Assembly (NCBI GenBank): GCA_016210055.1 | Contig: JACQUZ010000172.1 | Coordinates: forward strand, 1-64,000 | Direction of reading: 5' to 3' | Length of the DNA stretch: 64,000 nt | DNA from: Deltaproteobacteria bacterium | Lineage (GTDB): Bacteria > Myxococcota_A > Polyangia > Haliangiales > SHYZ01 | Part shown: positions 1 to 64,000 of the stretch, in pieces | Layout: the number at the start of each line of letters is the position of its first letter | Numbering within the stretch: the first letter of the stretch is position 1 | Notes under the pieces: generated by a model | What the model was told of the DNA's origin: nothing | What the model saw: the letters and a program-made list of their open reading frames with translations, nothing else | Databases searched by the model: none | Translations under genes and position numbers: made by a program

Positions 1-2
1 CC

Positions 3-1040
3 ATGATCCTCGCCGGCGACATCGGCGGCACCAAGACCGTGCTCGCCCTCTTCGATCTGGCAGGCGGCGAGTTGCGGCGATTGCGCGACGCCACTTTTTC
101 CAGCCGACGATATGAATCGTTCGACGCCATCCTCGAGGAGTTTCTAAGAGACGCGCTTGCGCCCCGGCTCGCGGGCGCGTGTTTCGGGGTGGCTGGACGC
201 GTGGAGCGGGGAAGCGTTCGCGCCACGAACCTTCCCTGGAGCTTGGATGAGCAAGCGCTCGCGCGAGTCCTTGCGACGCCGCGCGTCACCCTCATCAACG
301 ACCTCCAGGCGGCGGCCTATGGGATGCTCTTTCTCGACCCCGCCGAGCTCGCGATTCTCCAGTCAGGGACAGCGCGGCCGGACGAGGAGGATGACGAGGG
401 AAATATCGCGGTCATCGCCCCGGGGACCGGATTGGGAGAGGCGATTCTCTATTGGGACGGAGAGCGGTACCACCCGATTGCATCCGAAGGCGGCCACTCC
501 GACTTCGCGCCCCGTACCGACCTGGAGATTGAGCTCCTCAAGTACTTGCGAGCGGCGCTGGGCGGACACGTCAGCTACGAGCGGGTGCTCGCCGGCGACG
601 GAATCTGGAACCTTTACTCCTTTTTGCGCGACACCGGTGGCCAGCCGGAACCCGAATGGCTTCGGCGCCGGCTCGAGGCCGACGACCGGAACGCCGCGAT
701 AACGCAGCTTGGCCTGTCGGGAGACCACCCGCTCTGCGTGGGCGCGCTCGACCTGTTTTGCACGATCCTCGGCGCCGAGGCGGCCAACCTCGCGCTCAAG
801 TGCCTGGCGGCGGGCGTCATCATCGGCGGTGGAATCGCGCCCAAGATCGTGCCCGCGCTCCGCACGAGCAAGTTCACGGACGCGTTTGCTGACAAGGGAC
901 GCTTTTCGCGATGGCTAGGTGAAATCCCGGTCAAGGTAGCGCTCAACACCCAGGCGCCTCTCATTGGAGCGGCTCGCTCTCTGGTCGGGCCAGCTCCCGT
1001 GGGTGGACGGCGAGAACAGCGAGGCAAAGAAGATGAGTGA
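3..1040 (+). CDS. glk: Glucokinase (Glk family, PF02685 type)
   Basis: Phosphorylates glucose with ATP to glucose-6-phosphate in the cytoplasm, feeding the dehydrogenase encoded next. The 345-residue product opens with the ATP phosphate-binding motif GDIGGTKT (residues 5-12), has NLPW at 76-79, the catalytic Asp region IND ending at D100, the second phosphate loop GTGLGEA at 141-147 and EGGH at 162-165. Length is slightly above the usual 320-330 because of a charged, Arg-rich tail. The start at base 3 fits the family N-terminus; any ribosome binding site lies outside the window. The last 8 bases overlap the next gene, so translation is probably coupled. ROK kinases are excluded because the Cys-rich ROK zinc motif is absent. 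Confidence 0.93.
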   Translation: MILAGDIGGTKTVLALFDLAGGELRRLRDATFSSRRYESFDAILEEFLRDALAPRLAGACFGVAGRVERGSVRATNLPWSLDEQALARVLATPRVTLINDLQAAAYGMLFLDPAELAILQSGTARPDEEDDEGNIAVIAPGTGLGEAILYWDGERYHPIASEGGHSDFAPRTDLEIELLKYLRAALGGHVSYERVLAGDGIWNLYSFLRDTGGQPEPEWLRRRLEADDRNAAITQLGLSGDHPLCVGALDLFCTILGAEAANLALKCLAAGVIIGGGIAPKIVPALRTSKFTDAFADKGRFSRWLGEIPVKVALNTQAPLIGAARSLVGPAPVGGRREQRGKEDE

Positions 1041-2586
1041 CGCAAGCTCGACTTTCGGCGTCGAGGTCCGTGACATCCCGGGTCTTCCGATCACGAACGA
1101 GCCCAAGGCAGATCCTTGTGCGCTGGTGATCTTCGGCGCGTCTGGCGATCTCACCCGGCGCAAGCTCATCCCGGCGCTGTACCACCTCATGGTCGATGGG
1201 TCGCTGCCCGACCCGATAGCCGTGGTCGGGGTGGGGCGGGACAAGAGCTCGGTGGACGAGCTGCGCGCGCGCCTCCGGGAATCGACCGGGCAGTTCTCCC
1301 GTCGCAGGCCGCTCGATGGTCAAGCATGGGACCGCTTCGCGGCCTCGTTCGACTTCGTCTCCGGAAGCTTCGAGGACGACAGCGCTTACCTCGCCCTGAG
1401 GGAGAGGCTGGCCCTCATCGATCGCACCCGCGGCACGAGAGGCAATCGGATCTATTACTTGGCGACGCCGCCCGATGCATTTCCGGTGATTCTCCAGAAC
1501 CTCCGCCAACACGCGCTGCTCACGAAGACGTCGGCGCCGGGAGCAACGCCTTTTTGCCGCGTCATCATCGAGAAGCCGTTCGGACGTGACCTCGCTTCCG
1601 CGCAGGCCCTAAACGAGCTCGTCGCGAATTACCAGGACGAGGGGCAGATATTTCGCATCGATCACTACCTGGGCAAGGAGACAGTCCAGAACATCCTAGT
1701 CTTCCGCTTTGGAAACTCGATCTTCGAGCCCCTCTGGAACCGAAAATACATCGACCATGTCGAGATCGTCGCGGCGGAGTCGATTGGGGTCGAGAAGCGG
1801 GGCCGTTTCTACGATACGACCGGAGTGCTGAGGGACATCGTCCAGAACCACCTCCTGCAGGTTCTCGCGCTCTGCGCCATGGAGCCTCCGACGTCGTTCG
1901 CCGCCGATGACGTGCGGGACCAAAAGGTGCGGATCTTCCGCTCCCTGCGGCCGATAAGCGGTGAAGACGTCTCAACGCAGGTGGTGCGCGCGCAGTACCG
2001 GGGCTACCGCCAGGAGGATGGGGTCTCGCCGCGCTCACGCACGCCTACCTACGTGGCGATGAAGGTAATGGTCGATACCTGGCGCTGGCAAGGCGTCCCG
2101 TTCTACCTGCGCGCTGGAAAGCGCCTGGCCCGGCAGCGGACAGAGGTGTCCATCCACTTCCAGCCGATTCCTCACTGCCTGTTTGGTCGGGATGAGGCCT
2201 GCCAGGTCGTCCAGCCGAGCGTGCTCACCTTGCGCATCCAGCCCCAAGAGGGAATATCGCTGCGATTCGTCGCGAAAGTTCCGGGGGACCAGCTGTCGGT
2301 GGGAAATGTCCTGATGAACATGACCTATGCGGAGGCGTTCAAGAAGCCGATCTCGGAGGCCTATGAGCGGCTTCTCATCGACTGCATGAGAGGCGACGCG
2401 ACCCTGTTCGCCAGGCGGGATGGGGTGGAGCAGGCGTGGAAATTCATCACCCCGATCCTCGAGGCCTGGGACGCGGACAACGGGACCGAGATCCCCCAAT
2501 ACGAGGGAGGCAGCGCGGGCCCCAAGGAGGCCGACGAGCTCATCGCAAAGGACAGGTGCCGATGGACAGACCTTGGGGAGGGCTAG
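1033..2586 (+). CDS. zwf: Glucose-6-phosphate 1-dehydrogenase
   Basis: Oxidises glucose-6-phosphate to 6-phosphogluconolactone with NAD(P)+, the entry to the pentose phosphate pathway. The 517-residue product, normal for Zwf, shows the dinucleotide-binding motif GASGDLTRRK at 35-44, EKPFGRD at 180-186 and the substrate and active-site motif RIDHYLGKE at 208-216. I chose the ATG at 1033 (MSDASS) rather than an upstream in-frame ATG at 964, because the family N-terminus is short and a purine-rich stretch precedes it. The gene overlaps glk by 8 bases and is followed 7 bases later by a debranching enzyme gene, so the three are likely co-transcribed: glycogen breakdown, glucose phosphorylation and NADPH generation in one unit. 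Confidence 0.95.
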   Translation: MSDASSTFGVEVRDIPGLPITNEPKADPCALVIFGASGDLTRRKLIPALYHLMVDGSLPDPIAVVGVGRDKSSVDELRARLRESTGQFSRRRPLDGQAWDRFAASFDFVSGSFEDDSAYLALRERLALIDRTRGTRGNRIYYLATPPDAFPVILQNLRQHALLTKTSAPGATPFCRVIIEKPFGRDLASAQALNELVANYQDEGQIFRIDHYLGKETVQNILVFRFGNSIFEPLWNRKYIDHVEIVAAESIGVEKRGRFYDTTGVLRDIVQNHLLQVLALCAMEPPTSFAADDVRDQKVRIFRSLRPISGEDVSTQVVRAQYRGYRQEDGVSPRSRTPTYVAMKVMVDTWRWQGVPFYLRAGKRLARQRTEVSIHFQPIPHCLFGRDEACQVVQPSVLTLRIQPQEGISLRFVAKVPGDQLSVGNVLMNMTYAEAFKKPISEAYERLLIDCMRGDATLFARRDGVEQAWKFITPILEAWDADNGTEIPQYEGGSAGPKEADELIAKDRCRWTDLGEG

Positions 2587-2593
2587 TACCCCT

Positions 2594-4555
2594 TTGCTAG
2601 GCCATGGCCGTCCAACGCGACCGGATGCGGAGTGGCTCGAGGCCGACGGGCTGGGCGGATTCGCGTCGGGCACGGTCTCCCTCGTGCGCAGGCGGCGCTA
2701 CCACGGCCTGCTCGTCGTCGCCACCACGCCACCGACCGGCCGCGTGATGCTCGTGAGCGGCTTCGACGCCCACGTGACGACGCCCGGCGGACGATTCGCC
2801 CTGACGTCGCAGCGGTACTCGCAGGACGTGGTCCATCCCGACGGGGCTAGCCGCGTCGTGGCCTTCGAGGGCGAGCCATGGCCATCTTGGCGCTTCCAGC
2901 TCGAGGATGGCACGAGAATCGAGCAGGAGGTCTTCGTCACCCACGGCTCGCCGCGGGTGGTCGTGATGTGGCGACTCCTCGACCCACGAGCGAGCGTGGT
3001 GCTCGAGGTGCGGCCGTTCCTCTGCGGCCGCGACTTCCACGCCCTGCACCGAGAGAACCCGGTCCTGCGCTTCGACGCCGAGGCGACGGGCGAGGAGGTA
3101 CGCTGGCGGCCCTACGCTTCGGTCCCCGCGATCGTCTCGATCTCGAACGGCGAGTATCACCACGAGCCCCATTGGTACAGGAGCTTCTTCTATACCGAGG
3201 AGCATGCCCGTGGCCTGGACTTCACCGAAGATCTCGCCGCCCCCGGAACCCTTGCCTGGGACCTCGCCAGTGGTCCGGCCGCCTGGATACTCCTTCCAGA
3301 GGACAAGGCGCCGTCGGCGGTTACGCGTGCTCCTGCCTCCCACCTGGCTCTCGAGCTCGCCGATGTGGAGCGTCGGCGTCGAGCCGCGTTTCCGTCGCGG
3401 CTGCACCGGGCGGCGGACGCGTACCTGGTGACCCGCGGCCGTGGCCAGACGATCATCGCCGGCTACCCCTGGTTCTCCGACTGGGGACGCGACACGTTCA
3501 TCGCGCTCCGTGGCCTCTGCCTGGCGACCGGTCGCCTTGACGAGGCGCGCACGATCCTGCTCGAGTGGGCAGGTGCGCTATCGGGTGGCATGCTCCCCAA
3601 CCGATTCCCGGACCACGCCGAGGCGCCCGAGTTCAACTCGGTCGATGCCTCGCTGTGGTTCGTGATCGTCGTGCACGAGCTGGTCGAGGCCTTCGCTCGT
3701 CGGCACCGAGAGCTGCCCGCGTACGAGCGCAAGCTCCTCGAGGAGGCGTGCGAGGCGATCCTTTTCGGGCATGCGACGGGGACGCGGCATGGCATCCGAC
3801 TCGACGAAGATGGCCTGCTCGCCGCCGGTGAGCCGGGCGTGCAGCTGACCTGGATGGACGCGAAGGTGGGCGACTGGGTCGTCACTCCGCGTATCGGCAA
3901 GCCCGTGGAGGTGGAGGCGCTATGGCTGAATTCCCTAGCGATCGGCGGCGCGTGGTCGGAGCGCTGGCGGCGAGCCTTCGAGAAAGGTCGCGAGGCGTTC
4001 GCGAGGCGCTTCTGGAACGACGCGGCGGGGGCGCTCTACGATGTGGTCGACGTCGATCATCGCCCGGGCGCGTGTGATCCCAGGTTCCGCCCCAACCAAG
4101 TCCTCGCGGTGGGCGGCTTGCCGCTGATGCTGCTCGACGGTGGACGCGCCCGCCGCGTGGTCGATGCCGTCGAAGCTCGTCTCGTGACTCCGCTGGGCCT
4201 GCGATCGCTCGCTCCCAGTGAGGCGGGGTATTCGCCGCGCTATGAAGGCGGGGTGCGCGAGCGCGACTCGGCTTACCATCAGGGGACCGCGTGGCCGTGG
4301 CTCATGGGACCCTTCGTGGAAGCCTGGGTCAGAGTACGTGGCGACACGGCCGATGTCCGGAGCGCTGCGCGTGACCGCTTCGTCGCCCCGCTCATGGCGC
4401 ACGCCCTTGAGCAGGGCCTCGGCCACCTGTGCGAGATCGCTGACGCCGAGCCGCCGCACGTGCCGCGTGGTTGCCCGTTCCAAGCGTGGTCGCTCGGCGA
4501 GCTCCTTAGGCTCACCCTCGACGTTCTCGCACCGCCACATCGGAGCCAGCGATGA
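2594..4555 (+). CDS. Glycogen debranching enzyme (amylo-alpha-1,6-glucosidase)
   Basis: Removes alpha-1,6 branch glucose from glycogen or related glucans, releasing glucose for the upstream glucokinase. The 653-residue product begins with the N-terminal domain signature [17 protein letters not shown] near residue 12 and carries the (alpha/alpha)6 catalytic domain, visible as [17 protein letters not shown] near residue 290, [10 protein letters not shown] near 330 and the late YHQGTAWPW motif near 560. The reading frame is open far upstream inside zwf, but those codons are Arg/Pro/Ser-rich noise. I place the start at TTG 2594, which has GGGGAGGG about 10 bases upstream and fits the family N-terminus; this start is inferred. 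The stop overlaps the next ATG (ATGA). Confidence 0.88.
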
Positions 4556-7209
4556 GCTACCGCCCGCTTTCCGCCGAAGACGAGCGGCTCGAGGAGTCAC
4601 GGACCCGCACGACCCACTGGAAGCGCTGGGGCCCCTACCTCAGCGAGCGCGCCTGGGGGACCGTGCGTGAGGACTACAGCCCGCACGGGACTGCCTGGGA
4701 CTACTTCCCACACGACCACGCGCGCTCTCGCGCCTATCGGTGGAACGAGGACGGCCTCGCTGGGATCTCGGACCGCCACCAGCTGATCTGCCTGGCGATC
4801 GCACTGTGGAACGAGCGCGATCCGATCCTCAAGGAGCGGCTCTTCGGGCTCACCGGGGCGGGCGAGGGCAACCACGGCGAGGACGTCAAGGAATACTACT
4901 TCTACCTCGACAGCACGCCCACGCACTCGTACATGAAGTACCTCTACAAGTACCCGCAGGCCGCGTTCCCCTACGCGAAGCTGGTCGAGGAGAATCGCCG
5001 GCGTGGAAGGCGCGAGCCAGAGTTCGAGCTCCTCGACACCGGAGTGTTCGCAGAGAATCGCTACTTCGACGTGTTCGTGGAGTACGCCAAGGCCGCGCCG
5101 GAGGACATGCTCATTCGCATCCACGCGGTCAACCGGGGTCCTCACGCCGCGCGTCTTCACGTGTTGCCGACGGTGTGGTTCCGCAACACCTGGTCTTGGG
5201 GTTCCAGCGAGCCCAGACCAAGGCTTCGAGAGGTCCCCTCGCCCACGTCGAGCCCGGCGGTTGAAATCGATCATCCAACGCTCGGCCGGAGGTGGCTCCG
5301 CGCGGAGGGGGCGCCAGCGCTGCTCTTCACCGAAAACGACACGAACGCCGAGCGCTTGTACGGCATGAAGAACGCGGGGCGCTACGTCAAGGACGGCATC
5401 AACGACTTCATCGTGGCGGGCATTCGGGAAGCGGTGAACCCCGGGCGAACCGGCACCAAGGCGGCCGCACACTATCCCCTCATCGTCGGACCAGGCGCGA
5501 CGGCTTCGCTGAGGCTGCGCCTCTCCAACGTCGACCAAGGGGAGAGTTGGGCCAAGGACTTCGATCGGGTGTTCAGCGACCGCCAGCGCGAGGCCTGCGA
5601 GTTCTTCGACACCGTTATCCCCCGCGGCATGTCGCCCGACGGCAAGCTGGTGATGCGCCAAGCGCTCGGCGGCATGCTCTGGTCGAAGCAGTTCTACCAC
5701 TATGTGATTGAGCCCTGGCTCAGCGGAGATCCCGGCCAGCCGCGACCTCCTGCCGAGCGCAAGCAGGGCCGCAATCGCGAGTGGACGCACCTTTACAACG
5801 CCGACATCCTTTCGATGCCCGACAAGTGGGAGTATCCCTGGTACGCAGCGTGGGACCTGGCGTTTCACTGCATCCCGCTCGCGATGGTCGATCCGGACTT
5901 CGCCAAGGAGCAGCTCGTGCTGCTCCTCCGCGAGTGGTACATGCACCCGAACGGCCAGCTGCCTGCCTACGAATGGGCGCTCGGAGATGTCAATCCGCCC
6001 GTCCACGCATGGGCCGCGTTGCGAGTCTACGAGATGGAAAAGAATCGCCGCGGCGCGGGCGATCGGCGGTTTCTCGAGCGGGTGTTTCACAAGCTGCTTC
6101 TGAACTTCACCTGGTGGGTCAATCGCAAGGATGAAGAGGGGCGGAACCTCTTCCAGGGTGGCTTCCTCGGCCTGGACAATATCGGAGTATTCGATCGATC
6201 CGCGCCTCTTCCCATGGGTGGCCACCTCGAGCAGTCGGACGGCACGAGCTGGATGGCGATGTACGCCCTGAACATGCTCGCGATCGCCGTCGAGCTCGCG
6301 CGCGAGGATCCCGCCTATGAGGACGTCGCGAGCAAGTTCTGGGAGCACTTTGTCTTCATCTCGCACGCCATGAACAACCGCGGCGGTGACGGCATCGAGA
6401 TGTGGCACGAAGAGGACGGCTTCTACTACGATGTCCTGCACCTGGCCCATGTTGGCCACGTGCCGCTCCGAATCCGCTCGATGGTAGGGCTCATCCCACT
6501 TTTCGCGGTTGAATCGCTCGATCCGGAGGTGCTGGAACCCTTGCACAGTTTCCGGCGCCGGCGCGACTGGTTCCTCGAGAACCGCCCTGACCTCACCCGG
6601 GATATCGCGTGCATGAGGACTCCTGGTGAGAAGGAGCGGCGGCTCCTGTCGGTGGTCGGTCGCCATCGCCTGCGACGCGTTCTGGCCGTGTTGCTCGACG
6701 AGCGCGAGTTCCTGTCTCCCTACGGGATCCGCGCGCTCTCGCGGTTCCATGAGGATCGCCCGTTCACCTTGAAGCTCGACGGTGCCGTGCATCGGGTCGA
6801 CTACGAGCCGGCCGAGTCCACGACGAGCCTGTTCGGGGGCAACTCCAACTGGAGGGGCCCCATCTGGTTTCCGGTCAACTACTTGCTCATCGAGTCGCTT
6901 AGGAAGTTTCACGAATACTTCGGCGACGACTATAGGGTCGAGTGTCCGACTGGGTCGGGCTGCCTCATGACCCTTAGCGAGGTCGCCGATGAGCTAGCAC
7001 GGAGGCTCTGCAAGATCTTTCTTCGCGGGCAGGACGGGCGACGTGCCGTCCATGGCGGGAACGAGGTGTTCCAGTCGGACCCACACTGGCGGGATTACAT
7101 CCTGTTCTACGAGTACTTTCATGGCGACCACGGGGCTGGCCTCGGAGCGAGCCATCAGACGGGATGGACGGGGCTGGTCGCGAGGCTTCTCGAACAGCGT
7201 GGCGGATGA
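4552..7209 (+). CDS. Glucosidase, GH63/MGH1-like family
   Basis: An 885-residue cytoplasmic glycoside hydrolase of the type often annotated simply as glucosidase: an (alpha/alpha)6-barrel related to GH63 and mannosylglycerate hydrolases. Supporting segments are [18 protein letters not shown] near residue 45, [21 protein letters not shown] near 120, [16 protein letters not shown] near 425, DNIGVFDRS near 540, and the C-terminal [14 protein letters not shown] and HQTGWTGL blocks. There is no signal peptide. The start overlaps the stop of the debranching enzyme gene (ATGA), so the two are translationally coupled and probably act on the same alpha-glucan pool. The exact substrate (glucosylglycerate, trehalose-like or oligosaccharide) cannot be read from the sequence. 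The gene converges with the next, only 5 bases away, with no visible terminator. Confidence 0.85.
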
Positions 7210-7214
7210 AAGGA

Positions 7215-7775
7215 CTACGCCTCTGGCTGCCACTCCCGACCGGCGAACGCCGAGTCGAGGGGCGTCTTCGCGAGGTGATTGGTGTAGTTGCTCAGCGTCT
7301 TCATCGTGACGCCCACCAAGACCTCGAGGACGTGGTGAGGCTGGTAACCGGCGTCGATGAAGGCTTGGACGATACTGGCCTCAGGGCGGCCCCGTCCGCG
7401 CACGACCGCCTGCGTGAGCTGGCGCAGCGCTTCGAGCTTCCGATCGTCGAGGGGGACTCCATTCCGGATGGCCTCAGTGTAGTGCGGCGGATCCTTCTGC
7501 ATGTCTGCGACCGCGCTGTGGGCCGCCACGCAGTACCCACAGCCATTTTCGCGGCTGGCGGCGAGTAGAACAATGTTGCGCTCTGTCGCCGACAGCGTGC
7601 CGCGTTGGAACGCGTCGCTGATCGCCAAGTAGGCATCGAGGGCGATGGGAGCGTTGGCGAAAATACGGTACAGGTTCGGAACAAGCCCGTATTTCTTCTC
7701 CACGTTGGCCAACGTGGCACTTACTGAGCTGGGCGCGGTCTTGGAGTCGAGCAACGGCAGATTGAGCTTCGGCAT
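7215..7775 (-). CDS. AhpD/carboxymuconolactone decarboxylase-like peroxidase
   Basis: A 186-residue CMD-domain protein of the AhpD-like peroxidase class, which uses a CxxC pair and a proton-relay Glu/His to reduce peroxides or disulfides. The catalytic signature is complete: E76, C79-G-Y-C82 and H86 in the order ExxCxxCxxxH. The start at 7775 (MPKLNL) has a strong GAGGAG ribosome site just upstream; the frame stays open further upstream but without coding character. The gene is divergent from the putative selenoprotein operon, with about 145 bases between starts that presumably hold both promoters. That pairing with thioredoxin-like genes suggests a shared oxidative or thiol stress role, which is inference. 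Both Cys are encoded by Cys codons, so this is not the selenocysteine AhpD variant. Confidence 0.88.
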   Translation of the reverse strand: MPKLNLPLLDSKTAPSSVSATLANVEKKYGLVPNLYRIFANAPIALDAYLAISDAFQRGTLSATERNIVLLAASRENGCGYCVAAHSAVADMQKDPPHYTEAIRNGVPLDDRKLEALRQLTQAVVRGRGRPEASIVQAFIDAGYQPHHVLEVLVGVTMKTLSNYTNHLAKTPLDSAFAGREWQPEA

Positions 7776-7921
7776 GAGCACACTCCTCGGTTGGGTTGGG
7801 CTTCGTTGTGTCGTCTCACGAGGGCGGAACTCGTTACGGCCGAGCCCCGCCTCGGAGCTGCAAAAGAAGAGGCGACGCGTCCGAGCCGACCGCAACGGGC
7901 CTGGCCCGGGCCGTGCAGCGG

Positions 7922-9787
7922 ATGCCTTTTCGCATGCCAAGACCCCTCAATACCGTTCCACCGTGGAAAAGATCTCTTCCTTTTTGGACGGCCATGGCAG
8001 GGGCCGCACTCCTGCCAGGCTGCGGAAGCTCCCCAGTCAAGCCGGTTTCGGTGCCGACTGACGGGGGGCCCGTTCATCCCGGGTCGTACGAGGATGGGTT
8101 CGTCAAGCTCGAGCGCCTGGCCGGATCGACGTTTGTCGAGATCCTGGAGGTGCGGGCCCGAGACGACGATCGATTGTTTTTCTGCACCGGCGTGCGCGGG
8201 CTTCAGGTCGTGGACATCTCGCGTCCGAGCAAGATGTCCACCCTTCATCAGCTCGCCTCTTCGCTCGGCTCAGCCCAGTACCCGCGGTGCCAGCACCTGG
8301 CCTGGGACGGCGACATCGTCTACGTGACCAATCGTGGAGACGAGATCCAGCCGCAGGCATTCGTGGCGGCCTTCGACATTGGGCAGTCGCCGCCGCGCGA
8401 GATCGCGACCTACCGAAAACCTGGGCGCACGTTCGAAGGCATCGCCGCGGCAGGAGGGCGCGTGTACCTCGCGATGCACAAGGACGGCCTCGCGGTACTC
8501 GAGCGAGAAGGGGGAACGATCTCGGAACGAGGAGTCGCCACTGGCCTGGTCAACGCTTGGGGCGTGGCCGCGGCTGGAGCGCACGTCTACGTGGCGGATG
8601 GAGCCGGCGGCCTGGCCATCATCGACGCCAGTGACCCACGGGCGCCCCGTGTCGTCGGACGCGTGGAGACCGGGGGGGCCGCACAGTCTGTCTTCATCGA
8701 CGGGGCCGTTGCATACGTGGCGGCAGGGGCCGCTGGGCTCGTGGTTGTCGACGTGAGAGACCCTGCTATACCGGCCGTCCTCGCCTCGGTCGATACTCCG
8801 GGTTCTGCTCTCCAAGTGGCCGTTGCCGGCGGCCGCGCCTACGTGGCCGATTGGAACGACGTGCGGGTGTTCGACGTGTCGAACCCTGCCGCCCCTAGGC
8901 TGACGGCGACAGAGCGCATCGACACGGGCGAGGCGTTCCCGCGGGTGCTCGGGGTAGGTGCGAAGGACGATGTCGCGTTCGTCGGCGAGTGGACGGGCCT
9001 CTATAGCTACCGCTTCGTGCCGGGCCGAGACGCACCCGACGTGGCCTTCTCCGAGCGCGAGCTCGAGTTCGGCACGGTGCCCTCCGGGGGCGCTGACGCC
9101 ATCGCGCTGATCGTGGAGAATGAAGGCACCGCTCCTCTCGTCGCCTGGTCCATAGAGGCCCAGGGCAGCGCGTTGAGCGTTGACAGGCCACAGCTCGTGC
9201 TACCGCCGGGCGGCCGCCAAGCCGTGGAGATCACGTTTCGACCCGACTCGGCTGCGCAGATGACGGGCCGCCTGGTCGTGCGATCGGATGATCCTGATGA
9301 GCCCACGCGCTTCTTGCCGATCGTGGGCAATCGCGGCGGGCTTGGCGTCGGGGATCCTGCGCCGGAGGTCCGCGTCGAGCTGCAATCGGGCGGCGAATGG
9401 AAACTCTCGGAGCAGGCGGGCAAGACCGTCCTCCTCGCCTACTTCGCCACGTTTTGACCCGTCTGTGGTCTGGAGTTTCCAGACCTGGAGACGAGCTTCT
9501 GGCAGCCATACAAGGATCGTGGTCTCGTGATTATCGGGGTCGATCCCGGCGGACTCTTCGGGGGTGACGACGCGACGATGCTGTCCCGTTTTGCAGAGCA
9601 GACCGGTATCACGTTCCCGATCGGCTGGGATACCGATGGTACCTACCGTGACTTCCGGGTCGGCGCCGGGATCGCGCCGTTCCCCCTCGACGTCGTGGTA
9701 GGACCGGATGGCCGCATTGCCTATCTTAGCCGAGAGTACGAGCCAACAGAGCTCAAGGCCGTCGTGGAGTCGCTGGTCTCGCCATGA
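7922..9787 (+). CDS. LVIVD/redoxin lipoprotein with in-frame TGA, probable selenoprotein
   Basis: Read through the TGA at 9455-9457, this is one 621-residue secreted protein. Order: signal peptide with lipobox LPGC; a beta-propeller of LVIVD-type repeats (for example GGLAIIDASDPRAP, GLVVVDVRDPAIP); an Ig-like domain (LEFGTVPSGG to VVRSDDP); then an AhpC/TlpA-type redoxin domain. The TGA (residue 512) falls in FATF-U-PVC, the first position of the CxxC active site, and the same frame runs on for 110 codons of clear redoxin sequence (LEFPDLE, VIIGVDPGG, PFPLDVVVGPDGRIAY). The next gene starts by ATGA overlap with the true stop. Read as a normal stop, translation would end at 9457 without the catalytic Cys. 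The start is uncertain (ATG 7922 or 7934). A sequencing error or Trp readthrough are the alternatives. Confidence 0.82.
9455..9493 (+). promoter_or_regulatory. SECIS-like hairpin directly after in-frame TGA
   Basis: Starting 2 bases after the TGA, CGTCT (9460-9464) pairs with AGACG (9489-9493), and GGTCTGG (9467-9473) pairs perfectly with CCAGACC (9479-9485), closing a 5-base loop AGTTT (9474-9478) with a small 2x3 internal loop between the stems. This is 12 base pairs in 34 bases inside coding sequence. Bacterial SECIS elements sit immediately 3' of the UGA and present an apical loop with an early G roughly 16-37 bases downstream; here the loop begins 16 bases after the UGA and reads A-G. 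This supports selenocysteine insertion by SelB. Pairing was done by eye. Confidence 0.72.
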
Positions 9788-10386
9788 GGGCTCGTATTGG
9801 GCTGGCTCTCGTAATCTTCGTTGCCCATGGTTGCCAAGGCCATGGCTCTCCAAGCGAGGGGGACGCCGCCGAGCTGCCGGAGGCGTGCTTGCCCGTGCCC
9901 ACGCCCATGGACTGGTCATATCCAATTGGCCCGTACGGCGACCAAGTCGGCAGCCGACTCGAGGAGTTCACCCTCGAGGACTGTGAAGGTACCCCGGTCG
10001 CGTTCGGGGACATTCTCTCGGAGGCCGAGCTCGTGCTGGTCTCGGTAGGCGCCGGTTGGTGTCAGCCTTGTATCGAGGAGAGCGCGACCCTTGAAGCCAA
10101 AGTACACGCTCCGCTCTGCGCCCGGGGCCTGCGCGTCATCCAGGTCCTTTTCCAAGATGACGAGTCGCGGCCGGCGACGAAGCTATTTTGCCGGGAATGG
10201 CGCGAGCGCTTCGGGCTGCGCTTTCCCGTGCTGGTCGACCCGCTGTTCACCATGCAGCGCTACTTCCAGGCCGCGCAGACCCCGCTCAACCTGCTCGTAG
10301 ACCGAAGCGGGATCATCCGCTACCGCGCCACTGGGACTGCGCCCGCGGACCTGCCGGAGCGCATCAGCGAGCTCTTGCCACCGTGA
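9784..10386 (+). CDS. Thioredoxin-like (redoxin) exported protein
   Basis: A 200-residue exported thiol-disulfide protein. A hydrophobic N-terminus ends in VAHGC, a poor lipobox, so it may be a lipoprotein or a soluble periplasmic protein. The thioredoxin fold follows from about residue 58, with the active site WCQPC (C93, C96) and the cis-Pro region TPLNLLVDRSG near 170. It starts inside the stop of the putative selenoprotein (ATGA), and its own stop overlaps the GTG of the next gene (GTGA). Three consecutive thioredoxin-like domains (UxxC, CQPC, CVPC) are therefore translated as one unit, which suggests a periplasmic redox relay. The electron donor and substrate cannot be deduced. Confidence 0.85.
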   Translation: MRARIGLALVIFVAHGCQGHGSPSEGDAAELPEACLPVPTPMDWSYPIGPYGDQVGSRLEEFTLEDCEGTPVAFGDILSEAELVLVSVGAGWCQPCIEESATLEAKVHAPLCARGLRVIQVLFQDDESRPATKLFCREWRERFGLRFPVLVDPLFTMQRYFQAAQTPLNLLVDRSGIIRYRATGTAPADLPERISELLPP

Positions 10387-12191
10387 CCGAGGCGACGCTC
10401 ACCGTCTACCTCTTCTTCGCGACTTGGTGCGTACCCTGTCGGCAGGAGATGCCCCTCATCGCCGGGATGGAGCGCGAGTGGACGGCGCGCGGTGTCCGCT
10501 TCGTCCTCGTGTCGCAGGATGCCCCCTCGACGCTGGCCAACGTCCCTTCGTTCCTCGGGCGTTACGGCGTCACCTCCGAGGTCGTGTACGACACGGACTC
10601 CACCCTCGCCGAACGCTACAACCCGTCGGCGGCCTTGCCGTTCGTGGCCGTCGTGGACGCCTCGGGGGCGCTGATCTGGTCGCACGCCGGATATGAACCG
10701 GGCGACGAGCAAGGCTTGGAGCAGGTCCTTCTCACGCGATCGGCAAGCGGGCTGCCTCTCCGCGGCGCGACCATGACCATCACGAGCCAGGCGATCGGGC
10801 TCGTGAGGCGCGAAGACTTCCGCGGCACGGGGGATCCGGCGCTCACGGGCGGCATCGAGCGCCTAGATCTCGTGGGCGAGAGCGGCCGGCTGCGCGCCTC
10901 GGTGCGGCTGGACGGCACGTTCTTCGACTTGCCCATGGGCACGACCGATGATGCACGGGTCGAGAAGATGTCGCTCGAGCACGGCGTGGGGCCGGTCACT
11001 GGACGTCTCGGCGACTCATATGCGGCCTTTGGCCACGGCCTCACGCTCTCCGTGCGCAAGGTGGATCCCCTCGGAGTCGACACCACCATCCGCGGCGCGC
11101 GCCTTGACGTCGCGACCGACCACTTTGCCTCCACGATGATTGGCGGGGCCTTCAACCCGCAGAACACGAACCCGATCGATCTTAGGACCTTCGACGACCC
11201 GAATGACTTTGTGGCGGGCATGGAGGTCCGCCAGCGGGTCGGGAGACTCGACGTGGGGCAGTCGGCGGTGCTAATGTCGGCGCGCGGTGCTGCGCCCGAC
11301 GGCCGCGATGTGGACTACGTTGTCGCCGGTCTTTCAGCAGATGGGCGCTGGCCTGGCCTACGCTTTGGTCTCGAAGGGGTAGGGCTCTGGCGGCGAGGCC
11401 TCGTCTCGAGCGATGCCACGGAGGCCGGGCACGGGGTCTACGGAATGCTTGCCCTGGACCTTGGGCCTGTCACCTTGCTCGCGGACGGCAAGTGGTACCG
11501 CCGGCTTGCCTTGGGACGTGACTTTCCCACGCTCGCGTACCACGAGCCACCCACGCTCGAGCGTGAGGACCAAGAGCTTCCCGGCAATGCCGACGCGGTC
11601 GGGGGTCGCCTGCGGGGAGAGTGGCGGGTTGGCCAGCGCACGACAATCACGGCGAACATGCTCGGCTATCGCTTCGCGCAGGACGGCACGGATCCCATGA
11701 GAGGTGGCCTCGCGCTGCACGGGTACCTGGCTGGCGAGCAGAGGTTGGCGAATGGCGCAGCGACCGCCCTGTCGGTCGGCATGCGCGATGAGGAAGATCC
11801 GAATGGCACCCCTCTCCTGTCGCTCGTGCAGATCAATGCCGACGCCGCGACGCCCCTCGGTCCACGACTGGGCCTTACCGCCAAGTGGGACCATCGATCC
11901 GAGACGAAGACCCTGTTCTCTGGACCCCGCCGCTTCGTGCGGGGCCTGGCGGTCATCGGCTTTTCGTGGACAAGGGTGGTCACCGCGTCGGCGCTCTACG
12001 GCTACTCGACGGAAGCCGAGGCGCGGCCCGTGCATTACCCGGGCGCCGAGATAAGGTTCGAGCTGGGCCGCCACGGCGACTTGCGGCTATTCGTGGGCCG
12101 GCAGGTCGGCGGTCGGGTCTGCGTGTCGGGTGCTTGCCGTGAGGTTCCGCCGTTCGAGGGCGGGCGCCTCGAGGCGACGCTCAGGTTCTGA
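10383..12191 (+). CDS. TlpA-like thioredoxin domain fused to outer-membrane beta-barrel (DUF6029-like)
   Basis: From GTG 10383 the product is 602 residues: a thioredoxin domain at residues 1-120 with active site CVPC (C16, C19), then a long beta-barrel of alternating strands (GRLGDSYAAFGHGLTLSVRKVD, NPQNTNPIDLRTFDDPNDF) ending in a terminal Phe, LEATLRF, typical of outer-membrane proteins. The barrel resembles DUF6029. The oddity is that no signal peptide precedes the thioredoxin domain, although the barrel must be exported. Upstream in-frame codons overlap the previous gene and look like noise. Either a -1 frameshift near 10380 fuses it to the preceding exported thioredoxin, giving a double-thioredoxin barrel, or the assembly has an indel. 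The start is therefore provisional. Confidence 0.72.
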   Translation: MTEATLTVYLFFATWCVPCRQEMPLIAGMEREWTARGVRFVLVSQDAPSTLANVPSFLGRYGVTSEVVYDTDSTLAERYNPSAALPFVAVVDASGALIWSHAGYEPGDEQGLEQVLLTRSASGLPLRGATMTITSQAIGLVRREDFRGTGDPALTGGIERLDLVGESGRLRASVRLDGTFFDLPMGTTDDARVEKMSLEHGVGPVTGRLGDSYAAFGHGLTLSVRKVDPLGVDTTIRGARLDVATDHFASTMIGGAFNPQNTNPIDLRTFDDPNDFVAGMEVRQRVGRLDVGQSAVLMSARGAAPDGRDVDYVVAGLSADGRWPGLRFGLEGVGLWRRGLVSSDATEAGHGVYGMLALDLGPVTLLADGKWYRRLALGRDFPTLAYHEPPTLEREDQELPGNADAVGGRLRGEWRVGQRTTITANMLGYRFAQDGTDPMRGGLALHGYLAGEQRLANGAATALSVGMRDEEDPNGTPLLSLVQINADAATPLGPRLGLTAKWDHRSETKTLFSGPRRFVRGLAVIGFSWTRVVTASALYGYSTEAEARPVHYPGAEIRFELGRHGDLRLFVGRQVGGRVCVSGACREVPPFEGGRLEATLRF

Positions 12192-12290
12192 GGTCTCGTC
12201 GGATGTGTACCTTCCGACATGGAATGGGGCTCCTTCCGGGACGGAACGCGAGGACCGCGGTGCTCGTTGGCGTTTCGAGTAGTTACGAGC

Positions 12291-12306
12291 TGGCCCGCGC
12301 GATGCA
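12291..12306 (+). promoter_or_regulatory. Candidate sigma-54 (-24/-12) promoter
   Basis: TGGCCCGCGCGATGCA matches the sigma-54 consensus (TGGCACG, 4 bases, TTGCW) at 10 of 12 informative positions, with the required 10 bases between GG and GC. It lies 44 bases before the ATG at 12351, an ordinary leader length, and three sigma-54 activator or sensor genes follow at 13.5-18 kb. In GC-rich DNA such matches also arise by chance. Confidence 0.4.
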
Positions 12307-12350
12307 GCTTCAATGCAACCGTGCGAGCGAGACGAGACGGGAGTCATGCG

Positions 12351-12788
12351 ATGAGTCGAATTCCTATCATGGGCGCTGTCCTCATCGCGTCGTCGATTGT
12401 CCTGGGACTCGACCAGGCATGGTCCAGCGAGCTAGCCCGAGGATCCGGGTACGTCATCGAGATGATCCCACCGCAAGGCTCGCTCGCGGGCGAGGAAGCG
12501 ATCCTCCAAGTTGTTCTCCACCCTTCAGAGGGACACAAGGTAAACGTAGACTTCCCTATCTCGCTCGAGCTCGTCGCTCCCGACGGTGTGGGGCTCGCCA
12601 AGCCGAAGCAGGAAAAGGGCGACGCCAAGAAGCTCGACGCCAAGGAAGCGCGATTCGAGGCTCGCTTCACCGCAGTGACGGCTGGGCGAAAGACCTTCGT
12701 CGGACTGTTCCGCTTTGCCGTGTGTACCGATAAGACCTGCGAGCCCAGGCGCGAGAAGCTGTCGTTCACCGTCGAGGTTCGGAAGTAG
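12351..12788 (+). CDS. Secreted DsbD-alpha-like domain protein
   Basis: A 145-residue exported protein. The ATG at 12351 gives a clean signal peptide (MSRIPIMGAVLIASS, cleavage near ADQAWSS-like residues 22-25), followed by an immunoglobulin-like fold resembling the N-terminal domain of thiol:disulfide interchange protein DsbD: a KVNVDFPISLELVAPDGV strand region, then FAVCTDKTCEP near residue 125, with two Cys four residues apart. In DsbD-alpha such a Cys pair passes electrons to periplasmic partners; here the spacing (Cx4C) is not the classical one, so the call rests on overall resemblance. The gene is followed 25 bases later by a DsrE-family gene and preceded by a sigma-54-like promoter. 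Function is inferred only as periplasmic thiol or metal chemistry. Confidence 0.55.
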   Translation: MSRIPIMGAVLIASSIVLGLDQAWSSELARGSGYVIEMIPPQGSLAGEEAILQVVLHPSEGHKVNVDFPISLELVAPDGVGLAKPKQEKGDAKKLDAKEARFEARFTAVTAGRKTFVGLFRFAVCTDKTCEPRREKLSFTVEVRK

Positions 12789-12813
12789 GTCCCGCGAAAC
12801 AGAGGAGGTTCGA

Positions 12814-13170
12814 ATGCCCAAGGTAGCGATTGTGGTCCTGGCGGACACGGAGACCCACGAAGGTCTCGGCCGAGTCGTGAACGCGCTCGAGGCAGCCAAG
12901 GAATTCAAGGAGGCCAATGACGACGTCCGGCTGATCTTCGACGGCGCGGGCACCAAGTGGCCGGGCGAGCTGGCGCGGCCGGAGCACCGGGTCCATCGGC
13001 TCTACGCCGCGGTGAGCGATAAGATCGCGGGCGTCTGTACTTTTTGTGCGGGCGCCTTCGGGATGACCGAAGCCATCACGGCCTGCGAGCTACCCCTCCT
13101 GGGCGACTATGAGGGCCATCCGAGCTTCCGGGAGCTCGTCGTCCAAGGTTACCGGGTCATCACTTTCTGA
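12814..13170 (+). CDS. DsrE family protein
   Basis: A 118-residue cytoplasmic protein of the DsrE/DsrF-like fold, the family that includes sulfur-transfer and tellurium or sulfur-relay proteins. It starts MPKVAIVVLADTETHEGLGR, carries the conserved C75-TF-C78-AGAFG motif and a third Cys at 91, and ends at GYRVITF as compact family members do. The start is fixed by AGGAGG at 12803-12808, 5 bases before the ATG. It is probably co-transcribed with the exported DsbD-alpha-like gene 25 bases upstream. The end overlaps the antisense tail of a degenerate 2Fe-2S protein frame. Any sulfur-carrier role is a family-level inference. Confidence 0.82.
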   Translation: MPKVAIVVLADTETHEGLGRVVNALEAAKEFKEANDDVRLIFDGAGTKWPGELARPEHRVHRLYAAVSDKIAGVCTFCAGAFGMTEAITACELPLLGDYEGHPSFRELVVQGYRVITF

Positions 13171-13443
13171 GGTCATCGTGTTGCCGGCGGTGGACGCCTG
13201 CGCTAGCGCCTCCTTCACCGCCTTTCGAACGTCCCCAAGGCAGCAGGTTCCCGACGGGTTCTTCGCCTCGCAGGCACACTTGCCCGCACGAACCTCGGCC
13301 GTGATGCGCTCGGGGATCGTGCACGCGCCCGTCGTCCGAACCTCCGCTCGCACATCAGCCCGCGTGAAGCCAAAGCAGTAGCAGAGCGGTGCCGGATCAG
13401 AGCTCTCCTTGATGCCGACCCGAACCCGGGCATCTCGCCCGTC
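13090..13443 (-). pseudogene. Remnant of CopZ-type 2Fe-2S metallochaperone
   Basis: Reading leftward from 13443 the frame gives RVRVGIKESSDP, PLCYCFGFT, then a segment rich in Cys (GKCACEAKNPSGTCCLGDV). This is the characteristic 2Fe-2S/zinc domain found at the N-terminus of Archaeoglobus-type CopZ and in bacterial iron-sulfur cluster-binding metallochaperones. An in-frame TGA (13444-13446) lies directly upstream, no plausible start precedes the CYCFG motif, and the Zn-ribbon part that normally comes first is missing. On the other side the frame runs 80 bases antisense into the DsrE gene. I read it as an N-terminally truncated gene remnant. No Cys lies near the TGA, so selenocysteine is unlikely. 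Confidence 0.62.
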
Positions 13444-13481
13444 TCATGGGAGCTGCAGCACGTCCCGGCCCTGTGCCGTTA

Positions 13482-13520
13482 ACTCCGAAATGGAGTAGCC
13501 TGTAACATCGACATGGAGTA
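13482..13520. promoter_or_regulatory. Operator-like repeats before the sigma-54 activator gene
   Basis: ACTCC (13482-13486) and GGAGT (13492-13496) form an inverted repeat around GAAAT, and ATGGAGTA occurs twice (13490-13497 and 13513-13520), 23 bases apart, about two helical turns. The cluster ends 17 bases before the ATG at 13538. The layout suits a regulator binding site, possibly MerR-like given TTAACTCC, but the regulator is unknown. Confidence 0.35.
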
Positions 13521-13537
13521 ATCCGCGGAGCACTCGC

Positions 13538-14581
13538 ATGACCCGACTACCCGATTCAGAAGCGACCGAGCTCGTCGCGAAGAGCTCCGCGATGCGTCGC
13601 GTTCTCGACCTGGCCGGCCGCGTCGCACCATCGGACGCGACCGTGCTTCTTTTCGGCGAGAGCGGCACCGGGAAGGAGCGGCTGGCGCGGTTCATTCATG
13701 AGCGCTCGAAGAGGCGCAAGGGGCCATTTCTCGCCATCAACTGTGGCGCGCTCCCAGAGTCCTTGCTGGAGTCCGAGCTTTTCGGCCACGTCAAAGGCGC
13801 TTTCACGGGCGCGTCGGCCGACAAGAAGGGCCTCTTCGAGGCGGCCTCCACCGGCACCTTGTTTCTCGACGAGATCGGCGAAACGTCTCTTCAGGTCCAG
13901 GTAAGGCTCCTGCGCGCGCTCCAGGAGCATAGCGTGCGGCCCGTGGGCTCCACCAAGGACGTGGACGTGGACGCGCGAATCCTCGCCGCCACCAACCGTG
14001 ACCTCGAGTCCATGGTGAGCGAGCGGACCTTCAGGAAGGATCTTTTCTACCGGCTGAAGGTGGTTCCTCTCGAGCTGCCACCGCTTCGGCGCCGACGCGA
14101 GGACATCCTCCCCCTGGCGCGACAGTTCATCAGCCGCTCCTGCAAGGAGCACTCATGTGGCCCTTGTTCCTTGGGCCCCGACGTGGTCGACTTGCTCATC
14201 GCCTACGACTGGCCTGGAAACGTGCGTGAGCTCGAGAACGCGATCGAGCGCGCCGTGCTCCTCGCCGAAGGCAAGCCGAGGATTGAGCCGGGCGATCTGC
14301 CGCCCGAGATACGCGGCCAGCCGCCTTCCGCGCGCGCCTCGGTGCCGGATCGGATCTTGACGCTCGAGGAGGTCGAGCGGCAGCACATCCTTGCGACCCT
14401 CGACCGGCTGGGTGGCCATCGCACCGAGACCGCCACGGCACTCGGTATCGGCGAGAACACCCTGTGGCGAAAGCTGAAGAGCTACGGCATGGTCAAGGCA
14501 CGGCGAAGAGCGGGCGCTCCAGCAGCCACCGATAAAAAGAGAGCGGTGGAGCACGGTGGCGATGATCGGCGACGTCATTGA
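13538..14581 (+). CDS. Sigma-54-dependent transcriptional activator, no receiver domain
   Basis: A 347-residue bacterial enhancer-binding protein. The AAA+ domain starts almost at the N-terminus: Walker A GESGTGKE at 40-47, the sigma-54 contact loop GAFTGA at 87-92, Walker B LFLDE at 108-112, the sensor I region ATNRDLE near 150, and [10 protein letters not shown] near 185. A Fis-type helix-turn-helix closes the protein ([26 protein letters not shown], then WRKLKSYG). There is no receiver, PAS or GAF domain, so like PspF it must be controlled by partner protein, level or degradation. Its stop is followed within 40 bases by the start of a histidine kinase gene, and a full NtrC-type regulator follows that. 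The three are one regulatory operon and two of them can activate sigma-54 promoters. Confidence 0.92.
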
Positions 14582-14616
14582 ACTTGGTACGAACCTTGCT
14601 GCCCGGCCAGAGAGGA

Positions 14617-16626
14617 ATGCGTCTCAGCTTCAACAAGGCATTCCCCTTTCTTGGCATCCGGGGAAAGCTCCTGATTGCTTTTGTCGGCCTCGCCGTGATC
14701 CCGCTCGCGACCCAGGCTACTTGCGGGCTTCGGGCTTCTAACCAAGCTCTCGCGCGAACGAACGCCGAGCACCTGCGCCTCCAGCTCCTCTCCAATATTG
14801 GACACCTGGAGAGCTATCTCGCCCTTCTCGAGGCCAACGCAGAGATGCTCGCGCGCTGGGTCGAGGAATCAGGCGCGTTCGACGGTGACGACATCGACTC
14901 GACGGGCAGAACCATGGTGGAGCGTCTCTTCTATCACTTCGCCCGAATGCGCCCCGACTACTACCAGATCCGCCTGCTCTGCTCGCGGGGTCGCGAGCAG
15001 GTGCGCATCAATCGCCACGGAGATGGGCGTCACGGGCTGGGGCTCGAAATCGTTGCCGAGGATCAGCTCCAGAACAAGTCCGACCGCTACTACTTCCGGG
15101 ACGCGATGGCTGACTCGTCGGGGAGGGCCTACTTTTCGCCCCTCGACTTGAACGTGGAACGGGGCGAAGTCGAAGTGCCAGAACAGCTCGTGCTTCGGGT
15201 GGCGCACAAGACCCGCGACCCTCGCGGGGTGGAGCGCGGCCTCGTCGTCCTGAACGTGTTCGCACGAGAGATCCTCGACCGCCTCAAAGTGCTCCGGCCA
15301 GACCCACGCGCCGAGGTCCTCTTCATCGGCGACGAGGGTCGCTTCGTCCGTGAGGATTGCGCCAGCGGGCGTTGTGCCTACAAGTTCGGCCGCATCCAAG
15401 AGCACCCCACAGCCGTGAGTCCAGAGATCGCCCGTTCGATCCTTCGCGGGGAAACAGGGGTCATGGTGGAGGGCCCCCAGCACTTCGTCTCGTACGCCCC
15501 CATGCGGGCCGGTGGTCCTGGTCGGGAGTCCCGCTGGCGCCTCGCCATCATCTATCCGAAAGAGAGGGTGCTCGGCCCTGTCCAGCGGATGCGCGCCGCC
15601 GCGACGTCGTTCACTCTCGGCGTCGTCGTCGTGGCCCTCGCGCTCGCCGTCCTCGCCACCCGGACCCTCACGCGGCCCATCAAGGACATCCTCCGCTTCG
15701 TCCAGGGCATTTCCGTCGGTGACTTCCAGCGAAAGCTCAAGGTCGCGACGCGCGACGAGATCGAGCTCTTAGCCGACGGCGTGCGAAGCATGGCCCAAGC
15801 CCTCGACGAGGCGCAGCGCCGCATGATTCGCTGGAACGAAGAGCTTAAGGCCGAAGTGGCGAGCAAGGTGAACGAAATCGAGACCCTGCTCGAGACCAAG
15901 CACGCCATGGAAAGGCAGCTCCGCCAGGCCGATCGGCTGTCGTCGCTGGGGATGCTGTCGGCGTCGCTCGCCCATGAAATCGGCAACCCCTTGGCAGGGA
16001 TCAAGACGGTCATCCAGGTTCACTTGCGCGCCCCGGGCGTATCGCCAGGAACTCGCGAGGCCCTAGAGCTCGTCTTGGCCGAGGTCGATAGGCTGGCGCA
16101 GATCCTCGAGCGTGTCACCGGCTTCGTTCGTCCCGTGCGAGACAGGCCGGTCCAGGTCGCCTTGGGGGACGTGTTCCGCCGCATCGTGTTCCTCCTCGAG
16201 CGGCAGGCGCGCAAGCAGGAGGTGGCGCTCGTCCTCGAGGGGGACGGCGTCGACTACCCCATCGTCGCCGAGGCGCAGAAGCTTGAGCAGGTCGTCCTCA
16301 ACTTGGTCGTGAACTCGCTTCAGGCCATGACCGAGCGTGGAAACGTCCGCATTGGCGCTTGGCGAACACCCGGCGGGTTGGAGATCGTCGTGTCGGATAC
16401 AGGGCCCGGCATCCCCGAGGCGAGCCGCGACAAGGTCTTCGAGCCGTTCTACACCACCAAGGCCGGCGGCACCGGGCTCGGCCTGTCTATCGTGCAGCAG
16501 ATCGTGACGGAGATGCGCGGCACGGTGCGCCTCGAGTTCCCGGATTCCGGCGGAACCCGCGTGCGCATTGACCTGCCGAGCGTGTCCCAGGGCGAAGGCC
16601 CTCGCCCGCTGGAGGAGACCACATGA
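14617..16626 (+). CDS. Membrane histidine kinase (NtrB/AioS-like)
   Basis: A 669-residue sensor kinase: TM helix at about 18-38, a 290-residue periplasmic sensor region, TM2 at about 328-350 (LGVVVVALALAVLATRTLTRPI region), HAMP linker, HisKA domain with phospho-acceptor H453 in LAHEIGNP, N-box NLVVNSLQA near 562, and ATPase lid GTGLGLSIVQQI near 619. AHEIGNPLAGIK is typical of NtrB-type kinases that pair with sigma-54 response regulators, and such a partner begins 4 bases before this stop (ATGA overlap). The start is uncertain: ATG 14617 is preceded immediately by AGAGGA with almost no spacing, and TTG 14584 is an alternative. The periplasmic ligand is unknown; given the downstream operon, an oxyanion is a reasonable guess. 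Confidence 0.9.
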   Translation: MRLSFNKAFPFLGIRGKLLIAFVGLAVIPLATQATCGLRASNQALARTNAEHLRLQLLSNIGHLESYLALLEANAEMLARWVEESGAFDGDDIDSTGRTMVERLFYHFARMRPDYYQIRLLCSRGREQVRINRHGDGRHGLGLEIVAEDQLQNKSDRYYFRDAMADSSGRAYFSPLDLNVERGEVEVPEQLVLRVAHKTRDPRGVERGLVVLNVFAREILDRLKVLRPDPRAEVLFIGDEGRFVREDCASGRCAYKFGRIQEHPTAVSPEIARSILRGETGVMVEGPQHFVSYAPMRAGGPGRESRWRLAIIYPKERVLGPVQRMRAAATSFTLGVVVVALALAVLATRTLTRPIKDILRFVQGISVGDFQRKLKVATRDEIELLADGVRSMAQALDEAQRRMIRWNEELKAEVASKVNEIETLLETKHAMERQLRQADRLSSLGMLSASLAHEIGNPLAGIKTVIQVHLRAPGVSPGTREALELVLAEVDRLAQILERVTGFVRPVRDRPVQVALGDVFRRIVFLLERQARKQEVALVLEGDGVDYPIVAEAQKLEQVVLNLVVNSLQAMTERGNVRIGAWRTPGGLEIVVSDTGPGIPEASRDKVFEPFYTTKAGGTGLGLSIVQQIVTEMRGTVRLEFPDSGGTRVRIDLPSVSQGEGPRPLEETT

Positions 16627-18026
16627 CGTCCCCGAGGACCGTCCTCATCGTCGAAGACGACGCGGTCATGCGCACCACGCTGGCCAAGCACCTGGGCTCG
16701 TCCCACCGCGTCCTCGTCGGTGCCACGTGCAGCGAAGCGCGCGCCCTCCACGCCGAGAACCGAGTCGACCTGGTGATCCTCGACCTTCATCTCCCCGACG
16801 GAGACGGGCTGGCGCTCGTGGAGCAGTTCCGTCGTGACGACGAGTCGGAGGTCGTGGTGGTCACGGCCTACCCCAAGATCCAGTCCGCCGTGCGCGCGCT
16901 CAAGGCGGGCGCCCTCGATTACATCAACAAGCCATTCGACCTGGACGAGTTCGACCTGGTGGTGCAAAAGGCCCTCGAGCACAGGCGGCTTCGCGACGAA
17001 GTCGTGGCGCTGCGCCGTGAGCGGCCATCCATGGGTGGCGTGGAACGGATCCTCGGCCACGCGCCTGCCATCGCCCGCGTGCGCCAAGAAATCCGCCAGG
17101 TGGCCGCCACCCCCGACACCACGGTGCTTGTTCTCGGGGAAAGCGGCGTGGGCAAGGACCTCATTGGTGAGGCCGTCCACCAGGAGAGCGCGCGCCGCAA
17201 GGGATCGTTCGTTCGCGTGAACGCCTCGTCGATCCCGGCGACGATGATCGAGGCGGAGCTATTTGGACACGAGCGCGGCGCGTTCACGGACGCCAAGTCC
17301 TCCAGGCGGGGCCTCTTGGAAATCGCCGACGCCGGCACGCTCTTTCTCGACGAAATCGGCGACCTCCCCCTCGAGCTCCAGCCCAAGCTCCTCCAGGTGC
17401 TCGAGACGCGCCGCTTCCGCCGCGTGGGCGGAAATCGCGAGCTGGAGGTGAACGTGCGCTTCGTCGCTGCCACGAACCGTGACCTCGAAGGGATGGTGCG
17501 CGAAGGCAGGTTTCGGGGAGATCTCCTGTACCGCCTCAACGTCTTTCCGATCCTGGTACCTCCGCTTCGCGAGCGGCGTGAGGACGTGGTGTTCTTGGCG
17601 CGGCATTTTCTGGATGATGCGTCCCGCCGCCTCGGAAAAGCGCTCAAGGGCTTCTCGCCGTCCGCCCTCGCCCGGATGGATGCGTACAAGTGGCCCGGCA
17701 ACGTGAGGGAGCTCAGAAACGTCGTCGAGCGAGCCGTGATCCTGGCGCGCGATGAGGTCGTTAACGTGCACGACCTCCCGGCGTGGGAGCAGCCGACCAG
17801 CACGCCAACCCCGTGTCCCGACGGGTGCGTGGCATTTCCAGGCGACCTCTCCGCGCTACCCCGCCTCGAGGACGTCGAGCGGCGCTACATCCTCTGCGTC
17901 TACCGACAGGCGGGAAACAACAAGACGCGAGCCGCGCAGGTCCTCGGCCTCTCGAGAGTGACCCTGCGGGAAAAGCTGAGGCAGTACGGGATCGCCGACG
18001 AGGGTGGATCGAATTCGACCACCTAG
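16623..18026 (+). CDS. NtrC-family sigma-54 response regulator
   Basis: A 467-residue three-domain regulator: receiver with acidic pocket EDD at 11-13 and phospho-acceptor D54 (LVILDLHLPDGDG), AAA+ with Walker A GESGVGKD at about 172-179 and Walker B LFLDEIGD near 240, and a Fis-type HTH at the C-terminus (NNKTRAAQVLGLSRVTLREKLRQYG). The sigma-54 contact loop reads GAFTDA (219-224) instead of the canonical GAFTGA; this variant occurs in other NtrC-type proteins, but it is the one substitution in the key loop here. The gene overlaps the kinase gene by 4 bases, so the two form a two-component system. The sigma-54-like promoter 210 bases downstream, before the porin-molybdoenzyme operon, is the obvious target. 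In arsenite oxidisers AioSR controls aioBA in the same arrangement. Confidence 0.92.
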   Translation: MTSPRTVLIVEDDAVMRTTLAKHLGSSHRVLVGATCSEARALHAENRVDLVILDLHLPDGDGLALVEQFRRDDESEVVVVTAYPKIQSAVRALKAGALDYINKPFDLDEFDLVVQKALEHRRLRDEVVALRRERPSMGGVERILGHAPAIARVRQEIRQVAATPDTTVLVLGESGVGKDLIGEAVHQESARRKGSFVRVNASSIPATMIEAELFGHERGAFTDAKSSRRGLLEIADAGTLFLDEIGDLPLELQPKLLQVLETRRFRRVGGNRELEVNVRFVAATNRDLEGMVREGRFRGDLLYRLNVFPILVPPLRERREDVVFLARHFLDDASRRLGKALKGFSPSALARMDAYKWPGNVRELRNVVERAVILARDEVVNVHDLPAWEQPTSTPTPCPDGCVAFPGDLSALPRLEDVERRYILCVYRQAGNNKTRAAQVLGLSRVTLREKLRQYGIADEGGSNSTT

Positions 18027-18137
18027 GCTGGTCAGTTTCCTTGCAGGGCTCTCCGCATCCGTTGCACGCCTTCCGCTCATCAACGCAAGTTCTGCGGGTT
18101 CTGGCTGCCGAACCCATCGCAAATGCGAAGCGCGCTC

Positions 18138-18163
18138 GACCGGACCTCTGACACGCCCCGGTC
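18138..18163. promoter_or_regulatory. Inverted repeat, possible activator binding site
   Basis: GACCGG (18138-18143) and CCGGTC (18158-18163) form an inverted repeat with a 14-base spacer, about 75-100 bases upstream of the -24 element at 18237. NtrC-type activators bind dyads at such distances, so this is a candidate enhancer for the regulator encoded just upstream. Evidence is position and symmetry only. Confidence 0.3.
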
Positions 18164-18236
18164 AGGTTCTTTGCACCCCCGGCTGTCTCGTCCGACCGAT
18201 CGCCAAATTAATCTGTGATTGCATCCACTTGCGCAC

Positions 18237-18252
18237 GGGCACGCTTTCTGCT
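18237..18252 (+). promoter_or_regulatory. Sigma-54 (-24/-12) promoter of the iodate-reductase-like operon
   Basis: GGGCACGCTTTCTGCT matches the -24 (TGGCACG) and -12 (TTGCW) elements, with the exact 10-base GG-to-GC spacing and only one mismatch in each element. Transcription would start near 18263 and the porin ATG is at 18290, after a strong AGGAGGAG ribosome site. The gene directly upstream encodes an NtrC-type sigma-54 activator. Other near matches in this intergenic region have 11-base spacing and were not accepted. Confidence 0.58.
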
Positions 18253-18289
18253 TTTGGGGCCCCGTAGGTAACCCTAGGAGGAGTCACCC

Positions 18290-19417
18290 ATGCGTCACTG
18301 TCCGACCGCCCTCGCGCTCGCCGCGTCGTTTCTCATGCCGACCGGTAGGGCGCTTGCCGACTCACCCGCACCGAAGATTTCTCCACAAGCCGACCTGCGC
18401 CTGCGCTACGAAGGCAACTTCTCCCAACCTGGCGCCGAGGACTTCCATCGCGGCCGAATGCGCCTGCGCCTGGGCGCGAAGCTGGACCTTCGGGACTGGC
18501 TGTCCGCCTCTGCGCGCCTGCGCACGGGCAACCCGGATGATCCGAACAACCCGCACGTGGATCTCACTTCGAACTTTGACTCGTTCACCCTGGCCTTCGA
18601 TACCGCCTACCTCCAGGTCACGAGCCCCGTCGGCGTGGAGGCGGTGGCGGGCAAGTTCACGCACGTAGCCAAGTCGAGGGAGGTTCTCTGGGACGCCGAC
18701 ATCAATCCCACCGGGGTCGCGGCGGCGTACAAGAGCAAGAGCGTCGGGGTGCTCGCGAGTGCGCGCCCCAGCGCGTTCTTCTACGTCATCAACAACCCGT
18801 CAACAGGAAAGGCCGCGACCGCTCTTGGCGGGCAGGTCCTAGGCAAGTTTTCGCTCGGCGACGCCACCCTCGAGCTCGCCTCGGGTGCCCTGGTGCTGCA
18901 AAGCCCCGAGTCCCTTGCCAACGAGAGCCCAGGCAACCGCCGCTCACCAAAGCTCGGCACGGACGGAAAGCCCGTGGCGGGCGAGTTCGTGGGGTTCGAG
19001 TCCGACTACCGAATCGTCGACACGCTTGTCGACGTGGGGTTCAAGCTGGCCGGCGTTCCGGTGGTGCTTGGCGGCGACTTCTTCGTGAACCTAGGTGCCG
19101 CGGACAACGATTGGGGCGTGCAGGCGGGTGTCGACCTCGGGACGCTCAAGGCTCAAGGCGACTGGCAGCTCCGTTACTACTACAGCGACGTCCGGCAAGA
19201 CGCCGTCCTGTCCGCCCTCGCGCAGGACGACTACAGGCTCGCAACGAATTACACCGGACACGAAGCCCACGCCGGCCTGGTGGTCATCCCAGGGCTCAAC
19301 CTCATTGGAAGGGCGTACGTCTTCAAGTCGCGCGCCGGCGACAACACCGCCACTGCCGATATCAACGAAGGCCAGTGGCAGGCACGCGCGCGCATCGACC
19401 TGGAAGCGAGGTACTAG
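18290..19417 (+). CDS. Outer-membrane porin (putative porin family)
   Basis: A 375-residue exported beta-barrel. A signal peptide (MRHCPTALALAASFLMPTGRALA) is followed by PQADLRLRYEG, HRGRMRLRLGAKLDLRDWLSASARLRTGNPDD, FDTAYLQ and VAGKF, the hallmarks of the phosphate-selective-like/Porin_5 group, and ends RARIDLEARY with a terminal aromatic residue. It is the first gene of the molybdoenzyme operon, downstream of the sigma-54-like promoter and preceded by AGGAGGAG. The likely role is entry of the oxyanion substrate, or exit of product, across the outer membrane; substrate specificity is inference from context. The stop is 1 base before the next ATG. Confidence 0.83.
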   Translation: MRHCPTALALAASFLMPTGRALADSPAPKISPQADLRLRYEGNFSQPGAEDFHRGRMRLRLGAKLDLRDWLSASARLRTGNPDDPNNPHVDLTSNFDSFTLAFDTAYLQVTSPVGVEAVAGKFTHVAKSREVLWDADINPTGVAAAYKSKSVGVLASARPSAFFYVINNPSTGKAATALGGQVLGKFSLGDATLELASGALVLQSPESLANESPGNRRSPKLGTDGKPVAGEFVGFESDYRIVDTLVDVGFKLAGVPVVLGGDFFVNLGAADNDWGVQAGVDLGTLKAQGDWQLRYYYSDVRQDAVLSALAQDDYRLATNYTGHEAHAGLVVIPGLNLIGRAYVFKSRAGDNTATADINEGQWQARARIDLEARY

Positions 19418-19418
19418 C

Positions 19419-20597
19419 ATGAGAAACCTGCGCTCGATCATCGCCGGCTCGGCGCTCGTCGCGGTCACCGCCGCCATGTGGGTTGCCCGCGCGGCACCTT
19501 CGGCCACCGCAAGGGCCAGCGCGCCTTCGGAGCGCACGAGCGCCCCCAGGCCGCTCGCGCCGCTCGACCCACCGTCGGCACCTGCGGACAACCCGACCAC
19601 GCCAGAAAAGGTGGAGCTCGGCAAGCTGCTCTTTTTCGACGGGCGCCTGAGCGGCGACACCACCACCCCGTGCTCGGGCTGCCACCAGCCCAAGTTGGGC
19701 TGGGGCGACGGCATGGATCTCAGCCACGGCTATCCGGGCACCCACCACTGGCGGAACTCCCAGACCGTCATCAACTCGGCGTACTACGCCAAGCTCTTCT
19801 GGGCAGGCGAGTCCACGAGCCTCGAGAAGCAGGCCGAGGCCGCGGCCACCGGAAATGTCGCGGGGAACGGCGCCATCGACCTCATGGAAGAACGGCTCAG
19901 GCAAGTGCCCGAGTACGTGGATCGGTTCCGGAAGGTCTTTGGGACCGAGCGGCCGGAGATTGGTGACGCGTGGCGGGCCATCGCCGCGTACGAGCGCACC
20001 CTAATCCAGACAGGCACCCCGCTCGACCGCTTTCTCCGCGGCGACGCCAGCGCGCTCGGCCCCGAGGCGAAGCGCGGAAAGGCCCTGTTCGAGGGAAAGG
20101 CACGCTGCATCCAGTGCCACGACGGCCCCCTCACCTCGGACGAGAAGTACCACAACATTGGCCTGCCCCCGAGCCCGACCTACGAGACGAGCCCGCTCGT
20201 CACGATTACCTTTCGATTCCAGAATTACTCGCGCGGCGTGCCCGAGGAGGTCTACCGCAAGAGCAAGCTCGACCTAGGCCTCTACTACACGACGGCCCGC
20301 GATGAGGACATGGCCAAGTTCCGCACGCCGTCGCTCAGGTACCTCAAGTACACCGCCCCCTACATGCACAACGGCGTGTTCAAGACGCTGGAGGAAGTCG
20401 TCGCGTTCTACAACCGCGGTGGCGATCCAGATCCGGTCAAGACCTACTTCGGACACGCCACCAAGAGCCCGCTCATTCGGCCGCTTGGGCTTTCCAAGCA
20501 AGAGCAGGCCGACCTGGTCGCGTTCCTCCTCGGCATGAGCGGCGACGAGATCGTCGTGGATCAACCCAAGCTTCCGCCCTACGGCGCGGAGAAATGA
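19419..20597 (+). CDS. Di-haem cytochrome c peroxidase, IdrP-like
   Basis: A 392-residue periplasmic protein with a signal peptide (about 1-26) and two haem motifs, C85SGCH and C230IQCH, in the MauG/CCP fold (LGKLLFFDGRLSGD before the first haem; the segments FRTPSLRYLKYTAPYMHNG and VVAFYNRGGDPD later). CCP-type enzymes reduce hydrogen peroxide with electrons from c-type cytochromes or cupredoxins. Dissimilatory iodate reductase operons encode two such proteins (IdrP1 and IdrP2), proposed to remove peroxide formed during iodate reduction; a second copy lies at 23817. The stop overlaps the Rieske ATG (ATGA). A start at 19419 rather than further upstream is fixed by the signal peptide and the porin stop. 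Confidence 0.85.
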   Translation: MRNLRSIIAGSALVAVTAAMWVARAAPSATARASAPSERTSAPRPLAPLDPPSAPADNPTTPEKVELGKLLFFDGRLSGDTTTPCSGCHQPKLGWGDGMDLSHGYPGTHHWRNSQTVINSAYYAKLFWAGESTSLEKQAEAAATGNVAGNGAIDLMEERLRQVPEYVDRFRKVFGTERPEIGDAWRAIAAYERTLIQTGTPLDRFLRGDASALGPEAKRGKALFEGKARCIQCHDGPLTSDEKYHNIGLPPSPTYETSPLVTITFRFQNYSRGVPEEVYRKSKLDLGLYYTTARDEDMAKFRTPSLRYLKYTAPYMHNGVFKTLEEVVAFYNRGGDPDPVKTYFGHATKSPLIRPLGLSKQEQADLVAFLLGMSGDEIVVDQPKLPPYGAEK

Positions 20598-21148
20598 GGC
20601 AGTCCATGCAGTCACAAAGCTCCAAGAAGGACGGGTTTTGCGTGGGCCGGCGGGCGTTCCTCCTCGGCGCGGGCGCGACCGTCACCGCGCTGATGCTGCC
20701 CCTCGGCGGGCGCATGTGCCGCGTCAGCGCGGCCACCAAGGCCTATCCCAGGAAGGTCGTGGGCAAGTTGAGCGCGCTCAAGGTTGGCGAGCCGCAGCCT
20801 TTCCTCTATCCCATTGACGACCCGGTCTATTGCAATTCGCTCCTCGTAAAGCTTGGGGTCCCTGCTGGCGGCGGAGTTGGGCCCCAGGGCGACGTGGTTG
20901 GCTTCAATACCCTGTGCCCGCACTGGGGTGGCCTGCTCGCCGCGAGCTACAAGCAGGAGCACCAGGTGCTCGGCCCGTGCCCGACGCACCTTAGCACCTT
21001 CGATCTCACGCGGCACGGCATGGTGGTGGCCGGTCACTCGACAGAGAGCCTGCCCCAGGTCCTCCTCGAGGCCCAGGGGGACGAGATCGTCGCCGTCGGC
21101 GTGCTCGGCCTCATCTTCGGCCACGCCGAAAATCCAGGAGGCGCATGA
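20594..21148 (+). CDS. Rieske iron-sulfur subunit, AioB/IdrB-like
   Basis: A 184-residue Rieske protein: Tat-type signal (GRRAFLLGAG at 18-27), then the cluster motif C108PH110 with C129PTH132 (C-x-H ... C-x2-H) and the closing segment STESLPQVLLE typical of arsenite oxidase small subunits. It would accept electrons from, or give electrons to, the molybdoenzyme and would carry that subunit through the Tat system, since the large subunit has no signal of its own. In Aio and Idr enzymes this subunit bears the 2Fe-2S cluster. It overlaps both neighbours by ATGA. The choice between idrB and aioB depends on the neighbouring peroxidases, not on this sequence alone. Confidence 0.85.
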   Translation: MRQSMQSQSSKKDGFCVGRRAFLLGAGATVTALMLPLGGRMCRVSAATKAYPRKVVGKLSALKVGEPQPFLYPIDDPVYCNSLLVKLGVPAGGGVGPQGDVVGFNTLCPHWGGLLAASYKQEHQVLGPCPTHLSTFDLTRHGMVVAGHSTESLPQVLLEAQGDEIVAVGVLGLIFGHAENPGGA

Positions 21149-23820
21149 TGTCCAAAGGTCCTTTCTTCGTACCCGGCGACTCGGTGCCCATCCCGCCCAA
21201 GGACGCCGAAGTGTTCACGACGGCCTGCGACTACTGCATCGTGGCCTGCGGCTACAAGGTCTATCGGTGGCCCGTCGGCAAGGACGGCACGCCCGAGGAC
21301 AACGCCTACGGACGGAAGTACCCGTTCGCGGTGGACAAGGGCGGATGGGTGAGCCCCAACCAGCACAACGTCGTCGAGGCGAGCGGCCAGAAGCTCAACG
21401 TCGTCGTGGTCCCGGACGCGGATAGCACGGTCGTCAACGTCGGAGGCAACCACAGCATCCGGGGCGGCTGCCTGGCCATGAAGTGCTACAACCCCGAGAG
21501 CCCCACCGCGGACAGGCTCAAGGTCCCGATGCTGCGCGTCGGGGGCAAGCTCGAGCGCATCTCCTGGGACGACGCCTTCGCGATCTTCGCCGAGGTCTCC
21601 CATCACGTCATTGCAGAGCACGGAGCCCACGCGTGGGCCATGAAGCGCCACTCGTACCAGTTCTTCGAGAACACCTACGCTGAATCGAAGCTGGCGCTCG
21701 TCTCCATTGGAACCCCCGCGTACGCGGATCACGACAACCCGTCCTTGGCCCCACCGGTCGCAGGCCTCGAGGACAGCGGGTTCGAGCCCTTCGCCCCGAG
21801 CTACGAGGACTATTACCTCGCCGACACCCTGTTCATTAGCGGCACGGATCCGTTCGAGACCAAGACCGTCCTCTTCACCTCGTGGATCATGCGGGCGGTT
21901 GCCGAGCACCGGCAGAAGCTCATCTACGTGAACCCGCGCAAGACCACCGGCGCGGCGTTCGCCGAGGCCAACGGTGGGCTGTACCTGCCCATCACCCCGG
22001 GCACCGATACCATCCTCCACTTGGCCTTGGCGCGGATCATCCTCGAGAACGGATGGGAAGATTCGGACTGGATCAAGGCCCACGTGGGCAACCTGTGGGA
22101 GTCGAACTCGGGATTTGGGCGCGGCACCCGAAACACCGACTGGCAGTGGCGCACGACCTGGGACACCCTGCAGACCAAGGGCTTTGACGACTACAAGGCG
22201 TGGGTCCTTGCGCAAAAGGAGTCGGCCTTAGACACTGCCGCCTCGGCCACGGGCCTCGACCCCGACGACATCCGTCGCTGCGCCGAAATGCTCGCCAAGC
22301 CGGCTCTCGGCGGCAAGAGGACCAAGACCTCCTTCGCGATCGAGAAAGGGCTGTACTGGTCCAACAACTACTTGAACACCGCGTCGGTCGCCGGGCTCGC
22401 CATCCTGTGCGGCGCCGGCAATCGACCTGGCCAGATCGTCGGGCGCATGGGGGGCCACCAGCGGGGCGGCATGAGCGCCGGCTCCTACCCCGTCGAGCGT
22501 AGCCCCGAGAAGTACGCGGGCCGAAGGCGGAAGACGCTGGATCTCGACCGGTGGACCGAGGCTGGGCACGTCCGCTTCGCCTACATCATCGGCACCACGT
22601 GGATCCAGGCCATGGCCGGAAGTGGCGGGCTTGCAACCAAGCTCAGGTCGCAGGTCCGCGAGAATCCCAACCAGGTCAAGTCGAAAGACCGCAACGCGGC
22701 CATCGCCGCCCTCAAGGCGCGGGTCGACTCAGGCGGGATGGTCCTCGTGCACCAGGACATCTACCCGCGTGAGCCCATCGGCACCGAGCTCGCAGACCTG
22801 GTGCTGCCGGCGGCAACCTGGGGCGAAGACGACTTCACCCGCTGCAACGGGGAGCGCCGGCTGCGCCTGTACTCCAAGTTCTACGACCCGCCAGGTGAGG
22901 CCAAGCCCGATTGGTGGATTGTCGGCCAAATTGGCAAGCGCATGGGCTTCGACGGGTATGGGTGGGAGACCTCCAACCAGGTGTTCGAGGAGTCGGGCCG
23001 CTTCAGCCGCGGCGGCGTGCTCGACTATTACCCGGTGGTTTGGCTCGCCAAGAAGCAGGGGAAAAAAGCCCATGAGCTCCTTCGCGGGTACGGCACGACG
23101 GGTATCCAGACGCCGATCCGCGTGGAGGGGGGAAAGCTCGTGGGCACCAAGCGGCTCCACGACTCGACCCTCAAGCTGCCGGTGAGCGGTCCCGAGGGCC
23201 CCACGGTGTGGACCAAGAAGCTCACTGAATTCGGCACCCACAGCGGGAAGGTGCTGCTCCTCAAGAGCCCCTGGTCGCTGTTCGCCGACTTCTATGACTG
23301 GTACAAGCCTCGGGATGGCGAGATGTGGATCACCAACGGCCGCATCAATGAGGTGTGGCAGTCGATGTTCGACGACTCGCTCCGTCGCGATTACATCAAG
23401 CAGCGGTTCCCGGAGAACTTCATCGAGATCAACCCCGACGACGCCGCCCGGCTCGGGATTGAGAGCGGCGACCAGGTGAAGGTCAGTTGTGACCGTGTCC
23501 CCGTGCAGACGGGCGGGTTCGTGGGCGTCAAGTCGAAGGATCTCTCGTTCACCGAGCTCATGAAGAACGGGCACATTCGCCTGGATCGCGCGGAAGTCGA
23601 CGCGGTGGCCGTGGTGATGCCGGTGCCCCGCAAGGGCGTGGCGTTCATGTACTTCCTCGATCCGCGCGCGGCGGCGAACTCGCTCACGCCGCGTGTCCCC
23701 GACCCGATGACCGACAACTACCGCTTCAAGCTCGGGGTGGGACGCATCACCAAGATCGGCGAGTCGCCCCATAAACACTCCTTCGCCCAAATGACCTTCA
23801 AGTCGAGGGAAATCATATGA
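21145..23820 (+). CDS. Molybdopterin oxidoreductase large subunit, IdrA/AioA-like
   Basis: An 891-residue DMSO-reductase-family enzyme of the arsenite oxidase/iodate reductase clade. It has C28-x2-C31-x3-C35 followed by S104 (SIRGG), the 3Fe-4S signature C-x2-C-x3-C-x~70-S of AioA with Ser replacing the fourth Cys. Also visible are FFENTYA and HDNPSLAPP near residue 175-195, and RMGGH (R434, H438), which keeps the spacing of Arg419/His423 at the AioA substrate site. It is longer than classical AioA (about 825). No Tat signal is present, so export depends on the Rieske partner. The flanking di-haem peroxidase genes favour iodate reductase (IdrA) over arsenite oxidase; direction and substrate are inference. 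Confidence 0.8.
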   Translation: MMSKGPFFVPGDSVPIPPKDAEVFTTACDYCIVACGYKVYRWPVGKDGTPEDNAYGRKYPFAVDKGGWVSPNQHNVVEASGQKLNVVVVPDADSTVVNVGGNHSIRGGCLAMKCYNPESPTADRLKVPMLRVGGKLERISWDDAFAIFAEVSHHVIAEHGAHAWAMKRHSYQFFENTYAESKLALVSIGTPAYADHDNPSLAPPVAGLEDSGFEPFAPSYEDYYLADTLFISGTDPFETKTVLFTSWIMRAVAEHRQKLIYVNPRKTTGAAFAEANGGLYLPITPGTDTILHLALARIILENGWEDSDWIKAHVGNLWESNSGFGRGTRNTDWQWRTTWDTLQTKGFDDYKAWVLAQKESALDTAASATGLDPDDIRRCAEMLAKPALGGKRTKTSFAIEKGLYWSNNYLNTASVAGLAILCGAGNRPGQIVGRMGGHQRGGMSAGSYPVERSPEKYAGRRRKTLDLDRWTEAGHVRFAYIIGTTWIQAMAGSGGLATKLRSQVRENPNQVKSKDRNAAIAALKARVDSGGMVLVHQDIYPREPIGTELADLVLPAATWGEDDFTRCNGERRLRLYSKFYDPPGEAKPDWWIVGQIGKRMGFDGYGWETSNQVFEESGRFSRGGVLDYYPVVWLAKKQGKKAHELLRGYGTTGIQTPIRVEGGKLVGTKRLHDSTLKLPVSGPEGPTVWTKKLTEFGTHSGKVLLLKSPWSLFADFYDWYKPRDGEMWITNGRINEVWQSMFDDSLRRDYIKQRFPENFIEINPDDAARLGIESGDQVKVSCDRVPVQTGGFVGVKSKDLSFTELMKNGHIRLDRAEVDAVAVVMPVPRKGVAFMYFLDPRAAANSLTPRVPDPMTDNYRFKLGVGRITKIGESPHKHSFAQMTFKSREII

Positions 23821-24944
23821 GGACTAGAGCGAACTCCGCGAGCGCTGCCGCGCTCCTCGCGATGGCGGCCGCCACGCTTGGCGGCTGCGGCAAGGAGACC
23901 AACCAGAGCACGACGCAGCCCAAGGTCGACATCGTGCCGATTGGCCCCCTGCCCAAGCTCGACCCACAAGACCCCAAGGTGGTCGAGCTGGGCAAGATGC
24001 TCTTCTTTGACGGCCGCCTTTCCGGCGATGGCGCCATCTCGTGCGCCACTTGCCACAATCCAGCCAAGGGCTGGGGCGACGGGATGCCCCTCTCGGCCGG
24101 CTACCCGGGCGCGCTGTATTTCCGCAACGCCAAGACGATCCTCAACTCGGCCCACGCGTCCACGTTCTACTGGGACGGACGCCTCGATGCGGGAGATCCC
24201 GACACCCAGGTCCGCGACAGCCTCACAGAAGGGCATTTCATGAACATGGACGGCCGTCTCATGTTGGAGCGGCTCAAGCAGATCCCCGACTATGCGCAGA
24301 GGTTCAAGGAAGCCATGGGCGGGGAGCCGTCGTTCGGTCGCACCCTCAAGGCAATCGCTGCCTTCGAGAAGACGATCGGTTCTGCTGGCGTCCCATTTGA
24401 CGAGGGGAAGCTCACGCCGACTGCGCAGCGTGGCAAGGCTCTTTTCGAGGGCAAGGCCGGCTGCATCCAGTGCCACCATGGCGCGTATTTCTCCGACGGC
24501 AGGCCCCACCGGCTTGGGCTGCCGCCGAGCCCAGAGCTCGCCAAGGATCCGCTGCGCGCGATTACCCTCCGCTCGTTCGCCAAGTTCATGGGCACCCCCA
24601 GCTTCGAGACCCTTCGCGAGGATCCGGGCTATTTCGTGGTCTCAAAGTCCCCCAAGGACCGCGGCAAGTTCGTGACACCGACCCTCCGGGAGCTCGTCCA
24701 CACGGCGCCTTACATGCATGACGGGTCCATGGCCACGCTGGAGGACGTAGTCGCCTTCTACAACAAGGGCGGCGGCGACCTTCCAGACAAGGATCCGTTG
24801 CTCCGACCTCTTAGTCTTTCGGGCGCCGAGAGCAAGGACCTCGTCGAGTTCCTAAAGAGCCTGAGCGGGGCTCCGGTGATGGTCGAGAAGCCAGCGCTCC
24901 CTGCGTATGAAGTGTCCCAGAACTGGTGGAAAACGCCCAACTGA
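23817..24944 (+). CDS. Second di-haem cytochrome c peroxidase, lipoprotein, IdrP-like
   Basis: A 375-residue paralogue of the peroxidase at 19419, but anchored: the signal peptide ends in lipobox LGGC24. Haem motifs are C76ATCH and C216IQCH; the GKMLFFDGRLSGDGAISC block and the C-terminal VTPTLRELVHTAPYMHDG and VVAFYNKGGG blocks match the CCP fold. It overlaps the molybdoenzyme stop (ATGA). One soluble and one lipid-anchored peroxidase flanking the Rieske and molybdenum subunits matches the P1/P2 content, though not the gene order (A-B-P1-P2), reported for known iodate reductases. Confidence 0.84.
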   Translation: MRTRANSASAAALLAMAAATLGGCGKETNQSTTQPKVDIVPIGPLPKLDPQDPKVVELGKMLFFDGRLSGDGAISCATCHNPAKGWGDGMPLSAGYPGALYFRNAKTILNSAHASTFYWDGRLDAGDPDTQVRDSLTEGHFMNMDGRLMLERLKQIPDYAQRFKEAMGGEPSFGRTLKAIAAFEKTIGSAGVPFDEGKLTPTAQRGKALFEGKAGCIQCHHGAYFSDGRPHRLGLPPSPELAKDPLRAITLRSFAKFMGTPSFETLREDPGYFVVSKSPKDRGKFVTPTLRELVHTAPYMHDGSMATLEDVVAFYNKGGGDLPDKDPLLRPLSLSGAESKDLVEFLKSLSGAPVMVEKPALPAYEVSQNWWKTPN

Positions 24945-24955
24945 CAGGAGAAGCC

Positions 24956-25381
24956 ATGCCTATAAGCAAGATGAACCATCGAAGGACCACCCCGCTCCTG
25001 CTCGTGGTCGCGGCGCTCCTTCTGAGCTCTTGGGGCTGCTCGAGCGAGAAGGGCCAGCCCGTCACGCCGGTGGGGGCAGCACAGCCTGTGACAATTGTCG
25101 GTGAGAACTACTGCCTAGGCTGTGCCCTCAAGAAGGAGCAGGGCGCAGCGGCGCAGTGCAGCGTGTACGGTCACCGCCACGCGCTCAAGGTGGAGTCGGC
25201 GACGGGCCCAGGCGGTAGCGCTCTTCCCGAGCTCCAAGGCGCGACCGTCCATTACCTAGAAAACGACGCGAGCGCGTCGTTGGTCAAGGGGGATGAGCTC
25301 CACGGGAAGAAGGTGGAGATCAAGGGCAAGCTCTTTGCCCGCGAAAAGACGCTGGAGGTCCACGAAGTGCGTGGGCTTTAG
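24956..25381 (+). CDS. Small lipoprotein with CxxC and Cys/His cluster, unknown function
   Basis: A 141-residue exported protein; hydrophobic segment LLLVVAALLLSSWGC then Cys gives a probable, slightly atypical lipobox. The mature part holds YCLGCALKKEQGAAAQC followed by YGHRHALKV, that is C-x2-C ... C-x3-H-x-H, which could bind a metal or haem-free cluster, and an OB-fold-like end (GDELHGKKVEIKGKLF). The start ATG 24956 has CAGGAG 6 bases upstream; an earlier in-frame codon lies in the previous gene. It sits inside the molybdoenzyme operon, 11 bases after the second peroxidase. The family is not recognised with certainty; it resembles small CxxC proteins annotated with domains of unknown function. 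Confidence 0.68.
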   Translation: MPISKMNHRRTTPLLLVVAALLLSSWGCSSEKGQPVTPVGAAQPVTIVGENYCLGCALKKEQGAAAQCSVYGHRHALKVESATGPGGSALPELQGATVHYLENDASASLVKGDELHGKKVEIKGKLFAREKTLEVHEVRGL

Positions 25382-25396
25382 GGAAGGAGCTCCAAG

Positions 25397-26158
25397 ATGC
25401 ATGCGGTAATTAGAAGTAGCGCGAGCCCTCTCGTAGGCGCCGCCCTGATCCTGCAACTTTTCGCCTGCTCTGCGAAATTGGAGACGGAGAAGCCACCGGC
25501 CGCGACGCCCAATCCCATGGCTGATCCCGCGCCCTTGGCGCCAGCCCACCCAGCCGCGGGCACGCCGGAAGCCACGCCGAAAAAAGCGGCCGGCGAGGCA
25601 ATGCCCGCCAATGCCACGGTGGCGGTAGGTGCGGGGCCCGCTGGCCAAGTCTCTGGGCGACTCGTGAGCAAGGGCAACAAGTTCCTCGCCGACTCGGTGG
25701 TGTACATCGAAGAGGTGAAGGGGAAGTTCCGAGCGCCGACTGGGCCATCGGTGATTGACCAGAAAGGCAGCACGTTCATTCCACGCGTCCTTCCGGTGCT
25801 CAAGGGCACGCGCGTCGTGTTCGACAACGGCGATGCCATTGACCACAACGTGTATTCCCCGGACAACGAGAAGTTCGACCTTGGGATTTGGAAGTCAGGC
25901 GGCAAGTCGAGGGTGTTTCGCCAACTCGGGGTGTACACGAACCTCTGCAAGCTCCACCCTACGATGATTAGCTACATTCTGGTCCTCCAGAACCCGTATT
26001 ACGCGGTAACCGACGCGGACGGGGCATTCTCCATTAAGGACGTCCCGCCCGGCACGTACAAGCTTCGGGCTTGGAACGAACGCCTGACCGCAGAGGTCGT
26101 AGACCTGACCATCGAGAAGGGGCAATCGATCGAGGTCGTGCTGCCCCTGAGGAGGTGA
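25397..26158 (+). CDS. Cupredoxin-like lipoprotein with carboxypeptidase-regulatory-like tail
   Basis: A 253-residue lipoprotein (lipobox LFAC) with an Ala/Pro-rich linker at about 25-75, then a plastocyanin-like domain. Type 1 copper ligands can be proposed as His in DHNVYSP and the Cys/His of YTNLCKLHPTM, the usual H ... C-x2-H-x-M order. The C-terminus (YAVTDADGAFSIKDVPPGTYKLRAWNE) is a CarboxypepD_reg-like beta sandwich. Proteins of this make-up occur near methylamine and cytochrome systems as electron carriers. Here it follows the peroxidase and CxxC genes and precedes a cytochrome c, so it probably shuttles electrons to the Rieske/molybdoenzyme or to the peroxidases. GGAAGGAG precedes the start. 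Confidence 0.8.
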   Translation: MHAVIRSSASPLVGAALILQLFACSAKLETEKPPAATPNPMADPAPLAPAHPAAGTPEATPKKAAGEAMPANATVAVGAGPAGQVSGRLVSKGNKFLADSVVYIEEVKGKFRAPTGPSVIDQKGSTFIPRVLPVLKGTRVVFDNGDAIDHNVYSPDNEKFDLGIWKSGGKSRVFRQLGVYTNLCKLHPTMISYILVLQNPYYAVTDADGAFSIKDVPPGTYKLRAWNERLTAEVVDLTIEKGQSIEVVLPLRR

Positions 26159-26165
26159 GCGAGCC

Positions 26166-26750
26166 ATGCCCGGGTTCATGAGAGCGGCGGTGCTCACGTG
26201 CGGCGTCCTCGGAGCGGCCGCGGCGACGGTGATGCTGGTCGGTCGGGCGGAGCACTCCTCGGCCCAGGTCGCCCCCGCGGAAGACCGCAAGCCAAGCGGC
26301 AGCGGCGCCGCTAACGATAAGCCGCGATCCCTGGCGCGAGGCGAATCGGTGTTCCGCGATAGAGGTTGCGTGGCGTGTCATGGAGCCGACGGGCGTGGCG
26401 GTATCCCCAATCCCAATTACCTCAAGGAAACGACGCCACGGCTCGATCTAATGGCCGAACGGCTGATGCTTTTCGAAGAAGAGGACGCCAAGAAGGCCAT
26501 TGACCTGATCCTGTCGGGCGCGGACCTAAGCGACCTGAGTAGAGATCCTCCCTTCGTGAAGCACGTGGCGTTTTCGGCGCAGCTCCAGGCCGTCCAAGAA
26601 GTCATCCGCAATGGAAGCCCGGCCGGCAAGAAGGACCCACGTGGCCCAGAGCCCCTCGCCATGCCCAAGTGGGGCGAGATACTCAGCGAGGACGAGATCC
26701 GTTCGGTAATCGCCTATCTCGTCTCGCGCTATCCATGGGAGCGCCCGTGA
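26166..26750 (+). CDS. Mono-haem cytochrome c
   Basis: A 194-residue exported c-type cytochrome. The N-terminal hydrophobic segment (AAVLTCGVLGAAAATVMLVG) acts as signal or anchor, a Ser/Ala/Gly linker follows, and the haem motif C68VACH with GADGRGG opens a class I-like domain. The Met ligand candidate is in LAMPKWGEILSEDEIRSVIAYLVSR near residue 165, the usual end of such domains. It starts 7 bases after the cupredoxin stop and closes the operon that began with the porin. The natural role is electron delivery between the respiratory chain and the periplasmic oxidoreductase. Confidence 0.88.
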   Translation: MPGFMRAAVLTCGVLGAAAATVMLVGRAEHSSAQVAPAEDRKPSGSGAANDKPRSLARGESVFRDRGCVACHGADGRGGIPNPNYLKETTPRLDLMAERLMLFEEEDAKKAIDLILSGADLSDLSRDPPFVKHVAFSAQLQAVQEVIRNGSPAGKKDPRGPEPLAMPKWGEILSEDEIRSVIAYLVSRYPWERP

Positions 26751-26756
26751 TTCCGT

Positions 26757-26793
26757 AACCCACTGCAATTCGCTGCTTGCCATGAATTGGGTT
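26757..26793 (+). terminator. Hairpin at operon end, possible terminator
   Basis: AACCC-x5-AATTC (26757-26771) pairs with GAATT-GGGTT (26784-26793), 10 base pairs with a 5-base bulge, 6 bases after the cytochrome stop. There is no T tract, so it could equally be an mRNA-stabilising stem. Confidence 0.3.
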
Positions 26794-26875
26794 CAAGCGG
26801 CGTGCAGGACGTCGCTTGGTCCGGGTGAGGCGGCACAGCGTCGACGACTCCGGTTCTCGGGCCCGGGTGTGGGTC

Positions 26876-27172
26876 ATGAGCGGGTACGACGGCACCGCCT
26901 GGGTCTACGACCCGTCGAACAGCCCGCGACCGGCGGGCACCATCTCCCACGACAAGACCTATCGGGTGCGCTACTACACCCAGCTCCAGAGCCCGTTGCA
27001 GATAGGCGTGCAGGTCTCCGCCGACGGCAACACGCAACGGACCGCGACGGGCGGCGACGTGCACGTCGACGCGAGCGCGCGGTACGAAAGGATCGTCGAC
27101 GTGGTCGACCAATCGACCGGCCTCCCGATCGCCGGCTGGATGGTCTGCTCGGCGAGCGGCACGAGCTACTGA
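26876..27172 (+). CDS. Hypothetical protein or gene fragment
   Basis: From ATG 26876 a 98-residue product (MSGYDGTAWVYDPSNSP start). It looks like a beta-rich secreted domain (YRVRYYTQLQSPLQIGVQVS, GLPIAGWMVCSASGTSY) but has no signal peptide, and the same frame is open to 26816 without a good start. No clear ribosome site precedes it. It may be the middle of a decayed exoprotein. I do not recognise the family. Confidence 0.35.
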   Translation: MSGYDGTAWVYDPSNSPRPAGTISHDKTYRVRYYTQLQSPLQIGVQVSADGNTQRTATGGDVHVDASARYERIVDVVDQSTGLPIAGWMVCSASGTSY

Positions 27173-27324
27173 TCCGGGCTCAAGAAGACCGCGCGGGTCC
27201 GGATCGCAAGGCCAAGCCCATTGCCACGCGAGCGTCTGGCCGAGATCCTTGCGGTTCGCGAGCTGTAACACAGGTGGAATGAGAAGTGGTAGCCTTGGAG
27301 TCGGATCGATTTCCTCGGACGTTG

Positions 27325-27350
27325 TGAGACGCGATCTTAGGGGGGTCTCA
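27325..27350. promoter_or_regulatory. Inverted repeat upstream of the kinase gene
   Basis: TGAGAC (27325-27330) and GTCTCA (27345-27350) form a 6-base dyad with a 14-base G-rich spacer, 60 bases before the kinase start. The rest of the 238-base gap between 27173 and 27410 shows no gene. It is either an operator or a chance repeat. Confidence 0.25.
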
Positions 27351-27410
27351 TCTGAGCGTATCTCTCACTACCCACGGGACGCGCACGCATGAAAGGAATT
27401 AGATGCACCA

Positions 27411-30400
27411 ATGCGTGAAATGCGAGAGGAACGAGCCGACACCGACATCGCAGCCGCTGACGATTTGACGATGGTGGCGAACGAGCGCCCTAATGAGACC
27501 GCCACCCGCGCGCCTCTTGATGTTGACCGTGGGATCATCGGTAGAGAAATTGACCAGCGATACGAAATCAAGGCAATGCTGGGTCAAGGAAGCGTGGGTG
27601 CGGTCCTTCACGTACGCGACACGAAACCGGAAACGGACCTGGAACCCGGCAGCCGCAGGCGCAGTTGCGATGACGAGTATGCGCTTAAGGTCTGCCTGCC
27701 CCAACTTGCTGAACCGGATGGCGCGTCCCACAGGTACGCTCAAATCCGAGAAGGGGTGCGATTTGTTCGTGAGTTTCGCGTGGGACAGCGAAAGCTGTCG
27801 TTGAACGACAGGGTTATCAAGACCTATCGGTTCGGCTGTCACTCCTCCAACTCATCCGACAACGCCGCGCTTGCCAATGCCTTGGTTGGTCTTGCTGGCA
27901 AAGCCGCCAATCAGGAACACCTGTCATTCCACTACTTCACCATGGATCTCGCCAGAGACGGCAGCCTGCCGCGGTTTTCTGACGCGCAACCGCCCCTCAT
28001 GGTGATCGCTCTCGCCATGGAGCTACTCACCGCTCTGGACGAGATCCATGCGCGCAACGTCGTGCACCGTGACGTGAAACACGCCAATCTCCTTCTCGCG
28101 AGCTCGTGGACTGCTGTGCGGGAGGCATTGGCAAAGCACCAAGGCGATGGGGCCATCCACTTTCCCAGGGTCATGCTCGCCGACTTCGGTATCGCCAAGC
28201 ACGGGGCCATGCGTGACGAGAACCCCATTGGACGAGTGCTTGGGACACCGGCATACCTGCCGCCCGAGGCCCTTACGATGGGTAACTTGGACCCGCGTGC
28301 CGACTTGTACGCCGCGGGTGTCATCGTCTACTCGTTGGCGACTGGCTGCCATCCAGTGCTAGCAGCCGGCGGTAGTATTGAGGAGGTTCTTCGGGGTCAC
28401 CTGTTTCAACTGCGGCCGGTTCGAGACTTCTCGCCGCAATTCCCGGCCGAGCTCGATTCGGCAATCATGCGATTGCTCGAGCCTGACCCGACACGGCGTA
28501 CCGCAACGGCGGCGCTCGCCTACGACAGCTTTTCGGACTGGTGGTACAAGGAGGCGCGGCCCCTCCTTCTGCCCGAGCAGAAAGAGCTGCAGGGACGACC
28601 GTACTTGTGCACGCCACTATTCATCGGCCGTGAGGAACCGTTGCGCCAGGCGCGGGTGTTTCTGGAGGAAACCCTGAACTACACAGTGCCCGCCGAGTTG
28701 GCTGCCGATGAGATACCTCCAAGTCTCCTGGCGTCCGCCGCCACGCATCTGCCACCGTCGGTCATGACGCTTAGCGGTTCACCTGGGATCGGCAAGTCCC
28801 GCCTACTGTCGGAGATCTCACGCTTGGCTATAAGAATGCGTGCCGTGGTCCTGCAAGGGCATTGCGTGAGCGGTCATGGGCAAGCACTCGAGAGTCTAAG
28901 GCCTGCGCTCGATTCGCTCAAGGAACGCGCCGAGAAACTATGGAGGGGAAATGAGCTCTCGTCGACCGTACCTGCGCTTGGCAGCGGAGGTGTCCACCAT
29001 CGAGGCCGATTGTCTCGCCTCGAGCACATCCCTGCCGAAAAAGATGTGGCATTCGCGATTGTTGGCCGCGAGGCGAGGAACGCAGAAGAAGCGCAACGCA
29101 AGGCGTCGGCGCAACGTCGCCTCTGGATGGCACAAGCAATGGCTCGGCTGTTGCGGCTTGCTCGTCACGTTCCCGTAGTCATCATTCAGGAAGACAGCCA
29201 ATGGTCAGATGAGTCGTCAACCGCAACGCTCGAATACCTGATGCAAGGCGTCGCTCTCGCTCGCGCTGTGGGGCACCCTGCGCGGGTGGCCATTATTCTT
29301 GCCCACCGTCCAAGAGAGGACGGCAATGCTGTAGGACGTTTCGAGCAAGTGCTGCGCCGTCAAGGTGAGCTCGAAAGGTCGGCAGTGCGCATTGAGCTGT
29401 CTGGCTTGTCAAGCAACGAGGCAACCGAGCTCGCTTCTTCGTTGCTGCAGACGAAGCCGCGGGGTGATCTTCGCGAGCTGTGTGAAGCTCTCTTTGGCAA
29501 TGAACGAGAAGTGCGCCCCCTTTTCTTGGAGCAGACTTTCCGTTTCTTGCTTGACGATGGATTCCTCACGCAAGACATGTTTGAGTCCAGGCCCGATGGA
29601 AGCAGGCGTTGGTCGGGACAATGGAATCTAATGGGCAATACGGCCCAGCTTGAAGCGCGCCCGGCCAGCATCCATGAAGCTATTGGCCGCAATATCGAAC
29701 AGCTGTCTTACGGCACAACAAGGATCTTGCCATTCGCTGCCGCGGAAGGCCGCGAATTCGCCGTCGATATCGTCGCCCGCGCCGCCGGCTATGAACCGAT
29801 GGAGGCCCTTGACTTCCTAGATGAAGCGGCAAGCGCCGGCGTCCTGGGTGACGCAGAGGCTCTCACGCTGGTCGAGAGCGTTCAGCGCATGGACAGCCGG
29901 CGCTTCACCTTTTTCCATGACCGCTATCATGAAGCCATCTACCGCGGCTTGCCTTACGAGATGCGCAAGGAATGCCACGCCAAGCTTGCCGATACCATTG
30001 TTGCGTTACGAGGCGAAACCCCACAGGTGGCGGAGTCCTTGAGCCGCCATTTTGAGCAGAGCGGGCAGCATGAAAAGGCCTATCACCAAGCTCGCGTGGC
30101 CGCCGAACAAGCGCAGGGTCAGCATGCCTTCGATCACGCCGCTGATCTCTACCGCCAAGCCATCGCCCTGGCATCGCGAGCCAACATCAGGCTGGAAAGC
30201 AGTGTTCACGAGTCCTATGCGCGAGCGGCTGTCTCGGCAGGATTGTATCAAGTGGCGACCGAGCAGCTGACGCTCCGGCAGCAGGATATGAGCTTGTCGA
30301 CTTTTGAACGTTGGGATGCGGCGCTGCGCCTGGCGGAGCTTAGATACCGGCAGCAGGACTACGGGAATGCCGTGGCACCCCTTGAGCAGCTGCTTGCGAC

Positions 30401-31745
30401 AATGGGCCAAAAGGTTGCAAAGAGCCCTGGCCGGCGCAAGCTCGCGTCGGTCCGCAACATGGTATCGGTGTTCGCCTGTGGTCTGTGGCCGCGCCAGGTC
30501 AACATGCGTCCTGCTGCAGACCCAGAGACCGCCAAGATCCGTGCGCGTGCCTGGCACGCGCTGGCTGAGTGCTGCATTTTTGTCGACGTGAATGACGCCA
30601 TATTCGCGGCTTCTACCGGTGGTCGGCTGGCAGTCACAGGAGGCCTACATGCCTTCTCCGCGCCGGTACTTGCCATGTGGGCTTACCTGTTCGGCAGCGG
30701 TGGACCGCACCGGCTCTCACGTAGCTACTCGCAACTTGCTGAGAGGCTTCTTGAGCCGCATGCTGGTTCAGCAGGCAGCGCGGCGCGCGTTCCAGACGAT
30801 TCCGCCCAGGCGCTCGCACACCTGACCCTCCTTGGCGGCCGCATGTACCGCGGCGAGCTCGGCGGAAAGGGGCTGGAGGCCACCCTTCACGATGTCCGAG
30901 CAGGGATCGCGGCTGCCAAGAGAAGCGGGGATCCCCAACGGCTGTGGATGATGTTGATCTTGAGCGCCGGAGTACATGCCCACACTGGGCACCTTGAGAG
31001 CTACCGGTTAATCATTGAGGACATGATTGCCAATGCTCAGGCCAGCCGCCTCTTTCAGGCCGCCCGCCTTACGCAATTGGCGCTTGATGGGTGGCTAGCC
31101 CACTGCAGGGGTGCTGACGCTGTGGCTAGCATGGCTTTCACCAGCTACGCTGACCGGGCCGGCGAGGCCGGGTCCCGATTTGAAAACCTTGTGGGCCAGG
31201 CGTTTAGTCATTGGTGTGCCCTTCTATCCGGGGCAGAGGGGCCTTCTATCCCGAGCGTGGCACAGCGAGCTCAAGCAGTTATTGGCCAGTGGCTCAAGGG
31301 TAAATTCGCCGGTCCAAACGATTGGCCGCTATCGCAGTGCCTCGCCACGCTAGCCCTTTGCGCACGCTATCAATCGAGCCCCAATCATGACCTGCGCAAC
31401 CTGGAGAGGCTCCGTCGTACCTGTCGGAAGGCTTGCGTCGCCAACCGCATTGAAACTCCTTTGTATCTCGCTGCAGGTGCTGCACTGGATCTGCTTGCAG
31501 GATCCCCTGATAAGGCCAACCACGGCTTTTCGTCAGCGATAGAAACCGCCAAGCGCCAGGGAACGATCTTACAGCTCCTGGATGTCTATCGTCTTGGAGC
31601 GCGCGTCTATCCTGAAAGCAGCAATGAGGCGCGCATGTACGCGTTGCTCGACCAGCGCTTGACCGGCTGCATCGTCGAAGCTCCAAGCCCACCCATCGCC
31701 GAGCTTCTTGCCGGGGAAATCGGGCCGGCGCTAGCTATTCCTTAG
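27411..31745 (+). CDS. Ser/Thr protein kinase fused to AAA ATPase and helical repeats
   Basis: A 1444-residue signalling protein of the type common in myxobacteria. The kinase domain (about 45-385) has the glycine loop LGQGSVG at 57-63, the ATP Lys in ALKV (K93), the catalytic loop HRDVKHAN near 219-226, DFG near 258 and GTPAYLPPEAL, so it should be active. After a linker comes a P-loop ATPase with Walker A GSPGIGKS near 455-462 and a Walker B-like VVIIQEDSQW near 590. The last 550 residues are alpha-helical TPR-like repeats (SRHFEQSGQHEKAYHQARVAAEQA). There are no TM segments. PknK-like proteins of this design integrate signals by kinase plus ATPase. The gene stands alone; the substrate is unknown. 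Start ATG 27411; an ATG at 27420 is also possible. Confidence 0.92.
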   Translation: MREMREERADTDIAAADDLTMVANERPNETATRAPLDVDRGIIGREIDQRYEIKAMLGQGSVGAVLHVRDTKPETDLEPGSRRRSCDDEYALKVCLPQLAEPDGASHRYAQIREGVRFVREFRVGQRKLSLNDRVIKTYRFGCHSSNSSDNAALANALVGLAGKAANQEHLSFHYFTMDLARDGSLPRFSDAQPPLMVIALAMELLTALDEIHARNVVHRDVKHANLLLASSWTAVREALAKHQGDGAIHFPRVMLADFGIAKHGAMRDENPIGRVLGTPAYLPPEALTMGNLDPRADLYAAGVIVYSLATGCHPVLAAGGSIEEVLRGHLFQLRPVRDFSPQFPAELDSAIMRLLEPDPTRRTATAALAYDSFSDWWYKEARPLLLPEQKELQGRPYLCTPLFIGREEPLRQARVFLEETLNYTVPAELAADEIPPSLLASAATHLPPSVMTLSGSPGIGKSRLLSEISRLAIRMRAVVLQGHCVSGHGQALESLRPALDSLKERAEKLWRGNELSSTVPALGSGGVHHRGRLSRLEHIPAEKDVAFAIVGREARNAEEAQRKASAQRRLWMAQAMARLLRLARHVPVVIIQEDSQWSDESSTATLEYLMQGVALARAVGHPARVAIILAHRPREDGNAVGRFEQVLRRQGELERSAVRIELSGLSSNEATELASSLLQTKPRGDLRELCEALFGNEREVRPLFLEQTFRFLLDDGFLTQDMFESRPDGSRRWSGQWNLMGNTAQLEARPASIHEAIGRNIEQLSYGTTRILPFAAAEGREFAVDIVARAAGYEPMEALDFLDEAASAGVLGDAEALTLVESVQRMDSRRFTFFHDRYHEAIYRGLPYEMRKECHAKLADTIVALRGETPQVAESLSRHFEQSGQHEKAYHQARVAAEQAQGQHAFDHAADLYRQAIALASRANIRLESSVHESYARAAVSAGLYQVATEQLTLRQQDMSLSTFERWDAALRLAELRYRQQDYGNAVAPLEQLLATMGQKVAKSPGRRKLASVRNMVSVFACGLWPRQVNMRPAADPETAKIRARAWHALAECCIFVDVNDAIFAASTGGRLAVTGGLHAFSAPVLAMWAYLFGSGGPHRLSRSYSQLAERLLEPHAGSAGSAARVPDDSAQALAHLTLLGGRMYRGELGGKGLEATLHDVRAGIAAAKRSGDPQRLWMMLILSAGVHAHTGHLESYRLIIEDMIANAQASRLFQAARLTQLALDGWLAHCRGADAVASMAFTSYADRAGEAGSRFENLVGQAFSHWCALLSGAEGPSIPSVAQRAQAVIGQWLKGKFAGPNDWPLSQCLATLALCARYQSSPNHDLRNLERLRRTCRKACVANRIETPLYLAAGAALDLLAGSPDKANHGFSSAIETAKRQGTILQLLDVYRLGARVYPESSNEARMYALLDQRLTGCIVEAPSPPIAELLAGEIGPALAIP

Positions 31746-31783
31746 CCCCGGAAAAAGAGCGGCTGGCGTCGGGCATGGCATTT

Positions 31784-32263
31784 TCAGTCCCCAGTCTTAC
31801 CGGACCAGTACCCACGCATGACCTCCGCGACCCACGCGGGCTCCTCGACCTTCCCGCGCGGGCCGTACTCGTCATACCAAGGCTTCAGGTCGAGCACGGG
31901 CGTCTCGTCCAGCGCGTCGAGCCCGGCGAGTTCTATCCGCAACCCCTTCACACCCAGCACTCGACAGACGGTAAGTCCCAGGCGGTTCGGACGATTCTTC
32001 CCGCGCTGAGCGAAGATGCCTACCTTGGGGTAGCGCGGGTCGTTTCGCGGGTGGCGCGCGGCCACCTCGATCTTCGACGGGCTCACGCGGTCCAAGAGGT
32101 AGATCACCGCCACGTGTGAGAATAGGTCGAGCCCGACCAACGACTCCGCTGAAAAACAAGCGGGATCCAGCTCGATGGCGCCTTGCTCCGCATCCCAATT
32201 GTCGTCTTCGACGGTCTTGCGCGTGCTGCGTACTACGCCGATGGGTTGGACCGTGAAGCTCAT
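31784..32263 (-). CDS. trmO: tRNA (N6-threonylcarbamoyladenosine-37)-N6 methyltransferase, TrmO family
   Basis: A 159-residue TrmO/TsaA-like beta-barrel methyltransferase, which methylates t6A37 in tRNA using S-adenosylmethionine. Family motifs are VQPIGVVRST at 4-13, DLFSHVAVIYLLDR near 50, FAQRGKNRPNRLGLTVCRVLGV near 85-106, and DLKPWYDEYGP near 128. It is short but normal for single-domain members. I take the ATG at 32263, which overlaps the stop of the upstream methyltransferase gene (ATGA); upstream in-frame codons lie inside that gene. The role outside tRNA modification is uncertain for short paralogues. Confidence 0.85.
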   Translation of the reverse strand: MSFTVQPIGVVRSTRKTVEDDNWDAEQGAIELDPACFSAESLVGLDLFSHVAVIYLLDRVSPSKIEVAARHPRNDPRYPKVGIFAQRGKNRPNRLGLTVCRVLGVKGLRIELAGLDALDETPVLDLKPWYDEYGPRGKVEEPAWVAEVMRGYWSGKTGD

Positions 32264-33000
32264 CGCACCGCCTCGAAGATCTGGGTCACCATGCCCCTCT
32301 CCTCGGCCTCCCCTACCCTTGTTAACCCTTTCGAGGCGGCCCAAGCGGCAACCCTCGCTGGGGCGAGGCGCAGCTTCACGTAGTCGCTGATACGCGTCCG
32401 CGGCCCGTCGGGTTCGATGTCGGTCACGATGTCGGTGACTCGAAGTCGTCCCTCGTCGAGCGGCTCGAGCAGGCAGTGCATCGTTCGACTTGCGTCGCGG
32501 GCCACCTCACGGAAGCGTCCAACCCCCTCGGCGGAGAGCATGGTCGAGTCTCGGTAGGACAGCGCGAGGAGCCCCCTTGCGGCGAGGTGCCGGACGCACA
32601 ACGCGATGAGCTCTTCGACCTCGCCCGTGTTCTCGAGATGGGCGATCGTATCGCCCAGACAGAGGACAACGTCCCACGTAGCCACGCCCGCACCGCGCAG
32701 GAAGGCCAAGAGATCTCCATGATGAACCTTGACCCGTGGTGCGAGCTTCCCAAGCGACTTGCTAAGCTGTTCGAGCAGAGTCGCGTCGAAGTCTACTGCC
32801 GTCACCTGCTTGCCGAAGCGCGCAAGCGCCTGCGCATGCGCACCGAATCCTGCCCCTAGGTCAAGATACGAGTCCCTGCCAAGGAGCCCGTGGCGCTCCA
32901 GCCAGGACTCCGCGAGCGTCAACGGGTCTCCAGCAACCGACACGGACCACGCGTATACCTTGCCAAGCAGGGTCTCGTAGTGCTCCCGGACACGGCTCAT
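32260..33000 (-). CDS. Class I SAM-dependent methyltransferase
   Basis: A 246-residue Rossmann-type methyltransferase. Motif I is YLDLGAGFGAHAQALARFG near 45-63, the acidic residue after strand 2 is in VTAVDFD, motif II is HHGDLLAFL, and WDVVLCLGDTIAHL follows near 105. The substrate is not recognisable. Start at ATG 33000 (MSRVREHYETLLGKVYAW); an in-frame ATG lies 24 bases upstream. It is coupled to the trmO-like gene by ATGA. Nothing links it to the arsenite methyltransferase family: the conserved ArsM Cys residues are absent. Confidence 0.83.
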   Translation of the reverse strand: MSRVREHYETLLGKVYAWSVSVAGDPLTLAESWLERHGLLGRDSYLDLGAGFGAHAQALARFGKQVTAVDFDATLLEQLSKSLGKLAPRVKVHHGDLLAFLRGAGVATWDVVLCLGDTIAHLENTGEVEELIALCVRHLAARGLLALSYRDSTMLSAEGVGRFREVARDASRTMHCLLEPLDEGRLRVTDIVTDIEPDGPRTRISDYVKLRLAPARVAAWAASKGLTRVGEAEERGMVTQIFEAVR

Positions 33001-33173
33001 GTTAGGCCTCGTGCGAGCGCCCAATCGTGGCTCATGCCATGGAAGGTGCCACGCATGGGCAAGTCTTTCAATGCCAAGGTACTCGTCCCCTCTATCTCGT
33101 CGTGGACCTGGTCGACGCCGACCTATTCGACCACTGGGAGCTCGGTATTAGCGAGCTGGCGGCCTTGACGGAC

Positions 33174-33947
33174 CTACACTGATCCGTCGTGCTCGTCCGG
33201 CGTCATGACAAAGAAGACGTAGCTGAAGTACTCGGGGTACTTGCGATAGAGGTCGATCTCGTGCTGGCTTTTGGCCGCAACGTCCAGGGCCTCGGGATCT
33301 GAGGCGTGCGCGGCGCGGAAGCGCTCCAGGCAGCCGGCGAGGGGCACGTAGTAGTTGTCCCACCAGCCGACGGCGGGCAGCACGAAGTCACCGAGCAGTC
33401 GATACCCGTTCGCGGCGATGGCCTTCCGCCTGGCCTCCACGTCACCGACATCAGGGCATCCGTCCGTGAACAGCTCCTTCAACTCGGCCGGCGGGTTGTC
33501 GCGGAACCAGCAGAACTCGGAAACGACCATGTGCCCGCCAGGCGCGAGCAAGCGACGCCATGAGGTGAGCCCCTTCGCAAAGCCGATGATGAAGATGGCT
33601 CCTTCGGACCAGATGACGTCGAACGATCCGTCCGGGAAGTGCAGGTCGTTCATGTCACCGACCTGCGCCGCGAGCCGGCCTGCGAGGCCGAGCTCGCCGG
33701 CTCGCTTGGCGAGCTGAGAGACGAAGGGAGCGTGGTTGTCGACCGCGACGATCTGTGCCTCGGTTGCCCGCGCGATGTCGATGGTCTGTGCCCCAGCGCC
33801 GCAGCCGATGTCGAGGATGCGTTGGCTGCGCGTCAGGGGAGGTAGCAGGCGCATGGCCCGCTCGGTGCTCTCTCGTTGGCCAGGCCCCTGGCGGGGGATG
33901 GCCTCGTAGACCTCGTAGAAATAGCTCCAGAACTTGCCTGCTGACAT
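33174..33947 (-). CDS. Class I SAM-dependent methyltransferase (UbiE/Methyltransf_11 type)
   Basis: A 257-residue methyltransferase: motif I RILDIGCGAGAQTIDIA near 43-59, IVAVDNH, GDMNDLHFPDGSFDVIWSEGA near 92-112, and LLAPGGHMVVSEF near 130, all in the small-molecule methyltransferase pattern. The C-terminal part (WWDNYYVPLAGCLERFRAAH, then LYRKYPEYFSYVFFVM) is typical of a group often adjacent to quinone or metalloid genes, but no substrate can be named. Start at 33947 has GAAGGGA upstream. A weak region of 173 bases without a gene separates it from the next minus-strand gene. Confidence 0.83.
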   Translation of the reverse strand: MSAGKFWSYFYEVYEAIPRQGPGQRESTERAMRLLPPLTRSQRILDIGCGAGAQTIDIARATEAQIVAVDNHAPFVSQLAKRAGELGLAGRLAAQVGDMNDLHFPDGSFDVIWSEGAIFIIGFAKGLTSWRRLLAPGGHMVVSEFCWFRDNPPAELKELFTDGCPDVGDVEARRKAIAANGYRLLGDFVLPAVGWWDNYYVPLAGCLERFRAAHASDPEALDVAAKSQHEIDLYRKYPEYFSYVFFVMTPDEHDGSV

Positions 33948-33990
33948 GGCGTTGATCCCTTCCTCGGGTGGCTCGGCAGAATGGAGGTCG

Positions 33991-34437
33991 TCAACGCACG
34001 CACCGGACGTAGGCGGGCGTGGTCGCGGCAATCATTGTGGACATCCCCTGACCGAAGTAGCATATGGGGGCCGCCCCATTGGGCTCCTTTGGCCATGCCC
34101 AAAAGCTATCGCTCGGCGTGCCCGGGAACGCACTGTCGTCAATAGCCGGGTCCCAGCGAGTCTCATCGACTAGGGTGTGTAGTTCCTTGATACTCGGTAG
34201 TCGCCAACCTCCGCCGGCCAGGTCCAGGGTCTTGCAGTAGCTCTCCGCTTCGTCCCAGGTCAGCGCATTCGGAGCGGCATTACGCTGCCATGCGAGACGG
34301 GTCTTCTTATCGTTTACCACGCCGTCTGAGATTGTATATCGCCCTGCCGGTGCTGATGCACGAGCAGGGCCATTGATCACGGCGTATAAAAAGACGGCGA
34401 CCGTCACGCAAGAAATGAATATCGGAAAGCTCTTCAT
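33991..34437 (-). CDS. DUF1566 (Lcl C-terminal-like) secreted protein
   Basis: A 148-residue exported protein: signal peptide (MKSFPIFISCVTVAVFLYAVINGPARA), then the DUF1566 domain recognisable from TRLAWQRNAAPNALTWDEAESYCKTL, GGGWRLPSIKELHTLVD and the closing AYVRCVR. In other bacteria the domain is found in surface adhesin-like proteins (C-terminal part of Legionella Lcl). The Trp-Arg-Leu-Pro motif is intact. A close relative lies immediately upstream at 34461, 23 bases away, indicating a tandem duplication. No function beyond a surface role can be offered. Confidence 0.75.
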   Translation of the reverse strand: MKSFPIFISCVTVAVFLYAVINGPARASAPAGRYTISDGVVNDKKTRLAWQRNAAPNALTWDEAESYCKTLDLAGGGWRLPSIKELHTLVDETRWDPAIDDSAFPGTPSDSFWAWPKEPNGAAPICYFGQGMSTMIAATTPAYVRCVR

Positions 34438-34460
34438 CTGTCGTCTCCATGCTTAGGAAA

Positions 34461-35027
34461 TCAGCGCACGCAGCGGATTCGCTTTTTCGCAGTGATTTCG
34501 GCGTACACCACGCCACCATGGCTGAAGTTCACGTACCACGCTTGTCCCGCGAACCCGACGCACGACGAGGAGGACCAGAAATCCTCGTGCGGGGAGCGGG
34601 GAAATGCTTCGGTGTCAATTCGGTTATCAGAATTGGACGGATCGAGGAGCGTCACCAGCTCAATGCGGGTGGGAAGTCGCCATCCGCTGAGCCCGCCTGC
34701 CTCAACGCCCGCGCAATAGGACTTGGCCTCATCCCATGTAAATAAGCCGTCGGGCGCCTGGCGTTGCCACCTAAGGCCCGTTACGTTGTCCTTCACGGGA
34801 TCGCTCACGGTGTAACTCATGGGATTCGGAAGACCACTGCTTGGTGAATTGGGCATTGGCCAATTCGCCCAACGGACATCCACGCCGTCCAGCGTCCCCC
34901 CGTCTGATGTCTTTGCGTCCTCGGACCCGCACGCTCCGATAGCCAAGGCGAAAGAAAACATGGCCACGTAGCCAAAGGGACCAGGCGATCGGAAGAGTCT
35001 CCGATATCGTGTCGAGTGCTGTCTCAT
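34461..35027 (-). CDS. DUF1566 lipoprotein
   Basis: A 188-residue lipoprotein (lipobox IGAC at about 30-33, then SEDAKTSDGG linker), with the same DUF1566 layout as its neighbour: VTGLRWQRQAPDGLFTWDEAKSYC, GGLSGWRLPTRIELVTLLDPS, and an end AEITAKKRIRCVR. The two share motif order but little else, so the duplication is old. The two genes are probably co-transcribed. Upstream, 35028-35282 contains no convincing gene. Confidence 0.78.
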   Translation of the reverse strand: MRQHSTRYRRLFRSPGPFGYVAMFSFALAIGACGSEDAKTSDGGTLDGVDVRWANWPMPNSPSSGLPNPMSYTVSDPVKDNVTGLRWQRQAPDGLFTWDEAKSYCAGVEAGGLSGWRLPTRIELVTLLDPSNSDNRIDTEAFPRSPHEDFWSSSSCVGFAGQAWYVNFSHGGVVYAEITAKKRIRCVR

Positions 35028-35282
35028 TACACCTCCCGGGCATGCTGTTGCCCCGCCATCGACAGCAAGACTGATGCCGCAGCGGGAGCGTGCGATCCCT
35101 GGATCGTCTCGGCCAGTGATTGAGCGTGCGTACTGTCCAATGGAGGTTGAAACAGTTTACTTCACAACATGGCGAGCACATTTCCGTGAGGTGCAGTGTG
35201 GGGGCGCGCTTCGGTGGGTTGGGGTGAAGGAGAGACGCCAAGGGCACGCGCTCAGCGCCAAGCGGCACAGCGTAGAAGAACT

Positions 35283-35720
35283 TCACGAACGGCTTGTTGC
35301 TGGGCGCTGCGCCAGTACACGTGCACGATCGAGGACCGACTCAGGAAACGGGCTGGACTTCCGTGCGCTCCGATCGATATGGACGCCGGTCAACTCGGTG
35401 ACCGCGGCCACTTCTTGGGATTCGGAGTTGATCATCTCATGAGAGAACCGCAGCACCTTCTCCCGTACCTCGAGTACCCAGGATCGGATGAAGACGACGT
35501 CGCCCGCAACGACCTCCCGCTTGTACGAAACGTGTTGCTCGACGGCAACCATGCCGCGGTCGGAGTCACGAAGGTACGAGGGAGTGAGCCCCAAGCAAGC
35601 GAAGAGGTTCCAAGTGGCCTCGTCGAACTTGCCCACGTACCACATCACGTTCATATGCCCCATGTGATCGCAGTGCCATGGGTAGACAGTCCCGCGGTAC
35701 GTGATCAGTGCGTCTTCCAT
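35283..35720 (-). CDS. Acyl-CoA thioesterase, hotdog fold (4HBT)
   Basis: A 145-residue single hotdog domain. The motif HCDHMGHMNVMWYVGKFDEATW at about 16-37 contains the nucleophile-region Asp (D18) and the following His/Asn typical of 4-hydroxybenzoyl-CoA thioesterase-like enzymes that hydrolyse acyl-CoA in the cytoplasm. VEQHVSYKREVVAGDVV gives the second conserved strand. The start at 35720 (MEDALITYRG) follows a plausible GAGAGGAC site. It is monocistronic as far as visible. The substrate is not predictable from sequence. Confidence 0.86.
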   Translation of the reverse strand: MEDALITYRGTVYPWHCDHMGHMNVMWYVGKFDEATWNLFACLGLTPSYLRDSDRGMVAVEQHVSYKREVVAGDVVFIRSWVLEVREKVLRFSHEMINSESQEVAAVTELTGVHIDRSARKSSPFPESVLDRARVLAQRPATSRS

Positions 35721-35898
35721 TTCCGTCCTCTCTGCCTATCCAGATAGCGCTAAGGCCCCCGTCGACTACCCTGTCCCACGGATCGTGCCTGGCCATGCGC
35801 ATGCTGGGGATGTCGGCGAGCATGACACCGGCTACCGCCTGAGGATCAGGGAAAGTTCATGAGGAGCCCGTAACGGGGCGTGAGCTCGGGCCACGCAC

Positions 35899-36189
35899 TT
35901 GACCCAGGTTGTGCCACCGCCCTCGCGAGGCCCTGTGGTCGTTTCGCGATCTTACCTTGGGCCCAAGCTGGCACCAGCGTTGCTCGAAGGGGGAGGTGCA
36001 TCCACTGGCAAGCTGTATAGGCTTGTCATGCCGGCAGAACAGGGCGAGGAGATTTGCGCCTACCTCGACAAAGACAAGGACGGCGTGAAGGAAACGCCCC
36101 TGCCATTTCTTGATGATCTTTCTGCGGCAGGGGAAACGATCAACTATGCGGCCTCTATACAGGACAAGTGGCAGATCCTCCCACGGTGA
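35899..36189 (+). CDS. Small hypothetical protein
   Basis: A 96-residue frame starting at TTG 35899, without a convincing ribosome site. The C-terminal half (GKLYRLVMPAEQGEEICAY, LDKDKDGVKETPLPFL) reads like a real, acidic protein segment with an EF-hand-like D-x-D-x-D. No family is recognised and it may be a fragment. Confidence 0.33.
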   Translation: MTQVVPPPSRGPVVVSRSYLGPKLAPALLEGGGASTGKLYRLVMPAEQGEEICAYLDKDKDGVKETPLPFLDDLSAAGETINYAASIQDKWQILPR

Positions 36190-36623
36190 AGGCGGGATTG
36201 CGCTGGTGAAGATCGGTGCTCCTCGGCGTGAGAAGCTCATCGCTTCCGGCAAGTCGCATCCAAGAAGCGGGCGCATGCCAGGCGAGGGCGGCTGCACGCG
36301 GGCCCTGAATGCCTTGTGTGCCGGTCGTCGCCCGGCCTAGCAACGACCCTCAAGTCCTGGATGATACGACCGATGCCAGAGGTAGGGCCATGCGCCTATC
36401 GGGGCCTCCGTCGTTCGCTCGCGGTTCCGACAACAGCAAGAGGCGAGCATGCTTTCAGCACCAGCATGTGACACGTGGCGCACGCCCGGTGGACGGCACC
36501 CCGCCCGAGCTCGGGCAATCACGTGGCAGATACTCCGGAGCTCCCGAGGCGAAAACAAATCAGATCGTCGCTGCCGAGATCACCCGTCGGCAGAACGGCG
36601 ATTTCGAAAGGAGGAACTCACGC
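36190..36623. other. Intergenic region, 434 bases
   Basis: Leader of the large lipoprotein gene at 36624. I see no convincing gene or RNA. The only clear element is the AAAGGAGGA ribosome site at 36607-36615 for the downstream gene. Confidence 0.5.
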
Positions 36624-39554
36624 ATGGGAGAGGAGCCATCAGGCGTCACCCCGATCTTCGCGAAGGTTGCGGTTCTCGTCACAGCGGTGTCTTGGTTCGG
36701 TTGTGGCGACGTGGAGCCCACTGCGGATGCTACGCCGACCGACTCAGCGCCTGCAGTAAGCGGTCCCGACGCTTCGGTAGAAGGGGCCACGGATGCACAG
36801 CTCTCGCTCGACGCGGCGCCGTCCATTAACCTCGACGATCCGAACGTGCACTGGTATGTGTCGGGGCTAGAGGAACGCAAGTCCTGGCTGCGCTTGCAAC
36901 CCGGATGGAACCTCGTTCAGCTTCGCCACGAGCCGCCCGCGCTGTCCATGGAGGCGCTGGTGGCCGAGATAATGCCGTCGCTCGTCGCGGTATGGGGCTG
37001 GGATGGCACCACGCAGAAGTGGCAGCTCTACGCGCCGGGCCTGCCCGCCGCTGAGATCGCTGCGCGCTGCGACAGCAGAGTGGTCCCGCTCGAACGCCTC
37101 GAAGCCGGCCGTGGATACTGGTTCCACATGCGGTCGGCGGCCACGGGCTTCGTCCCCGGTCTCGCGGAGACGCCAACCCGGGTACCAGGCGGCATCGGCT
37201 GGTGGCTCGTGGGCCTCGGGGCCTCCACCTTCGAGGGCGCTGTGCTCGCAACGCCCGAGCGGGCGATGCGCACGCTTCTCGCCACGAAGGCCAACCTCTG
37301 GGGGTGGTCGGCCGACGACCAGCGGTGGAAGGTCTACTCGTCAACCCAGACGATCGACCAGATGCGCGCGCAGTTCGGGGAAGAGCTCGTCGCGCTGAAG
37401 GGGATCGCGCCAGGCGATGGGCTGTGGCTCGCCACCACCGGGCAGCGGGCAAGCGCCTTCAAGTCGCCCGGGCCTGCCCCGGGGGGCATGTTCTTCGACG
37501 GTAACTTCGTGTACGTGCAGGCAGAGCGCATGTATCGCATCGATCCCACAAGCGGCGAGGCGATGAAGAGCTTCGAGGGCGGATTCGGGGGAGATGCCAC
37601 TTGGGACGGCAAGACAGTGTGGAGCATGGCGTGGTCCAAGATTACGCGGCAGCAGCTTGTGGGCGACAGGCTCGTCACGGTCTACGAGGTAGACATGCAA
37701 CCCGAGCTGCACCACATGACCGGCATGGCCTGGGATGGGAAGTTCCTGTACGCCGTGATGAACACCGGGACCTTCTACAAGCTTGACCCGGCCAACGTGG
37801 TGCCTGGTGCCTTCGTCGAAGTGATCCAAAGCGGGCTGGAGCACATCACGCACGTGGAGGCGGTAAATGGTCTCTTCTACGCCCTCGACGGAACCCAGCA
37901 CCTCTACGTGCTGGATCCCGGCCAATCCATGAAGGTCGTCGACAGCTTCATTATCCCCGGCGCGCGCCCTGCCGGCATCGCCTGGGACGGGAATGCCGTG
38001 TGGGTGGCAGACATGGAAGGCTCTGCCCTCTTCCGCATCGCCGCAGATAAGCTTAGCCGCGAATCACTCGATCCTCTCGACGACTACCTCCGGGAAGACG
38101 ACGCCGCAACGCCACTCGCCCAAAGTCTCTCCGAGGACAGGATCCTTACCGCGAGCGGTTCGCCGTACGTCGTGACCGATTTTCTGGATGTGCCGCGCGG
38201 GGTAACGCTCACCCTCGAGCCGGGAACGCGACTTCTCGTTGGTCCTAACGCTTTTCTCAACGTGTGGGGGCGCATCGTCGCCACGGGCACTCCAGGTGAG
38301 CCCGTGGTGATCTCGCACCGGGATCCCGCCGCAGCCTGGGGCGCGCTGCACATCAACGACTCGGGAGATCCAGCGCAGCCCGCTTCGATCTTGCGTCACA
38401 CTCGAATCCAGTACGCGAACACAGGCCTGGGCGTCTCGGGCGCCAAGGCGAGCATCGAGTACTCGTGGATCCGAGCGCTCCCGACCGGCATCAACACTGG
38501 CGGAGGGTTCAATGTAGCGCCGCCCGCCGGCTCGTCGGTGACGCTCGTCGGCAACGTGGGCGCACCGGTCAGGCTGATGCTCGGCACGGAGCCCGACACG
38601 GTGGGCGCCCGGGTCGAAATCGTCGAGAACCACCTCCGAGGGATCCTGCTGTTTGACGGCCAGAACGGCCCAACGGGCGTGATACGCCGAAACATGCTCG
38701 ACGGACCGCTGGTCGTGGACGAGACGTCCCATCTTGTCATCGAGGACAACCAACTGGGTGAGCCCGCGTACTTCGGGGAGTACCAAAGCATGGGCAACCT
38801 CCACGAGGACTACGTCTTTTCGCGGAACTTGGTGGTGAGCGACTACCAGGTAAACGGAGTGCACGGCAACGTCCGCGGCTTCGTGGCGCGTAAGAACACG
38901 GTTACGAATGGATTCGGTTTCTGGGACGTCGAGCTCGACATCGATCTGCGCGCCACCGTCGATCTCCACCAGAACAACATCCTGGGCGGCGTCGGCGAGT
39001 GGATGCTCGGCGACGACATCATCCGTCCCCATGCGTCGCTCATCCAGACGTTGCCCACGCAGGTCCTCGATCTCACCGCCAACTACTGGGGCACAACCGA
39101 TCCCGCCGCGGTCGCACGCCTGATCTGGGATAACAGCAAGGACGGAAACGAGGGCACGATCCTCTATGAGCCGTACCTCACTGCGCCGGTCCCCGTCGGC
39201 TTCGTGCGCGGGCTCGTCTACGACGCCTCGTCTGGCGTCTTTGTGTCGGGTGCGTCAGTGGTGCTCGGCGACGAGGCCGGCGGGACCGCGGCTGACGGGG
39301 CCTTCGTCCTCTCGGCCGCGGCGGGCACCGCGCAGCTCCACGTCAAAGCGACAGGCTTTAAGCCGCGTTCCCTGGACATCACCGTGGCGCCGGCGTCGCT
39401 GACGCACGTCGAGCTCGGGCTCTGGCCGACGACGAGCGAGGTGCCTCCTGGACCGGCACCACGGGTCGGCAACGCCGAAACCTTGGCGTATCCGCCGGTA
39501 CCACCGGGGTTCCCGCTCGCTGGACTGGTCGGGCAGGTGGCGTGCCTCCCTTGA
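36624..39554 (+). CDS. Large lipoprotein: beta-propeller, beta-helix and CarboxypepD_reg domains
   Basis: A 976-residue surface protein. Signal peptide and lipobox (VSWFGC) are followed by an Asp/Ala/Pro-rich linker, two repeats of a domain with LQPGWNLVQLRH and GIGWWLVGLG motifs (about 80-280), a WD/NHL-like propeller (VYVQAERMYRIDPTSGEAM, GMAWDGKFLYAVM, GIAWDGNAVWVADM), a right-handed parallel beta-helix (LTLEPGTRLLVGPNAFLNVWGRIVATG to HLVIEDNQLGEP), and a C-terminal carboxypeptidase-regulatory-like sandwich (GLVYDASSGVFVSGASVVLG). No catalytic residues stand out, so it is probably structural or carbohydrate-binding. The start ATG 36624 is set by AAAGGAGGA and the lipobox; the open frame upstream is not coding. 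Confidence 0.78.
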   Translation: MGEEPSGVTPIFAKVAVLVTAVSWFGCGDVEPTADATPTDSAPAVSGPDASVEGATDAQLSLDAAPSINLDDPNVHWYVSGLEERKSWLRLQPGWNLVQLRHEPPALSMEALVAEIMPSLVAVWGWDGTTQKWQLYAPGLPAAEIAARCDSRVVPLERLEAGRGYWFHMRSAATGFVPGLAETPTRVPGGIGWWLVGLGASTFEGAVLATPERAMRTLLATKANLWGWSADDQRWKVYSSTQTIDQMRAQFGEELVALKGIAPGDGLWLATTGQRASAFKSPGPAPGGMFFDGNFVYVQAERMYRIDPTSGEAMKSFEGGFGGDATWDGKTVWSMAWSKITRQQLVGDRLVTVYEVDMQPELHHMTGMAWDGKFLYAVMNTGTFYKLDPANVVPGAFVEVIQSGLEHITHVEAVNGLFYALDGTQHLYVLDPGQSMKVVDSFIIPGARPAGIAWDGNAVWVADMEGSALFRIAADKLSRESLDPLDDYLREDDAATPLAQSLSEDRILTASGSPYVVTDFLDVPRGVTLTLEPGTRLLVGPNAFLNVWGRIVATGTPGEPVVISHRDPAAAWGALHINDSGDPAQPASILRHTRIQYANTGLGVSGAKASIEYSWIRALPTGINTGGGFNVAPPAGSSVTLVGNVGAPVRLMLGTEPDTVGARVEIVENHLRGILLFDGQNGPTGVIRRNMLDGPLVVDETSHLVIEDNQLGEPAYFGEYQSMGNLHEDYVFSRNLVVSDYQVNGVHGNVRGFVARKNTVTNGFGFWDVELDIDLRATVDLHQNNILGGVGEWMLGDDIIRPHASLIQTLPTQVLDLTANYWGTTDPAAVARLIWDNSKDGNEGTILYEPYLTAPVPVGFVRGLVYDASSGVFVSGASVVLGDEAGGTAADGAFVLSAAAGTAQLHVKATGFKPRSLDITVAPASLTHVELGLWPTTSEVPPGPAPRVGNAETLAYPPVPPGFPLAGLVGQVACLP

Positions 39555-39579
39555 TCCCTCCACGCCGCTAGGTTCGGAT

Positions 39580-39617
39580 CGCTCGATTCTCGTCGGCGTC
39601 GGCGTCGGCGTCGAGCG
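39580..39617. repeat. Inverted repeat around GTCGGC tandem repeat
   Basis: CGCTCGA (39580-39586) and TCGAGCG (39611-39617) flank about three and a half copies of GTCGGC (39592-39613). It lies between two convergent genes (ends 39554 and 39664), so it may act as a bidirectional terminator stem, though there is no T tract. Confidence 0.4.
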
Positions 39618-39663
39618 GAACGCCGGAGCTCGCTGTGGCAGAAATCGGGTTGACCCGGTACCA

Positions 39664-41901
39664 CTAGTTGCGGGCGAACAACGGGAGCACGCTGATCGCT
39701 GGCTCGAGAGTCAACGACTCCAAGACCACACCTTGCGCGTCTCGGATTTCTAGGGATCCGCCTGGCTGGGAGTTGCGGAATTGCACCGTCGATTGCGTGC
39801 CGTCGGAAAGAACCATCCTGACGCCGCCCAAGTCACTTGAATGAAACGCGCTGGAGCTCGTGACCGATCCATCCAGCGACAAGACGTGAAGGAACCTCGA
39901 CCCTCCGTCAGTACTTCGATGCTCAACGTCCAGGCGAAATCCACCCCCCATGTCTCCGTCAGTAGCGGCCCAGCCGATGATCGACTCGGTGGCATCAGTG
40001 GGCAGGACGCGATGCACGGCAAGAGAGGACGTTCCGCCCGTTATCGTCCAGGTCGCTCCCTGCCTCGTGGGGCGAATGGGAGAATTCAATTGCCAATGTC
40101 TTGTCGTCTCTGCCGTGGATTGGAGCCGGTCGAAGACCACTACCGTATTCGGTTTCAAGAAGACGATTTCCCGCTCGCTGCGCAGGACATCGGAATTGGC
40201 GCCATAGATGGGGGTAACGTCCACAGCGAGATAAGCAAATCGGGCTGAATCCTGAAGCGCGAGGAGTCGCGAGGGCGATGCCCCCTCGCGCATGGGGATC
40301 GTTCTCCCACCTCGCTCGAAGCGAACCAGGTTGTGTAGCTCTTCCTCTTGGCGGATTCCCGAATGCGAATGGATATTCGCATCGTGGGCGAGCCACTCGT
40401 TCTTGTAGATCATGAAGGATCCCTGATCACGGTGCGCGTGTGACTCTGTATATGGACCGGCGAGGAAGCTTAGCCATGTCGCATCGCGCTGCCACGAAGA
40501 ACGAACGTAGATCTGGCCGGTCCCCTTTGAGTAATAGGCTGGATAAAGCTCGCCCAGAGGACGCGGGGCAGCATTGTTTTCGTACAAGAAATCCTTCGCG
40601 AACATGAAGGCGTGTTGCATCTCTTGGACCGAGGACTGGCTCATGAATGTTCGGCCAATGCCAGCCAAGGGGTCCTCACGGAATAGCGAAGAGAGGACTT
40701 GCACGTAGTGCCGGTGATAGTCGAAGAGCAGGGCCTCGGCATCGCGGGAGTGGTCGCCAATGGGTGCGATTCGATCGAGCGTGGGTACCGTGAGGTGGAA
40801 GAAATGCGCCAGTGACGCCCGCGAATGCGGCGTGAGCCGACTCAGGTTTTCGCCCGTGGAGGCTTCCCAGATATCGTACAGCTCGAAGAGCCACGCCATT
40901 GCGGTACCATAGCCAGTTCCCTCTCGCGAACCTCCCCCTTCGAGATCGCGGTTGAACAGGGGCACGAGCTGGCCCCCGATCTTGGTATTTCGAAACATGT
41001 CTAGCCAAGCCTGGGCATTTTCGTCCTCGCCGGCCGTCGCCAAGCCGAGCATCATCGTCGCCCGGAGGAACGAGTAGTAGTAGTTGTTGGCAGGGTTGTT
41101 TATCGACCACCCGGTCCACGGAAAGCGGTTCCCATTCCAAGTGGCATCGTCTGGATGCCATACGTTCCAGACGGCCTGGTTGGCGTAGGCAATCCAACGC
41201 CGCCTCTGCGCCTCCGAGACGAAGTTGAAGCACCAATCGTACGTGAGCATCACGCTGCTGATCTTGTGGCCTACTTCGAGGTAGCTGTCATATGCGACGG
41301 TGGGACGCTGCCCGCGGGCGATAAGAGCTTCTTCGGACGCGACAAAACTGTCTATCAGCGCAACGGCGTGCGTTGCGTATCTGGCGTCGCCGGTCAGCGC
41401 GTGCAACAACGCTGTGTCCGCTGGATCGTAGTCGTAGTAGTTCGTGCCTTCCATCTGGGCGTTCACCATGTCACGAAAGCGCCTTGCAGGCGCTGCGTTG
41501 GAAGCCAGGGCGTTGCGGAGACGGACAAGGTTGGCCTCGTTCAGGTAGATCCTCGGGTGCGACCGCGAAACGGCCCCATCCCTTCTGTCTTCGCCAGCGT
41601 CGATTCCGCCAGCGTCGATTCCGCCAGCGTCGATTCCACTAGCGTCGATTCCACTAGCGTCGATTCCACTAGCGTCGATTCCACCAGCGTCAGTTCCACC
41701 AGCGTCAGTTCCGCCAGCGTCGATTTCACCAGCATCGACTATACGTGCGTCTACTACTACGGCAGTAGAGCCGTCGCTAGAACCGTCAACGGCGGTAGCA
41801 CTGTCGGGTCTTCCGCTCGTAACGGTTCCACGGCAGCCAAGCCAAGCGAAAACCATCACATTGAAAACGAAAGCCTTGCTCCATTTAGAATGTCCCAACA
41901 T
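39664..41901 (-). CDS. Heparinase II/III-family lipoprotein
   Basis: A 745-residue exported polysaccharide lyase-like protein. Start at 41901 (MLGHSKWSKAF) has AAGGAG 7 bases upstream and gives a signal peptide with lipobox LGC; codons further upstream are not coding. A linker of ten five-residue repeats of the type I/T-D-A-G/S-G (encoded by the 15-bp repeat at 41593-41742) precedes the lyase domains: an alpha-helical toroid (YLEVGHKISSVMLTYDWCF, WPFTGWSINNPANNYYYSFLR-like region) and the beta-sandwich Heparinase_II_III domain (GPYTESHAHRDQGSFMIYK, with catalytic-type His/Tyr). It degrades an acidic polysaccharide such as heparin, heparan or alginate; which one is unknown. Confidence 0.82.
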   Translation of the reverse strand: MLGHSKWSKAFVFNVMVFAWLGCRGTVTSGRPDSATAVDGSSDGSTAVVVDARIVDAGEIDAGGTDAGGTDAGGIDASGIDASGIDASGIDAGGIDAGGIDAGEDRRDGAVSRSHPRIYLNEANLVRLRNALASNAAPARRFRDMVNAQMEGTNYYDYDPADTALLHALTGDARYATHAVALIDSFVASEEALIARGQRPTVAYDSYLEVGHKISSVMLTYDWCFNFVSEAQRRRWIAYANQAVWNVWHPDDATWNGNRFPWTGWSINNPANNYYYSFLRATMMLGLATAGEDENAQAWLDMFRNTKIGGQLVPLFNRDLEGGGSREGTGYGTAMAWLFELYDIWEASTGENLSRLTPHSRASLAHFFHLTVPTLDRIAPIGDHSRDAEALLFDYHRHYVQVLSSLFREDPLAGIGRTFMSQSSVQEMQHAFMFAKDFLYENNAAPRPLGELYPAYYSKGTGQIYVRSSWQRDATWLSFLAGPYTESHAHRDQGSFMIYKNEWLAHDANIHSHSGIRQEEELHNLVRFERGGRTIPMREGASPSRLLALQDSARFAYLAVDVTPIYGANSDVLRSEREIVFLKPNTVVVFDRLQSTAETTRHWQLNSPIRPTRQGATWTITGGTSSLAVHRVLPTDATESIIGWAATDGDMGGGFRLDVEHRSTDGGSRFLHVLSLDGSVTSSSAFHSSDLGGVRMVLSDGTQSTVQFRNSQPGGSLEIRDAQGVVLESLTLEPAISVLPLFARN
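41593..41742 (-). repeat. Ten copies of a 15-bp tandem repeat (Asp-Ala-Gly linker)
   Basis: Ten contiguous 15-base units of the form [GA]C[CT]AGC-GTC-GAT-TCC run without gaps inside the heparinase gene; the first three are identical, as are units 4-6 and 7-8, indicating recent slippage or conversion. On the minus strand they encode a flexible (I/T)DA(G/S)G linker between the lipid anchor and the lyase. The unit is a multiple of 3, so copy number can vary without breaking the frame. Confidence 0.9.
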
Positions 41902-42637
41902 GGTCGGCTCCTTGGCAACGGTTAGAACGTAATCAGACCGCAAGGCGCGATGCCGAAATGAACCCCCCACGAAGTCGAGATCGCCAAGCGGAGCGGGCTG
42001 GGTGCATTCCGGCGATGTCCTCCTCTCCCGGAGATGCCACGCCGATCTCGCCGGCGCTTCGGCCGACCAAAGGGACCAGCATGACGATGGTTCGAAGCGG
42101 CTTGCCACAGAGGTCACAGCAAGCGACATGCCACTAGGCCGCCAGTCATTTCGAGCCCTTGCCGCGCGAGGGTAGATGCTTCTCCCCGTCGACTAGGCAA
42201 GTTGCCAAGACAATCGCCCCTCGGTACACCCAATGGACGCATCTCGTACCCTTGGCCCCATTGCCGAATGGACAAGCCGTTAATATCCTCGGCTCGCCAA
42301 CGCGCGAGCCTTGCGTGCATAACGGGGTGTTCCTTGCTAGGAGGCAGGTCTGGGACGCGCGGAAACCTTTGCGATGCCCAGGTGACCACTCATCGCAGAA
42401 TCCGTGCGTGAGGTGGCATGCCACCCCCTCCAGGGTGTTGGTCGACCGCCAGTAGCTTGGCGCGCCACACCGCGGGCATCGTCTGTAGCTTCCCGAGCCA
42501 CACCATCGGCGCGTTGCGCTGGGCCGTTTCGACGCCTTCCCTCGCCAAGCGCTAGGAATTCCGGTATCTGACCCGTTCGGCGGCGCCTCCACGGGATGGC
42601 ACATCGACTGCAGTTCGAGCGCCTGAAGGAGGAACGC
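41902..42637. other. Intergenic region, 736 bases
   Basis: The gap between the divergent heparinase gene and the halocin-like lipoprotein gene. No frame in it has convincing coding character. It contains a perfect 14-base palindrome GGTGGCATGCCACC (42412-42425) and a GCGATG/CATCGC inverted repeat just before it. No tRNA or riboswitch is recognised. AAGGAGGA just upstream of 42638 serves the next gene. Confidence 0.5.
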
Positions 42638-43438
42638 ATGATTGCTAGAATGTGGAATGGCTTGGCGAGCGTTGCCGTTGTGCTGGCGGCGGCCTGCAGC
42701 CAGGGAACCCGGGCCGAGGACGTCCCTGGGCCGCTCAAGGACCTAGATCACTCGATCGCAGGGGTTGCAGTCGAGCTGAGGGACCAAGAGATCTCGGGCG
42801 AGTACAGGCTCGCGCTCAAGACGCACCCCGGCGCCGCCGCAATCGCGAGGAGTCTCGAGGAGGGAGGCTGCCGGGTTGAGCTTGCCGAGGCCCGTCTCTT
42901 TGAGCCACTGAACGAACCAGGGCCGGTCGCTGCCTTCGCACCTGCGACGTGCACCGCCGACCGACGGGCGCTCGTCACCGCCGTCTTCCTACCGAACCTC
43001 GGCGGCGTCATGCGCGTCACCGCCCAACTCGTGGAGATGGAACAAGGAGAGGCGGTCCGCATGAGGACCTGGCGTGCCCAACCCGAAGGTGTCGTGGAGG
43101 GTATCGTGGACTTGCGGGATCCCGACGTAACCGAAGGCGAGCGTGACGTGGGCGTGCAAGAGCAGGCGGTGGGTCTACCGGGCATGGGAGGGTCACCGTG
43201 CAGGGAGGGTCGAACGTGTTGCACTTGCCTATCCTACGCCCGTGATGCCGTGGGGCTAGTCGCCGACATGGGCTGCAGTTGGGTCACGTACCTCGGATGC
43301 GCCGCGCTTGGCCTGTCGGGCGGAATTCCTGGGCTCGCCTGCGGATACGTAGTCTGGACGATGTGCGACTATGGGGAGTCCTACGTGAGACGCAAGGGCG
43401 CCCGCTTTGCTTGCGAAGCCATCGGACTGTGCGATTGA
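42638..43438 (+). CDS. Lipoprotein with halocin C8-like Cys-rich C-terminal domain
   Basis: A 266-residue exported protein; ATG 42638 follows AAGGAGGA and gives lipobox AAAC20. Residues 21-185 form a plain hydrophilic domain. The C-terminal 80 residues hold ten Cys (188, 194, 195, 197, 213, 221, 235, 243, 259, 265) in a hydrophobic, Gly-rich segment (MGCSWVTYLGCAALG, GGIPGLACGYVVW, RFACEAIGLCD) that follows the Cys spacing and the ...AC-x3-GLC ending of halocin C8, as I recall that peptide. A bacterial halocin C8-like domain family exists. Larger precursors of this type carry an inhibitor or prodomain upstream, so the N-terminal domain may be the immunity or leader part. The product could be a secreted antimicrobial; that is inference. 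Confidence 0.7.
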   Translation: MIARMWNGLASVAVVLAAACSQGTRAEDVPGPLKDLDHSIAGVAVELRDQEISGEYRLALKTHPGAAAIARSLEEGGCRVELAEARLFEPLNEPGPVAAFAPATCTADRRALVTAVFLPNLGGVMRVTAQLVEMEQGEAVRMRTWRAQPEGVVEGIVDLRDPDVTEGERDVGVQEQAVGLPGMGGSPCREGRTCCTCLSYARDAVGLVADMGCSWVTYLGCAALGLSGGIPGLACGYVVWTMCDYGESYVRRKGARFACEAIGLCD

Positions 43439-43558
43439 GTTTCGCCCCTCTTGCCGGCCTCTCGGTGGAAAACCTGGGACCTAGCAGACCAGCGGCTGCC
43501 GAACGATCCGTGCGACAAAAACAGCCCCAACCAGATCCGCTGCTGCTGTCCGCCAGGT

Positions 43559-43900
43559 TCAAATGCAAATCCCGAGGCCGTTCGGCTGGGCGATGCAGCT
43601 CCTCTGCCCGCCACAGAGGGCGGCCTTGGTCCACTGGCCATCCTTCCCGCAACGCTGGTAGCTGGAAGCTTCGGCGCAACGGATGACATCCGGGAAAATG
43701 GCGGCGTTGGTATCGTCGCAATCGCCGGCCCGCAGGGCGTATCCGGCCTCGAGGCACATCCGCACCGGAGCGCCCGTACCGAATCCGTCGCCATCGGCGT
43801 CGACGTACACGTCCTCAGCGACCATTTCGTCGATCGCCCCGTCGCAGTCATCATCCATGGGCACCTCGGCGTTCGCGACGCCCAGCGAGCCGGCTACCAT
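43559..43900 (-). pseudogene. MopE-like Ca/metal-binding repeat fragment
   Basis: The frame encodes CDGAIDEM, VYVDADGDGFGTG and GDCDDTNAAIFPD, the standard repeat of MopE-type surface proteins, then a short Cys-containing tail (RCGKDGQWTKAALC). There is no signal peptide, no upstream repeats and no ribosome site. Such repeats normally belong to long secreted proteins, so this looks like the cut-off 3' part of one. Complete MopE-like protein genes lie at 50306. Confidence 0.55.
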
Positions 43901-44009
43901 CGCAGCGACTTGCCATTGTCGTCAGTGTCGCGTGAAGTTGGAGCCACAGTCGCTTGAGCTAACTTGGTGCTTCTCCCAGGGACACGAACCTCGGGGAAAG
44001 GGAAAATAG

Positions 44010-45032
44010 ATGAGAGCCATCGTCCACACTCGCTACGCCCGCACGGACAACTTGGAGTTGCGCGAGCTCCCCATCCCTTCGCCCAAGCCAGGCGAGGTCT
44101 TGGTTCGCGTCCACGCTACTTCCATGCACGCGGACATCTGGCACTTGGTGAACGGGCGACCCTACTTCCTGCGCCTGATGGGCGCGGGGCTCTTCGGGCC
44201 GGGTGGCAAGATACCCGGCACAGACTTGTCTGGAGTCGTGGAGGCGGTGGGCAGTTCGGTGACGCGCTTCAAGCAGGGGGACGCAATCTTCGGCGAGACG
44301 ACCCGCAGCCACCAGTGGTCCCACGGCGGCGCCTTCGCGGACTATGCCGTAGCCCCGGCGCACAAGTTGGCCCTCAAGCCCGCGACTTTGAGCTTCGTGG
44401 AGGCCGCCGCCCTTCCCACCTCGGGGCTTATCGCCTGCCAGGCCACCTTCGACGAGGGTGCGGTGAAGGCAGGAGACGCCGTACTAGTCAACGGGGCCGC
44501 CGGCGCGGTCGGCCTCTTCGCCCTCCAGCTCTGCAAGGACGCAGGTGCCGTCGTGACGGCCGTGGACGGGTCCGCGAAGCTAGAGGCTCTGCGCCAGGCG
44601 GGGGCAGACGCCGTGCTTGACTACACGGTGATGGACTACACGGCAGGCGAGGATCGATACGACTTGGTCATCGACATTCCCGGCAACCATCCCATCAAGC
44701 GCTGTCTTGGCGTCCTCAAGCCTTGGGGCCGGTACGTCTATATCGGCCACGACGGCTATGGCGCCACAGGCGGGCGCTGGATCGGCAGCATGGCGCGCTT
44801 CCTCCGGCTCTGGCTCGTGCAGTGGCTTCGGGGCCAGCGGCCGCGCTTCCCGCCGGCGCCGGACTACCCGAAGCGCCTGGCCATGCTAGGACGACTGGCA
44901 GCAGATGGCCGGTTAAGACCCCGGGTTGGCCGCGTGCTTGCGCTTGACCACGTGCCCGAGGCGCTGCGCTGCCTGGAGCAGGGCGCGGTCGAGGGGAAGA
45001 TCGTCGTGGAGGTCGCGCCGCCGGCTCAGTGA
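44010..45032 (+). CDS. NAD(P)-dependent MDR oxidoreductase (quinone oxidoreductase/alcohol dehydrogenase-like)
   Basis: A 340-residue medium-chain dehydrogenase/reductase. GroES-like N-terminal half with IPGTDLSGVVEAVGSSV near 70-87 and HGGAFADYAV; Rossmann half with NGAAGAVGLFALQLCKDAGAVVTAV near 161-185. The catalytic zinc Cys/His/Cys and the structural four-Cys lobe are absent, so it belongs with zinc-independent quinone or enoyl reductases that use NAD(P)H. AAAGGGAAAATAG precedes the ATG. It stands alone between accessory genes; the substrate is unknown. Confidence 0.85.
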   Translation: MRAIVHTRYARTDNLELRELPIPSPKPGEVLVRVHATSMHADIWHLVNGRPYFLRLMGAGLFGPGGKIPGTDLSGVVEAVGSSVTRFKQGDAIFGETTRSHQWSHGGAFADYAVAPAHKLALKPATLSFVEAAALPTSGLIACQATFDEGAVKAGDAVLVNGAAGAVGLFALQLCKDAGAVVTAVDGSAKLEALRQAGADAVLDYTVMDYTAGEDRYDLVIDIPGNHPIKRCLGVLKPWGRYVYIGHDGYGATGGRWIGSMARFLRLWLVQWLRGQRPRFPPAPDYPKRLAMLGRLAADGRLRPRVGRVLALDHVPEALRCLEQGAVEGKIVVEVAPPAQ

Positions 45033-45099
45033 ACCAAGCCACTTGTCGTACGGTCCCTGAAACCAGCGTTCGAGCGCCTGCTACCGTCGTGTTGTCTTC

Positions 45100-45354
45100 C
45101 TACGGAAGAAGGACGTCTCCCTCCCGCAGTGCCTTGATGCTCGATGTCATGTCGAAGCCGTCAGGATAGTGGATGAGTCGGAGCTTCGCTCGGAGATCCG
45201 CGGGCAGCGCCGCGAGGGCGGAATACGGGGTGTGTGCGGGCCCGAGGTTGGTCTCATGGATGATGAGGTCCGCGGGTTCGAGAAAGGCGATCAGCTCGGG
45301 GTCGAACGCCGTGTCACTCGAGTAGCCGAGAGTGCGCCCTGTCGAACCGACCAC
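45100..45354 (-). pseudogene. C-terminal fragment of a metallo-beta-lactamase/RNase Z-like hydrolase
   Basis: The frame reads GRTLGYSSDTAFDPELIAFL, DLIIHETNLGP, PYSALAALPADLRAKLRLIHYPDGF and LREGDVLLP, the last quarter of an MBL-fold hydrolase (RNase Z-type end with Asp and His ligands). The N-terminal HxHxDH part is missing, with only 80 codons left. The break lies next to the perfect palindrome at 45378, suggesting deletion or recombination there. Confidence 0.6.
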
Positions 45355-45377
45355 TCAAGAGCCTGGCGGGCATGTCC

Positions 45378-45401
45378 CTAGTGCCCCGGTCGGGGCACTA
45401 G
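45378..45401. repeat. Perfect 24-base palindrome
   Basis: CTAGTGCCCCG (45378-45388) and CGGGGCACTAG (45391-45401) are exact inverted copies separated by GT. RNA from either strand would form an 11-pair stem with a tiny loop; there is no T tract. It adjoins the truncated hydrolase. Confidence 0.85.
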
Positions 45402-45531
45402 CCGTGCGCGCGTCAGGTAACTAGGGCTGGTACAGGGTGTGACCGGTTGCCAAGCGAAAAGACTCGGCGGCGAATAATGCCCGCAGTTTCGCTTGGGTTT
45501 GGGTTTCCCTCCGTCATGGCGGGCACACCTC

Positions 45532-45548
45532 TGTAACGTGCTGTTACA
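45532..45548. promoter_or_regulatory. Operator-like dyad TGTAAC-N5-GTTACA
   Basis: TGTAAC (45532-45537) and GTTACA (45543-45548) are perfect inverted repeats, 180 bases before the lipoprotein gene at 45728. It is typical in form of a repressor site; nothing else in 45402-45727 (about 330 bases) stands out. Confidence 0.3.
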
Positions 45549-45727
45549 AGGGCGCTTCGGCGTTTCCCAGTCACAGAGTGCACCAACCGCTCGAAATGAC
45601 TGTGTTCGTTGCCTGGCCTAACCCTTGCTTGAGCGCGCGATGCGCCTTCGCTGCAAGGAACGCATTCATGCGGAGGCGGCATCTATTGGCCCTCATGAAG
45701 CAAGGATTCAGAAAGCGAGTGAGTCAC

Positions 45728-46909
45728 ATGAAGTTCTTCCGATCTCGATTCGTCGTTCCTTCCATTTTCGCCGCGGCTGTAGGCTGTAGCGCTGCAACCG
45801 AAGACACCCATGATCCGGCCCTCGGATCCCAGGACAATCAGCTCATCAGGTTGGACAGCGACTACGCCGAAACCTCGGACACGACGACGTCCGACGAGAG
45901 CTTTCCTAGCTACCAGGCGCCGTATGCTTCCGTCAGGGTCTACAACAGCAACTTTGCGAACAACGATTTCGTCAATACGACGAACAAGAACGATGCCTAC
46001 GTAGCGGTGAACTGGGGTGGGGGAGCCTGGCCTCGCGTAGATCTGGATGGCGTCGCCGTTCTCTACTACCCAACGGTCGCGCCCTCATTCACAAGCCATT
46101 CGTTCTTTCTTTCCCAATCGGATGCGCGCATCTCGTATCTAAGCGAAGGAAAGCACTACATCCGGGTCGTGGAAGCGTGGAATCTTGTCAACGAGCTCGC
46201 GAGGCAAGAATTCCTGGTAGATAAGACAAGGCCTAAAGGGTACGTGAGGACTGGTAATCATGGCGCTGGAATTGCGTGGCTGTATGCATACGGCGAGGAC
46301 AACTTCACGGTGCGCCGAGTCCGGTTCTTCCTGGATGGCAATGAAGTCCATACCATCTGGGGGCCGCAACGAGAATTTCTCGACGGCAGCTACCAGATTA
46401 GATTTTACAGCAGCGGCACGCACTATTTCTACGCCCGCATTGAAGACACTGCTGGCAACTTCTATGACACCCCGGGCGAAACCTTCACGGTCCAGGCGAA
46501 CCGGCCCCCTGTCTTTATTCAATATACCGACGGGTTCAAGGGCTTTGTCGAGTACCAGTGCGGCGTGGGAAGCGTCTACACGCCATCAAATGGGTTCGCT
46601 TATAGGTTTGCTGCCGATGATCCGGACTGGGGGGCGGGCGTCACCTACTCGCTGAAGACCACCGACGGTTCTTCAGTGCCAGCGAACATCTCGATTGACC
46701 CGAATACTGGCAACTTTAGATGGGACGGAAAGGAATGGAGCGGGATCAATTGGCGATACGATCGTACCAGAGGCGCGTACGCAACGCTCAATCTCCAGGT
46801 TGTCGCAAGCGACGCCCACGGTGGCAGCACCCCGCTCGGGATCGCGCTCGAACTAACCATGGGACCGTACCCGGTTTGCGCCCCGCCTCAAGGCGAAGAG
46901 GAACCCTAA
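45728..46909 (+). CDS. Hypothetical exported lipoprotein with Ig/cadherin-like domains
   Basis: A 393-residue exported protein (lipobox AVGC; start ATG 45728 chosen because MKFFRSRF gives a proper signal n-region, though no strong ribosome site is visible). The mature part begins with a Thr/Asp-rich linker and consists of beta-sandwich segments: VYNSNFANNDFVN, YVAVNWGGGAWPRVDLDGVAV, GKHYIRVVEAWNLVN, and a cadherin-like repeat near the end (FAADDPDWGAGVTYSLKTTDGSSVPANISIDPNTGNF). It resembles adhesin or carbohydrate-binding modules, not an enzyme. Lower GC and different codon use compared with neighbours are suggested by AT-rich stretches. Confidence 0.68.
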   Translation: MKFFRSRFVVPSIFAAAVGCSAATEDTHDPALGSQDNQLIRLDSDYAETSDTTTSDESFPSYQAPYASVRVYNSNFANNDFVNTTNKNDAYVAVNWGGGAWPRVDLDGVAVLYYPTVAPSFTSHSFFLSQSDARISYLSEGKHYIRVVEAWNLVNELARQEFLVDKTRPKGYVRTGNHGAGIAWLYAYGEDNFTVRRVRFFLDGNEVHTIWGPQREFLDGSYQIRFYSSGTHYFYARIEDTAGNFYDTPGETFTVQANRPPVFIQYTDGFKGFVEYQCGVGSVYTPSNGFAYRFAADDPDWGAGVTYSLKTTDGSSVPANISIDPNTGNFRWDGKEWSGINWRYDRTRGAYATLNLQVVASDAHGGSTPLGIALELTMGPYPVCAPPQGEEEP

Positions 46910-46967
46910 GACAATCGCTCGAGCTTTCCTTTCTCTTCGTTCGGCAATCGACGCCTCGGCCAGTTCC

Positions 46968-49034
46968 TTACGGCATCTCCCCAAGCGCTTTCTCTGCCTC
47001 ATCGAGTAGCAACCTCGCGTAGGCTGCGTTGTGGACACCCGCCGCGGGGTCCTCGAGAACGAGCAGCACGTTCCACTCCGCAGGCTGGCGGACCCTGTCC
47101 CTAATCGCGCTTGCAGCCTCCGCGTGTGGAGGCTGGCGTCCGTTTCCCGCACCAGGGCGGGCGGGGCCGTGACCGAGGCGTGCCCAAAGGAGAGCTGCCC
47201 GCTCGGCCACTCGTCTCCCATCCTTCCCAGGCTTTTCTTCCAGGTCTCCTGCGTCGTGACAGATCTCGCAGCGCTTCTTGTCGCTGCGGAATTCGTGCCC
47301 CGCCCCTCGTTCCACTGTCAGCTTGCCGTCGCCAGCCGCGTGGCAGTCGACACAACCCACGCCAGCCTCGGCGTGTGCGGCAGGCCCTTTGAGCGGATCT
47401 CCCGCCGAAGACACGCCCGCGCCACCAAGCCAAAGTGCGGCCGCGGTAGCTCCTGGGCGGGACTCGCCAGGCCGAGGCGCGTGGCAAGGGACGCACACGC
47501 CCGAGACGCCCTTGGCTGCGGCGCCGGCAAGCTTGAGAGACTCGACGGCAGGTACCTGCCTAATGAGCGCACGGCCTGTATCCTTGCCGTGTGCCGCATG
47601 GCACGCCGCGCACGCAATGCCAATTGGTCCCACAGACGCCGGAGGCGTTCCCCATTCACGCGTTGGCCGCGCGCCGATGGCTGACAGGAATCCTGCCGTC
47701 GTGTGGCACGAAGCGCACTCCGCCTCGCGGGTCCCTTGGGTGGCGTCGGATTTTGCCATCGCCGTGCGGGCCCAGGCGGCGACGTGGCCATACCGTGGAG
47801 GCGCGTCATGACACGCGGCGCAGGTGTCGGCCCGAAGCGCGCTCCAGCGGTCCTTGCGCGCGGGGATCGCTCCAGGTCCATGGCAACCGCCGCAACCCAC
47901 GCCTGCCAGCCGTCGTACCGGTGCGGGTGCCGTCACCCAACCCCGCGGCCGGCCGTGCGAAGGCGGCGCCCAGCCGAGCTCTTGAGCAACGCTGGCAAAG
48001 CCACCGTCGTCAAGGCCCGGCTCCCCCACCGAGTGGCAAGCGATCGCGCAGCGCGGGTCATAGGAGGGACCGAGCTCGCCCTCAAGGCCCCAGGCCAGGA
48101 CTCGGACCATGCGGCCGCGCGCAGCGGCAGCCACCTCGGCAGGGTGGCAATCACCGCGACCGCAGTCGAGCGGCGTCGTGTCAAAGCGGCCGACGTTCAG
48201 GCTGAGCTCTTCCCCAGCCGCGTCTACGAGGGTCCACACGCCTTCGAGGTCGGGTGTGAGAGTCGTAAATCCTGGCCCAAGGGCGATCTGCGCCTTGCGC
48301 GACGGCGGTCCTTCCTTGATCTGCCAACCATGGCCGCCCAAAGTGACCAAGTGGTTCACGCCCACGCCCGGCCCGCCCGTGGCTCGCGGCGTCGGCGCCA
48401 CGCGCAAGACCCGCCTGACCTCGTGGCCGTCGGCACGCCACACTGCCTCGAGCACTTGCTCGCCACGCGAGGCTGGCGAGAAGGGCACAATCCCCCAGGG
48501 GAGGGTGCCCGGCCGGATGGTGGCCAAAGCGGGTGTTCGTCCTCGCACTCGGAAGCCACGTTCCTCGACGCGCAGCCCCGCGTCGGGCCCCGCGATCTGG
48601 CGCCACGCGATCACGCCCTTTTCGGCCATGGTGCAGCCGGCTCGCGCGACGATCTCGTACTCGGCGTCGAATCCCGCCTGGGGCCGATCAGGTCCCAGGT
48701 CGACTAGGGGCACGAGCCGGATCTCGACGAGGCGGCCTGGCTCCGTGCGCACGCGCGCTTTGCAGGCCTCCTTGTGACTGAGCTCGAGCGTGATTGCTGG
48801 CCCCGCGACTGTGAGCTCGACACGCGCACTGCCCACTCGGTCGACACGTGCGACCACGGCAGGCTCCCAGGTGAGCGTGGCCAAGTCGAGGCCGCTGGCA
48901 AGGGGCACCTCGACTGCAACCACAGAAGGCACAGCCGGCTTGCCGCAGGCGAGTAGGAGCCAAGAAAGGAGCAAGGCAATTGGTGGAGCAAGGAGTGCGG
49001 CCTGACGCGCAGGTATGGACGTCTGACGATGCAT
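46968..49034 (-). CDS. Multihaem c-type cytochrome lipoprotein
   Basis: A 688-residue exported protein with lipobox LLAC and a large N-terminal beta-rich domain (about 30-290), then a haem-rich region. Seven canonical motifs are visible (CGGCH, CAACH, CASCH, CAACH, CVPCH, CVDCH, CEICH), preceded by two non-standard ones, CGRGDCH (C-x4-CH) and CAIACH (C-x3-CH), so up to nine haems. Such outer-surface multihaem proteins move electrons between periplasm and exterior, or act in nitrogen or sulfur respiration; no catalytic-type haem (CxxCK) is present. It runs 8 bases downstream of the Cys-rich lipoprotein at 49043 on the same strand, so the two may be co-transcribed. Confidence 0.85.
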   Translation of the reverse strand: MHRQTSIPARQAALLAPPIALLLSWLLLACGKPAVPSVVAVEVPLASGLDLATLTWEPAVVARVDRVGSARVELTVAGPAITLELSHKEACKARVRTEPGRLVEIRLVPLVDLGPDRPQAGFDAEYEIVARAGCTMAEKGVIAWRQIAGPDAGLRVEERGFRVRGRTPALATIRPGTLPWGIVPFSPASRGEQVLEAVWRADGHEVRRVLRVAPTPRATGGPGVGVNHLVTLGGHGWQIKEGPPSRKAQIALGPGFTTLTPDLEGVWTLVDAAGEELSLNVGRFDTTPLDCGRGDCHPAEVAAAARGRMVRVLAWGLEGELGPSYDPRCAIACHSVGEPGLDDGGFASVAQELGWAPPSHGRPRGWVTAPAPVRRLAGVGCGGCHGPGAIPARKDRWSALRADTCAACHDAPPRYGHVAAWARTAMAKSDATQGTREAECASCHTTAGFLSAIGARPTREWGTPPASVGPIGIACAACHAAHGKDTGRALIRQVPAVESLKLAGAAAKGVSGVCVPCHAPRPGESRPGATAAALWLGGAGVSSAGDPLKGPAAHAEAGVGCVDCHAAGDGKLTVERGAGHEFRSDKKRCEICHDAGDLEEKPGKDGRRVAERAALLWARLGHGPARPGAGNGRQPPHAEAASAIRDRVRQPAEWNVLLVLEDPAAGVHNAAYARLLLDEAEKALGEMP

Positions 49035-49042
49035 TTCAGGTC

Positions 49043-49846
49043 CTATGGCTCCGTTCCGTGCGTCTGATGGCTCGCAGCGGTCGACTGACGACTGCCGGCT
49101 GTCGTCTCACACGTGCCATGCCGGCACGTCATTCCCGGTCCGCAGTCCTTGGGTAGCCAGCAGTCCGCAGCGGGCTTGGCTGGGATGCAGCGACCGGACA
49201 CGCAGCTCACTCCTTCTGGGCAGGGACACGGTCCGCCCACCTTGGGTGAGGCTGGGTCGCGGGTGCATAGCCGCCTGAGTCCCCGCGCGTGATCGAACTT
49301 GCACCGAAATCCCGACGTCGCTCCGTTGGGCAGGTCAGGAGCGAGGTCCACGCAGATTCTCGCATTCTTGGCATCGCCGCGCCGCCGGCCGCATGTCCAG
49401 CCTGGGTCGGGCAAGGCGGGCACTACCCCTGCAGCTGTGCTCGCGCTGCGGCACACGACCACGCCGTCTTGGTCCACGCACTCCCAGACACCATCGCCTG
49501 GCAGGCGTGGGTGGCGCTGCAGGCAGGTATCCCCTTCGCACAAGAAGCGTCCGGCACCCATGCGGCGATCCACGCAAGTTCGGTTCGGGCCCCTGCCTTG
49601 ACAGCGCCAGCCATCGGCAGGCGCCGGCCGCTTGGGCAGGGGACGAGGACTTGCGCACGCACCCGAGCCGCATCCCCAGCAGACACGCAGCGACCCAACG
49701 TCGGCACACGCGTCGCCCACGTCGACAGCAGGCGCGGCCCACTCGAGCGTTCCCTCGGTAGGCGGGACGCCTGACCTTTCGGTGCCGGCGCAAGCCGTGG
49801 CCAACGTGGCGAGAGCGACGGTGCCGGCGGCGATCACGGCGGTCAT
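49043..49846 (-). CDS. Cys-rich lipoprotein
   Basis: A 267-residue exported protein; start 49846 gives signal peptide MTAVIAAGTVALATLATAC with a lipobox. The mature part contains about 20 Cys in loosely repeated modules (DGWRCQGRGPNRTCVDRR, GVWECVDQDGVVVCRS, GWTCGRRRGDAKNARICVD, CPCPEGVSCVSGRCIP), ending in a disulfide-rich segment (DCWLPKDCGPGMTCRHGTC) like the two-Cys knots in the neighbouring lipoproteins. Upstream in-frame codons are proline/arginine noise. Function unknown; probably a surface binding protein. Confidence 0.7.
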   Translation of the reverse strand: MTAVIAAGTVALATLATACAGTERSGVPPTEGTLEWAAPAVDVGDACADVGSLRVCWGCGSGACASPRPLPKRPAPADGWRCQGRGPNRTCVDRRMGAGRFLCEGDTCLQRHPRLPGDGVWECVDQDGVVVCRSASTAAGVVPALPDPGWTCGRRRGDAKNARICVDLAPDLPNGATSGFRCKFDHARGLRRLCTRDPASPKVGGPCPCPEGVSCVSGRCIPAKPAADCWLPKDCGPGMTCRHGTCETTAGSRQSTAASHQTHGTEP

Positions 49847-50305
49847 GGCCACCTTGGCCCCGGCCGCCGCCTTTGCCGCTCGTGCCGACGCAACTCCTCT
49901 TGCTAGCTCTTCGACCGCTGTGAGTACAAGAGGCCACGCGCGCACCCCGCCATCATACTGCGGGACCCTGCGTGCAGATCGGCCGAGGTAGTGCCCTGCA
50001 CGCCTTGCACCGTGGCGTCCTTGCACTTCTTGCCGTTTTGGCGTTCCAGCTTCCAGTATTCGTGCGCCCCCGGGGGGTACTCCCCCCCATTCGGGGTCTC
50101 GTCCCCCTGGCGCAAGGCCTGCCGGCCATGGTCTTAAGCCCCCAGCGCGGTGTGCGGTCACCAGGCCCAAGGTCGCAGGAGTCACTCGACATGCGGCCGA
50201 CAGCGCCTGCTTCCACGATACGCTTTCCATGCGCGCCAGCAGGGCGGCAGCGGCCCGGCATGGTGGTTGCTGCCAGCAAGGCGGATGGAGCGGAGGGGCC
50301 AAGGC
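49847..50305. other. Intergenic region, 459 bases
   Basis: The gap between the divergent Cys-rich lipoprotein gene and the MopE-like lipoprotein gene. Several frames are open, but all are Arg/Pro/Gly-rich without domain character. A minus-strand frame at 49903-50115 contains a plausible stretch (YWKLERQNGKKCKDATVQG) that could be a fragment. GGAGGGG at the right end serves 50306. Confidence 0.45.
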
Positions 50306-51178
50306 ATGCGTGTCCAAAAAATCTTCTTTGCCATTCTAGTCACCGCGATCGCTGCCGGTTGCACGGGCTCAAACAGCAGCGACCCGCTCGACGGCACGCC
50401 AGACAGCGGGGTGCTGCCCCCCAAGCCGCCCGAACCGCCTCCACAGAAAAAGGAGCTGTGCAACGGACTGGATGATGACAGCGACGGCGCCGTCGATGAA
50501 ACGTGTACTTGCGCAAGCGGTAAGACCCAAAGCTGCTGGCCCCTCGAGCCAGCGCAGCGCGGCAAGGGCATCTGCCGCGACGGCCAACAACTCTGCTCGG
50601 GGGACGAGGAGTTCGCCTCGTGGGGTCCGTGCGAAGGGTTCGTGGGACCCAAGGAAGACGTCCCGGGCAACGGTGTGGACGAGAACTGCGACGGCAAGGA
50701 CGGAGCCGATTGCCAACCGCAGGCGTCGGGCGAGCGTTGTCAAGGCGGACGCGATGAGGACTGTGATGGCCTCATCGATTGCAAGGACCCTGACTGCGCC
50801 GACTACGGCGGGTGCCAGTGCAAGGCATACGAGGCGGTGTGCACGGGCGGGCTCGACGAGGACTGTGACGGCCTGATCGACTGCAAGGATTCCGATTGTA
50901 GCTGGATGCCGGTCTGCAACCCGACCGACAAGGAATGCAAGTGCAAGCCTGGAGCAGTCCGCTTCTGTGACTCGCCCGTCCAGTGCCTGTGGGGTACCCA
51001 GGAGTGCATGCCGGACATGCGATGGGGCGCTTGCCTGGAGACCAACGAGCGTCCAGGGCCGTGCAACTCGTACTACTACAATCCGTGGTGCTGCGTCAGC
51101 GCTGGGGCCTGCTGCGAGGATCCATGGACGCACGCCAACATCGGCAACTGCACCAACCAGGTCGAGTGCACGCCATGA
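50306..51178 (+). CDS. MopE-like metal-binding lipoprotein
   Basis: A 290-residue lipoprotein (lipobox AAGC near 20). It contains a Pro-rich linker, then repeated acidic Cys modules: CNGLDDDSDGAVDET, GNGVDENCDGKDG, RDEDCDGLIDCKDPDC and LDEDCDGLIDCKDSDC, the D-x-D-x-D-G pattern of MopE/thrombospondin-type calcium or copper binding. A Cys-rich tail follows (CCVSAGACCEDPW). Start ATG 50306 has GGAGGGGCC upstream. It is the first of three lipoprotein genes in a row; the stop overlaps the next ATG (ATGA). Confidence 0.8.
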   Translation: MRVQKIFFAILVTAIAAGCTGSNSSDPLDGTPDSGVLPPKPPEPPPQKKELCNGLDDDSDGAVDETCTCASGKTQSCWPLEPAQRGKGICRDGQQLCSGDEEFASWGPCEGFVGPKEDVPGNGVDENCDGKDGADCQPQASGERCQGGRDEDCDGLIDCKDPDCADYGGCQCKAYEAVCTGGLDEDCDGLIDCKDSDCSWMPVCNPTDKECKCKPGAVRFCDSPVQCLWGTQECMPDMRWGACLETNERPGPCNSYYYNPWCCVSAGACCEDPWTHANIGNCTNQVECTP

Positions 51179-51957
51179 TCCGCGTCTTGCCGGCAGCCCT
51201 CGCCGCGTCGCTCGTGCTCCCTGCCTGCGGCGGAGGGGCCTCGACGGACTCCGATCGCGACGGTGGGCATGCCGGCGAGACTGACGCCCAGGGCTTAGGC
51301 AGAGGTGACGGCGGCAGCGGGCCAGGATCGCCCGATGGCGCCCCGTCTTGCCCGAATCCGCCGCCTAAAGTGTGTGACTTCTTCCTGGGATGCGGGTGCA
51401 AGGAAGGCGAGAAGTGCACCGCCACCGCCGACGGCCCTCGGTGTGCGCCGGCTGGCACCAAGACCCTGGGCGATGAGTGCGCCCAGGACAACGAGTGCCC
51501 AGCTGGTTCGCTATGTGCACCAAGTGGCGGCGTCAAGCAGTGCCTGGCGTTTTGCGACCGAGACCATCCCTGCGCGGGTCAGAGCCAGGCGTGCTTCATC
51601 GAGATCTGGGACGGCAACGGGGCCTTCTTGGGTCGCGCGTGCGGCCAGACGTGCACTCTGCTCGCGCAGGACTGCCCGTACGACACCCAAGCCTGCTACC
51701 CGATAAATGGGAACGCCAACCAGCCCGAAAAAGGGGTGTGTGCCAAGGCGGGTACTGGCGGATCCGGCGACGCGTGCACGACATCGAATGATTGCAAGAA
51801 GGGGTTCTTGTGCACCAGGCGCCCAGGCGGCACCGACCAGGATAAGAAGTGCGCCAACATGTGTGACCGAAGCGACGGCGACCCCGGCTGCGAAAGCGGT
51901 TTTTCCTGCGGCTTGCTCGGCGGCCACACGGTCACCGGCGCTTGCCTTCCCCAATGA
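51175..51957 (+). CDS. Cys-rich lipoprotein (EGF/disulfide-knot-like)
   Basis: A 260-residue lipoprotein (lipobox LPAC; Asp/Gly-rich linker after it). The mature part is built of Cys-paired modules such as CDFFLGCGCKEGEKCTATADGPRC, GDECAQDNECPAGSLC, and GDACTTSNDCKKGFLC. Such cell-surface modules are widespread in myxobacteria and of unknown role. It is translationally coupled to the preceding MopE-like gene and followed 10 bases later by a similar gene. Confidence 0.75.
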   Translation: MIRVLPAALAASLVLPACGGGASTDSDRDGGHAGETDAQGLGRGDGGSGPGSPDGAPSCPNPPPKVCDFFLGCGCKEGEKCTATADGPRCAPAGTKTLGDECAQDNECPAGSLCAPSGGVKQCLAFCDRDHPCAGQSQACFIEIWDGNGAFLGRACGQTCTLLAQDCPYDTQACYPINGNANQPEKGVCAKAGTGGSGDACTTSNDCKKGFLCTRRPGGTDQDKKCANMCDRSDGDPGCESGFSCGLLGGHTVTGACLPQ

Positions 51958-51967
51958 GGACAAACGG

Positions 51968-52531
51968 ATGACGCGCGTCTTCCTTATTTTCATGTGTCTC
52001 GCCGGCTGCAGCGGCGGTGGCGGCGTGTCGCTCGACGGGGCGGTGGGCGGCGCGGATGCGTCGCTTGACGCCACGCCCAAGTCCGACGCGCCCATTCAGG
52101 GCGCGGACGCGTCGTCGCAAGCCGACGCATCGCGCTTCGACGCAGGGCCACAAGTCGACTCTGGGCCTGGCCCAGTGGGACTCGTCCAATGCCGCACGAG
52201 CCGCGACTGCCCAGCGAGCGCCCAGGGATGCAATCGTGCCCCGCCAGGCGGTATCTGCCTCGGATGCAGTACCTCCAACGACTGTCCGATTGACACCTAC
52301 TGCAACATCTACGGTGGCTGCATGAGGGGCTGCAAGATGGACAGCGAGTGCAACCTCGGGATGCGATGCAACCTAGGAGGCCAATGCGAAGTACGCCCCT
52401 GCCCTTGTCCCCAACCGTACGTGTGCGGCGCGCAGAACCTGTGCGAGCGGCCTGCCTGCGAAGGCGATGCCGGCGCGAGTTCCTGCCCCAGTCCGCTCGT
52501 GTGCTTGCAAAACCGATGCGTCGAGCCTTGA
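51968..52531 (+). CDS. Cys-rich lipoprotein
   Basis: A 187-residue lipoprotein (lipobox LAGC; long Asp/Ala/Ser linker with DASLDATPKSDAPIQG), then two-Cys modules (CRTSRDCPASAQGC, CSTSNDCPIDTYC, CKMDSECNLGMRC, CPCPQPYVCGAQNLC). It belongs to the same series as the preceding gene, 10 bases upstream, and is the last of that plus-strand operon. A hairpin at 52576 marks the probable end. Confidence 0.73.
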   Translation: MTRVFLIFMCLAGCSGGGGVSLDGAVGGADASLDATPKSDAPIQGADASSQADASRFDAGPQVDSGPGPVGLVQCRTSRDCPASAQGCNRAPPGGICLGCSTSNDCPIDTYCNIYGGCMRGCKMDSECNLGMRCNLGGQCEVRPCPCPQPYVCGAQNLCERPACEGDAGASSCPSPLVCLQNRCVEP

Positions 52532-52575
52532 TGGTAGCGAGCACGCCGCGGAATCGTGCAACTCGGTGTCGCGCT

Positions 52576-52594
52576 TGCCTTGAATTTCAAGGCA
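52576..52594. terminator. Hairpin between convergent genes
   Basis: TGCCTTGA (52576-52583) and TCAAGGCA (52587-52594) pair perfectly around a 3-base loop ATT, between genes ending at 52531 and 52620. It is suitable as a bidirectional terminator or mRNA 3' end, although without a T tract. Confidence 0.5.
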
Positions 52595-52619
52595 CAGGAC
52601 ATTCACGGCTTCCAGAAGT

Positions 52620-53051
52620 TCAAAAGCCGGCGTTGAGAATCAAGCCGACACCGTTCGGCAGAGTCCAAGGCCCGAGTTGGGCGCTGCCCACGATGTCGGT
52701 AGGAATTGGAGCAAGCAGGGCCGTTACCAATGCGGCGACGCCAGTCGCTAGGGGGACGACTCCGACCGCGATGTCCCTGCCCGTCTCGTTCTGGTCTATG
52801 AGCAAGTACGTGCCTAGGGCAACCGACACGGCGCCACTTCCATAGCCGAGGATCCTCCAAGCGCGGGGCGCGCCTTCGTCGAAGGCGGCGTGCGTGCCGT
52901 TCACCGCGATCGTGATGACGCTAACGCCCACGGGCACGGTGTACCCAATGACCGAGGCGATGCTCTCGGCCTCGTCGGCAACCGCCCGGGAAGAACAAAG
53001 GGAGCAGAGGCCCGCCACCGCGACCGCAGCAAGTAGGGGTATTTTCGGCAT
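52620..53051 (-). CDS. Hypothetical membrane protein
   Basis: A 143-residue protein with a signal peptide (MPKIPLLAAVAVAGLCSLCSSRAVA) and two to three hydrophobic helices (VIGYTVPVGVSVITIAV, YGSGAVSVALGTYLLI, IAVGVVPLATGVAALVTALLA). No conserved family is recognised. It ends in a beta-like tail (GPWTLPNGVGLILNAGF). It directly precedes the stop region of the giant TPR gene, 2 bases away, on the same strand, so the two may be co-transcribed. Confidence 0.6.
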   Translation of the reverse strand: MPKIPLLAAVAVAGLCSLCSSRAVADEAESIASVIGYTVPVGVSVITIAVNGTHAAFDEGAPRAWRILGYGSGAVSVALGTYLLIDQNETGRDIAVGVVPLATGVAALVTALLAPIPTDIVGSAQLGPWTLPNGVGLILNAGF

Positions 53052-53053
53052 GG

Positions 53054-56000
53054 TTACTGAACTTCGGTCATCGCGGCACGCAAGCCTTGGTGGTCGGGCT
53101 CGAGCTCGAGGCCGCGCTCATACATCCCCTTGGCTTTTTGCGTCTCCCCGAGACGGGCGTGGATGAGGCCCAGCTGGAGGTACACGCCTGCCTTGGTCAT
53201 GCCGACCGAGGAGTCCAGCGCCTGCAAGAGCATGCCTCGATAGATGCGACGGGCTTTTTCCCACTCGCTGTGAGCGAAATAGATGCGACCTAGGCCCACC
53301 ATCGTCGGACCGTGTGTCGGGTCGATGCGGAATGCTTCTTCGTAGGACTTCAAGGCCTCCTGGAGATCGCCTGCGGCTTCTCGAAGAGCGGCGAGGCGCT
53401 GCTGATAACGCGCCAGGTCCTTCATCTTGCGGGCTGCCCTCGCCTTCTCTGAAAGCTGGCGGAAGATCGGCTCGGCCAGGGCCCCGCGCCCCTCCGCAAA
53501 ATACAGGTCGGCAAGCGGCTCCTGGACTTGCGGATCTCCCGGCGAGAGCTCGGCGGCACGCTCAAGGCACGGAATAGCCCGAAGCGGTTGCGAGAGGCGT
53601 CTGACCAGGACTTCCGAGATCTCGAGGAGCAGCGACACCTTCGTTGCTTGGTACGTTTCCAAAGCCTCTCGAGCCAGGAGGTGATCGGCGAGCGCTGCCC
53701 AATCCTCTCGTTCCCTGGCGATTCGCTCGAGCGCTGCCAGTGCGTCTCTATGTCCTGGGTACAAGGCAAGCGCCTCCCGATATCGTGGGACCGCTTCATC
53801 CACATCGCCATTCCTGGCCTCGGCAACGCGACCCAGGCGGTATTGGAGGTCTGCCCCCTCCTCGCCCTGCGGAGCTCGAGCCAGGGCCTGTTCCAAGATC
53901 CCCGCAGAGCGGTCCCAATCACTGGCCGCCTCGTAGATGCGCGCGAGCCGCGTCATGGCTGCCACGTTGTCCGGCACTCGGTTCCGGACCCGCTCGAGGA
54001 GCTCGGCCGCAGCGTCGGGGTTCGCCAGAGGTCCTTCCCAAGTATCGGCCGCGCGAAGGAGCAAGGCCACTTCCTCGTCTGAGTCGCCGAGCGTCCCGCG
54101 CACTTCGGCATGGCGGATGAGGATCTCGACGAGCTCGTGCCAGCGTGACGCACCGGCGAGGAGACGCTCGAGCGCTTCGTACGCTCCACGGTCGGCGTTG
54201 TCCAGGTCGAGGACTTGGAAATGGTACCCGATGGCCTCGTCGACCGACTCCCTCTTGTCTTCCGCAATCCTCGCCAGGTTCCTGAAGATCTCGACACGGC
54301 TGGCGACCGTGGCGGCGAGAGAGATCCGGCGGATGAGTGTCTCTTGCACGGCAAGCCAGTCCTCTCGCCGTGCGTGCACGTCGGCCAGGGCCACCAACAT
54401 CGTGTCATCGTCTGGGGAAAGGTCGATGGCCGCATGCCACGAGGACACCGCCCTGTCGAGATCCACGTGCTCGTGCGTGAGGATCTCGGCCGCTCGCCGC
54501 CTGAGTGAGAGCTCCTGATCACGCTCGCTGGCAAACCGGATCGCGAGCTCCAGCATCTCGAGCAACGGCTCGTACCGATGCATTCGCTCGTGGAGTGAGA
54601 TCAGGCGAGCATGCGCTTCGCGGTCCCCCTCATCCAGTTCGATGACCTGCTTCCATGCTTCCACGGCACCGTCGTTGTCAGCGAGCACCGACTCGCGCAG
54701 GTCGGCGGCTTCAGCGTACATCGCCCGTTTCTTGGAGACGTCGAGCTCCAGATCCGCGCGTCGCCAAAGTATCTCGGCGAGCTTGGCGCCTTGTCCGAGC
54801 GCCCGATAGATCTCCTCGAGCGAAGCCAGCGCGGTGCTGTTTTGAGCGTCCAGATCGAGCGCCCGACGGCACGCGCTTTCTGCCTTCCCCAAGTCACCAA
54901 GCTTGAGCGCCACCTCGGCGAGGCGCAACGAGAGCTCCCTGGTCACGTCTGGGCTATCCGACGCGCCGATCACATCCGTGAGGCGCGCGTAAGCCTCCTC
55001 CCAGCGGGATAGCTCTGCCGCGAGGCGCATGAGCTCGTCTATGGCTGTGTCGGATGAGGGCTCCTCGGCCAACCACCGTCCCACGGCATCGAGGGCACGA
55101 ACCTTGTCACCGACCTTGGACTCGGCCACCTCAGCGACCCGCGACAGGAGCTTCGCACGCTCGCCAGGCGCCGTCTCAACGGTCAACTTCACCTCGAGCA
55201 AGTCCAAGAGGCGCGGGAAGTCCGCGTCGTCTTCGTATATCGGCTCCAAGATGGCGATCACCGCCGCGCGCTCCGTCGGACTTCGCAGGAGCCGCTCGAG
55301 CGCCGCTCGGGCCGCGTCATGCCTCGGGACGCAGGCCAAAACCTCACTGTAGGCGCTCACCGCGCCCGGCGCGTCACCGAGGGAGTGCTCGCGCAGGTCC
55401 CCAAGACGGTACAGGAAAGAAGCCCGATCCTCGTCGGACACGGCACACGTGGCCTCGCGCACCAGGATTTCTGCCAGGTCGTACCACTTGGCCTGACGCT
55501 CGAAGATCCGATCGAGGCTCGACAGCGGAATCCGCTCGTCGCCGCCGAGCTCGAGAGCCTTGCGATAGACGGCGGTGGCCGTGCTGAGGTCTCCAAGCGA
55601 ATCCTCGTAGACGTGGGCGAGCTTGAGTGCATAGGCGAAGCCTAGTTCCCCGTCGAACAAGTCCTTGAGGACTTGCTCGTAGAGGGCCGCAAGGTCCGCC
55701 CACGCACCGCGGGCGCCTGCAAGGCGTACGAGTTCCTTCTCGGCGTCACTATCTTCGGGATCCCCGAGAAGCACGCGTCCCCAGGCCTCGAATGCCGCGG
55801 CGAGGTCCGCACGGCCGACCTCATGCAGCTCGGCGACGGCCGCCAGGAGAGCACGGCGCCGGGTGGGATCCGCTCCGCATGTCGCGATTCGCCGCTCGTA
55901 CAGCTCGGCGACCATGTCGTGCTGGCCCTCCGCACGATAAACGTCCTCGAGAGCGGCGCTGGCCGCATCCATGGTGTCTTCCCGGCTGGCCAGCGCGTCG

Positions 56001-59000
56001 AGCGCAGCCCTCGTCGGGGCTTGCGCTGGGCAGAATGAGAGGATGGCCCGATAGCGCTCGACGGCCTGGCCAGCTTCCTCCTGCTCGAGCTCGACGATCC
56101 GCGCCGCCCGGAAGGCGAGCTCGGCCCGCTGGCTCGCATCGGAGCGGAGCGCAGCGCGCCGATCAACGATCTCAACGAGCTCGGACCAGGACTTCTCGCG
56201 GGTGAAGATCTCGTCCAGCGCTTCGAGGGCGCCCACGTCCCCTGGTGACACCTCCAGGATGCTCTTGTACTGAGCGATCGCCTCGTACACGTCTACAAGC
56301 TCTTGGTCGTAGACCTGGGCGGCGGCAAACTGAAGCGGACGCCGCGCGATCTGGTGAGGCGCGAGCTCGATCTTGCGATGCAAGATCTCGACGAGCGATC
56401 GGAAGTCCTTGGCCTCCCGGTACAGTCGCTCCAAGGAATCGAGCGCGGCCTCGTCGGTGTCGTCGATGGCTAGGACCTGGCGCCAGGTCGCCGTGGCCGC
56501 GTCGTGCTTGCGGAGCGCTCCCTCCAAGATGTCCGCGATCCGAACGAGGAGCCTCTTGCGCTGGTCGGGCAGCGCGCAGAGCTCTGCCTTGCGCTCGAGG
56601 ATCGACACGAGGGGCTCGTACATGCGCTCGAGCCCATGTAGGCGCTCGAGCGCATCGAGTGCCGCCGGCTCGTCGTCTTTGACCTCGAGCACGCGACGCC
56701 ACGCCGCGATCGCCTGCTGGCGGTCGTTCCTCTTCTCTTCCTCGATTCGCCCGATGCGCCCGAGGAGATCGGCGGCCAAGTCGTAGTCGTACATCCCCTC
56801 GACGCCAGTGTCGAGAATCGACACGAGATCGCTCCAAGCACCTCGTTCTTCAGCCAAGCGGTAGAGGTCCTTGTAGATCTCCTCCGAGGAGACATCCTCT
56901 TGCCATGCCCGCGCAGTCGCGTGAAATGCTTCGTCCTGCGCGCCGCCGCGTGTTTCGTGGAGCCGCGCGATTTCCCGCAGGAGCTCGATTCGGCGGCCAC
57001 GATCCCCTTGCTCCTCGAGCTGGATCTCGAGAATGCCCACTAGCTTGTCCCAGCTCCCCTGGGATCGGTAGATCGGCTCCAGCAGGTTGGCGATGCGGCT
57101 GCGGTAGTCTTGGTTGGGCAGGAGCCGCTCGAGGACCACAGTCGCCACCGGGTGGATCGGCTCCACGGCGAGCACGTGCTCTATCTGATCGAGCGCCGCG
57201 CCGGTTTCTGAGAGCTTCAGCTCGAGGACTTCGGCCAGGCGGACACGGGGCTCGAGCGCCGAGGTGGGATCTCGGTCGATTCGCCTCGACAACAGATCCG
57301 CCAAGTCCTGCCAGCGCTTCTGCTCTTGATACAGGCGATCGAGCTCCCGCATCGCCTCTTCGTCGCCTGGATCCAGGTCGAGAATCGCCCGATGGGAGTC
57401 GATGGCCTTGTCTGACGCTGAAAGGCGCTCCTCCTGCACCCTCGCGATCCGTCGGTACAGCTCCTTTCGGCGTGCCCCGTCGAGCGCGGACTCGATGGCG
57501 TCCTCGTAGGCGGTGATGAGCGCGAACCATCTCTCCCCCCGGACGAGCATGGATTCGAAACGGGAGAAGACCTCCAGATCATCTGGCGTGGACGCGAGCA
57601 GCCGCTGATACGCTGCACGCGCCCGCTCCACGTCACCAAGCCGGCGATCATAGATGTCAGCGAGGACGCGCGCGACGTCTCGAACTGCCCGCGAGTCCCC
57701 GCCTTCGTCGTCGAGGAACTCCTGGTAGACGCGCGCGAGCCCATCCCAGCAATCCAGCACCTGCGAAAGACGAAGGAGCTGGTCCCGGATGCCCCGCTCG
57801 TCGGGAGCCTCCCGAAACACCTTGCCGTACCAGCGGAACGCGCTATCGAGGTCCTCGAGCTGCTCCTCGTAGAGCCGCGCGATTCTTCGAGTTAGCGAAA
57901 GTCGGTTCTGTGGGTTCGCCTCGGCATCGAGGCGGATTTCGGTGATTCGGACCAGGTTCGCCCAATCGTGCCGGGCAATGTAAATCGGCTCCAGGATTCC
58001 TGCGACGGTGAGACGAATCGCTGGATCCTCGAGATAGCGCTCGAGCCCCGCGATAGCTCCCGCGTGCCGGGAGTCACCGCCCAGGGCGGCCTCGTAGTTC
58101 TCCACCGCTCGTTCGGGATCCGTGAGCCGCTTCTCGTACAGATCTCCCAGGCGGAATCGGAGGTCCACCGCCTCCTCGAGATCTTCGGCGAAGCCGAGGC
58201 GGCGCTCGAGCAGCTCGCCAAGCTCTGCAAAGCGGTCCCTCGAAGCGTACAGGCGCTCGAGGGCTCGGGTGGCCGCCACGTCGGCGGGATGGATCTCTAG
58301 GACACGCTCCCAAGCCGAAACGGAGTCGTCGGGCAGCCCGAGACGCTCTTCACATAGGGTCGCGATCTCAACGAGCGCGTCCCGGCGGACATCGAGGTCG
58401 TCGTGGTGCTCTGCCTTGTACGTGAGGATATCCCTTAGCGCCTGATGTTCTTCGAGCTCCCGGTAGATATGCTCGAGCGCGGCGAGCGCGCGCGGATCGT
58501 CGGGCTGGGAGTCGAGCACCCGCCTGTAATACTCCTTGGCAAGGGCTAGGTCCCTCAGCTGTCCACGAGCGAGATCGGCGATGTCCAGGTACATTCGGCG
58601 CTGCAGGTCTGCCGCGAGCACCTCGGGCGCCAGCTCGCGATAGAGCGCCACGAGCTCCGGGATCGATGGTCGATCAATGGCGATGCGCTGCACTGCCGAG
58701 AGAAGTTCGGCGAGCTCGGGCTCGGCAATGGCTGCGCGGCAAGCGCGCGCGAGGGCGTCAAACGCCCCCGCCATGTCGTCGAGACTTCGCTCCTTGAGCT
58801 CGGCGATCTTGCGCAAGCGAGTGATCCGCTCGCGAGGATCGTCGATGGCCGCGGCCTCCAGCTCGAAGAGCCGGATGAGCTTGGCATGGTCAGCGTTTTC
58901 CCAATAGATCGGCTGCAGGATTTCCGCCGCACGGAGCTTGAGCGCGTCATCGTCCAGAGCTCGCTCGACAGCGAACAAGGCGCCGTGCACCACGTGGGAC

Positions 59001-62000
59001 TGATCGCTCTCCGACCCCTCTCTAGCCAACCTGGCTGGCGACGTCTCCGCGAGGATCTCACGAAACCGCTCGAGCGCTTCCTCGGGCCTCCCGAGCTGGT
59101 CCCGAAGGAGAGTACCCAGCTCGAAGAGGAGCTTGGACCGCCCCGCGCCATGCGAGAGCTTGAGGCGTCGCTCGTCCACCTCGCGCAGGTCTGGCCAGCG
59201 CTCGGCCTGCCGGTAGAGCCGTGACAGCTCCGCCAGGACTTCCTCGTCCTCGGGACGGAAGTCGAGGATTTCCAGGTATGCGGTCACCGCCTCGCTCGGG
59301 CCCGCGCCATCACGCTCCTCGATGCTGGCCACCCGCATGAGGAGAGCACGCTTGCCACCTTCGTCTTCACAGAGCCCTGCCCGCCTTCGCAGGATCTCCA
59401 CGAGCTCGCGCGCATCGCCGCGGCCCGCGTGGAGTCGCTCTAGAGCGTCCAGCGCCCTGCGGTTCTCGTGATCTTCGGCGAGGACCTCACGCCAGGTCGC
59501 GATGGCCGCGGCTGCATCCCCGAGCCGATCCTCGCTGATGGATGCGATGCGGTAAAAGCATTCCAGCCGCTCCCCTTGCGTCTCGGACCACTCCGCTTGC
59601 TTGCGCAGGATGGAGATGAGCTGCTCGAAATCCTGCTGCTCCTCGTAGAGCCGCACCAGCGCCGCCGCCGCCGTCCGAACCGCATCGACGTTCGTCGGAT
59701 CCAGCTCCAAGAGGCGTCGATAAGCGAGCGTCGCCCGCTTGGTGTCACCGAGGTGACGGTCGTAGATGACCGCCACCTCGCCACACAACGATGCCCTCAG
59801 GGAAAGGTCACTCGTTTTCGCCGTCTCGATCGCCTCTTCCCACGAAGCTGCGGCTTCGTTCCAGCGATTGAGGGGGCTGGCGAGGCGCTCCACCGCTTGC
59901 CGAGCGGTAGGATCTTCAGGATCGGTCCTTAGGGCCTTGGCCCACGTGGCAAAAGCAGCCTCGGCGTCGCCTACTTGATCCTCGTGGATGGCCGCCGAGC
60001 GCGCCAGAAGGCGCGCAGCTTCGAGCGGCGTCGCCGCCAGCTCCTCCTCGCAGCGGAGCATCCTCAAGAGGTCGTGCCAGAGCCCGTCTGCTTCGTACCT
60101 CGGACCCAGGATGCGAGCGATGCTCAGTCGCTTTTCCCTGTCGGTCGGCTCGGCGAGGAGGTTCTCGAGGAGACTCCTCGCCCCGGCGTGGGCCGGCTCC
60201 CGGGCGAGGAGCTCCTCGGCCAGGGAAATCGCGCCCTGCGGATCGCCCAGTCGGAACGCGCGGAGCTCGGCCCGACGGAAAAGAAGAGGTACGAGCTCAC
60301 GATGTGACTCGTCGCCACCGAGCTGTTCGATCTCCTGCGCGAGCAGGGCCTCGAGCTCGGTCCATCGCATGGCGCCTTCGTAGAGCCGCTCCAGCGCCTT
60401 GTACGCACGCAGCTGCGACCGGTCGAGCGCCAGGACTCGGCCATAAGCTTCGATAGCCCCCTCTGCGTTGTCCAGGACTCCTTCGTAGAGATCGCAGATC
60501 TGCAAGAGGATTTCACGCCGCGCCGAAGCATCCTTCGTGTTCTCCTCGCGGCGCAGGAGCAACGCGCGAAGATCGTCCCAGCGTCCGGCCGTGTTGAGGA
60601 TCCTCTGGAGTGCGTCGTAGGCACGCCCTTCCCGCGGATTGAGCTCCAGCAGGCGGCGCCATGCCGCTTCTGCCGGAGCGGGCCTCGCCAGCTTCTCGTC
60701 GTAAATTTGGGCAAGTTCCGCCCACAGCTCGACGCGAACCTTGGGGTCCGCGTCCTTTTCAGAGAGCGACGAGAGGACTTTCTCCAGGTGGACCGCCAGA
60801 TCATCGAAGGCCGCGAGCTCGTCGGCCAACGCCATGAGCTCGCGACGGTTGTCCGCGTCCTCGGGAGCGGCCGCCAGCACGCGCGTGGCGACTTCGTAGG
60901 CGTTGAGCGGATCCCGCAGCTTGCGCGCGTGCAGCACGAACAGGCGTCGGTCGAGGAGCAGGCGTCTCGTTTCGTCCTGCTCCGCGGCGCGCAGGATCTC
61001 GAGGGTGGACGCGAGGCGGCTCGGGTCGTCAATCCGCTCGTAGACCGGTGCCATGAGCGCCGCGACCTGTACCCTCTCTTCCGAGGAAGGAGTGAGGAAT
61101 CGCTCGAGCGCAGCGTGTACTTGCCGATTTCCCTGCTGCAGAGCGAGCGCTGAGGAGTAACGCTCGAGCGACTTGTCTCTCTGACCGCCCTCCTCATAGA
61201 GCCCTCCCAACCTGAGAAGCAGCGCCACCCGATCTTCCGGCTCGGTGGCGATGCCGAGCTCCGCTTCCAACACCCCAGCGAGCCCCAACTTATCTCCAAG
61301 GGCTTGCTTGACCTTGGCGAGCGCACGGAGTGCGCGGATGGAGCGCGGGGCGAGCTCCAGGATCTTGTCGAACGTTTTCCCTGCTGCGGCCAGATCCTTG
61401 ACCCGCTCCTCTTCGATGAAAGCGATCTTGAAGAGCATCTCCAGCTTCTTGGCCGGATCCGTCTCGAGCTCGGCCCGTCGTCGCTGGTAGACGAGCAGGT
61501 CGGCCCAGCGTCCTGCTTGCGCCGCCAGCTCCTCGAGCGCCGTCATCGCCTCTGGGTCGTCTGGTGCTAGGCCGAGGACCTTTTCCCACGCGGCGCGGGC
61601 CTCTGCGGGCTGATGCAAGCGGACCGCGTAGAGTCGCCCCAGCTCCCGGAAGAGCCGCTGCCTTTCCGAAGCCGGCGTGAGCTCGTTTTCGGCACGTCGC
61701 GAGAGAATATCGGCGACTTGCTGCCACGCATCGGCCTCAGCGCCGAGACGCTCGAGGTCCAAGAGGAGCGCCGCGTCGTCTGGACAGAGCTCGTAGGCGC
61801 GCGCGCACCATTGGAAAGCCAGGGCCTTCGAACCGAGCTTCTCCTCGCACAGCGCTCGGATGTCCAGGTGGAGCTTGAGCTTGTCCTCGGTGGTCTCCGC
61901 ATGGGACAGGAGGACCTCGTACGTGCCGAGGAGCCGGGACCACTTCTCTCCCTTGCGGTAGATCGGGACCAGGGCTCGCGCCGCCGCGAGGTTTCTCGGT

Positions 62001-64000
62001 GAAACCGCAAGAATACGCTCGTGCGCCTTGATGGCTTTTTCTGGGTTGCCGATCTTGTCGTGGCAGAGACGAACAATCCGCTCCAGCACCGAGAGCTTCT
62101 TGTCGTTTTCGCTGGCCCGCTCGGCGACCGAGAAGAGCACCTCGAAGAGGTCGTCCCAGGCGCCGAGAGACGCGTAGAGCGCTTCGAGCGAGTCGAGGTC
62201 TCCGGCCTGCGCGTGCAGCTCACGGAGGAGGCGGATCGCCCTGGCGTGGCCTGGATTGAGGGTGAGGATCTCCTGAAAGACCCGCGCCGCGAGCGCGGGC
62301 GCTTCGAGCTTCTCCACGTACAGGGCGCCGAGCCGCTCGAGAATCGCGACAGCGGCCTTGGGCTCGGACGTTCCAGCACGCTGGCGCACCAGCACCTCGG
62401 CCAGGGCCAGGTACCGCTTCTCCCGGTCATAAAGTTGCGCCAGGGACGCCAGGGCCTCGGGGTCGGCGGGGTTCCCCTCGAGGATTCGGTTCCACGTGGC
62501 GATGGACGCTCGGGCGTCCCCCAGTTTTTCGGCAGCAAGCTTGGCCATCTCGACGAGATGCGCCCGACGTGCCTCCCCGCAGAGCGAATCCACCTCACGA
62601 CCGAGGAGCTCGAGCAAGGCGCGCCACTGACGACGCTTGGCGTAAATCTCCTTGAGCCTCGCCGAGGCCTCGCGGTCGGCGGGGTCCAGCGCGCAGAGCT
62701 CCTCGAGAGGCTTGATTGCCTGGGCGTGATTGCCAAAGCGCTCAATCCAAAGGGACGCGACACGCCTCAGCAACGACGCCCGCTCTTCCTCGTCGACCCA
62801 GGACGCGTCGGCCTTGCGCGCGAGCACCGAAATCAAATCGTTCCAACGCCCCAGCTGCTCGTACTTGGTCGCCAAGGCCTCGAGCGCCACCTTGTGGTCC
62901 GGGACCAACGTGAGGATGGCGTTGTACGTGTTGATGACCATCACGTCGAGATTCAAGCGATCGCGATAGATGACAACGACGTCGAGGAGCCTCTCGACCC
63001 GCGCCTCCTTGCTCGCCTGGTCGACGGGTGAAATCGCCTCGACCTCCTCTTTCAAGAGCTCGAGGAGCGCGTTCCACTTCTCTGCGCGCTGGTACAAGCG
63101 CTTCAACGCGGTGCGCGCTTCTTCGTTCCTTGGATTCTGGCGGAGGATCGCCTTCCAAGAGTCGATCGCCTTCTCGGGATTCGCTCCCGCGCTCTCTGCC
63201 AGGGATGCCACTTCGAGGCCGAGCTGCCGCTTTCGCTGCGCGTCGGTCTCCAGCTTGTGCGCCTGCTGAAGGACCGCAAGGAGCTTGCTCCCCTCCCCAC
63301 GCTGCTGGTGGTACTCGCGGAAGAACCCCACCATCACCGGATGCGCGGCATCGAGCTTGCGGATTCGTCGGAAGTACTCCTCGGCGGCATCGGCCTTGCC
63401 GAGGCGCTTCCAGTAGATCATCGCCACCTGCAACACCATGGCGAGCTCGGATTCCGACTTATCGCGCCGGGCCTTGAGAGCCCCCTCGTACAGCTTGACC
63501 AAGCCCTCCCAATTCTCCTCGGCGCTATACACTTCGATCAGCGTGCGCAGTGCACGCGGATGACCGGGATCGACGGTCAGCACTTGCTTCATGCAACTCA
63601 GCACGAGATCCGGCTGCTCCAGGCGAGCTTGGGCGAGATCGGTGAGGCCAAGCAGCGCCTGGATGCGCTCGTCCTTGGTGGTCGCCGCTGCCTCGCGCTG
63701 TACGAAGAACTGCGCGAGCTCCTCCCAGCGTCCCCCCTGCCTGAGCCGCCGCTCGAGGTGCATGGCCGCCCGACGATTTCGTGGCTCGACGTCGAGCGCT
63801 GCGCGCAAGTAGTCATCGATTTCTGGGGCATCCGGCCGGTAGCGGGCACACGTCTCGGCCGCCGAGAGGAACATGGTGGTGGCGAGCTGGCGATCCGTGG
63901 CGGCACGCGCCTCGTTCGCGTATTTCTCGACGATGCGCTCCCAGTGGGCCCGGATCATGTCGATCTGCGCCACGGTTTCTTGTACGTCGTGGTCGTCCGG
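53054..64000 (-). CDS. Giant tetratricopeptide-repeat protein, 5' end outside window
   Basis: At least 3639 residues of alpha-helical repeats without signal peptide, TM segment or catalytic domain. The recurring unit of roughly 40-60 residues reads W-x2-L ... A-x2-Y-x-R-I-L-x2-P-x4-A-L-x-L-E-R-x-Y, for example GRWEELAQFF, IETYNAILTLVPDHKVALEAL and YRRLLELDPTNVDAV. This is typical TPR/HAT architecture, a scaffold for large complexes. The first in-window candidate start is GTG 63973 (frame VAQIDMIRAHWERIVEKY), but it has no ribosome site and the frame stays open to the window edge with coding-like DDHDVQET, so the real start is probably further right. Giant TPR proteins occur in myxobacteria; the partner is unknown. 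Confidence 0.85.
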   Translation of the reverse strand, partial: PDDHDVQETVAQIDMIRAHWERIVEKYANEARAATDRQLATTMFLSAAETCARYRPDAPEIDDYLRAALDVEPRNRRAAMHLERRLRQGGRWEELAQFFVQREAAATTKDERIQALLGLTDLAQARLEQPDLVLSCMKQVLTVDPGHPRALRTLIEVYSAEENWEGLVKLYEGALKARRDKSESELAMVLQVAMIYWKRLGKADAAEEYFRRIRKLDAAHPVMVGFFREYHQQRGEGSKLLAVLQQAHKLETDAQRKRQLGLEVASLAESAGANPEKAIDSWKAILRQNPRNEEARTALKRLYQRAEKWNALLELLKEEVEAISPVDQASKEARVERLLDVVVIYRDRLNLDVMVINTYNAILTLVPDHKVALEALATKYEQLGRWNDLISVLARKADASWVDEEERASLLRRVASLWIERFGNHAQAIKPLEELCALDPADREASARLKEIYAKRRQWRALLELLGREVDSLCGEARRAHLVEMAKLAAEKLGDARASIATWNRILEGNPADPEALASLAQLYDREKRYLALAEVLVRQRAGTSEPKAAVAILERLGALYVEKLEAPALAARVFQEILTLNPGHARAIRLLRELHAQAGDLDSLEALYASLGAWDDLFEVLFSVAERASENDKKLSVLERIVRLCHDKIGNPEKAIKAHERILAVSPRNLAAARALVPIYRKGEKWSRLLGTYEVLLSHAETTEDKLKLHLDIRALCEEKLGSKALAFQWCARAYELCPDDAALLLDLERLGAEADAWQQVADILSRRAENELTPASERQRLFRELGRLYAVRLHQPAEARAAWEKVLGLAPDDPEAMTALEELAAQAGRWADLLVYQRRRAELETDPAKKLEMLFKIAFIEEERVKDLAAAGKTFDKILELAPRSIRALRALAKVKQALGDKLGLAGVLEAELGIATEPEDRVALLLRLGGLYEEGGQRDKSLERYSSALALQQGNRQVHAALERFLTPSSEERVQVAALMAPVYERIDDPSRLASTLEILRAAEQDETRRLLLDRRLFVLHARKLRDPLNAYEVATRVLAAAPEDADNRRELMALADELAAFDDLAVHLEKVLSSLSEKDADPKVRVELWAELAQIYDEKLARPAPAEAAWRRLLELNPREGRAYDALQRILNTAGRWDDLRALLLRREENTKDASARREILLQICDLYEGVLDNAEGAIEAYGRVLALDRSQLRAYKALERLYEGAMRWTELEALLAQEIEQLGGDESHRELVPLLFRRAELRAFRLGDPQGAISLAEELLAREPAHAGARSLLENLLAEPTDREKRLSIARILGPRYEADGLWHDLLRMLRCEEELAATPLEAARLLARSAAIHEDQVGDAEAAFATWAKALRTDPEDPTARQAVERLASPLNRWNEAAASWEEAIETAKTSDLSLRASLCGEVAVIYDRHLGDTKRATLAYRRLLELDPTNVDAVRTAAAALVRLYEEQQDFEQLISILRKQAEWSETQGERLECFYRIASISEDRLGDAAAAIATWREVLAEDHENRRALDALERLHAGRGDARELVEILRRRAGLCEDEGGKRALLMRVASIEERDGAGPSEAVTAYLEILDFRPEDEEVLAELSRLYRQAERWPDLREVDERRLKLSHGAGRSKLLFELGTLLRDQLGRPEEALERFREILAETSPARLAREGSESDQSHVVHGALFAVERALDDDALKLRAAEILQPIYWENADHAKLIRLFELEAAAIDDPRERITRLRKIAELKERSLDDMAGAFDALARACRAAIAEPELAELLSAVQRIAIDRPSIPELVALYRELAPEVLAADLQRRMYLDIADLARGQLRDLALAKEYYRRVLDSQPDDPRALAALEHIYRELEEHQALRDILTYKAEHHDDLDVRRDALVEIATLCEERLGLPDDSVSAWERVLEIHPADVAATRALERLYASRDRFAELGELLERRLGFAEDLEEAVDLRFRLGDLYEKRLTDPERAVENYEAALGGDSRHAGAIAGLERYLEDPAIRLTVAGILEPIYIARHDWANLVRITEIRLDAEANPQNRLSLTRRIARLYEEQLEDLDSAFRWYGKVFREAPDERGIRDQLLRLSQVLDCWDGLARVYQEFLDDEGGDSRAVRDVARVLADIYDRRLGDVERARAAYQRLLASTPDDLEVFSRFESMLVRGERWFALITAYEDAIESALDGARRKELYRRIARVQEERLSASDKAIDSHRAILDLDPGDEEAMRELDRLYQEQKRWQDLADLLSRRIDRDPTSALEPRVRLAEVLELKLSETGAALDQIEHVLAVEPIHPVATVVLERLLPNQDYRSRIANLLEPIYRSQGSWDKLVGILEIQLEEQGDRGRRIELLREIARLHETRGGAQDEAFHATARAWQEDVSSEEIYKDLYRLAEERGAWSDLVSILDTGVEGMYDYDLAADLLGRIGRIEEEKRNDRQQAIAAWRRVLEVKDDEPAALDALERLHGLERMYEPLVSILERKAELCALPDQRKRLLVRIADILEGALRKHDAATATWRQVLAIDDTDEAALDSLERLYREAKDFRSLVEILHRKIELAPHQIARRPLQFAAAQVYDQELVDVYEAIAQYKSILEVSPGDVGALEALDEIFTREKSWSELVEIVDRRAALRSDASQRAELAFRAARIVELEQEEAGQAVERYRAILSFCPAQAPTRAALDALASREDTMDAASAALEDVYRAEGQHDMVAELYERRIATCGADPTRRRALLAAVAELHEVGRADLAAAFEAWGRVLLGDPEDSDAEKELVRLAGARGAWADLAALYEQVLKDLFDGELGFAYALKLAHVYEDSLGDLSTATAVYRKALELGGDERIPLSSLDRIFERQAKWYDLAEILVREATCAVSDEDRASFLYRLGDLREHSLGDAPGAVSAYSEVLACVPRHDAARAALERLLRSPTERAAVIAILEPIYEDDADFPRLLDLLEVKLTVETAPGERAKLLSRVAEVAESKVGDKVRALDAVGRWLAEEPSSDTAIDELMRLAAELSRWEEAYARLTDVIGASDSPDVTRELSLRLAEVALKLGDLGKAESACRRALDLDAQNSTALASLEEIYRALGQGAKLAEILWRRADLELDVSKKRAMYAEAADLRESVLADNDGAVEAWKQVIELDEGDREAHARLISLHERMHRYEPLLEMLELAIRFASERDQELSLRRRAAEILTHEHVDLDRAVSSWHAAIDLSPDDDTMLVALADVHARREDWLAVQETLIRRISLAATVASRVEIFRNLARIAEDKRESVDEAIGYHFQVLDLDNADRGAYEALERLLAGASRWHELVEILIRHAEVRGTLGDSDEEVALLLRAADTWEGPLANPDAAAELLERVRNRVPDNVAAMTRLARIYEAASDWDRSAGILEQALARAPQGEEGADLQYRLGRVAEARNGDVDEAVPRYREALALYPGHRDALAALERIAREREDWAALADHLLAREALETYQATKVSLLLEISEVLVRRLSQPLRAIPCLERAAELSPGDPQVQEPLADLYFAEGRGALAEPIFRQLSEKARAARKMKDLARYQQRLAALREAAGDLQEALKSYEEAFRIDPTHGPTMVGLGRIYFAHSEWEKARRIYRGMLLQALDSSVGMTKAGVYLQLGLIHARLGETQKAKGMYERGLELEPDHQGLRAAMTEVQ

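Follow-up and report, generated by a model that had tools for sequence, protein, structure and literature searches.

The window analysed here, a stretch of 64,000 nucleotides, carries a gene (gene 1) in which the TGA codon at positions 9455–9457 is almost certainly read as selenocysteine (Sec, U) at the active site of a redoxin domain. Judging from the sequence and its homologues, the best overall explanation, to which we give a probability of roughly 0.93, is that gene 1 encodes a selenoprotein that acts as an exported, probably lipid-anchored Sec–Cys thiol–disulfide oxidoreductase. The gene and its active site are located as follows:

7934–9787, + strand: gene 1, LVIVD-propeller/Ig/Sec-redoxin lipoprotein, read through the TGA at 9455–9457 (putative start codon)
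9455–9457, + strand: TGA codon predicted to be read as selenocysteine, residue 501 of the product P0001 (of 88 homologous domains, 69 have TGA here and the other 19 Cys)
9455–9466, + strand: U-P-V-C active-site motif (sequence and alignment of homologues)

At positions 9455–9466 of the forward strand, which read TGA-CCC-GTC-TGT, the first Cys of a CPVC motif is replaced by TGA inside an AhpC/TSA–redoxin domain, in agreement with what the first-pass annotation had noticed there. The open reading frame 7796–9457 closes at this TGA; when the codon is translated as U, the same frame runs on for 109 codons to the TGA at 9785–9787, giving ...KTVLLAYFATF-U-PVCGLEFPDLE... around the site. A single Pfam AhpC-TSA match (residues 465–590, E 3e-15) covers both sides of U501, confirming the annotation's further observation that redoxin sequence lies on both flanks in one frame. 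The likely start is the ATG at 7934, which opens a signal peptide with Lys/Arg; other candidate starts are located at 7913 and 7922. The window is G+C-rich and contains 85 TGA codons that are preceded by at least 100 and followed by at least 60 open codons; 17 of these 85 lie near a Cys. A long open frame with a nearby Cys is thus weak evidence by itself, and the case rests on conservation among homologues.

A profile search over 379 genomes sampled from the phylum gave matches in 75 genomes. The matching regions were aligned with stops read through, and the codon was inspected in 88 redoxin domains. Of these, 69 had TGA and 19 had Cys, and no other residue occurred in any of the 88, although other residues would have shown up because the search read through stops. 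The comparison that the first-pass annotation had proposed, looking for U or Cys at this codon in homologues, thus returned these two states alone. Full-length orthologues were found in the nearest genomes (G002, 57% identity; G022, 53%), and these two and the orthologue of Paraliomyxa miuraensis, a named myxobacterial isolate, have TGA at the same codon; YFATF-U-PVC is common to all four proteins. The P. miuraensis member groups inside the family tree, which suggests that the sampled phylum is Myxococcota. In total, 46 genomes (44 from the 379-genome sample, G022, and P. miuraensis) contribute at least 69 members to the Sec family. No homologues were found in the viral contigs and phages searched, and a plasmid search returned distant ResA/TlpA matches only.

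Several genomes (G261, G302, G333, G360, G196, G251, G252, G134, and G347) contain three family copies each, mostly Sec forms, a pattern that, on sequence, reflects expansion within genomes. One member (L098, G252:C158) has two TGA codons in the matched region, the second of which might be either a second Sec codon or a stop.

The breadth of this conservation bears on whether the TGA is a sequencing or assembly error for TGC, TGT, or TGG, or the mark of a decayed gene. Such a reading would fit both the draft state of the source genome, which is in 180 contigs, and the occurrence of the Cys form in 19 homologous domains. However, the identical TGA is present in 69 domains from many independently assembled genomes, one of them a named isolate, the frame is maintained past the TGA, and a hairpin with covarying arms follows it. 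We therefore consider error or decay extremely improbable for the window, and for the family the compared sequences indicate that this reading is already refuted.

A second alternative is that the UGA is a genuine stop, which would leave a truncated LVIVD–Ig lipoprotein and a downstream half that is a remnant or is independently translated. Standard annotation would end the gene at the UGA, and wherever a UGA encodes Sec, termination is a competing outcome. Nevertheless, a stop here would fall within the redoxin domain, right at the active site, the part past the UGA is under purifying selection in the same frame, and both a hairpin helix and the Sec machinery are present, which together make termination as the normal outcome highly unlikely. 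Identity past the UGA was approximately equal to or above that before the UGA in all pairs, and dN past the UGA was lower than dS in every pair with an estimable dS (0.29 versus 1.14 between the window and G002).

The genome from which the window derives encodes the machinery that Sec insertion would require. We identified selA (E 8e-144), selB, a tRNA-Sec gene (selC; 76.8 bits) with the anticodon TCA (UCA), and a selD gene (L018, G000:C68:8067–8990, − strand) with its own in-frame TGA in LSHGGG-U-ACK, HGGG-U-ACK being the known Sec form of SelD. All four genes for which the first-pass annotation had suggested searching are therefore present. Across the 379-genome phylum sample, selA was found in 40 of the 44 genomes with a Sec form versus 200 of the 335 others (Fisher p 2e-5), and the four Sec-form genomes without a selA match, as well as G022, had selB above the cut-off. 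selA was also present in 16 of the 17 genomes with Cys forms only, so loss of the machinery does not explain the Cys forms.

These data also bear on the reading of the UGA as another amino acid, such as Trp or Cys, by a near-cognate tRNA, a type of stop readthrough that does occur in bacteria. The sole alternative residue in homologues is Cys, with Trp never seen; TGA serves as an ordinary stop within the same operon (gene 2); the genome has the full Sec machinery together with a Sec-type SelD; and a hairpin of the bacterial SECIS form lies at a fixed distance from the codon. Insertion of an amino acid other than Sec is accordingly given very little weight.

The predicted RNA element that follows the Sec codon is:

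9460–9493, + strand: bacterial SECIS-like stem–loop, upper stem 9467–9474/9478–9485, loop GUU (folding, synonymous shuffles, and family covariation)

The 58 nt around the site (9453–9510) fold at −22 kcal/mol, and folding of the stretch after the TGA in the window was stronger than in 200 of 200 synonymous shuffles (z −2.99). Family-wide, folding energy relative to shuffles did not distinguish the two forms (mean z −0.51 in Sec members versus −0.29 in Cys members, p 0.30). Since overall energy is non-discriminating, the RNA evidence depends on a helix in a fixed register. In all 69 Sec members, the longest helix downstream of the UGA adopted either of two fixed registers (45 in one and 24 in the other), with a mean helix length of 6.6 bp in Sec members versus 3.0 bp in Cys members, and the Cys members lacked the hairpin with a single exception, the G283 member. 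In the register-44 group, the arms paired in 267 of 270 cells, against a mean of 224 and a maximum of 242 in 2000 arm swaps, a control that does not give a probability because the sequences are related to one another. Slid registers paired at 0.19–0.46 versus 0.99 for the true register. Individual stem positions were of the GC, CG, AT, and TA types among members, with pairing kept, and double changes at three stem pairs were already seen within the four closest orthologues; the lower stem was weak in G002.

The first base of the apical loop, approximately 17 nt past the UGA, was G in 69 of 69 Sec members. Where this G is the third base of a Glu codon, the codon was GAG in 68 of 68 cases, whereas elsewhere in the same genes Glu was encoded by GAG in 1495 and by GAA in 334 of 1829 codons. 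A hairpin with a loop G at a fixed distance matches the appearance of known bacterial SECIS elements. An Rfam scan of the site matched no family, and the SECIS_1 model was silent in the controls too; as Rfam thus held no useful SECIS model, a direct test of covariation was used. The SECIS-like hairpin predicted in this way independently supports the Sec reading. The two registers, which differ by one base (bases 13–31 past the TGA), track protein subfamilies: i+j=44 is found in LEF/LEV-type members and 45 mostly in SEV-type members.

In terms of domain structure, the read-through product comprises four predicted parts:

7934–8023, + strand: predicted lipoprotein signal peptide, lipobox L-P-G-C, Cys codon 8021–8023 (from sequence)
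8099–9025, + strand: beta-propeller of LVIVD repeats (Pfam PF08309, E 6e-33; AlphaFold strands 49–357, mostly pLDDT >90; PDB propeller matches)
9035–9328, + strand: Ig-like domain of the ASH/HYDIN type (PF22544, E 1e-11)
9347–9754, + strand: AhpC-TSA/Redoxin (TlpA/ResA-like) domain with U501 and C504 (PF00578, E 3e-15; PF08534, E 2e-11; ResA structures by profile)

Pfam, the lipobox sequence, and structure prediction thus agree with the architecture proposed in the first-pass annotation, namely an LVIVD propeller, an Ig-like domain, a Sec redoxin, and a lipid anchor. The AlphaFold model of the read-through product had a mean pLDDT of 92.2, and the thioredoxin fold was completed by the part after the UGA. 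Among 38 members, the redoxin domain was detected in 37, LVIVD repeats in 34, and the HYDIN-type Ig model in 17. The gene 1 product is probably exported and lipid-anchored, as its signal sequence suggests. The lipobox is plain in the window protein, and a crude lipobox pattern matched in only 18 of 49 members, so that the lipid anchor is supported for the window protein and not family-wide.

Within the AhpC-TSA/Redoxin domain, a [CU]xxC pair lies at the start of helix 1; position 501 (U or C) is invariant and C504 nearly so (alignment A3). A Pro in the loop opposite the active site (P577) is invariant in the four orthologues and conserved in at least 90% of the 38 members. The role of the protein is most likely that of an exported thiol–disulfide oxidoreductase with a Sec–Cys pair. 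A selenoprotein acting mainly as a peroxidase, in the manner of peroxiredoxins, would also be compatible with the Pfam assignment to AhpC/TSA, and many Sec redoxins are peroxidases. On the other hand, the PxxxTxx[CU] motif is absent, YFATFU having its Thr two rather than three residues before U, the UxxC pair is retained, and the closest solved relatives are ResA, TlpA, and DsbE. Given the missing peroxiredoxin motif, peroxidase action is kept as a rival that is unlikely, though it deserves more weight than any of the alternatives to Sec itself.

Gene 1 is followed by two further redoxin genes:

9784–10386, + strand: gene 2, Cys redoxin (GAGWCQPC), predicted to be exported (Pfam; ATGA overlap with the gene 1 stop)
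10383–12191, + strand: gene 3, Cys redoxin (FFATWCVPC) with a DUF6029 C-terminal region (PF08534, PF19494; GTGA overlap)

In the sequence ATGA, the gene 1 stop at 9785–9787 overlaps the start codon of gene 2, and in GTGA the gene 2 stop likewise overlaps a GTG of gene 3. Such overlaps are usual for co-translated operons and therefore fit a reading of gene 1 that extends past the UGA. In both G022 and P. miuraensis, homologues of genes 2 and 3 adjoin gene 1, and gene 2 homologues adjoin the gene 1 homologue in G048, G360, and G195; the recurrence of adjoining redoxin genes in relatives supports a shared redox task. Past the close relatives, a neighbourhood survey, which was mostly swamped by antisense frames, recovered only the gene 2 redoxin and one uncharacterised downstream gene as recurrent.

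Several further observations concern the neighbours. Gene 3 opens straight into the redoxin domain without a signal peptide, and its DUF6029 region is a probable outer-membrane barrel; in P. miuraensis (L050), the redoxin and the barrel look like two separate genes. Directly upstream of gene 1 and divergent from it lies a gene of the carboxymuconolactone decarboxylase/AhpD family that has a CGYC motif (7215–7940, − strand). In G048, a gene-2-type redoxin reading EGAFW-U-GACQEE (L023, G048:C278, + strand near base 3948) stands beside a Cys-form LVIVD redoxin, and this partner itself appears from its sequence to be a selenoprotein. A second redoxin near an LVIVD gene in G043 (L028, G043:C650, − strand) reads SGSEW-U-PPCRQRL and is a probable further UxxC selenoprotein.

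For the mode of action of the gene 1 product, we infer Sec insertion, membrane anchoring, the direction of electron flow, the partners, and the substrate along the following lines. The UGA at 9455–9457 would be decoded as Sec by a ribosome with SelB and tRNA-Sec(UCA), aided by the stem–loop at 9460–9493 just downstream. In the exported product, an Ig-like spacer would connect a beta-propeller platform to the C-terminal TlpA/ResA-like redoxin, with the propeller and Ig domains presumably positioning the redoxin domain or binding its target. Sec501 would act as the nucleophile that attacks an oxidised substrate (a disulfide or similar), and Cys504 would resolve the mixed selenenylsulfide. This thiol–disulfide oxidoreductase action would take place outside the cytoplasm (periplasm or cell surface), with electrons probably exchanged with the two Cys redoxins of the same operon.

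Relatives of the individual domains are known. The best solved-structure relatives of the redoxin domain are ResA, TlpA, and DsbE (CcmG), which are likewise exported, membrane-tethered redoxins with a CxxC motif, whereas they are single-domain, Cys-only proteins and the gene 1 product adds a propeller and an Ig domain and has Sec for the first Cys. A thioredoxin-like domain and a beta-propeller are also joined, outside the stroma, in the plant thylakoid-lumen protein SOQ1 (Suppressor of Quenching 1), which differs in domain order and propeller type and is not known to contain Sec. SOQ1 was both the top whole-chain fold match (7djl) and a sequence match (7djj), with a poor superposition (TM 0.33–0.41, rmsd approximately 19 Å), and we treat the likeness as a lead only.

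UxxC Sec redoxins have already been described (PMC13188914, PMC9312934, PMC2398784). Table 1 of PMC13188914 lists Prx-like thiol:disulfide oxidoreductase selenoproteins (PF00578, UxxC) and a 'Redoxin family protein' (PF08534, UxxC), which share with gene 1 the Pfam domains and the N-terminal Sec of UxxC; unlike the gene 1 product, these entries are given no propeller or Ig fusion. The listed 'Redoxin family protein' (representative HEU0032618.1), compared by description only, could overlap the present family. This 2026 inventory of 119 selenoprotein families contains no LVIVD or propeller redoxin and names no Myxococcota (PMC13188914). The Global Ocean Sampling survey of 2008 reported Prx-like Sec domains fused to extra domains, namely PP2C phosphatase, secretin-N-like, and unknown domains, and none with LVIVD (PMC2398784). 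No NCBIfam selenoprotein model matched at its cut-off; the best, NF041425, scored 19.6 bits versus a cut-off of 100 and did so on the Ig domain. A literature search on selenoproteins of Myxococcota found nothing relevant. The suggestion that gene 1 represents no described selenoprotein family hence holds for the fused architecture, which is absent from the inventories searched, but not for the Sec redoxin domain alone, which is of the described UxxC kind. The inventory of 119 families covers neither the fusion, nor its wide occurrence, nor the preponderance of Sec forms over Cys forms; gene 1 is therefore classed as a known Sec domain in a new, widespread, multi-domain exported family. On the evidence of the sequences, it belongs to a large family of selenoproteins from myxobacteria and related bacteria, undescribed in the published lists searched.

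On an unrooted tree, the Sec/Cys label required at least five changes, all five forced by well supported branches. The G283 member (L088, G283:C3:42647–43969) has Cys (TGC) and still carries the SECIS-like hairpin, and in this stretch its sequence is almost the same as that of a TGA member (L084). A recent replacement of Sec by Cys is the likely explanation, with an assembly difference as the alternative. In the Cys clade of genome family f29 (L078, L081, L129, L131, L132, and L137–L141), the second Cys of the motif has been lost (CPVA/CPMA), suggesting that this clade has changed function. As a broader and tentative proposal, for which we would give less than even odds, Sec may be the older as well as the prevailing state in a phylum-wide set of surface or periplasmic propeller–redoxin lipoproteins, often with several paralogues per genome, from which Cys forms were derived more than once, and which together with the neighbouring redoxins (some of them Sec forms) and the outer-membrane barrel may constitute a previously undescribed extracytoplasmic selenium redox relay.

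Because standard gene callers stop at UGA, members of the family are probably annotated as truncated propeller lipoproteins. The gene 1 family would add a new multi-domain architecture to the selenoproteins, and since it includes numerous Sec forms, several Cys forms, and one apparent recent convert, it is a good test case for Sec-to-Cys exchange. The occurrence of a member in P. miuraensis, a named isolate, makes the family experimentally accessible.
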